Virus record (IMG/VR): IMGVR_UViG_3300043015_000080
Span: 1-26,162 of that record
From: a virus
DNA: 26,162 bases
Strand: one strand, 5' to 3'
Shown: positions 1 through 26,162 of the stretch, piece by piece
Position numbering within the stretch: position 1 is the stretch's first letter
How the letters are laid out: the number at the start of each line of letters is the position of its first letter
The notes under the pieces: model-generated
Database searches by the model: none
What the model was told of the DNA's origin: nothing
Seen by the model: the letters and a program-made list of their open reading frames with translations, nothing else
Position numbers and translations under genes: made by a program

Positions 1-1274
1 CGCAAAAGGTTTTCTTGGTAGTTTTCCGCACCCTCTGGGAAATAATCAGAATACTTAGTGTTACCTGCGTCAAAACTTTCATCGACATAACTAGCCATGT
101 CGTATTGTTCAGCAAAGCCTTCAGGATCACTGTCAAACTCGTCTACATATCGTATTCTCAAATTCTCCAAGGCTTGACGCTCTAATTCTTCACGCCCACC
201 TTCAGTCGCTTCTACCAGTTCCCACCCATCTAAGAATAGTTCTGGTTTGCCAGAACCATCATATACAAACTCAGCCCTTAATATCTCATCCTCTGTAAGG
301 CCCGTCTCCTCGGCAAGATCGGCTATTTCTTCTTCTGTCAGGTTTTGTACAGGCGTTACGTCATCACGATACCAAAGGTCATCGACCATGCTTTGCGTAA
401 ATATATCCGTTTCTTGCGAAACAAATGGCGTGTCATTTTCAACATACCCCTCAAACCATTGGTCAAATGCACCCCCTGGATCATCATCCAACATCGAACC
501 GCCAATGCGGCCTTCACCAGCCATCTTAGTATCAACGCTAATTGCGTCACTATTGTCTCTGAAGTAATCAATCAGTTCTTGCTGGGTAACCTTTTTGCCC
601 TTGAAGAACCTGTCAGCACCCGTCCATTCGAGTTCATCCTCTTTTGCGCCGCCCTTAACCAGCATAGCACGCATCTGGTCATACGGGCCTTTTTTCTGCT
701 TCAGGTTTTCCGCTGCACGCTGAGATGGGCTGTAAAGTTCTGCACGTTTGGGCTTACGAGCCTCTAAAGCCTCTAGCGTTGGATTGCCTAGAAGATCAAC
801 GTCATCTGGGCTTGCCGAACTAAGAGATTGCGCCTCACCGCCACGCTGGAACGCCTCTAGCACACCCTGTGGGTCGCCTTGCGCTACAGATCGACCTGCA
901 TACGTCACGTCTGACAACAGGTTGCGTGCGCCTTGATTTAGGGCTTCTGTGGCTGGTGTGGCAAATGTCTCAGCTAGACCCGCTGGTGCCGCTAGGTAAC
1001 CCATGCGAACCAGTGCCGTTGGTGCGAGGGTCATAGCCATCTCAACACCCATATCGACCGCCGCGCGTCGACGTGCTTCTGCGGTTTGCTCTGGGTCGAA
1101 CACAATGTCGCCAGCTTGCATTGCGCCCATCATGCCCTGCACTGGGTTTGCTTCCGCTACAAACTCTGCCGCTGGACGTAGGTTTGGCGGGATGTACCGC
1201 TCAACCCCACTTACAAATTCATCTAATGCCCTACGGCGAGCCTGACCATTGCCAAGAAAACCCAGTAAGTCCAT
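1..1274 (-). CDS. Large polyvalent virion protein, N-terminal part (runs off left edge)
   Basis: The reading frame is open from an ATG at 1274 to the left edge with no stop (about 424 codons seen), so the gene is truncated by the window. The start lies one base after the stop of the upstream gene and has a GGGGCGG Shine-Dalgarno. The first 130 residues are Ala/Met-rich, with hydrophobic stretches such as VEMAMTLAPTALV. A central segment (KGPYDQMRAML, then ELEWTGADRFF and KKVTQQELIDYF) and the last visible motif EGAENYQENLL resemble what I know from very long polyvalent proteins of marine podoviruses, where GGENYREVLLTLP follows. Those proteins are carried in the capsid, probably ejected with DNA, and often bear enzymatic domains further on; such domains cannot be seen here. 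Virion role is inferred. Confidence 0.72.
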   Translation of the reverse strand, partial: MDLLGFLGNGQARRRALDEFVSGVERYIPPNLRPAAEFVAEANPVQGMMGAMQAGDIVFDPEQTAEARRRAAVDMGVEMAMTLAPTALVRMGYLAAPAGLAETFATPATEALNQGARNLLSDVTYAGRSVAQGDPQGVLEAFQRGGEAQSLSSASPDDVDLLGNPTLEALEARKPKRAELYSPSQRAAENLKQKKGPYDQMRAMLVKGGAKEDELEWTGADRFFKGKKVTQQELIDYFRDNSDAISVDTKMAGEGRIGGSMLDDDPGGAFDQWFEGYVENDTPFVSQETDIFTQSMVDDLWYRDDVTPVQNLTEEEIADLAEETGLTEDEILRAEFVYDGSGKPELFLDGWELVEATEGGREELERQALENLRIRYVDEFDSDPEGFAEQYDMASYVDESFDAGNTKYSDYFPEGAENYQENLL

Positions 1275-1275
1275 T

Positions 1276-1701
1276 TTACCGCCCCATTAGAAACTGCATT
1301 AGCGTTTTCATCGTAGTGTATTTCTTCATTGGGTTTGGAGATGCCATCTGACTTGCTGCGCTACCCAATTCACCCATCATGCCCATGTAGTTTTTATCCA
1401 TGCGCATCTCGTTAGCACTTTCTAAGTCCTCACGCATATTTTGCGCACCAAGCATAGGGTCGTTCATTGCACGAAGATTACCCATAACACCACCCATTCG
1501 AGGGCCGTACTCTGACATCATTTCAGAACGCATGGGGCGATTTGACAGACGGTCCCCCTCGATAGACTTGATTGCGTTCATGATCTGACGATCTGTAAAT
1601 TTGTAACCCTCTGGGCCATCCTCGCGCATTGCGAATGCGTTTTGGCTGTCACCCGTTAGTTCTGCGTAGTATTTGCGAAGTTCAAAGCTATCCATTACCA
1701 T
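1276..1701 (-). CDS. Met-rich small virion-type protein
   Basis: This 141-residue protein is not one I recognise. It is very rich in methionine (about 20), with GGVMG, MMGELGSAASQM and MKTLMQFLMGR stretches, a composition common in small head or ejection proteins of podoviruses. The N-terminal part (residues 3-55) looks folded and charged, the rest low-complexity and helical. The ATG at 1701 precedes the stop of the upstream gene (overlap of 7 bases) and follows an AAGG Shine-Dalgarno. A second ATG at 1695 overlaps that stop as TAATG and could be used instead. It sits between terL and the polyvalent protein, so a structural role is likely but unproved. Confidence 0.7.
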   Translation of the reverse strand: MVMDSFELRKYYAELTGDSQNAFAMREDGPEGYKFTDRQIMNAIKSIEGDRLSNRPMRSEMMSEYGPRMGGVMGNLRAMNDPMLGAQNMREDLESANEMRMDKNYMGMMGELGSAASQMASPNPMKKYTTMKTLMQFLMGR

Positions 1702-1955
1702 TTCACCTTATCTGCCCAGTACGCGGCACTCATTTTTCCTTTAGCGATATTCTTTGCGTGACGCGCCTTGAAAGACTTGTTACGCGCTGAACCATCTGGC
1801 GAACCCTTGACCCCTTGCTGACCGAAGCGGATCGTCTTGGTCTTATCACCAACCTTTGCCACGACAACGTGAGACTTGGTTTTGTGATTAGGTGTGCGCT
1901 TTGGCTTGTTGTAACCAGAAACACCTGCACGAGCCAACTTAGGGTCTTTAGCCAT
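1695..1955 (-). CDS. Conserved small basic phage protein (DUF6321-like)
   Basis: The 86-residue product is lysine-rich and has a pattern I have seen in many marine phage genomes: KPKRTPNHKTKSHVVVAK, then KTKTIRFGQQG, then SFKARHAKNI and AAYWADKVKW at the end. I associate this with a small conserved family (tentatively DUF6321) of unknown function. The conserved Arg/His/Lys residues and final aromatic residues suggest a nucleic-acid or capsid contact, which is only a guess. A GTG one codon upstream (1958) is possible, but the ATG at 1955 overlaps the upstream stop as TGATG and follows AGGGCGG, so it is preferred. Gene order places it in the terminase-proximal structural block. Confidence 0.8.
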   Translation of the reverse strand: MAKDPKLARAGVSGYNKPKRTPNHKTKSHVVVAKVGDKTKTIRFGQQGVKGSPDGSARNKSFKARHAKNIAKGKMSAAYWADKVKW

Positions 1956-2431
1956 CACATACCGCCCTGAACCATTTTAAGGAACCGCATGTAATCCATT
2001 GGGCTATTTTGCTTTAGATTAGCTGCGAAGCCTTCGCCGTATTGCTGGTCGATAGCTTGGTCGTCGTATGTCTTGCGTTCACCCATGTCCTGACCAGAAA
2101 GCATAGCACCAAGGTTCGCAAGCAAGCTGTAACCACGACCCCCTTGAAACTGACCACCAGAGGCTTGTGGACCGCCTCGATCGGTCATGTCTGTGAAGTC
2201 CCGATAACCAAACATCTGCGGGATGATGTTGTTACCCTTATCTTTGCCGCCAGCCATAAACGACAATAAGCCACCCTGTGCTGGAGTACCCTTTGCCGCG
2301 ACCTGTTGCAGATAACGCTGTCCAGCATCTTTGCCGCGCTGCCGACTGATATTCGCCGCTGTGCGATCATAGTAGTCTTGGTCACGCTCTTTCAGGCCAA
2401 GGCCCATTGCAATATCATCTTTGAAACTCAT
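1955..2431 (-). CDS. Small virion-type protein, function unknown
   Basis: The frame stays open up to 2692, but those extra 87 codons overlap two tiny genes and the terL 3' end. The ATG at 2431 (MSFKDDIAMGLG) overlaps the stop of the 16-codon gene upstream as ATGA, which fixes the start and gives 158 residues. The protein is Gly/Gln-rich with charged helical parts (LKERDQDYYDRTAANISRQ, residues 14-32) and a FMAGGKDKGNNIIPQMFG segment. No family is recognised. Its place directly after the terminase genes and before other virion-type genes suggests a head or ejection component. Confidence 0.72.
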   Translation of the reverse strand: MSFKDDIAMGLGLKERDQDYYDRTAANISRQRGKDAGQRYLQQVAAKGTPAQGGLLSFMAGGKDKGNNIIPQMFGYRDFTDMTDRGGPQASGGQFQGGRGYSLLANLGAMLSGQDMGERKTYDDQAIDQQYGEGFAANLKQNSPMDYMRFLKMVQGGM

Positions 2432-2478
2432 TTCTTCTTGCCGCCTTTGCGACCCTTCTTTTTGTATCCGCAAGCCAT
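2428..2478 (-). CDS. 16-residue Lys/Gly peptide gene
   Basis: A 16-codon frame encodes MACGYKKKGRKGGKKK. It starts inside the stop codon of the preceding gene (TAATG at 2476-2480) and ends inside the start codon of the next (ATGA at 2428-2431), the same coupling used by its neighbours, so it fills exactly the space between two genes. I recall similar tiny Lys-rich peptides beginning MACGY or MPYGY in other marine podoviruses, which favours a real gene. The charge (nine Lys or Arg in 16) suggests DNA binding or charge compensation in the head, but no function is known. Confidence 0.6.
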   Translation of the reverse strand: MACGYKKKGRKGGKKK

Positions 2479-2615
2479 TACTTTTTCGCCTTCTTTGCTG
2501 GTTTCTTTTTACCCTTGGCAACAGCAAGGTTTGACCAAGCATTAGGATACTTAACGCCACGCCGCTTCGACATAGCTTTAGCCCGTGCTTTCTGTGATGG
2601 TGTAAGTTTAGCCAT
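2478..2615 (-). CDS. Small Lys-rich protein, 45 aa
   Basis: This 45-residue frame begins MAKLTPSQKARAKAMSKRRG and has a KYPNAWSN motif followed by a polybasic tail ending KKPAKKAKK. The motif order (LTPxQK, then a basic helix, then YPN) is one I have seen in small proteins near phage terminase or capsid genes; no function is assigned. The ATG at 2615 has a GCGAGG Shine-Dalgarno that lies in a potential hairpin (2617-2635). The stop overlaps the next tiny gene's start. It follows terL after a 34-base gap. Confidence 0.65.
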   Translation of the reverse strand: MAKLTPSQKARAKAMSKRRGVKYPNAWSNLAVAKGKKKPAKKAKK

Positions 2616-2616
2616 A

Positions 2617-2635
2617 GATAACCTCGCGAGTTATC
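2617..2635 (-). promoter_or_regulatory. Possible RBS-occluding hairpin
   Basis: GATAAC at 2617-2622 and GTTATC at 2630-2635 form a six-base inverted repeat with a seven-base loop, in the 34-base gap between terL and the next gene. On the minus-strand transcript the Shine-Dalgarno GAGG of the 2478-2615 gene lies in the loop and 3' arm, so folding would hide it. There is no T-run, so it is not a terminator. Regulation is inferred. Confidence 0.35.
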
Positions 2636-2649
2636 CGAACCATAGCATA

Positions 2650-3930
2650 TCAGGCTATTCCCTGCAAATTCCTTCTGATTGTCGGTCCCCAATCATTTCT
2701 ATCTTGTCGACCAACAGCCAAATAGCGGAACGCATCTGCCCCATGAGATGTCCAATCGTGCAGAGGTCGACCACGCCACGTTTTCAACTTTTCATCGAAC
2801 TCGCGTCGATACTGGCGCAACGCCTCGATACCTCGGTCACACCGTTCTTCATCGAACCAGCACTTTGCAATCATTGACCGCGCTGCCTGAATGCCATCAT
2901 CTACGCCTAACTTCGGCGCAATCTGAATGTTCCGTACGCCCAGCGCGTCGAGTGTCTCAAGCCTTGATTTCCCCGAACCCAGTTCTTTAACGCGCACGTC
3001 ATGCGGTAAGATGTGTTGTTCGTAGTGGTAGCCTTTTTCGCTGAGAACTTTCGCATAATGATCCAATCCAACCCCGCTGCTTTCATAGTAATCAATGATG
3101 TGGATTTCTTGCCCTGCGTACTGCGCAAACCAGATAGCGGTACTATCACCGATACCTAAGTCCCATGCAGTCACAACACCTATAGCTGGATCGTATGGCA
3201 CGCGCGTAATGCGGTCTGCCGCTGCCTTCATCTCTGTTGCGTAGTATGCGCCTTGAATAGCGGCCTCGAAGCTGCACTCGAACTCTTGCTCGAAGCGGTC
3301 TTCGCCCATTGCTATCTTGGCTTCTTCTAGTTCCTCTGGGTCTAGGATGCCTGTCTCTGACGACTTGTACATCCCCGTGAACCACTGCGGGTCGTTCTTA
3401 GCTGCGTTGTATATCTCCCAAAAGTCATTCTTGCCTTTAGGCGTGCCAATGAACGTGGCCTTGCCCTTGCGGTCAGCTAGAGCGGGTCGAATAACTGTGG
3501 GCCATGCAGAAGCGGGAAAGTCGGCAGGTTCGTCCAAGACAACAGCATCGAAGTATAGACCACGCATTGCATTGTAGTTATCCGCGCCGAACAGACGAAT
3601 GCGCGAACCGTTAGGAAAGTCGATCCGCAGTTCAGCAATGTTCACTTTGATGTCTGGGATAGCTGCCGTGTACTCTAGGAGATAATCCCAAGCGATTGCT
3701 TTTGATTGGCTGAGATACGGCGCAATATAGGCGACACGGACGTTATCAAGTCCAGTTGTGAAACAGCATCGAATAAGGTCATTGATTGCCGCGACTGTTT
3801 TACCAAAACGTCTATGAGCAACAAGACAAGCGTATCTTTCTGTCCTGTTGTGAAAGTCACGCGCTTGCTTTCGAGGGACATAACCAGTTCGCACGCGCAG
3901 TGTTTGGCCTTCATCAATTACTCTCCCCAT
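2650..3930 (-). CDS. terL: Terminase large subunit
   Basis: A 426-residue DNA-packaging motor that pumps phage DNA into the prohead and cuts concatemers. The ATPase half has a Walker A-like AHRRFGKT at residues 38-45, an adenine-side aromatic/Gln region before it, Walker B AVVLDE at 129-134 and a coupling motif GTPKG at 162-166. The nuclease half has the RNase H-type acidic residues in AWDLGIGD (D257, D262) and HGADAFRY near the end (D399). Length is normal for podovirus TerL and no intein is seen. The ATG at 3930 lies inside the end of terS (13-base overlap), as usual for coupled terminase genes. Packaging mode (cos, pac or terminal repeat) cannot be read from this protein by eye. Confidence 0.96.
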   Translation of the reverse strand: MGRVIDEGQTLRVRTGYVPRKQARDFHNRTERYACLVAHRRFGKTVAAINDLIRCCFTTGLDNVRVAYIAPYLSQSKAIAWDYLLEYTAAIPDIKVNIAELRIDFPNGSRIRLFGADNYNAMRGLYFDAVVLDEPADFPASAWPTVIRPALADRKGKATFIGTPKGKNDFWEIYNAAKNDPQWFTGMYKSSETGILDPEELEEAKIAMGEDRFEQEFECSFEAAIQGAYYATEMKAAADRITRVPYDPAIGVVTAWDLGIGDSTAIWFAQYAGQEIHIIDYYESSGVGLDHYAKVLSEKGYHYEQHILPHDVRVKELGSGKSRLETLDALGVRNIQIAPKLGVDDGIQAARSMIAKCWFDEERCDRGIEALRQYRREFDEKLKTWRGRPLHDWTSHGADAFRYLAVGRQDRNDWGPTIRRNLQGIA

Positions 3931-4301
3931 TCGATCTTCACACTCTTTGCGCCAGATACTTCATGCTCTGTTGTTTGCTTTTCCCGCCACTGTTCAGCAA
4001 AGCGGTTCTTCATAACAAATATCATAAGCGTTGGGTTTGGGCTTAGATCATCTTGCGTCGATCCCATAGCTGCATCGTACAGACGCTGTTCCCAAATATC
4101 TTGCGCATCGAGGTGCGCCTTTTTTATAGCGTCGGAAAATTGCGTGTTAGTTTTACACCATTCATACAGCGTATCACGGGATATATCTAGGCGAGCGGCA
4201 ATCTGCGTCTTGCTAAGTCCTTGTTTTCCCATGCTTTCTATCTTCTTCAGCATAGAAGGTTCGTACTTAGTTGGTCGTCCTACCTTGTTTTTCTCAGCCA
4301 T
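3918..4301 (-). CDS. terS: Terminase small subunit
   Basis: This 127-residue protein recognises the packaging site and loads the large subunit. It begins with basic residues and a GRPTKYEP motif (residues 9-16) typical of HTH small terminases, followed by a helix-turn-helix around 29-50 (GLSKTQIAARLDISRDTLYEW). The middle helices (IKKAHLDAQDIWEQRLYDAAMG, FVMKNRFAEQWREK) match the oligomerisation region of the family. It lies directly upstream of terL and overlaps it by 13 bases. The ATG at 4301 follows a GAGGACGG Shine-Dalgarno. It appears to be the first gene of its transcript, behind two terminators and a palindrome. Confidence 0.9.
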   Translation of the reverse strand: MAEKNKVGRPTKYEPSMLKKIESMGKQGLSKTQIAARLDISRDTLYEWCKTNTQFSDAIKKAHLDAQDIWEQRLYDAAMGSTQDDLSPNPTLMIFVMKNRFAEQWREKQTTEHEVSGAKSVKIEWGE

Positions 4302-4328
4302 ATGTCCGTCCTCGCAGGGGTGCGTTAC

Positions 4329-4340
4329 ACTACATGTAGT
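4329..4340. promoter_or_regulatory. 12-base perfect palindrome upstream of terS
   Basis: ACTACATGTAGT is a perfect 12-base palindrome located 28-39 bases before the terS start codon. It overlaps the region where a minus-strand transcript would start (TATACT at 4343-4338 is a candidate -10), so it is placed like an operator or activator site. No second copy was noticed in the window. Function is inferred. Confidence 0.4.
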
Positions 4341-4365
4341 ATATACATTGTCGATTTGAAAGAAA
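4338..4365 (-). promoter_or_regulatory. Candidate late promoter for terS
   Basis: Reading leftward, TATACT (4343-4338) is a five-of-six match to a -10 box. The -35 region about 16 bases upstream is only a weak TTTTCT. The position, just after two terminators and before terS, calls for a promoter. A weak -35 fits activator-dependent late transcription, but a phage-specific promoter cannot be excluded. Confidence 0.3.
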
Positions 4366-4386
4366 AGCCCCCACCGAAGCGAGGGC
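4361..4386 (-). terminator. Rho-independent terminator, UUCG loop
   Basis: On the minus strand GCCCTCGC, loop TTCG and GTGGGGGC form an eight-base stem (4386-4367, two G-U type pairs) followed by TTTTCTTTC. It ends leftward transcription from the replication genes and lies just upstream of the terS promoter region. It is the second of two tandem terminators. Confidence 0.75.
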
Positions 4387-4444
4387 AGTGTGAGGCGTAT
4401 GGAGCAGTTGAGGGGAGAAAACTGAGCCTCGAATAGAGTATATC

Positions 4445-4486
4445 ACAAAAAAATGCCCCCGCAAACATAGGACATGAGCGAGGGCA
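4445..4486 (-). terminator. Rho-independent terminator
   Basis: On the minus strand TGCCCTCGC (4486-4478) pairs with GCGGGGGCA (4462-4454) over nine positions around a 15-base loop, followed by seven Ts. It lies about 55 bases after the stop of the 4542-5087 gene and ends the replication transcript. It shares the GCCCTCGC arm with the next terminator, suggesting duplication or a common ancestry. Confidence 0.8.
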
Positions 4487-4541
4487 GTTCAATGAGGCAG
4501 ACTACATGGGCGTAGTCACGGTCTTTTTACCAGATGCAATG

Positions 4542-5087
4542 TTATGACACAATAGCCTCTTGGAACTCCGCATCTTTCTTCACGAAGTATTCCTTTGCTT
4601 TGTCTGTGCCGTACATTTCTTTCATCTGTGCATAGAACGCTTCTCGGTACGGCTTTATGTCTTCTCTGGTCACTAAGCCTTTTTTCACAAGCTGTGCGCA
4701 AAGACGACCAGCGACATAAGGTTCACCGACATAATCACCACGCTTGATACGGGCAGCGTTTATTTCATCTGCGTCCATCTTGCGTGTTGACATGGTGTCT
4801 TTGACTTCTTGCCCCATTCCCGCAACCACGGCTTTGGTGATTTCTGGGGATGTGGGCCAGCTATTTGTTTTGTGACTGCCGCTTAATGAATGCCCAGCGC
4901 GTTCGAATGTACCGACAATGTGATCTTCGGTGGTCTTGCTGGGAAAACGCTTATTGATGCTTTCCGCAAGTCTGCTGATTGCATCGGCTTGCTTTGCTGT
5001 CGTTTCCAAATGCTTGGGAGCAGCGTAAATGCTTAGAAGATTGACCAATTGGCGGTTAATCAAGGTAATGCGTTCATTGTATTCCAT
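4542..5087 (-). CDS. Replication accessory protein in the lambda P position
   Basis: This 181-residue protein directly follows the replication initiator (four-base gap). The frame extends to 5120, but the ATG at 5087 has an AAGGAT Shine-Dalgarno and lies just after the upstream stop at 5092. The N-terminal third is helical; a KTNSWPTSPEITKAV motif (about residues 73-87) recurs in proteins next to winged-helix initiators of alphaproteobacterial phages. The C-terminal half is charged and helical. By position it would be the helicase-loader partner of the initiator, as lambda P is of O; the sequence itself shows no AAA+ Walker motifs, so it is not DnaC-like. Function is inferred from context only. 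Confidence 0.7.
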   Translation of the reverse strand: MEYNERITLINRQLVNLLSIYAAPKHLETTAKQADAISRLAESINKRFPSKTTEDHIVGTFERAGHSLSGSHKTNSWPTSPEITKAVVAGMGQEVKDTMSTRKMDADEINAARIKRGDYVGEPYVAGRLCAQLVKKGLVTREDIKPYREAFYAQMKEMYGTDKAKEYFVKKDAEFQEAIVS

Positions 5088-5091
5088 GTTC

Positions 5092-5733
5092 TTATCCTTC
5101 GTCTGCCCAGCGTTCACCATTTAGCCATGTGGCTAGGTGAGGGATGAATTGTTTGTCTTTTTCTTCGAGCGTTTCAACATACTCGATTAGCGGATGATAG
5201 ATGTCATCGAAGGTAACCTTCTTCAATGCACCCTTCAATGCCTTCTTAGCCTGACCCTTGCCAACCTTACGTGGATACCAAGACCATAGTTCTTCAAAGA
5301 AGTATTCAAGCTGTCCATCATCTTTTGATGATGTATTGTTAGTTATATTTCCAAGGTTATTACTTACAAGGTTATTCATGCGCAGATTTTGCGTATCCCC
5401 ATGCGCAGATTTTGCGCATACCATACGCAGATTTTGCGCATCGCTATTGTCCTCAGATGTTCCAGTAAGTTCTAATATGTACGCATTTGTAGTCTTACCG
5501 CCACCTTCCCTGTATTGGGGAATGCGCTTAATCAAACCCAAGGTTTCGAGCGTATCCAAGTGACCCTCGACAGAACGGCGCGACATTTCGCACAATGACG
5601 CTAGTCGGTTAATGCTTGGGAAACACTTTCCAGTTTCGCCGTTGTGGTGATCTGCAATCCAATACAGCACAATCTTTGTGGCTGGTTTCAAACCAGTTTG
5701 CTTCATAGCAAGCGCAGTCATATAGTGTGACAT
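5092..5733 (-). CDS. Winged-helix replication initiator (lambda O-like organisation)
   Basis: A 213-residue DNA-binding protein. Residues 1-75 form a winged helix-turn-helix of the Helix_turn_helix_36 type: LKPATKIVLYWIADHHN, then CFPSINRLASLCEMSRRSVE and HLDTLETLGLIKRI. A low-complexity linker (about 90-135) follows and is encoded by the iteron and AT-rich DNA described separately. The C-terminal part (EELWSWYPRKVGKGQAKKAL, then FIPHLATWLNGERW at the end) is a motif common to phage replication proteins. It probably binds the origin inside its own gene and recruits the next gene product. The ATG at 5733 follows AAGGAG at good spacing. Confidence 0.82.
   Translation of the reverse strand: MSHYMTALAMKQTGLKPATKIVLYWIADHHNGETGKCFPSINRLASLCEMSRRSVEGHLDTLETLGLIKRIPQYREGGGKTTNAYILELTGTSEDNSDAQNLRMVCAKSAHGDTQNLRMNNLVSNNLGNITNNTSSKDDGQLEYFFEELWSWYPRKVGKGQAKKALKGALKKVTFDDIYHPLIEYVETLEEKDKQFIPHLATWLNGERWADEG
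5316..5376. other. AT-rich repeat block beside the iterons (possible unwinding element)
   Basis: Inside the initiator gene, a perfect seven-base hairpin (CATCATC 5316-5322, GATGATG 5327-5333) is followed by AT-rich DNA with two direct copies of CAAGGTTATT at 5352-5361 and 5367-5376, 15 bases apart. The block touches the first iteron at 5377. AT-rich direct repeats next to initiator sites are the usual form of a DNA unwinding element; that role is inferred. Confidence 0.5.
5377..5441. repeat. Three dyad iterons, candidate replication origin
   Basis: Three near-identical 20-base units start at 5377, 5400 and 5422 (spacing 23 and 22 bases). The unit is CATGCGCAGATTTTGCGCAT; the first has GTAT at its end and the third begins CATACG. 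The central unit is a perfect inverted repeat ATGCGCA-GATTT-TGCGCAT. They lie in the linker-coding part of the initiator gene, as the four iterons of lambda ori lie within gene O, with an AT-rich block on the downstream side. Two-turn spacing puts the units on one face of the helix. Origin function is inferred. Confidence 0.68.
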
Positions 5734-5804
5734 TCTTCACTCCTTGTATTTTGAAGCAGGGTGATGTATTCTGACCCTGCATAACGCAAATTGCATGGTA
5801 ACAT
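5718..5804 (-). CDS. Possible 28-residue leader peptide before the initiator
   Basis: An ATG at 5804 with a strong GAGAGG Shine-Dalgarno opens a 28-codon frame that ends 16 bases inside the initiator gene, in another frame. The context GAGGTAAAATATG is shared with the starts at 6034 and 6121. The peptide (begins MLPCNLRYAG) matches no family. Translation of it would run over the initiator's ribosome site and could couple or damp its expression. It may also be an unexpressed chance frame. Confidence 0.4.
   Translation of the reverse strand: MLPCNLRYAGSEYITLLQNTRSEECHTI
5756..5780. promoter_or_regulatory. Inverted repeat upstream of the initiator gene
   Basis: GCAGGGT at 5756-5762 and ACCCTGC at 5774-5780 form a perfect seven-base inverted repeat with an 11-base spacer, 23-47 bases before the initiator start. 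It could be an operator or an mRNA hairpin within the leader-peptide frame. There is no T-run. Confidence 0.35.
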
Positions 5805-5821
5805 ATTTTACCTCTCCTCTG

Positions 5822-5851
5822 AAGCCCCTCGTATCTCCCTGCGGGGGGCTT
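5822..5851. promoter_or_regulatory. GC-rich hairpin after the HTH regulator
   Basis: AAGCCCC at 5822-5828 and GGGGCTT at 5845-5851 form a seven-base stem with a 16-base loop, four bases beyond the regulator's stop codon. In the leftward direction it is followed by CAGAGGAGAGG, not a T-run, so it is at best a weak terminator or pause/processing site between the regulator and the replication genes. Confidence 0.4.
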
Positions 5852-5854
5852 ACT

Positions 5855-6034
5855 TTATGGATTTGCTGTCAAATAATCAGACAACTTTTCGATGGTTTCG
5901 TACTTCGCTTCGTGACCGTCACGAATACGATAGATCGTGAACCGACTGATACCTGTGGCCTCCGCTATTTTGTTTGGCTGACGATCCCGCAACATCGAGC
6001 GAATAACATCCAACCGTAGTATAGTATTTGACAT
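5855..6034 (-). CDS. Small Cro/CI-type HTH transcriptional regulator
   Basis: A 59-residue frame that is too short for many gene finders. It carries one clear helix-turn-helix: NKIAEATGISRFTIYRIRDG at residues 21-40, followed by YETIEKLSDYLT, the dimer/packing helix typical of Cro/CI/XRE regulators. It starts at 6034 after an AAAAGG Shine-Dalgarno and is transcribed away from the early operon, across the divergent region 6035-6120. That position, and a 9-13-9 dyad between the two genes, make it the likely repressor of one or both divergent promoters. It has no cleavage or inducer domain, so it is Cro-like rather than CI-like in build. Confidence 0.85.
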   Translation of the reverse strand: MSNTILRLDVIRSMLRDRQPNKIAEATGISRFTIYRIRDGHEAKYETIEKLSDYLTANP

Positions 6035-6061
6035 ATTTTTACCTTTTCTGCATTTCTGGGG

Positions 6062-6092
6062 TTGAATATACGATACATTTATATATATTCAA
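6062..6092. promoter_or_regulatory. Symmetrical divergent promoter/operator
   Basis: TTGAATATA (6062-6070) and TATATTCAA (6084-6092) are a perfect nine-base inverted repeat. Rightward, TTGAAT (6062-6067), 16 bases, TATATT (6084-6089) gives a good sigma70-type promoter for the 6121 operon. Because of the symmetry the same boxes read leftward: TTGAAT (6092-6087), 16 bases, TATATT (6070-6065), for the HTH regulator. The two promoters share their core bases and could not be occupied at once. The dyad also suits a dimeric repressor. Confidence 0.6.
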
Positions 6093-6120
6093 GTCACAAA
6101 ACAACAAATGAGGTAAAAAA

Positions 6121-6312
6121 ATGACTACACAAGATAAAGAACGCATCATCAGCGCATTCTACAAAGAAGTGATGAAACGTGACATGGCAATCCAATCACA
6201 GTTCTTGCGCAATGAAATCAGCTTCCACGAATATCAAGCCAGCACATTCCCACAGGGTGCTATGGATTTCATCACTAAAGTAATTCGAGAAACGGAAACA
6301 GAATATGCCTAA
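6121..6312 (+). CDS. First early-operon protein, unknown
   Basis: A 63-residue charged protein with no family I recognise. It is predicted to be mostly helical (ERIISAFYKEVMKRDMA, residues 8-24) with a HEYQASTFPQGAMDF middle. The ATG follows GAGGTAAAAAA and lies about 25 bases after the predicted transcription start. It overlaps the next gene by eight bases. As the first gene behind the divergent promoter it would be expressed earliest, so a host-takeover or regulatory role is possible but unsupported. Confidence 0.75.
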   Translation: MTTQDKERIISAFYKEVMKRDMAIQSQFLRNEISFHEYQASTFPQGAMDFITKVIRETETEYA

Positions 6313-6901
6313 ACAACTACCACCCCGCCTAGTAGAAATCCTAAAAGAAATCGGTCTGACAGAACGTCAGGCCGTTTGGGATTGCCACGGTACACCTGTT
6401 GTACTGCACAAAGCCTTAGAGAAAGTTGCCGCTCACTACAATGTGGTTTTCGATCAGCCAAAGGTTCTGGAATGCTCTATCGCGTCGAAAGAAGTCGCTC
6501 TATGCGTCACTGGACACATGAAAGACAAAACAGAATGGTCAATCGGTGAAGCTGCACCATACAACAACAAAAACAGCTACCCGTTTGCTATGGCTGAGAA
6601 ACGCGCCAAAGACCGCGTTATTCTAAAGCTGGTCGGCCTTCACGGTGACGTGTATTCCGAAGAAGAAGCTGACGACTTCAAGGAAGCTAAACCGCAGAAC
6701 ACAGGCAGCCCACAAATGGGCTTGGACATCGAGGCCCGTGTAGATGCTATGCTTGAGTTCTATGAGAATTGCGGCGCAGAAAAATTTGTTCAGGCAGAAG
6801 CCAAATACAAGAAGGTTTTGAACATGCCAGAACTAAACGAAGAACAGTTCAACATGATTGTTGAAGCACACGACAAACGTAAAGTGGAGTTAATGATATG
6901 A
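6305..6901 (+). CDS. Candidate single-strand annealing protein (Rad52-like)
   Basis: This 198-residue protein directly precedes SSB and overlaps it by four bases (ATGA). Its first 115 residues have the pattern I associate with phage annealing-type proteins: a strand-rich core (VLECSIASKEVALCVTGHM), a GEA motif, then YPFAMAEKRAKDRVILKLVGLHG (residues 92-114), like the basic helix of Rad52/Sak-type proteins, and VYSEEEADDF. The C-terminal 60 residues are an acidic helical tail, which could bind SSB. Annealing proteins pair complementary single strands during phage recombination. The family is widespread in marine phages but usually annotated only as hypothetical; the assignment is an inference from motif and neighbours. 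Confidence 0.6.
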   Translation: MPKQLPPRLVEILKEIGLTERQAVWDCHGTPVVLHKALEKVAAHYNVVFDQPKVLECSIASKEVALCVTGHMKDKTEWSIGEAAPYNNKNSYPFAMAEKRAKDRVILKLVGLHGDVYSEEEADDFKEAKPQNTGSPQMGLDIEARVDAMLEFYENCGAEKFVQAEAKYKKVLNMPELNEEQFNMIVEAHDKRKVELMI

Positions 6902-7248
6902 AAGCAATTACAATTATTGGGCGTGTCACCAAGGACGGTGAAGTTCAACAGACGGAGAAAGGGGGCTTTGTCAAATTTTCTGTCGCGGTTGATGATGGAT
7001 TTGGGGATAAAAAATCAACAGTCTTTTTCGACGTGGCTTACTACAGACCCCAAATTGCGCAATACCTGACCAAAGGAACAACGGTCGGCGTGACAGGCGA
7101 ACTCAAGACCCGCGAGTATAACGGCAAAACTTACCTGTCAGTGCGCCCATCAGATGTAAAGCTACTGGGTGGCAATAAACGCGAACCAGCGCGTTATACG
7201 GAGCATCAGGCACCAGCAAATGACCTGAATGACGAAATCCCGTGGTAA
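6898..7248 (+). CDS. ssb: Single-stranded DNA-binding protein
   Basis: A 116-residue OB-fold protein. The N-terminus ITIIGRVTKDGEVQQTEKG, the FSVAVDD strand, FFDVAYYRPQIAQYLTKGTTVGVTGEL and the YNGKTYLSVRPSDVKLLGG segment follow the bacterial SSB order. The C-terminus ends DLNDEIPW, a variant of the acidic DDDIPF tip that recruits repair and replication partners, here with Trp in place of Phe. It coats single-stranded DNA in replication and recombination. It overlaps both neighbours (4 and 7 bases), so it belongs to one translational unit with the candidate annealing protein. Confidence 0.93.
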   Translation: MKAITIIGRVTKDGEVQQTEKGGFVKFSVAVDDGFGDKKSTVFFDVAYYRPQIAQYLTKGTTVGVTGELKTREYNGKTYLSVRPSDVKLLGGNKREPARYTEHQAPANDLNDEIPW

Positions 7249-7652
7249 AAACTATCCAGATGGAATTAAGGAATGGGCAGCTACTGCCCGTTTCACAATA
7301 TGACGCAGAACGCATGGGCGACTTCGCAGAAGGAACGCTGTTCAACGTGAAGTCAACCAAGCAACGCTCGAACCCGCACCACAATCTATACTGGGGTGCG
7401 CTTAGAAAGGTCTGTAAGGCTACGGGGAAGTGGCCTACGGAACAGCACCTGCATGACGAACTAAAGTTTGCCTGTGGCTACTACCGAATGCGCTACAGCG
7501 AAATTACAGGTATGTTCATGCGTTACCCTGACAGCATCGGTTTCGACGATATGAACCAAGAAGAATTTAACTTATATTTCGAAATGGCGATGGAGAAACT
7601 AGGAGAAGCTATAGGCTATGACCCAATCACCGAAAATCCCAAAGGCCCGTGA
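7242..7652 (+). CDS. DUF1367-like (Nin-type) phage protein
   Basis: A 136-residue protein with a start GTG at 7242 inside the end of ssb; an ATG at 7260 is the alternative. The order NGQLLPVSQYDAE, then STKQRSNPHHNLYWGALRKV, then WPTEQHLHDELKFACGYY and a C-terminal FDDMNQEEFNLYFEMAMEKL matches what I know of DUF1367 proteins, which sit among Nin-region and recombination genes of lambdoid phages. Function of the family is not known; a link to recombination is by association with SSB, HNH nuclease and RusA nearby. Confidence 0.62.
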   Translation: MVKTIQMELRNGQLLPVSQYDAERMGDFAEGTLFNVKSTKQRSNPHHNLYWGALRKVCKATGKWPTEQHLHDELKFACGYYRMRYSEITGMFMRYPDSIGFDDMNQEEFNLYFEMAMEKLGEAIGYDPITENPKGP

Positions 7653-7911
7653 GATACTGGTCGATGCACTAGAATACAACATGGACCACCGAGTTCGTGC
7701 CGCAATCGAGGAAGCATTGCAATTAATGTATCGAGAAAAACACAAAGACCAGAAGTCGCCGCGCAGGTCGAACCCAATGACACCAGAACGCCGTGACGCT
7801 ATCAAAGCCTATCACGACATGAACCCAACAGAAAGCACATCGAAGATTGCTCAAGTCTTCAATGTCAATCAAGGTCGAGTATCAGAAGTTCTTGGGGGGA
7901 AGTATGGCTGA
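7618..7911 (+). CDS. Small HTH protein
   Basis: A 97-residue protein whose C-terminal third has a helix-turn-helix: PTESTSKIAQVFNVNQGRVSEVLGGKYG (residues 70-97). The N-terminal half is helical and charged with a basic middle (KHKDQKSPRRSN). It overlaps the preceding gene by 35 bases; AGGAG lies 11 bases before the ATG. It could be a DNA-binding early regulator or a replication accessory. The overlap with the next gene is eight bases. Confidence 0.68.
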   Translation: MTQSPKIPKAREILVDALEYNMDHRVRAAIEEALQLMYREKHKDQKSPRRSNPMTPERRDAIKAYHDMNPTESTSKIAQVFNVNQGRVSEVLGGKYG

Positions 7912-8140
7912 CTACACAGAGGAAATGATAATGATCCGCGCTATGCCGTGTCCATCATGTGGCGCATTACCCAGACAACATTGCGAAAGACCGCCAAACC
8001 CACACACGGGACGCATAAAAAACCATGCAGAGCGACAAATGTTGTTCCACAAGTTTATAAAAAACATTCAAGCTGGTAACAAACCAACAAAAAATAATTG
8101 GGACAATTGGCATCCAATAGACATTGGTGACATATGGTAA
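7904..8140 (+). CDS. Small zinc-finger protein
   Basis: The frame is open from 7847, but the ATG at 7904 follows GGGGGGAAGT and overlaps the upstream stop by eight bases, giving 78 residues. It has a single metal site: CPSC (C16, C19), C27 and H41 in a pattern CPxCGALPRQHCERP...GRIKNHAER, a known short zinc-ribbon pattern in phage and actinobacterial proteins (CPxCxAxPGxxCxxxxxxxHxxR). The C-terminal part is basic with many Asn and Lys. It probably binds nucleic acid or a protein partner; no enzyme motif is seen. Confidence 0.72.
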   Translation: MADYTEEMIMIRAMPCPSCGALPRQHCERPPNPHTGRIKNHAERQMLFHKFIKNIQAGNKPTKNNWDNWHPIDIGDIW

Positions 8141-8460
8141 ATTTGACAAACAGACCCGTATATCAAAAAAAGGGGAAGCCAAAGAAAGACAGCGCATACC
8201 TCGAAAAAGTAAGGCAAAAGCCATGCTGCGTATGCGAGAAATTCGGTATGCAGCAACTCTCACCGACAACAGCACACCACCCAATCCATGACCGATACGG
8301 CACACTTAAGACCGACGATACAATGGCTATCCCTCTTTGCGATGGACATCACCAAGGAATGTGGGACACATCCAAACTAGCCATTCACAAAAACAAGAAA
8401 AAATGGCTTAATGAATATGGGCCAGATTGGTCGTATGCAGAAGGTGCTGAAGATGGATGA
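8134..8460 (+). CDS. HNH-type nuclease (Ref/DUF968-like)
   Basis: A 108-residue protein with a compact HNH (beta-beta-alpha-metal) layout: CCVC (C31, C34), TAHHPIHDRYG (H48, H49), GTLKTDD (D61, D62), IPLCDGHH (C69, H72, H73) and AIHKNKKKW (H85). The pattern CxxC...AHH...D...PLCxxHH...H is that of the Ref/DUF968 and NinG-related recombination nucleases of lambdoid phages. It would nick DNA during recombination or packaging. The N-terminus is strongly basic. It overlaps the zinc-finger gene by seven bases. Confidence 0.8.
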   Translation: MVNLTNRPVYQKKGKPKKDSAYLEKVRQKPCCVCEKFGMQQLSPTTAHHPIHDRYGTLKTDDTMAIPLCDGHHQGMWDTSKLAIHKNKKKWLNEYGPDWSYAEGAEDG

Positions 8461-8665
8461 TGAACGGACGCTTGTAATCGACAGCTTGGATCAAGCAGAA
8501 AGCCTAGAGTTAATTATGGGTATATGCGAAGAAGAAGGTTTAGGCTCAACTATGGCAATGCTTGCCAAGTTGATGGAGATGGAACAAAACATCACTGGCC
8601 TTGTTCTCTGCGAAGTCCTACTCAATCAAATCGAAGACCTGATTAGCGTCAGTCCAAGACACTGA
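8453..8665 (+). CDS. Small acidic protein, unknown
   Basis: The ATG at 8453 overlaps the end of the HNH gene by eight bases and gives 70 residues. The protein is acidic and helical (IDSLDQAESLELIMGICEEEGLGSTM, then LAKLMEMEQNITGLVLCEVLL) with no recognised family. Its last 16 codons lie inside the 3' end of the opposite rusA gene (48-base tail-to-tail overlap), so both genes constrain the same DNA. An anti-host or regulatory role is possible; nothing in the sequence decides it. Confidence 0.65.
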   Translation: MDDERTLVIDSLDQAESLELIMGICEEEGLGSTMAMLAKLMEMEQNITGLVLCEVLLNQIEDLISVSPRH

Positions 8666-9073
8666 GATATATAAAACGGGACCACGATCAGGGTGACAGA
8701 ACGTCTTACGAGCCTTTATGCTGTGAACGAGCCTGTCATCCACAAACACAACGCCCTGAATACCATCCAGCGCAGCCTTGACGATATTATCCAAGTCGCT
8801 GCCAGCCGTGGGTCGAAACGCGCCGAACTCCGCTTCGAGACGCTTCTTCTTTGACCACGATTTAGGAATATCCATAAACGCTATCACATCGACGTGTACG
8901 GGCCTGTCAGTCGTATCTACATTGGCCTTGGTCATAGCCGCCCATGCAGCGGCTTTGATCCTGTTCTCATAATCACGGGTTTTGGCTGGAGTGTAGGCTT
9001 TGCCAGTTTTTGTGAACCTTGGCCTACCCTTTCCCTGTGGCTGACCCGAAACCTCTATTTCGATCTGGTACAT
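8618..9073 (-). CDS. rusA: RusA-type Holliday junction resolvase
   Basis: A 151-residue enzyme that cuts four-way junctions. It shows the RusA features: IEVSGQPQGKGRPRFT at the N-terminus, RDYENRIKAAAWAAM, and the catalytic stretch SDLDNIVKAALDGI followed by VVFVDDRLV, with acidic residues D93, D95 and D113 matching the three aspartates of the E. coli enzyme. The frame continues upstream through a run of nine Ts to a GTG at 9124; the ATG at 9073 is chosen because the RusA fold begins there, although its Shine-Dalgarno is weak. It is the only minus-strand gene in the early block. It resolves recombination intermediates before packaging. Confidence 0.9.
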   Translation of the reverse strand: MYQIEIEVSGQPQGKGRPRFTKTGKAYTPAKTRDYENRIKAAAWAAMTKANVDTTDRPVHVDVIAFMDIPKSWSKKKRLEAEFGAFRPTAGSDLDNIVKAALDGIQGVVFVDDRLVHSIKARKTFCHPDRGPVLYISVSWTDANQVFDLIE

Positions 9074-9127
9074 AATTTTGTGTAACCGAGAACGCATTAA
9101 AAAAAAAGATACTTTTATTGTCACTTT

Positions 9128-9175
9128 TTGTGAATAAGCTATTGCAATGTATAACGGGTTAAACTATATTATACA
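9128..9175 (+). promoter_or_regulatory. Candidate rightward promoter with dyad
   Basis: TTGTGA (9128-9133), 16 bases, TATAAC (9150-9155) reads as a sigma70-type promoter for the gene starting at 9198, in the 124-base gap between divergent genes rusA and 9198. A seven-base inverted repeat TGTATAA (9148-9154) / TTATACA (9169-9175) overlaps the -10 and the likely start, placed like an operator. A leftward rusA promoter is expected here too, but no good boxes were seen. Confidence 0.42.
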
Positions 9176-9197
9176 TATAAGCAATGAGGAGACACCA

Positions 9198-9449
9198 ATG
9201 GCAGATTACTACTACAGAACCGAAATCGAATATCGCGGATGCACCTTCGAGATCGAAGTCTACTACGATTACTCAGAAGGCGGGTCTAATTCCTACGGCT
9301 CAGACGAACCTGAATGGGCAGAGGTAGAAGTCACATCAATATATAATACGCGGCGAGTAAGACCAATTTCAGATAGGCTATCAAACGCTTTGCTTTCTGA
9401 ATACGGACACTTACTTGCAGAAAACATCATACACGCACACGAGGCTTAA
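9198..9449 (+). CDS. Small acidic early protein, unknown
   Basis: The ATG at 9198 follows GAGGAG and gives 83 residues; the longer open frame from 9147 has no ribosome site. The protein begins MADYYYRTEIEYRGC and alternates acidic and aromatic residues in likely beta strands (FEIEVYYDYSEGG, AEVEVTSIYNTRRV), ending in a helix (LSNALLSEYGHLLAENIIHAHEA). I do not recognise a family; the strand pattern is like small phage proteins that mimic or bind a host factor, which is only a suggestion. It is the first gene after the candidate promoter at 9128. Confidence 0.72.
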   Translation: MADYYYRTEIEYRGCTFEIEVYYDYSEGGSNSYGSDEPEWAEVEVTSIYNTRRVRPISDRLSNALLSEYGHLLAENIIHAHEA

Positions 9450-9450
9450 C

Positions 9451-9672
9451 ATGGAAACGCAAACAAAAATGATTTTGGAACACCTCAAAGAGTTCAAATC
9501 AATCACAGCACTGGAAGCATTGTCAGAGTTTAGATGCTTTCGATTGGCAGCTAGGATCAAGAATTTGCGGGATGAAGGCCACCACATTCACACAGAAATG
9601 GTTGAATTGCCACGCGGCGGTCAACGCATTGCAGAATACACCCTAATCAAATTGGCGGGTCAACATGACTAA
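9451..9672 (+). CDS. Small winged-helix protein (HTH_39-like)
   Basis: Seventy-three residues, starting at the ATG one base after the upstream stop. The pattern ETQTKMILEHLKEFKSITALEAL, then FRLAARIKNLRDEGHHIHTEM, then a wing (RGGQRIAEYTLIK) is that of the HTH_39 family of small phage winged-helix proteins. It probably binds DNA; whether it regulates transcription or assists replication is unknown. It overlaps the following membrane peptide gene by eight bases. Confidence 0.75.
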   Translation: METQTKMILEHLKEFKSITALEALSEFRCFRLAARIKNLRDEGHHIHTEMVELPRGGQRIAEYTLIKLAGQHD

Positions 9673-9754
9673 ACAAGATTATATAATTCTTATCATCTAT
9701 GGTGCGCTAATGCTTTTTGGCGCACTCAACATAGACAAAATGATGGTGATGTAA
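9665..9754 (+). CDS. 29-residue membrane micro-protein
   Basis: A short frame starts inside the end of the upstream gene (CATGACTAA) and stops as TAATG on the next start codon. The peptide is a single hydrophobic segment (YIILIIYGALMLFGAL, residues 6-21) followed by NIDKMMVM, so it would span the inner membrane once. Exact tiling between two genes and the hydrophobic composition support it. Possible roles are superinfection exclusion or membrane-protein modulation, both speculative. Confidence 0.58.
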   Translation: MTKQDYIILIIYGALMLFGALNIDKMMVM

Positions 9755-9966
9755 TGGAGACTTGGGAACAGATGAAAGAGCGTCACCAGCGCGAATGCTA
9801 TGATGCAGTAAACGACCTAGCAAAACGTGGCCTAACACAAACACAGGCCGCTATAATGCTGGACATGAAGCTATCTGCGCTCAATAATTTCATCAAACGC
9901 AACAACATTCACTGGAAGGTAATCAGGCAAGGGAAACGCACAGATGAAATTAACACCAGCACTTGA
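9754..9966 (+). CDS. Small HTH protein, 70 aa
   Basis: A 70-residue basic protein. Residues 20-50 (LAKRGLTQTQAAIMLDMKLSALNNFIKRNNI) form a helix-turn-helix of the AraC/XRE-like short type used by phage regulators. It overlaps the preceding micro-protein stop by one base and the next gene by 23 bases. It may regulate early genes; no operator pairing can be made from sequence. Confidence 0.72.
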   Translation: METWEQMKERHQRECYDAVNDLAKRGLTQTQAAIMLDMKLSALNNFIKRNNIHWKVIRQGKRTDEINTST

Positions 9967-10123
9967 GGCCGAATATAACTTTCTAAAGAAACAAGTCGAC
10001 TTCTGGATGGAAGCCTACATGAGGAAAGATGCTTCGCCCAGCGCAAAACAGCGTTACTTTTACGCAAAACAAGACCTAACAAAATTTGTAGCCAACAGAC
10101 GAAAAGAGGGATTTAACATATGA
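9944..10123 (+). CDS. Small basic helical protein, 59 aa
   Basis: The frame starts at an ATG 23 bases before the upstream stop and ends as ATGA on the start of the DUF3310 gene. The 59 residues are charged and helical (LEAEYNFLKKQVDFWMEAYM, then KQRYFYAKQDLTKFVANRR). No family is recognised. Exact overlap with both neighbours and absence of competing frames support it as a gene. Confidence 0.65.
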   Translation: MKLTPALEAEYNFLKKQVDFWMEAYMRKDASPSAKQRYFYAKQDLTKFVANRRKEGFNI

Positions 10124-10338
10124 CAGACTACATCAGGCAACCACCACACTACACGAATGGTGGGATTGAGTGCATAGACTACATTAGATCAACGCTATCG
10201 GCAGAACAGTTTGAAGGATACCTTCGCGGCAACGTCATTAAGTATATGCACAGATACCAAGACAAAAGCGGCGTTCAAGACCTACAGAAAGCGCGTCAGT
10301 ATTTGGATTGGCTAATCGAGGTGCAGAACAATGGTTAG
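10120..10338 (+). CDS. DUF3310 protein
   Basis: A 72-residue protein with the complete DUF3310 pattern: PPHYTNGGIECIDYI, then LSAEQFEGYLRGNVIKYMHRY, then KSGVQDLQKARQYLDWLIE. This family is common in tailed phages, sometimes labelled nucleotide kinase-like, but its biochemical role is not established. Length is normal for the domain. It overlaps both neighbours by four and eight bases, within the early operon. Confidence 0.88.
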   Translation: MTDYIRQPPHYTNGGIECIDYIRSTLSAEQFEGYLRGNVIKYMHRYQDKSGVQDLQKARQYLDWLIEVQNNG

Positions 10339-10723
10339 AATTGTGGATAGCTTTACGCGCCTGTACGGTCGCCAACCAACCGAAAAAGAAATTGGCGAAA
10401 TGATGAGGCTCCAAGCTGAACAAGATGCTTTGAAGAACCCCGCACTGCGACCAAGCATAAATGTTATGAACGTATCCAAAATCAGCCAAGAACGGTCACA
10501 GATTTCCGCAGCCAAGCGTCCACTCAAAGACAAAATAAATGTGAACATTCGGGGCTGGATGATTAACTGCCTAATGCACGAAGGCTATGACAAAGAAAAG
10601 ATTGCACACATTCTGGCATTAGATACAGATCAGATTGATTACACAATGAAGCGATACAACTTGCCGCGTGACGATTTGTTCAAACCAAAGAAGCAAGGAA
10701 AACAGGCCAGTGCAACCATGTAA
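10331..10723 (+). CDS. Last early-operon protein, HTH-like C-terminus
   Basis: A 130-residue basic protein. The N-terminal part has a sigma-like PTEKEIGEMMRLQAEQDALKN segment, the middle is a Ser/Gln/Lys-rich linker, and the C-terminal part (INCLMHEGYDKEKIAHILALDTDQIDYTMKRYNL) looks like a helix-turn-helix of an AsnC or sigma region-4 type. It is thus probably DNA-binding. It overlaps DUF3310 by eight bases and is followed by 238 gene-free bases. No known family is assigned. Confidence 0.68.
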   Translation: MVRIVDSFTRLYGRQPTEKEIGEMMRLQAEQDALKNPALRPSINVMNVSKISQERSQISAAKRPLKDKINVNIRGWMINCLMHEGYDKEKIAHILALDTDQIDYTMKRYNLPRDDLFKPKKQGKQASATM

Positions 10724-10789
10724 AACCGGTCAACATAGCAAAATGTTAAACCAAACACTGGCCCTGTAGTGCATGTAATGCACGGGGCC
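10705..10789 (+). promoter_or_regulatory. Mutually exclusive hairpins after the early operon
   Basis: CACTGGCC at 10756-10763 can pair with GGCCAGTG at 10705-10712 (perfect eight bases, overlapping the last codons of the upstream gene) or its GGCCC part can pair with GGGCC at 10785-10789, where GTGCAT/ATGCAC (10769-10774, 10778-10783) extends the stem. Both cannot form together. Rightward there is no T-run; leftward the 10760-10789 hairpin is followed by GTGTTTGGTTT, so it could be a weak terminator for the late transcript. Confidence 0.42.
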
Positions 10790-10811
10790 GCAACATCAAG
10801 TAGAAATTCGT

Positions 10812-10927
10812 GAGGGGCGCGAACATAGTTAGATCATCGGACTATAGTTCAGGGTAAGCGTGCATCCAACCGCGCCTCGGCAATCCCGTGATTTGCTTTG
10901 GTTAGTGTTGTAGCGAAAACGCCCCTC
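10812..10927 (+). ncRNA. Candidate structured RNA or mRNA leader
   Basis: GAGGGGCG (10812-10819) and CGCCCCTC (10920-10927) form a perfect eight-base closing stem around about 100 bases without a gene. Inside, GAACATAGT (10821-10829) pairs with ACTATAGTTC (10841-10850) around an 11-base loop with one bulged A, and shorter stems are possible at GCG/CGC (about 10858-10874) and GCAA/TTGC (about 10880-10895). A T-run follows at 10936-10940. It is not a tRNA, tmRNA or riboswitch class I recognise. It ends 34 bases before the next gene, so it could be a free RNA or a 5' leader. Strand is inferred from that neighbour. Confidence 0.5.
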
Positions 10928-10961
10928 GGAGAACTTTTTACCAGACAAAGGAGAGAAATCA

Positions 10962-11159
10962 ATGACCTATTTTACTATTTTCGCACTTTTTTCTATTGCA
11001 GGGGAATTACTCGAAGAACCCATTACATTCAATAGCTTAGAAGAATGCGGCAAGCACATGGAAACATTGGCATACCTGCCTGAAATGAAGGACGTAGACA
11101 TGTTCTGCATCAAGTCAGAAATAGCATCATCAAGTATCAGACCGAAGCATCGTCCGTAG
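10962..11159 (+). CDS. Small probably exported protein
   Basis: Sixty-five residues after AAAGGAGAGAAATCA, a strong ribosome site. The N-terminus MTYFTIFALFSIAGELLEEP is short and hydrophobic like a minimal signal or anchor; EEPITFNSLEECGKHMETLA with C27 and a second Cys at about residue 49 (DMFCIK) resembles small periplasmic phage or bacterial proteins with one disulphide. It is alone on this strand behind the structured stretch. Its last 23 bases overlap the opposite gene's 3' end. Function unknown. Confidence 0.66.
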   Translation: MTYFTIFALFSIAGELLEEPITFNSLEECGKHMETLAYLPEMKDVDMFCIKSEIASSSIRPKHRP

Positions 11160-11328
11160 GATTGTGATAGGCATAGCTTTTTTCGCAGTGCCTTTCACCC
11201 ATTACTTTAGCAAAGACGCGCCAGAACCTCGATTTGTGCTTAGACCTGTGTGCCTTACTGCACCAGCTTTCATTGTAACCCGTAAAGTAAAAGCAAGTCG
11301 CACGCGACAGATCGAGTATTCGTAGCAT
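11137..11328 (-). CDS. Cys/His-rich basic small protein
   Basis: A 63-residue frame whose ATG overlaps the stop of the phosphoesterase gene (TGATG), the usual coupling in this genome. Residues 12-55 are rich in Cys, His, Arg and aromatic residues: CFYFTGYNESWCSKAHRSKHKSRFWRVF and HCEKSYAYHNP (three Cys, four His), suggesting a metal-binding nucleic-acid protein. No family is recognised. It is the last gene of the late operon and meets the plus-strand gene tail to tail. Confidence 0.58.
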   Translation of the reverse strand: MLRILDLSRATCFYFTGYNESWCSKAHRSKHKSRFWRVFAKVMGERHCEKSYAYHNPTDDASV

Positions 11329-12437
11329 CAGAAGTTAATCTTTACCCGTGATTTTTCGCCAAATTCTTTGTGATAGGTGATTGCTTGCATTTGCGGCGAG
11401 CCGACATAACCATGCGTTGCTGAATACTTATCGCGAGACGAAATAGCGCGTAACTGTTCGACCTGAACACCGCCAATGTCTTGCAGCTTTGCGTGATGCA
11501 GGTGACCTGTGAAATAGTACCGCCACTTTGTGTTTCCCCAGATTTCGGGCCATTCATGCGCCATGTGCATCACCAATCTCTCAGCCCTGCCCTTGTCGCC
11601 GTGGTGCGCGGCAAACATGCACTTTCCAAAATCATGCACAAAGAAGTCACTCGGTGTCTTTTCAATCGTCACCCGCGGGTTGTCACGGAACCTCTCATGC
11701 AAAGCAAACATAATCGCGATATAGGAGTTTTCATTGTGGTTCCCGCGAAGAACGCGCACTAGAACCTCTGTGTGCTTGCGTAGGGTTGCGAATATACCCG
11801 CCGAAAGCACCTCTATCGCCAAATCTATGCTTTCGTACTGTGTGCCGCTCATATCGAGCGTGTGCTTGCTTCTTGGGGTTACATAGCTGGTATCGTCAGC
11901 ATGTGTCAGATCGCCAACATCCAGAATAATCGCACGCCGAGAACTAGGGGATAATTCAACCAATTCATCCATTGATCGACGTATGCGTTCTGACGCAATA
12001 TCGAGATTGTAATCATCGCCTGTTTCTTCTTTGATTGCACGCATACCGATATGAGCATCGGCAATGGGATATATTGTCACCAGATCGTCTATAACGTCAC
12101 TGGGAGGCGCAATAGGCTCAAGTGGCTTAATACCCCCTACGCGCTCCTTTATGTGCTGTATGATGCTTTCTAGCGTCTCTACGGCGGTACTCTGCGGACG
12201 AACGAAGTACAATGATGCTTCGTCGGTCTTTATCCAGCCAGAATGTATCTGAGAAATGTCTTCGAGGCCAGTTTCCGACATTGCCTTTCTTATGCCATCG
12301 TCAGCGTCTAAATATTCCTCTGCGGCTTTTATTCGGTAGTGAATTGCTGGTATTGATGTTCCAAGGCGTTCCGCGATTTCCCGTAGCTTCAATCCCTGTT
12401 GTCGCAGTTCGTAAGCCTCGCGTTGGATTTTCTTCAT
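11328..12437 (-). CDS. HTH-metallophosphoesterase
   Basis: A 369-residue protein. Residues 8-40 (YELRQQGLKLREIAERLGTSIPAIHYRI) form a helix-turn-helix; a linker follows; residues 120-315 are a calcineurin-type phosphoesterase with all metal motifs: IADAHIG (D127, H129), VGDLTHADD (D176), RGNHNE (N233, H234), AAHHGD (H278/H279) and GHLHHAK (H312, H314). It should hydrolyse a phosphodiester or phosphomonoester, plausibly DNA ends as SbcD/Mre11 relatives do, with the HTH supplying DNA binding. SbcC is absent. The ATG at 12437 follows GAGAGG and overlaps the Rz1 stop (ATGA). Confidence 0.88.
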   Translation of the reverse strand: MKKIQREAYELRQQGLKLREIAERLGTSIPAIHYRIKAAEEYLDADDGIRKAMSETGLEDISQIHSGWIKTDEASLYFVRPQSTAVETLESIIQHIKERVGGIKPLEPIAPPSDVIDDLVTIYPIADAHIGMRAIKEETGDDYNLDIASERIRRSMDELVELSPSSRRAIILDVGDLTHADDTSYVTPRSKHTLDMSGTQYESIDLAIEVLSAGIFATLRKHTEVLVRVLRGNHNENSYIAIMFALHERFRDNPRVTIEKTPSDFFVHDFGKCMFAAHHGDKGRAERLVMHMAHEWPEIWGNTKWRYYFTGHLHHAKLQDIGGVQVEQLRAISSRDKYSATHGYVGSPQMQAITYHKEFGEKSRVKINF

Positions 12438-12640
12438 TCACACAACCTCTCGAATGTTTCATTGTGAGTAACCGTGTCGATTAAAAGTGAGCGGTCGTTC
12501 TCAATCAAATAGTCGATTGTACTGTCTGAACCAAAGAGGTGTGGTTTAGCTATGTCGCAGTAACTACCCCCCGTTATTCCCGCGCACCCACTTAGAAGCG
12601 CGGTCGGCAAGACCAACGTCATCAAGGGTTTGTATTTCAT
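12434..12640 (-). CDS. Rz1: Rz1-like outer-membrane spanin lipoprotein
   Basis: A 68-residue lipoprotein starting at an ATG (12640) inside the Rz gene in another frame, with 77 bases overlap. The signal MKYKPLMTLVLPTALLSGC has a clear lipobox L16-S17-G18-C19. After a short GITGGSYC linker comes DIAKPHLFGSDSTIDYLIEN and a terminal THNETFERLC motif typical of o-spanins (HNxxxxxLC). With Rz it fuses inner and outer membranes in the last step of lysis. An ATG at 12661 is possible but would extend the signal unnaturally. Confidence 0.86.
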   Translation of the reverse strand: MKYKPLMTLVLPTALLSGCAGITGGSYCDIAKPHLFGSDSTIDYLIENDRSLLIDTVTHNETFERLCE

Positions 12641-12806
12641 CCTGTATTCCCTTCGCTGCAAGCAAATCTTCTAGCCTCTTATCTTTTATTTGGTACTCAA
12701 GGTCTTGCTTCCCATCAGCTTTACCACGGAAATACACCGTCACCACTGCGACCAACGCCGCCCCCACTAACCACAAGTACATCTTTATCTTGGCGAACAT
12801 AAACAT
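12564..12806 (-). CDS. Rz: Rz-like inner-membrane spanin
   Basis: An 80-residue protein with one N-terminal membrane segment (YLWLVGAALVAVVTVYF, residues 10-26) followed by a periplasmic coiled coil (DLEYQIKDKRLEDLLAAKGIQDEIQTL). This is the layout of i-spanins that pair with Rz1. The ATG overlaps the amidase stop as TAATG and the 3' part overlaps Rz1. It is shorter than lambda Rz (153 residues) but typical for podovirus spanins. Confidence 0.85.
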   Translation of the reverse strand: MFMFAKIKMYLWLVGAALVAVVTVYFRGKADGKQDLEYQIKDKRLEDLLAAKGIQDEIQTLDDVGLADRASKWVRGNNGG

Positions 12807-13465
12807 TAACGGTCGCCTTTATTCCACTTCTTCAGGCGTTCCATGTCTATCACTCCGAGTGCTACCATACCCACCAGAGCGAACACGCCCATTATGGCTA
12901 ATTTCTGCCACTCTAGCCCACCTATAACACCAACTAACGGCGTGGCTGCACTTGCCACTTTCGCAACACTCGACGCTTGGATAGTTTTTGACTGAGAAAT
13001 CTTCGTTCTCTCTTTCTTCGGTGTTGGTTCTACGTTGTTCAGCCATTCGCCCACCTGAAAACACGGACACATCTTCGGAGACACTTCATTGTGGCCCATC
13101 ACTGTGTGAATTGCTGGATACTCCATGCGTAGCTGTGCAATGACCTTACGCAAAGAACGGTCTTGTTCTGGGGTGAAGTTGTCCTCGAACTTGTCATCCT
13201 GTGACCCGCCGTGACCACCAAACAAGCTGATCCCGACAGAGGTCTTATTGTGGCCCTTTGCATGTGCGCCAGAGCGTTCAATCGGACGACCATCAACAAT
13301 AGTACCATCACGATCAATCAAGACGTGATAGCCAATGTCTGACCACCCACGTTCCTCTGTGTGCCAGCGACGAATTTCGGATACTTTTTCCTCTGCACGA
13401 CGATCTGCCCACCAGTTTGGGCGCGTAGCTGTACAGTGAACAATGATGGTGTCTATTTTCCGCAT
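12806..13465 (-). CDS. Endolysin: zinc amidase with C-terminal membrane anchor
   Basis: A 219-residue N-acetylmuramoyl-L-alanine amidase of the T7 lysozyme/Amidase_2 family that cuts peptidoglycan stem peptides. IDTIIVHCTAT supplies the first zinc ligand (H10), GYHVLI the T7 Tyr46 region, GAHAKGHN the substrate loop, and GHNEVSPKMC the second and third ligands with the same eight-residue H-to-C spacing as H122-C130 of T7. Unlike T7 lysozyme, a C-terminal tail adds a linker (KKERTKISQSK) and a membrane helix (LAIMGVFALVGMVALGVIDM, about 183-202). The ATG at 13465 is preferred over a TTG at 13474. It lies between the holin-like and spanin genes. Confidence 0.92.
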   Translation of the reverse strand: MRKIDTIIVHCTATRPNWWADRRAEEKVSEIRRWHTEERGWSDIGYHVLIDRDGTIVDGRPIERSGAHAKGHNKTSVGISLFGGHGGSQDDKFEDNFTPEQDRSLRKVIAQLRMEYPAIHTVMGHNEVSPKMCPCFQVGEWLNNVEPTPKKERTKISQSKTIQASSVAKVASAATPLVGVIGGLEWQKLAIMGVFALVGMVALGVIDMERLKKWNKGDR

Positions 13466-13710
13466 GTCTTGCAAACCTCTTTCTTTGTCGCAGGGATTAT
13501 ACCTGAAGGCTTGTTATTTGTATATATACCGAAAAATCCAGCACCTGCGCCGACGATAACGCTTACAAACGCACTCTGGGCATTCGTCACTTCATCCGCA
13601 GGTATCGCCATGAACCACTCAGTAGTTCGATAGAAAGCAACGCCGTATAGCGTCATAATCATGCGAGGCCATATGCGCCATCTATCCAGCCATTCGGGTG
13701 TTATCTGCAT
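13453..13710 (-). CDS. Holin-like small membrane protein
   Basis: An 85-residue protein with two hydrophobic segments: WPRMIMTLYGVAFYRTTEWFMAI (about 13-36) and SAFVSVIVGAGAGFFGIYTN (about 46-65), separated by a short polar ADEVTNAQ turn, and a Cys-containing basic tail (CKTCGK). This WPRxMM...TTEWFM...GAGAxxFGIY pattern is common in marine phages next to lysis genes. Two membrane helices and position before the endolysin suggest a class II-type holin. The frame extends to a TTG at 13722; the ATG at 13710 is taken. It overlaps the amidase start by 13 bases. Confidence 0.75.
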   Translation of the reverse strand: MQITPEWLDRWRIWPRMIMTLYGVAFYRTTEWFMAIPADEVTNAQSAFVSVIVGAGAGFFGIYTNNKPSGIIPATKKEVCKTCGK

Positions 13711-13786
13711 AATATTCCGCAATCCTCTTGTTGGACGTAATAATTACAATATTACCGTTCTTGCCGTAGACGACATACTTCACCAT
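13682..13786 (-). CDS. 34-residue micro-protein
   Basis: A short frame begins inside the end of the upstream gene (ATGGTGA, seven-base overlap) and ends 29 bases inside the holin-like gene. The product MVKYVVYGKNGNIVIITSNK then RIAEYYADNTR has a clear beta-hairpin plus helix pattern and hydrophobic spacing that chance frames rarely show. I have seen similar tiny proteins in other marine phages. Function unknown; it lies between a head-type gene and the lysis cassette. Confidence 0.6.
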   Translation of the reverse strand: MVKYVVYGKNGNIVIITSNKRIAEYYADNTRMAG

Positions 13787-14247
13787 TTGCCCAGATAAAC
13801 ACCCAGATAATAAATGCCCGTAACACAGGCAGTTATAGATAATATGACACCCGTTACGACCTGTATTTGCTCCATGCGCCGTTGCTGCGCTTTTATCGCC
13901 GCTTTTTTTGCGGCGGAACGCTGCTTTCGGGCTTCATTTTGCCACAAAATCCAGCGGTCCCACTGCCCCGCATTTCCGTACAAGCGGATAAAACTTTCGA
14001 GTTCGCGGCGTTGTTCTTTAATCTTTTCAAGGGCTTGGAACTCCTCCCAGTCACCTTCTTCGCCGCCAGTTATCGCTGTGATAGGGCTGTTTTTCTTTTT
14101 CTGAACAGCCTCTTTTATGTCTTCTTCTGCCGCCAAAAATTTGCCGACCGACGACATAAGACCAGCGGTTTCTTTACCGTTGCTGATCGCTGTCCGTATT
14201 ACACTGTAGGCCGCATTTGCTGCCATGATGCTTTCGAGTATTGCCAT
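13780..14247 (-). CDS. Conserved marine-phage structural-type protein with C-terminal anchor
   Basis: A 155-residue protein starting at the ATG at 14247, two bases after the upstream stop; a start at 14283 is less likely as it crosses that gene. Order: Ala-rich helix (ESIMAANAAYSVIRTAI), GKFLAAEEDIKEAV, then EGDWEEFQALEKIKEQRRELESF and LYGNAGQWDRWILWQNEARKQR, a basic helix and a C-terminal membrane segment (VVTGVILSITACVTGIYYLGVYL). I know this EGDWEEFxALExIxEQRRELES pattern from cyanophage and other marine-phage proteins of unknown, usually virion, function. The membrane end and position before the lysis genes leave a membrane role open. Confidence 0.75.
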   Translation of the reverse strand: MAILESIMAANAAYSVIRTAISNGKETAGLMSSVGKFLAAEEDIKEAVQKKKNSPITAITGGEEGDWEEFQALEKIKEQRRELESFIRLYGNAGQWDRWILWQNEARKQRSAAKKAAIKAQQRRMEQIQVVTGVILSITACVTGIYYLGVYLGKW

Positions 14248-14249
14248 AT

Positions 14250-14408
14250 TCAGACGTTCCTGTATTCCGCGCAAGGAACCCACGGGGGCTGGTGTATGTG
14301 GATACTATACTCGATTTCTGGTGATTTATAAATGCAGATCGCGGTCGGTAGTGGCCCGTGGTATGTATACACAACCGTATATACAACTTGGACCAATACC
14401 AACAGCAT
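14250..14408 (-). CDS. Small protein with hydrophobic N-terminus
   Basis: A 52-residue frame fills the 140-base gap between two genes. It starts 15 bases after the upstream stop without a clear Shine-Dalgarno and ends two bases before the next ATG. The N-terminus MLLVLVQVVYTVVYTYHG is hydrophobic, and the rest (AICIYKSPEIEYSIHIHQ, then PPWVPCAEYR) has two Cys and a strand-like pattern, as in small exported proteins. The DNA here also has local palindromes (GTATATAC, GTATAC). Real gene more likely than not. Confidence 0.5.
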   Translation of the reverse strand: MLLVLVQVVYTVVYTYHGPLPTAICIYKSPEIEYSIHIHQPPWVPCAEYRNV

Positions 14409-14423
14409 TAGTCGCTATGAAGG

Positions 14424-14693
14424 TCACTGCCCATTTTTACGGGCCATGCCTTCAACAATGTCTCGGATTGCGTTTAGATTTTCATCTATGCGAGCAAGCA
14501 TGATAGCTTGGTCTTGAGCGGTTTTCTCGATTGCTTGAATGCGTACTTCATGTCTGGCAATGTCACGCGCATTCACTTCTACGTTACTGTCAAGGCTGGA
14601 TATGTACCAGACCATCCCGAAGGTTTGCGCAGCAATGGCTCCTATCAAAGATAGTGGAACCGATTTGCTTAAATGCCAGCTTTCGTTACTCAT
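14424..14693 (-). CDS. Membrane protein with coiled coil (holin-superfamily-like)
   Basis: Eighty-nine residues from the ATG at 14693, next to the upstream stop at 14695. A membrane helix (VPLSLIGAIAAQTFGMVWYISSL, residues 12-34) is followed by a heptad coiled coil (VNARDIARHEVRIQAIEKTAQDQAIMLARIDENLNAIRDI). This single-pass plus coiled-coil layout is found in XhlA-type haemolysins and phage holin accessory proteins. It may take part in lysis timing with the holin-like protein at 13453; a structural role is also possible. Confidence 0.7.
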   Translation of the reverse strand: MSNESWHLSKSVPLSLIGAIAAQTFGMVWYISSLDSNVEVNARDIARHEVRIQAIEKTAQDQAIMLARIDENLNAIRDIVEGMARKNGQ

Positions 14694-14694
14694 A

Positions 14695-14979
14695 TCAGTA
14701 CCCGTTTGCAATTAACTTGCTGTAATCACCACTCATTAGTTTCTTTTTAACATATTCTGCAAACTCTGGCGACCCAATATTAGTACCGCTTTCACGTAAC
14801 CAGATTTCGACGATAGCAAAAGGAATAGAACCAACAAGACGCATATCTGAGCCTTTTTTGTGACCTTCGATGTTGCGCTCTCTGTTGAAGTCCAGAATAG
14901 CCTGAACGTCCTGAGAACGCTTCACTACAACTTTGTCATCCTCGACATGCCAAGACGTGTTTAGAACTGTGTCAGCCAT
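14695..14979 (-). CDS. Conserved small phage protein, 94 aa
   Basis: Starts at the ATG at 14979, overlapping the upstream gene by eight bases. The pattern VVVKRSQDVQAILDFNRERN, then GSDMRLVGSIPFAIVEIWLRESG, then FAEYVKKKLMSGDYSKLIAN is one I know from many tailed phages, where the gene lies shortly after the capsid gene. Its function is not established; head-completion or neck roles have been suggested only by position. It has no membrane segment. Confidence 0.78.
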   Translation of the reverse strand: MADTVLNTSWHVEDDKVVVKRSQDVQAILDFNRERNIEGHKKGSDMRLVGSIPFAIVEIWLRESGTNIGSPEFAEYVKKKLMSGDYSKLIANGY

Positions 14980-15142
14980 CTTTCTTTGGTCTCCCGCGCT
15001 TCTTTGGGGCTTCGACAGCCAAAGCAAAGCCGTTGCCAATCATGAAACGTGCCTCGTCATCGGACACCTCTACAATGTCACCCATTTCCGTGGGCTTGCC
15101 ATTAACGAATGGCTTGCGGTCTGTAATAATCTCGATTTTCAT
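14972..15142 (-). CDS. 56-residue protein with AT-hook-like tail
   Basis: The ATG at 15142 follows GGGAGATAGAT, a strong ribosome site, just after the capsid terminator. The first 45 residues (KIEIITDRKPFVNGKPTEMGD, then VEVSDDEARFMIGNGFAL) resemble small phage proteins in which a strand pair precedes a short helix ending in GxGxA, similar to the Rho N-terminal-like or DUF7370-type domain. The tail KKRGRPKK contains the AT-hook core RGRP (residues 49-52). It may bind DNA at the head vertex; unproved. It overlaps the next gene by eight bases. Confidence 0.72.
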   Translation of the reverse strand: MKIEIITDRKPFVNGKPTEMGDIVEVSDDEARFMIGNGFALAVEAPKKRGRPKKDG

Positions 15143-15160
15143 ATCTATCTCCCGTTGGGG

Positions 15161-15183
15161 AAAAGGGGGCCGCGAAGCCCCCT
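15161..15183 (-). terminator. Terminator after the capsid gene
   Basis: On the minus strand AGGGGGC (15183-15177), loop TTCGCG and GCCCCCT (15170-15164) form a seven-base stem followed by TTTTCCCC, starting seven bases after the capsid stop. The T-run is short, so it likely ends only part of the transcripts, giving high capsid mRNA over downstream neck and lysis genes. Confidence 0.7.
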
Positions 15184-15189
15184 CTTGTT

Positions 15190-16149
15190 TTATGATACGT
15201 CTGCGATAACGCCGTGTGCTTTCTGAGAAGTGACTTCCAAGCCATATTCCGCAGAAATCAAGCGACGCTCTGACAAACCTGTACGCGCCAAAGGCTTTTG
15301 CTGCGCAGTTTGCAGGTAAGCCACTTTTGCGTAAGATGGGTCCAGAACGAACACATCGCGTGAGCGAATGTGACGCGCAGGTACGATTTGCAATTCACCG
15401 AAGTCGGAGATGTACACGTCGATTGCAGCGTTCAGCTTGCTGTCTTCTGCTTCTTTGAAGCGTGTTGCGTTACCTGTGAAGGTCGAAATGGTTTGCTTCT
15501 GAGAAGAACCACAAAGAACAACGGAAGGTTCCGCGCCAGCATCCCAACAATCAGCAATCACGCCTTTCAGCATGTCTTCTGTGATTGTACGCTGTGTGCC
15601 ATCTGTTGCAGCCGCGTCTGGGTAACCAGCTTCGCCTGAACCAGAAGTAGTTGGGTTTGCACCACCTGTGCCACGGTCGACGTTAGTTGTCAAAAACGCT
15701 GGTAGACCCGCAGTCTGACGTGCTGTGCCAGAAGCACCAGCGGACGCAGCTACGTTGTCCAAAAGCATTTTTTCCATGTCACGCTTCATTTCAGACAACT
15801 TATAGGCGACTTGTTTAGCCACTGTCTGAGCGTTGGCAACACCATTAACCGCGTTGTTTGTATCGGAAACCTCTACAACTTTAGCGGAAATCTGTGTGTA
15901 GTTACCTTTGCGAACAGCGTTGGTTGGTGCTGAGTTCGCAGGTGAAGCGTCACCCTCGATCTGACGGTTTGCACCTGCTGCCGCTAGGTCAACTTCACTC
16001 CACTCAAAGTAGGTGTTGTCGACGTTGCGAGTGCCGATTGTTGACATGAAGATAGTTTCAGTCGGTGAGATGGAGGCCAGAGCGTCTGCCAAGTCCTCGC
16101 GGATTGTTGAAACATCATATGTTTCGTTTGTGTTTGCTGTAACAGCCAT
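15190..16149 (-). CDS. Major capsid protein (SU10/DUF5309 type)
   Basis: A 319-residue HK97-fold shell protein. The N-terminus NETYDVSTIREDLADALASI, then TIFMSTIGTRNVDNTYFEWSEVDL, is the hallmark of the SU10-type capsid family (DUF5309). The central part has the long spine-like helix (VAKQVAYKLSEMKRDMEKMLL), a Gly/Ala/Thr-rich loop (about 138-185), and a C-terminal P/A-domain region with DFGELQIVPARHIRSRDVFVLDP and ARTGLSERRLISAEYGLEV. Length fits the family. It follows the scaffold gene after 23 bases with an AAAGGA ribosome site and is followed by a terminator. Confidence 0.95.
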   Translation of the reverse strand: MAVTANTNETYDVSTIREDLADALASISPTETIFMSTIGTRNVDNTYFEWSEVDLAAAGANRQIEGDASPANSAPTNAVRKGNYTQISAKVVEVSDTNNAVNGVANAQTVAKQVAYKLSEMKRDMEKMLLDNVAASAGASGTARQTAGLPAFLTTNVDRGTGGANPTTSGSGEAGYPDAAATDGTQRTITEDMLKGVIADCWDAGAEPSVVLCGSSQKQTISTFTGNATRFKEAEDSKLNAAIDVYISDFGELQIVPARHIRSRDVFVLDPSYAKVAYLQTAQQKPLARTGLSERRLISAEYGLEVTSQKAHGVIADVS

Positions 16150-16172
16150 TGCTGTATCCTTTCATGCAAAAG

Positions 16173-17156
16173 TTAAGAAAGTAACCAGTTAGCCACATCA
16201 TCTGGGCTTCCTGTTCGCTTCATGGCAGATTTTGCTTTCTTCGCTTGATTAGCCTTGCCCGTACTTGCAGCACGTTTTGCTGCGGGTTGAACTACAGGAC
16301 GCGCACCTTGGGCCTTTTTCTGGGCCTGACCAGTTTTCGCTTGTAGTTCACGCCATTTCAAAGCGTCATTGAGGATCATCACTTCCTCGGCGGTTTTCAC
16401 AGTGCCAATCTGTTCATCTGTCAGATTGTAATGCTTCTTTGCCTTAGAGGACATTTCTTGCACGAATACAGTACGCTTTTCAGGATCGGCAAATTCAGGC
16501 ATCCATTCCGCAAGGCGCATGGCCTGTTGTTCAAGAAACTGATTGTTCATTTGCTGTTCTTGAGCCGCTTGCTGCTGTGCAAGATAGCGTTGTTGATTAT
16601 CCCATTGCTGACGTTTCTCAACAGCCCGACGATAGTTCGCTTCTGCTTCCAAAAATCCTAGAGGGTCACTCTCGCGGAGTTCCTCGGATGGATATTCAGG
16701 AACAACAGGAATACCGTTCTGTTGAACTTGGTTAATCATTTGATTTAGCATTTGCTGCCGTTGGGATGTTTCTTGCTGCATCTGCTCAATTTGCTTACGC
16801 ATCTCGGCAGCTTCAGCCATTCCCTTTTGGATATACTTTTGCCCTGAATAGCCACGTTTGAGTTCATCCAAGGTCACCTCTTGCTCTTGACCGTCAACTT
16901 TGACGGTGAACACAGGCTCTTGATCGACTTCGTTCTGTTCAGCTTCTTCGTATTCCTCACTGTCATCATATTCGCTGGATGCAGCAACAGCGTCATCCTG
17001 ATCTTGGTCTTCGGCTTCGACTACTTCGGGCTGATCGCCACCAGTTGCCGTAATAGCTTCGTCCTCTGATCCATCAGAATTATCAGGCGTATTCATAATC
17101 AAGTTGTCGGCAACCGCCTCTAGGTCATTGCCGTTGATTGGGTTAGTCGTTTCCAC
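16173..17156 (-). CDS. Scaffolding protein
   Basis: A 327-residue protein between portal and capsid genes. Residues 1-80 are strongly acidic (long Glu/Asp/Ala stretches); then VKVDGQEQEVTLDELKRGY and SGQKYIQKGMAEAAEMRKQI, a segment known from podovirus scaffolds; a Gln-rich coiled coil (about 115-225); and a basic Ala/Lys tail ending VANWLLS, which would contact the capsid protein. It guides prohead assembly and leaves before packaging. The ATG at 17156 overlaps the upstream gene by 14 bases. Confidence 0.88.
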   Translation of the reverse strand: METTNPINGNDLEAVADNLIMNTPDNSDGSEDEAITATGGDQPEVVEAEDQDQDDAVAASSEYDDSEEYEEAEQNEVDQEPVFTVKVDGQEQEVTLDELKRGYSGQKYIQKGMAEAAEMRKQIEQMQQETSQRQQMLNQMINQVQQNGIPVVPEYPSEELRESDPLGFLEAEANYRRAVEKRQQWDNQQRYLAQQQAAQEQQMNNQFLEQQAMRLAEWMPEFADPEKRTVFVQEMSSKAKKHYNLTDEQIGTVKTAEEVMILNDALKWRELQAKTGQAQKKAQGARPVVQPAAKRAASTGKANQAKKAKSAMKRTGSPDDVANWLLS

Positions 17157-17391
17157 GGTGCTTTCCCTTCCGTTTTATGAGAGCGATTGCATCTACATCA
17201 GATTGCAACACATTCTCGATTTCATTTAAGGCCCTCAAGATAGCGTGTGCGTCTTCACGTTGTTCTATCTCTCCAGCCGCGCTACTTGCGAAAATCTGCA
17301 TCTGCCGATCCCGCAAATCCTTCATGGTGGCTATAAACCACTCATTCTCCAGTAATGACTTCGAGCGTTTAGCCCGTTGCTCAATATCCAT
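17143..17391 (-). CDS. Small helical head-region protein
   Basis: Eighty-two residues, charged and entirely helical: RAKRSKSLLENEWFIATMKDLRDRQMQIFASS, then EIEQREDAHAILRALNEIENVLQSD. This SLLxNEWF...REDAHxxLRALxxIExxL pattern is one I know from small proteins next to phage portal or terminase genes; function is not established. It overlaps the portal by 11 bases and the scaffold by 14, so its translation is coupled to both. Confidence 0.78.
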   Translation of the reverse strand: MDIEQRAKRSKSLLENEWFIATMKDLRDRQMQIFASSAAGEIEQREDAHAILRALNEIENVLQSDVDAIALIKRKGKHRGND

Positions 17392-19486
17392 TACCCATAC
17401 CCATCATCTGAGCGTTATGCTGACGAATTTCGTCTTGCTCTGCCTTAACGCTCGCAACATCAACCGCTGTGCCGTACTTGCCAAGAATTTCGGCAACCTT
17501 AACAGCCAAGTCTTGCACCATTTCGTCACGCTGCAAATCGTCATCCATTCCCAGCTTGTGCATCTTGTACTGATAGTCCATCTGCGCCTTGGTCATGTCA
17601 ACCTGCGCACGGGTCTGTGCTTTCATTTGTTCAGCTTGCAAGAACGCTGCATTCGGGTCTGCTTGCTGTTGCTGCGCCATCATCTCTTGCTGTTGCTGCG
17701 CTTGCATCATCATCTGCTGCTCGATCTCTTGCGTCATCGGCATGAAATAACGATCCGAGTTGCGCAAACCACCGATAGCCAACATATCTGCCAGAGTGTT
17801 TCTAATCTGCGTCAGAGTGACCAAACCGTTTTGTGGGCCGTATGTCTGGTAAATCTGTTGTTGCGCCTGTAGGGCCATCTGTAGGGCCGCTGCGCGCTCA
17901 TTCTCGCGACCAGTGCCTAGACCTACGTTGACAATCAAATCCATCTCAACATTCCACGCATCAGGCGACACAGGAACAAACTGACCATTCAGACGCATGA
18001 TCTGTTCTTGATCGACGTTCTTGACCATCAGTTCTAACATAAGTTGGAACAAACGGCGCATACCGCCTTCTGCGAAGTTACGAGCGATAACCTCTGCTTG
18101 ACCTGTCTGGCCCTCTTGCGAAGCTGCAATAGCGGTCGCTGTAGACGACTTTAGAACATCAGGGTCAAGACCTTGCGCCATCTTAGAAACGCCCGTCTTG
18201 TTGTCTGTCTGCTGGTCGAAGTATTGCAGCGCAGGTAGCGTCTGACCCGCTGTGAACGGAACGGACATTTCCATAACCGCATTTGGTTGCTTCACGCGAA
18301 CAATGCGCCCAATCTCGTTATTGAGCAAATCATCAATAGCAACCTGACCATCCAATATTTGCAATGCAGGGTTATTGGTCAATGCCACGTTATCAAGCAC
18401 ACCGCGAAGCATCGCTGTAGCCGCATCCTGATCTGAAATAACTAGGTCAACTAGAGATGTGCCAAAGAATGCGTGTGGTTCTGGGTCGCACTCAAAAATG
18501 GCGTAAGGCGCATTATCAGCCTCATAGAAGTTCAGAACCTTGTAGTTAGAACCCGCACAAATGAATTGGTACAGGCGTGGTGTCCCTGTGCCTTCGATGT
18601 CCAACTCCATGTAGGCTTGTGTCATGGTGATCTTGCGGGACGCTACCGAGGTGTTTTCATCCTCGCCTTCGTCAACCGCGTAACCTCGACGCTCGAACTC
18701 CGCTTCGTCATCAACAACGCTGTATTCGGTTGCATCCAAACCCGCCAAGTCATCAAGCGAAAAGCCCATTGCTAAGAAGTCAGCAACGCGAGCCTCTGTG
18801 CTGTGACCACAAACGTAGAACCGATCTATGCTGCGTGCATTACGATCAACGAAGAAATCTTCAGGTGGCACGCTTTCAATACAGATGTCGCCCTTCGTCT
18901 TGTATCGAGCAACCTTCACGTCATGCTCTGGCAACTCCACTTCCATGCCCATTGGGTCGATGGAAATGCTTGTGCGAACCTCATGCTCTAAAACCTCTAC
19001 ATCGTCGTCCTCGACGATCATAGCAAATGCTTCTTCACTTAGCCCAGTGAAGGTGTGGATTTCAGCATCCATGTCTTCTTTGTAGTAGACGTAAGCAATG
19101 CCTGTTTTCTTCACCAACGCATCTTGGAACACATCGTTTAGGATACGATACCCGTCATGCTGTTGGAACTTGTAAGACAAGAAGCTGGTGGCTTGCTCTG
19201 CCGCTGCTACATCCTCTGGGCCGCGAGGCACAAACTCTACAGGCTTTTCACTCGATAGGAAAATACGCTGAATGGTCGGCTTGATACCGCGTACCGCTTC
19301 ACGACACTTTGACGCTACAACGCTAGAACGTCCTTCTTCGTGACTTAGGTCTGTTTCGAGGTCAAAGTAGCGTTGAGCCTTGATCCGCTGCGGCGCAATC
19401 TCAGCATCGCAGAAGTCTACTGCGTCTTGGATCGCTTTGGAAACAATGCTCTCAATCTCTACTTGATCTAGTGGTTCTATACGCAT
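17381..19486 (-). CDS. Portal protein
   Basis: A 701-residue protein that forms the dodecameric DNA gate of the head, of the P22/SU10 long type. The N-terminal helical part (DAEIAPQRIKAQRYFDLETDL), SSVVASKCREAVRGIKPTIQRIF with FVPRGPED, the acidic wing, SVPPEDFFVDRNARSID, a GTSLVDLVISDQDAATAMLRGVLDN stem helix and LDPDVLKSSTATAIAASQEGQTGQ follow the family order. The C-terminal 100 residues are a Gln/Met-rich barrel (MMMQAQQQQEMMAQQQQ), as in P22. It has an AAAAGGAAACGAC ribosome site and lies 11 bases after the ejection protein. Confidence 0.95.
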   Translation of the reverse strand: MRIEPLDQVEIESIVSKAIQDAVDFCDAEIAPQRIKAQRYFDLETDLSHEEGRSSVVASKCREAVRGIKPTIQRIFLSSEKPVEFVPRGPEDVAAAEQATSFLSYKFQQHDGYRILNDVFQDALVKKTGIAYVYYKEDMDAEIHTFTGLSEEAFAMIVEDDDVEVLEHEVRTSISIDPMGMEVELPEHDVKVARYKTKGDICIESVPPEDFFVDRNARSIDRFYVCGHSTEARVADFLAMGFSLDDLAGLDATEYSVVDDEAEFERRGYAVDEGEDENTSVASRKITMTQAYMELDIEGTGTPRLYQFICAGSNYKVLNFYEADNAPYAIFECDPEPHAFFGTSLVDLVISDQDAATAMLRGVLDNVALTNNPALQILDGQVAIDDLLNNEIGRIVRVKQPNAVMEMSVPFTAGQTLPALQYFDQQTDNKTGVSKMAQGLDPDVLKSSTATAIAASQEGQTGQAEVIARNFAEGGMRRLFQLMLELMVKNVDQEQIMRLNGQFVPVSPDAWNVEMDLIVNVGLGTGRENERAAALQMALQAQQQIYQTYGPQNGLVTLTQIRNTLADMLAIGGLRNSDRYFMPMTQEIEQQMMMQAQQQQEMMAQQQQADPNAAFLQAEQMKAQTRAQVDMTKAQMDYQYKMHKLGMDDDLQRDEMVQDLAVKVAEILGKYGTAVDVASVKAEQDEIRQHNAQMMGMGNGY

Positions 19487-19497
19487 GTCGTTTCCTT

Positions 19498-21690
19498 TTA
19501 CCGTGGTATTCTTACGCCAGTGATATTTTCATACAGATCATACATTGGATCGCCGCCAGTTTCACCAGATAATCCCGCCCCAGCCGCACCGCTGATTGGC
19601 TGAGTAGCGCGACCCAAGGGAACTTTGAACGCGTCCTCTGCCCGAACCCCCGCAACCATATTTGTAATACCTCGAATAATTGGCGCACGCAGTGCTAATT
19701 TTGCGATAGTAGTATCTCCAAAAGAAGCTGCAAGCTGCTGCAAAAGACCATTTGCTGTTGTAGCTGTATTTGAGTAGTTTTTTGCGCTACTCGTGACCCG
19801 CGAAGCAACGGACGCAAAACGAGAGATAAGCTGACGCTCTTTTTCGCTAAACAATCCCTTTACCAAATCAGGGTTGTTTGTACGCATTTGGTTCCAAAAC
19901 TTCTGAAATTGCGACCCTGAAACAGCAATATCGCCGCCACGGTCAACCGTTTGTGCGCGGTTTGCCATCAGCAAAAACGCCTCTTGGCGTAATTGGTTCC
20001 ATTGGGCATCAGGCAATGTTCGCTTTAGAGTAGCCAAATCTCTAGCCATCTGTGTGCCGCTCACCAACTTTGCGCCCTTCGCTCCAAAGAGGTAGTTTGC
20101 AACACTTGCAGGGTCTTGCTTGAATACCCTGCTGCCATCACGGGATTGGACATCCGTTAGTTTTTTAAGAACGCCATCCGACTTCCAGCGAGATGCAAAA
20201 TCTGCGTAATTTCGTATTGCTGCGATTTGGGCTGTAACTGCTTCTGGATTACCAGTTAAAAGTTCTTGGTCGACAAGTGCCTCAAGAGAATTGTCTAACC
20301 GCTGTCTAACCGCAGTAGCCGCTGCACGCTCTGGTGTGTTAATTGCGCCCGTATTTACCAACCGCTGACGTAGCTGGAAAAGACGCTTAATGTCGCCGCC
20401 AGAAGCTAAAACGTCATCCATTTCATCAACAACACTTAATGTTGCGGAAATCTCGCTGGGATTGAAATTGCGAACAACGGCACGAATGTCATCAGCAACA
20501 GCACCAGCGGATGTTGGAGAAACAAACGCCGATCCAGCTTGTTCAGCCTGACGGAATAATTCTGTCGCCTGACGTTTTTCTTGCGCACGTTGCGCTGCAA
20601 GTGCTTCTTGTGCAGCACGACCACCTTGACCAACTTCAACGACTTCTTCACCGCCAAGACCGCGCTGAATGTCGCCTAAGTTCTCACGAATAGCTTGTTG
20701 CTGCTGAGAACGTCTAGCCTCCATCGAAAGGCGTGGCCCCTCACCATAAACACCGCTTTCAATTTGATCTTCGAAAAGCTGTTGTGCGCGAGAACCTGAC
20801 GCGTCACCTCTTGTCAAAGGTATAGGCGTTGGCAAACTCTCCGCTTCCGCAAGCCTAGCGGACGCTTCTGGCTGACCTACCGTGCGGATCTGCCGCTGTA
20901 TTTTCGCCGCAAGTTCTGCGGTAATATTGTCGGGATCAAGACCTAATGACGCAATCTGATTTCGCACGCTTTCTTTTAGATTGCCACTACTATCTAAAAC
21001 CGAAGAAGGTTTTGTTTTGACCTTTGCAATCAAGTCACCAAGAACCTGAGAGGCTTTTGCACCAAGCGCGCCACCAAAGAAACCAATCGGCAAATCAAAT
21101 ACCTGATACGGATCATCACTAAGTGCGCTACTTGCAGCCTCAACAATAGCTGCTTCCGTCATACCCATAATACCGCCACCAACAACGCCAGCTACGGGAA
21201 GGCCAAGCATACCGCCTGTTGCGGCAATGGCTTGTCCAAGAGCAACAGCACCAGAGCCTTGCATAAGGTCAACAGCATTCAAACCTTTTGGATTTGGATA
21301 AAATCGTGTGTATTGCTGAGTTTCCTCACCATCTCGAAAAATTGGCGAGATAACAACAAGGTTACCATATTTATCTTTATCAAATTGTGCGTTAGGTAAG
21401 ATTTTCTTTATACCCGATTGCAACCGATCATCCGATGCAGTTGTCGCCAACAACGCAGTCATTTGCGCCGCCTTGTCCGAAGGTAAGCCAAGATTTGCAC
21501 CTTGTATCAAGGGTATGTTTTCTTCGCGCTTCCCACCCTTAAACCAATCAAAGATAGACTGCTTTTCTGGCTGTTGACTTTGTGGCCCAGCCTGAATGCC
21601 TTGAAGCATTTGCTCAATAGACATTACATTTTGTGATGTCTGCTGTTGTTGAGCCTGAATGCCTTGCAGCATTTCTTCAATCGTAGCCAT
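19498..21690 (-). CDS. Large internal/ejection protein
   Basis: A 730-residue protein between the wall hydrolase and the portal. It begins with a doubled IExMLQGIQA motif (residues 4-13 and 25-34) and a Gln-rich linker, then a folded part (LPNAQFDKDKYGNLVVISPIF, then YTRFYPNPKGL), then a Gly-rich hydrophobic region (GLPVAGVVGGGIMGMTEAAIV and FFGGALGAKASQVLG, about 155-215) able to insert in membranes. The rest is helical, ending with SSAKNYSNTATTANGLLQQL and a Gly-rich tail. This layout fits an internal virion protein ejected into the cell envelope; no enzymatic motif is visible. Confidence 0.78.
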   Translation of the reverse strand: MATIEEMLQGIQAQQQQTSQNVMSIEQMLQGIQAGPQSQQPEKQSIFDWFKGGKREENIPLIQGANLGLPSDKAAQMTALLATTASDDRLQSGIKKILPNAQFDKDKYGNLVVISPIFRDGEETQQYTRFYPNPKGLNAVDLMQGSGAVALGQAIAATGGMLGLPVAGVVGGGIMGMTEAAIVEAASSALSDDPYQVFDLPIGFFGGALGAKASQVLGDLIAKVKTKPSSVLDSSGNLKESVRNQIASLGLDPDNITAELAAKIQRQIRTVGQPEASARLAEAESLPTPIPLTRGDASGSRAQQLFEDQIESGVYGEGPRLSMEARRSQQQQAIRENLGDIQRGLGGEEVVEVGQGGRAAQEALAAQRAQEKRQATELFRQAEQAGSAFVSPTSAGAVADDIRAVVRNFNPSEISATLSVVDEMDDVLASGGDIKRLFQLRQRLVNTGAINTPERAAATAVRQRLDNSLEALVDQELLTGNPEAVTAQIAAIRNYADFASRWKSDGVLKKLTDVQSRDGSRVFKQDPASVANYLFGAKGAKLVSGTQMARDLATLKRTLPDAQWNQLRQEAFLLMANRAQTVDRGGDIAVSGSQFQKFWNQMRTNNPDLVKGLFSEKERQLISRFASVASRVTSSAKNYSNTATTANGLLQQLAASFGDTTIAKLALRAPIIRGITNMVAGVRAEDAFKVPLGRATQPISGAAGAGLSGETGGDPMYDLYENITGVRIPR

Positions 21691-21691
21691 T

Positions 21692-23230
21692 TTATTGACC
21701 CTTCTTGCTGTTCAATGCCTCGACAAATTGTTGCTTCTGGGCTTCAGTCAGTTCGTTGTACTTCGAGTAAACCTCATTTAGTTGGTCTATACTCATGTTC
21801 ATGTAAGGGTTTTGCATACCAGATGCAGCGTTTTGATCGCGACGACCGCGCACAATTTCCATCCAATCTGCGCGTGTGTTGTTTGGATTGCTCAAGAACA
21901 TAGCCGCTTCTTCTGTGTACTTGCGCAGCTTTTGCAACGCATTCTTGCGGTCCACCAAGAACTTCCTTAACTCCTGTGAACTTGCGTTAGGCGGGTAAGC
22001 TGTAGCCATCGCTATATTCAATTCACTTTCCGACAATGCCCCAAAGGTTACCGACGAAATAACATCAAGCCCCATTCTGCGCAAAGCACTGGTCAATGAC
22101 GCACTTTGCTCGGTAATGTCAGGAAGCAAATTCATAAATACATTTCGTTCCGCACCTCGGTCGATTGCAGCAATAGCTTCATCTATGTTGCCAATGCTTG
22201 ATGAAATCTGTTCAGCTTTAGTGAAAGCATTGTCTGCATATTGCTGTTGCAGTTTTTGCGCTTCTGACAACCCAACGCCAAGTGCGCGATTGTCGATTTC
22301 AAACCTATTAGCTTCCGCAAGCACACGCTCCGCTTCATCGCCAGTAACCAATTTGCCAGACGGGTTGTAAACCTTTGGACCAGCATCTGTAACGACATAA
22401 TATGTTCCGTTTAGGAAACGCTGTGTTGATCGAATGGTGTCCCGTGATGTATCGTACTTCTGCGTCATTAGGGCTTTATATGCCTCTGCTGGTGACATTG
22501 CGCCAGCACGCACAGCACCCAATAGATCAATAGCCAATTTATTGCCACCACTTGCAAGTTTTTCTAATTCTTGCATGGTGCGGTTCTTTGTCTGTTCAGC
22601 CATACGCCGCTGACCACCTGCACGGATCGCTTGGCCACCACGCATTTCTGGCATGATTAGCGGATCAAGAGCCTGTGCGAAGTTCTGAAATGGGCTAAGA
22701 CCCGTTTGCTCGTTTGGTTGACCTAATCGACCCAGTAAGCCCATCAGACCCTGTGCTTGTGGTGCGTTCATAGCTTGTTCCTTCGTTTGCGGTACAGGTG
22801 TTTGACCCTTTGGCTTAAACTCACCCACTGGGAAACCACCAGCTTGACCAAATACCTGATCGCCAATAGTAGACCAATCGCCACCTGCTTGCTGACCCCA
22901 GCTTGGGTTCGAGATGGATGGATTGTAAAAGTGAGTAGCACCGCCAGTGATGTCTTTTGCGCTACCAGACAAGATAGCATCAGCGACCGCGTAAGCGTCT
23001 TTGCTTGGCTGTAGATTAGCCATGTCCTGACCTTGTTCACCGCCAGCGTAACCCGTGTAAGTGTTCAAGGGGGAGAATTGACCGCGAGCAAGAACCACGT
23101 CACGCAAGCTGTTACCGCCAGCCATACGGTTGCGGATAACATTGCCAACAGCGGTCATACCACGAATGCCTTGGTTTCCAGCCTCGGCCTCGATAATACG
23201 CGCTAGTAACTCTCGGTCATTAATGTCCAT
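21692..23230 (-). CDS. Virion protein with SleB-type wall hydrolase domain
   Basis: A 512-residue protein. The first 115 residues are a cell-wall hydrolase of the SleB/Hydrolase_2 family: LLARIIEAEAGNQGIRGMTA with catalytic Glu14 in EAEAG, VGNVIRNRM, GQFSPLN, and GGATHFYNPSISNPSWGQ. The remaining 400 residues are low-complexity and helical, like other internal virion proteins (PLIMPEMRGGQAIRAG, RALGVGLSEAQKLQQQYADNA, LGALSESELNIAMAT-like parts). Enzyme domains fused to virion proteins open the peptidoglycan during DNA entry. It starts nine bases after the upstream gene and ends one base before the ejection protein. Confidence 0.86.
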   Translation of the reverse strand: MDINDRELLARIIEAEAGNQGIRGMTAVGNVIRNRMAGGNSLRDVVLARGQFSPLNTYTGYAGGEQGQDMANLQPSKDAYAVADAILSGSAKDITGGATHFYNPSISNPSWGQQAGGDWSTIGDQVFGQAGGFPVGEFKPKGQTPVPQTKEQAMNAPQAQGLMGLLGRLGQPNEQTGLSPFQNFAQALDPLIMPEMRGGQAIRAGGQRRMAEQTKNRTMQELEKLASGGNKLAIDLLGAVRAGAMSPAEAYKALMTQKYDTSRDTIRSTQRFLNGTYYVVTDAGPKVYNPSGKLVTGDEAERVLAEANRFEIDNRALGVGLSEAQKLQQQYADNAFTKAEQISSSIGNIDEAIAAIDRGAERNVFMNLLPDITEQSASLTSALRRMGLDVISSVTFGALSESELNIAMATAYPPNASSQELRKFLVDRKNALQKLRKYTEEAAMFLSNPNNTRADWMEIVRGRRDQNAASGMQNPYMNMSIDQLNEVYSKYNELTEAQKQQFVEALNSKKGQ

Positions 23231-23239
23231 GCTTTAGCC

Positions 23240-24571
23240 TTACATTCCCGCAAATGTTTGTAAGTAATTGAACAGTCCCGGTCTACTTGAGGTTGTTTGA
23301 CCACTTGGAACACCCGCTCCAGTAAGTGCGCCAATCAATGTGTTCAGACCTTGCGCTGGTGCGCCAGTGTAACGGTTGAAACTTGCCTGACCCGCATCAA
23401 TTAGCTGTTGCTGGATACCGCGTTGCAATGCACCTTGCTGTGCTTGCTGTTGCTGAATAGATTGACCGTAGCCGTAGGATTGTTGACCAAGGTTTGCAAG
23501 TTGGTTTGCCGCTGACATGCGAGCCTGTTGATCTGCACGCTGTGCGCCGACAACTTGACCCGCTGCACCAAGACCTAATTGCTCTGCGCCTTGCGCTGTG
23601 CTTGCAAGCTGACTTGCCGCTGCCATGCGTGCTTGTTGAGCCGCAAGAGCCTGTTGTGCCAATGAGTTTGCACTTGCTCGACGCTCACCAGCCGCCGAAA
23701 GGTCTGCACCAGATAGTGCCTGAGTTCCTTGAAGGTTAAGGCTCGCACCCTGAAGGCCAGCCGCTTGGTTAAGTTGCTGCGCTGTCATACCTGTCTGCGC
23801 ACCAAACTGACGTGCTGCATTCTCAGCCGCAATGTTGCGTGCCGCAGATGCTGACTGTTGACCAACATCGAATTGACCCGCACCAAGTTGTGTCTGGAAG
23901 CCTTGCTGACGCAAACGACCAGCCGCATCAGCCATTTGCTGAGTGTAACCTTTCATAGCCTCTGCTTCCGCAATGCCATGACGCGAGCCACCAAACGCTT
24001 TAGCCGCCTGTGCTTGAGCCGCTAAGTTCTGTTGACCCATTTGCGCTTGCGTTCCGATGTCGCGCAGTGTTTGCTGAACAACCTGTGTTTCGTATGGGTT
24101 CTGGTACGCTTGCATAGCCGATGCACCAGTTTGCGGGGTCATCTCTTGAGCCGCACCATAACTTGTCGCCGCCACGCGCTCTGGATTGTATCCCATCGCT
24201 CGCTGAAATCCTTGCTGCGCTAACGGATTGACCTCATAACCAGTACCGCGCGTCAGTGCGCCCATTGCAGCCGTTGGTGCTTGATACTGTGTTCCCGCTG
24301 TCATTGTGTCAGTAGCCGCCGCTGGTGGCTGGTAAGACATCCCATAGGCCATACGACCCATTGCAGTAGGGGAACTCTGATACCGTGTTCCAGCCCCCGC
24401 TGTGTTAAGTGCTTGCGTTTGTGCTGTTGCCGCTTGCTGATACGGGTTTTGGCCTATAGCCGCTCCATTCAGCGTGCCAACGCTACGCATTGGCTGTGCA
24501 ACCGCTGTTCCACCACCCTGACCAGCCATGCCGCCGCTTGGTAGTCTTTGTCCACCTGCCGATGCACCCAT
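23240..24571 (-). CDS. Ala/Gln-rich virion protein
   Basis: A 443-residue protein dominated by Ala, Gln and Gly. Residues 61-124 hold four 16-residue repeats (GTRYQSSPTAMG-, GMSYQPPAAATD-, GTQYQAPTAAMG-, GTGYEVNPLA-), followed by YQNPYETQVVQQTLRDIG, and AKAFGGSRHGIAEAEAMKGYT, a motif I know from structural proteins of SU10-like and N4-like phages. A long amphipathic Ala/Gln helix (about 205-400) follows. It is probably an internal or head-tail protein released during infection; no enzyme motif is seen. The gene lies between a related small protein and the SleB protein. Confidence 0.8.
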   Translation of the reverse strand: MGASAGGQRLPSGGMAGQGGGTAVAQPMRSVGTLNGAAIGQNPYQQAATAQTQALNTAGAGTRYQSSPTAMGRMAYGMSYQPPAAATDTMTAGTQYQAPTAAMGALTRGTGYEVNPLAQQGFQRAMGYNPERVAATSYGAAQEMTPQTGASAMQAYQNPYETQVVQQTLRDIGTQAQMGQQNLAAQAQAAKAFGGSRHGIAEAEAMKGYTQQMADAAGRLRQQGFQTQLGAGQFDVGQQSASAARNIAAENAARQFGAQTGMTAQQLNQAAGLQGASLNLQGTQALSGADLSAAGERRASANSLAQQALAAQQARMAAASQLASTAQGAEQLGLGAAGQVVGAQRADQQARMSAANQLANLGQQSYGYGQSIQQQQAQQGALQRGIQQQLIDAGQASFNRYTGAPAQGLNTLIGALTGAGVPSGQTTSSRPGLFNYLQTFAGM

Positions 24572-24580
24572 GTCTATCTC

Positions 24581-25024
24581 CTATTTACCGCCGCCGCTGC
24601 CTTGCATCTCAAGGCTAACGGGTTGATTTTGTGGTGCGCGGGAACCGACTTCACCTGTTACTGGGTCTAGCCCAAAACTCTCTGTGTATGCCGCTTGCGC
24701 TGGACGCTCTGCTTTGTACTGACCGATCATCTGTTCAGTCATAGGCCGAGAAGAATAACCCTGAATGCCGCCGTAGCTTTGCGCCTGTGGCAAGTAGCTT
24801 GATGTGTTCACTGTTGGCATGTTAAACGCATTAGCCGCCATATCAGTGTATTGCTGCGCAAGCTGTTCTTGTGGGCTTAATGACGCAACCTGTGGGCCAT
24901 AATCAGGAGTGTATGTACTCATTAGAGGGGCTAGGTCTTGACCCATCCCAACAATCTGTTGCATACCAGTTTCGGCAAACTCAGGCACATAAGGCCGTGT
25001 TTGCTGTGATCCACCTTTAGCCAT
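24581..25024 (-). CDS. Small virion-type protein
   Basis: A 147-residue protein starting one base after the previous gene's 3' end. The middle part (YTPDYGPQVASLSPQEQLAQQ, then NTSSYLPQAQSYGGIQGYSS) resembles the N-terminal leader of the Ala/Gln-rich family downstream, followed by MTEQMIGQYKAERPAQAAYTES. It ends in a Gly/Ser tail (MQGSGGGK). The two genes may be split or paired members of one internal-protein system. Function is inferred from position. Confidence 0.72.
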   Translation of the reverse strand: MAKGGSQQTRPYVPEFAETGMQQIVGMGQDLAPLMSTYTPDYGPQVASLSPQEQLAQQYTDMAANAFNMPTVNTSSYLPQAQSYGGIQGYSSRPMTEQMIGQYKAERPAQAAYTESFGLDPVTGEVGSRAPQNQPVSLEMQGSGGGK

Positions 25025-25426
25025 CTATTCGGCCTCCTTTGCGTAATGGGAGTGCATTAGCTTCCATCCCATTGGCTCTAACACTTTTTTCCATCCTACA
25101 CGACCTGTGATCGTTCCACCAGTGCAACCTTGCATCTTGGCCCATTCAGTCATCGCGTCGTTCATATCCAATAATTGTTCCAAATCACCCCCAGCTAGGA
25201 AAATGTTTAGAACCTTCTTTCTAGGATATACCACAATTTCCGTTACCATGCACCCCCTTGGGGCAGGCCATAACTGCATTCTGCTTTCCGCAATGCCTTT
25301 TACCACGTCCTCGAAGATGTGAGTTCCGTTGCAATACTCCAAAGCATCCTCGATCCAAGGCCGACACCGAGCAAGTTCGTCGCTCATAATGTAGTCACCT
25401 ACTATCTTGTGAGACATATCATTCAT
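25025..25426 (-). CDS. GNAT-fold-like tail-region protein
   Basis: A 133-residue protein of a family found in many podoviruses next to tail and ejection genes. The pattern IEDALEYCNGTHIFEDVVKGI, MQLWPAPRGCMVTEIVVYPR, LNIFLAGGDLEQLLDM, then EWAKMQGCTGGTITGRVGWKKVL, PMGWKLMHSHY follows an acetyltransferase (GNAT) fold outline, but the catalytic acetyl-CoA loop is not clear. Whether it is an enzyme or a reused structural fold is unknown. Its ATG overlaps the upstream stop (ATGA). Confidence 0.75.
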   Translation of the reverse strand: MNDMSHKIVGDYIMSDELARCRPWIEDALEYCNGTHIFEDVVKGIAESRMQLWPAPRGCMVTEIVVYPRKKVLNIFLAGGDLEQLLDMNDAMTEWAKMQGCTGGTITGRVGWKKVLEPMGWKLMHSHYAKEAE

Positions 25427-26073
25427 GCCCTAATCCTTGTTATCGAAAGTGACGTACTTGGTGCAGCGGGTGCATATGCAGTTGCAGCGGTAGCGTGTAA
25501 GTAACCTGAAGTGCTGTCTGTCGCCCACATTGCTTCCAGATAATCGCCAGCACTCACTTGGAATACCGCCGTGCGCGATATGACGGTTGTCGCGTTATTT
25601 TGGTGAAGGTTTGCCACCATCGTGCTACCCGCAATGTCTGTGCCATTAATGCGGGGCCAAAATCGGAATGCGACCGTACTGCCTGAAGTTGACGTAATTT
25701 GCGCAGAAAAGGCCAACAAGTATGTACCGCCTTCTTCAAACACAATGCGGCTTGCTGGTGTACCAAGCGAAATGCCATTTGACATTGGTGGCGTGTCGTA
25801 CGTTATAGCGTACGCTGTATCAGCCGCAGCCGCTGTAATATCTGCATCCTGACCAAGAAACGCATATCCATCGGCAAGCACGATCTGGCGAAACTCACCA
25901 TCCTTGGACACAGTTGGGTAGCCATTCACACGATCCCAAAGCAAAACACCATCTTCTGCCGCAGACGAATACTGATCCTTTGCGTCAAGCTGGTTCAGTG
26001 CTTTGCCAAGAAATCGGCGAATGCTCTCTGCCCATGCGCGTGCATCTTCTGTGAACGGCGGGACAACTCTCAT
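25423..26073 (-). CDS. C1q-like fibre/appendage protein
   Basis: A 216-residue protein. The N-terminus PPFTEDARAWAESIRRFLGKALNQLD is a short virion-binding helix; a spacer follows; residues 105-216 form a jelly-roll head like C1q/TNF-type phage tips: IVFEEGGTYLLAFSAQITST, VAFRFWPRINGTDIAGSTMV, VFQVSAGDYLEAMWATDST and PSTSLSITRIRA. Such heads bind host surface molecules or decorate virions. The frame runs to 26121, but the ATG at 26073 has an AAGGCGG ribosome site and overlaps the upstream stop (ATGA), so the shorter start is chosen. Confidence 0.78.
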   Translation of the reverse strand: MRVVPPFTEDARAWAESIRRFLGKALNQLDAKDQYSSAAEDGVLLWDRVNGYPTVSKDGEFRQIVLADGYAFLGQDADITAAAADTAYAITYDTPPMSNGISLGTPASRIVFEEGGTYLLAFSAQITSTSGSTVAFRFWPRINGTDIAGSTMVANLHQNNATTVISRTAVFQVSAGDYLEAMWATDSTSGYLHATAATAYAPAAPSTSLSITRIRA

Positions 26074-26162
26074 CGCCGACCGCCTTGCCGTGCATCCACT
26101 CGCATAATTCCTACGCGCCAATCCGTGTCAGTGTTGCCCTCAACGCGCATCCGCACCTGTCG
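26070..26162 (-). CDS. C-terminal end of a tail-type protein (runs in from right edge)
   Basis: Thirty codons are open from the right edge to a TGA at 26070-26072 that overlaps the next start. The end of the product, RMRVEGNTDTDWRVGIMRVD then ARQGGRR, matches the closing strands and Gly-Gly-Arg-Arg end I know from podovirus tail/head-tail proteins encoded just before fibre genes. The start lies outside the window, so the identity is tentative. Confidence 0.6.
   Translation of the reverse strand, partial: RQVRMRVEGNTDTDWRVGIMRVDARQGGRR

Follow-up and report, generated by a model that had tools for sequence, protein, structure and literature searches.

A probable replication origin of lambda plan lies inside a phage initiator gene and is exchanged together with the initiator's recognition helix

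In the 26,162-nucleotide viral stretch analysed here (the window), three phased dyads followed by a pair of short boxes lie within the gene for a winged-helix initiator. We read this site, with a probability of roughly 0.87, as a phage replication origin that follows the plan of lambda ori, is embedded in the initiator gene and can be swapped together with the DNA-binding domain of that initiator. The dyads and boxes, their fixed geometry, the constraint on them at the DNA level, the covariation of dyad and recognition helix and the exchange of the two as a cassette were all computed from this DNA and its relatives; iteron binding, unwinding, helicase recruitment and origin activity are what we infer from them. 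The positions of the features are collected in Table 1.

Table 1. Features of the initiator-origin region and its surroundings (positions in the window)
Feature	Position	Strand	Basis or remark
Replication initiator gene, 213 aa	5092..5733	(-)	HTH_36, phrog_270, phrog_391, AlphaFold model
Recognition helix, residues 52-64	5542..5580	(-)	helix in the model; covaries with dyad half-sites
Exchangeable specificity cassette (recognition helix, wing, three dyads)	5374..5644	(-)	ends at box 1; approximate limits, projected from the identity profiles of pairs of relatives
Initiator dyad (iteron) 1	5423..5441	.	first along the gene's reading direction
Initiator dyad (iteron) 2	5401..5419	.	perfect 7-5-7; frame differs from dyads 1 and 3
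Initiator dyad (iteron) 3	5378..5396	.	adjoins the boxes
Box 1	5364..5373	(-)	AACCTTGTAA on coding strand; 14 nt from dyad 3 centre
Box 2	5349..5358	(-)	AACCTTGGAA on coding strand; 15-bp pitch from box 1
AT-rich probable unwinding region	5329..5373	.	family mean 69% AT
Perfect 7-bp hairpin beyond the boxes	5316..5333	.	role doubtful; present in only a subset of relatives
Downstream gene, candidate helicase loader, lambda P position	4542..5087	(-)	conserved, all-helical, R(T/S)WPT-like motif
Intrinsic-terminator-like hairpin after the two-gene operon	4454..4486	(-)	-17.8 kcal/mol, z -3.4, then T run
Second intrinsic-terminator-like hairpin	4367..4386	(-)	similar sequence

Read along the coding strand, the linker region of the gene carries the dyads TGCGCAAAATCTGCGTA, TGCGCAAAATCTGCGCA and TACGCAAAATCTGCGCA, followed by AACCTTGTAA and AACCTTGGAA. 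The dyads start 23 and 22 bp apart, and the central one (ATGCGCA-GATTT-TGCGCAT) is a perfect inverted repeat flanked by two imperfect ones. The three-dyad score of the linker was 21, compared with a mean of 11.5 and a maximum of 19 under a synonymous-codon null (0 of 1000 reached 21). The score was reached by one of 300 within-gene codon permutations, mononucleotide shuffles stayed at or below 12, and 40-codon windows elsewhere in the gene, not overlapping all three dyads, scored 5.5-10.5. Both the positions and these chance tests confirm the three phased dyads with a perfect central copy that a preliminary description had reported; its 20-base unit proved real as a dyad, but the unit, 17-19 bp in the window, is better described as 17 bp with an odd centre. 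Because the copies lie in different frames (2, 0 and 2, giving the peptides DAQNLRM, CAKSAHG and DTQNLRM), the repeat is one of DNA, which a protein repeat does not explain.

Next to the dyads, CAAGGTTATT occurs twice (5352-5361 and 5367-5376) at a pitch of 15 bp. AT content averages 69% across the 45-bp segment in the family, versus 50% just upstream and 55% over whole genes. The AT-rich block described previously, with two direct repeats and a perfect hairpin, is thus present in the window, but the hairpin (CATCATC-TTTT-GATGATG) is not conserved in the family: its mean stem of 4.9 against 4.4 in shuffled sequence is near chance, and we rejected it as a conserved element. No tRNA and no Rfam family was found within the window.

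The N-terminal domain of the initiator matched PF13730 HTH_36 (E 1.7e-15, 57 bits against a Pfam cut-off of 25), as did all 22 members of set A1, which includes the window protein. Nearly the whole protein (residues 1-212) matched phrog_270, replication initiation protein, at E 5.5e-45, and a match to the O-like phrog_391 was found at E 1.5e-17. In the AlphaFold model, residues 1-90 form a winged helix, which a disordered linker connects to the helical C-terminal domain; the linker has pLDDT below 50 over residues 92-137, coinciding with the dyads and boxes. Profile matches and model thus bear out the earlier placement of the dyads in the linker of a winged-helix initiator gene. Foldseek returned general winged-helix matches only, which included the DnaD N-terminal domain and one initiator entry. 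Phage_rep_O (PF04492/TIGR01610) was unmatched by the window protein and the other A1 members, while lambda O matched both models, and no homology between the initiator and lambda O emerged when their profiles were compared (hhalign probability 6%). By these matches, the window initiator is a member of the HTH_36/phrog_270 group and stands outside Phage_rep_O.

Lambda ori combines dyads of 18 bp, centred on an A-tract and located in gene O, with an AT-rich tract of 39 bp (PMC6022878, PMC7466680). As in lambda, the iterons of the site in the window are dyads of 17-18 bp that are centred on an A-tract and lie in the linker of the initiator, an AT-rich stretch follows on the side of the C-terminal domain, the next gene downstream is that of a candidate replication partner, and the N-terminal domain appears to form one specificity unit with the iterons. 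It differs in having three dyads rather than four, at a nearly strict pitch of 22/23 bp (the lambda iterons compared here start 20, 24 and 23 bp apart, with an A-tract centre), in a conserved pair of AACCTTGKAA boxes that takes the place of a different AT-rich tract in lambda, and in its proteins, since the initiator is HTH_36 rather than Phage_rep_O and the downstream protein has no sequence-family match. The earlier designation as a lambda-style origin is therefore well supported in the sense of working like lambda, with phased dyads and an adjacent AT-rich region, but it does not extend to the protein family. That the dyads are instead an operator for autoregulation of the initiator, or a roadblock within its gene, with the origin lying elsewhere, is an unlikely alternative in our view. 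Many plasmid initiators autoregulate via dyads, winged-helix proteins with MarR-like folds are often regulators, and the dyads sit about 300 nt inside the gene; three phased dyads with conserved AT-rich boxes exceed the needs of an operator, however, the assignment of the initiator to phrog_270 and as O-like speaks for replication, and the experimentally known lambda origin has the same plan.

Further evidence for an origin comes from relatives. A first scan of IMG/VR by protein search yielded 80 loci, and the protein searches together about 99 distinct genes. Two relatives come from Rhodobacterales genomes (Donghicola and Thalassobacter), and the source phages are uncultured marine phages, probably with Rhodobacterales hosts. 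When the box pair alone, at its 15-bp pitch, was used as the query, at least 120 stretches matched. Among the matches listed, all but three of 40 new distinct box hits fell inside initiators of this family, including some with very different dyads and C-termini; the three others, again among the matches listed, comprised one in an unrelated protein (L332) and two in an HTH_36 initiator (L350). Since these loci were selected by their boxes, and the boxes were located by pattern, only genes found by protein search can count as evidence of box conservation. Three protein-found loci (L132, L134 and L137) have degenerate boxes and weaker dyads with the usual N-terminus, and dyad sets are poor in a few others (L062, L148 and L292). 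In L350, a tandem 15-bp repeat AAAATCCAACCTTGG (peptide NPTLEN) at about 8788-8830 includes the AACCTTGG box itself. A cultured relative, Rhodobacter phage RcMeacham (L432:3501-4472), is 50% identical over the first 89 residues; its initiator gene has a low dyad score, yet contains one exact AACCTTGTAA box and tandem copies of AAACCCGACTCCGAAAT, and may use another iteron format.

The gene in the position of lambda P overlaps the end of the initiator gene in most relatives, and in the window an alternative start at 5120 would overlap it as well. Its product is modelled as all helical (pLDDT 93), with no convincing sequence-family match in Pfam, PHROG or PDB. Searched by sequence, it gave no solved relative; Foldseek gave nothing significant against PDB and one unnamed match among viral models, and none of 23 members of the downstream family matched Phage_lambda_P (PF06992) at E up to 1. 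In a structural comparison, lambda P from its complex with DnaB (9oa1) ranked sixth (Z 8.4, rmsd 2.6, 77 residues aligned at 6% identity, model residues 7-93 on lambda P 37-115), where AAA+ lid bundles score equally and Z below 13 is weak for helical bundles. A short RI..GE motif occurs in the same order in the downstream and P families, at an hhalign probability of only 1-3%. The protein of unknown family noted earlier in this position is thus conserved and without a convincing family match, and the structural comparison and shared motif give a weak hint that it is possibly P-like.

We found no DnaB_C, IstB/DnaC-type loader or DNA_pol_A in eight relatives 34-38 kb long, of which six have terminal repeats, which extends to these genomes the earlier observation that no phage helicase or polymerase is visible in the window. 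One 46-kb record (L342, G009) has a complete DnaB gene (E 3e-59) directly after an initiator with CTGTTCAAAATCTAAACAG dyads, and this form of the module may be more self-sufficient. In a distant Gordonia phage, genes annotated as helicase loader and DnaB come next. At three other loci (L014:3540-4382, L021 and L055) a PAPS-reductase-like gene (PF01507, E 6e-7) directly follows the initiator, replacing the usual family. Origins of relatives with other C-termini may use other partners. On the minus strand of the window, two similar GC-rich hairpins with T runs lie at 4355-4392 and 4443-4493 and are apparently paired terminators that separate the initiator operon from packaging genes.

GC skew, which is confounded by coding-strand switches, gave no consistent pointer to the site: its minimum lay within about 0.4 kb of it in three of eight relatives (G001, G005 and G006), 1.7 kb away in two and far away in three. 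We also considered whether the site is an origin for a plasmid-like prophage or persistence stage rather than for lytic growth. The eight relatives of 34-38 kb contain no tyrosine integrase, and related Gordonia phage proteins carry RepA-like names, both of which point in that direction, but a missing integrase fits a lytic phage equally well, and relatives are held by two cellular contigs of 101 and 363 kb, which suggests integration there. We regard an origin restricted to such a stage as improbable.

Across about 100 distinct relatives the linker is conserved at the DNA rather than the protein level. In 37 genes of the TGCGCA type, the ratio of observed to expected synonymous codon diversity was 0.05 for dyads and boxes alike and 0.14 after the boxes, compared with 0.76 for the N-terminus, 0.67 for the HTH and 0.55 for the C-terminus of the same genes. 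Residues 119-128, at the boxes, reach 5% of the expected diversity. The linker peptide varies (QNLR, QNLP, VAKCD, KNLD), but the geometry of the dyads and the sequence of the boxes stay the same. Among 118 genes, the 17-bp dyads are spaced 22 and then 23 bp in 107, and the centre of the last dyad lies 14 nt from box 1 in 98 of the 118 and 11 nt from it in another 13. The preliminary description had named relatives that keep the protein linker and lose the DNA repeats as evidence against an origin; with synonymous diversity near nil in dyads and boxes, we found the opposite, a peptide that varies over DNA with almost no synonymous change. The possibility that a repetitive low-complexity linker accounts for the repeats, as its predicted disorder and QNLR-like repeats might suggest, can be dismissed given the copies in different frames, the near absence of synonymous change and the constant dyad geometry among types with different peptides.

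The dyads fall into about a dozen half-site types: TGCGCA, TGGCA, GTCGC/GTTGC, GGCGC, GTTAC, GTTCA, TGTCA, TTCGG, GGAA, GGACA, TGCAG, CTGCA, GTACA and perhaps GGGCA. Each type has its own recognition helix (SRRSVE, SKRAVQ, DRSTV, DVATV, SRPAI, TRATV, SRQSI, GKTAL, TDRxV, APRSI, SERSV, SEQSV or SATSV). Dyad class and helix class corresponded one to one in all of the genes that could be classed from the DNA (75 of 78). Mutual information with the half-site bases, computed over residues 40-65 and uncorrected for ancestry site by site, was highest at residues 56, 53, 51 and 57, which sit at or beside the recognition helix. In a partial Mantel test controlling for the C- and N-terminal parts, dyad distance correlated with HTH distance (r 0.68, p 0.001), compared with a partial correlation of -0.18 between dyad and C-terminal distance. 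Using dyad-class patterns drawn up after the data were seen, we counted 9 class changes on the HTH tree versus 21 on the C-terminal tree, the minimum being 8. Shared ancestry accounts for part of the covariation, but the C-terminal control speaks against ancestry alone. The tracking of dyad class with recognition-helix class is indirect evidence that the initiator would bind its iterons specifically. The earlier suggestion of a new initiator-iteron specificity also held, TGCGCA being one of the about a dozen types.

Comparison of close relatives indicates how such pairs change. DNA identity between L108 and L004 is 93-100% as far as about nt 90, falls to 33-70% until about nt 330 and is back at about 100% at the boxes and beyond, and four further genes (L125, L316, L109 and L148) gave similar profiles with their partners. 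There are 32 pairs with different dyads in which identity is at least 90% for the C-terminal domain but at most 55% for the HTH. As only the stretch of about 240 bp with helix and dyads differs between near-identical flanks, origin specificity appears to have been swapped as one piece. The identity profiles indicate that recognition helix and target are replaced together on this stretch. In our reading, phages have made such swaps repeatedly, and about a dozen specificities exist.

Both the plan and its exchange have counterparts. Type-specific O/ori pairs of lambda, phi80 and 82 were reportedly described by Furth and Yates in 1978 (cited in PMC6022878), a classic. Distant HTH_36 initiators of Vibrio, Salmonella, Aeromonas, Arthrobacter and Lactococcus phages have dyads of their own at a pitch of 21-24 bp, then direct repeats, suggesting that the plan is general. 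Sb42 of ST64B, Lactococcus phi31.1 Orf269, and initiators of Vibrio phage D65 and Arthrobacter phages belong to the same HTH_36/phrog_270 family and have linker dyads, but their dyads and repeats differ, with GAACCAGTCA, GAACCGTCC and AATAAATCA in place of AACCTTGKAA. In gamma- and actinobacterial phages (L420, L421, L422, L423, L426, L429-L431 and L435) the linker ends in direct repeats, GAACCAGTCA, GAACCATCA or GAACCGTCC, with EPxxEP peptides; AACC is common to these repeats and the roseophage box, and the two may be elements of one kind. In the PLE satellites of Vibrio cholerae, RepA_N/ori modules have been swapped several times, and cognate specificity was shown experimentally (PMC8263062). 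The swapping of modules is common to both systems, but the PLE origin lies in a separate intergenic region and comes in two types, in contrast to one intragenic cassette with about a dozen types. Compared with the known systems, the novelty here lies in a one-piece cassette within the gene, in how many types there are, in the strict geometry and in the invariant AACCTTGKAA pair.

We propose that the winged helix of the initiator binds the three dyads, presumably as one dimer per dyad because the dyads are symmetric, and that the bound proteins stack about two helical turns apart. This stacking would strain the adjacent AT-rich segment with its two AACCTTGKAA boxes and lead to melting. The C-terminal domain, probably with the downstream gene product, would then bring in the DnaB of the host, a step proposed because no phage helicase was found. 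With recognition helix and target on one stretch of about 240 bp, recombination could replace both at once, the conserved gene start and the conserved boxes serving as flanks.

A broader reading, tentative and somewhat doubtful in its combined form, is that the family is a self-encoding library of orthogonal initiator-origin pairs, in which about a dozen helix-plus-dyads cassettes have been exchanged on a fixed chassis of gene start, dyad geometry and AACCTTGKAA boxes. As part of the same joint reading, the boxes would be a sequence-specific unwinding or loader element for conserved machinery, and exchange would be kept up by selection against a shared origin, for example through origin-directed interference by other phages or satellites. 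Since DNA-binding domain and target are both present in one gene per genome, a recognition code for winged-helix initiators could be read from the family. The swaps found in nature already amount to specificity experiments and offer about a dozen natural recognition pairs, and RcMeacham is a laboratory-tractable entry point. The conserved boxes hint at a sequence-specific origin-opening step that is independent of iteron recognition, and the initiator/origin systems of roseophages may be of use as orthogonal origins.
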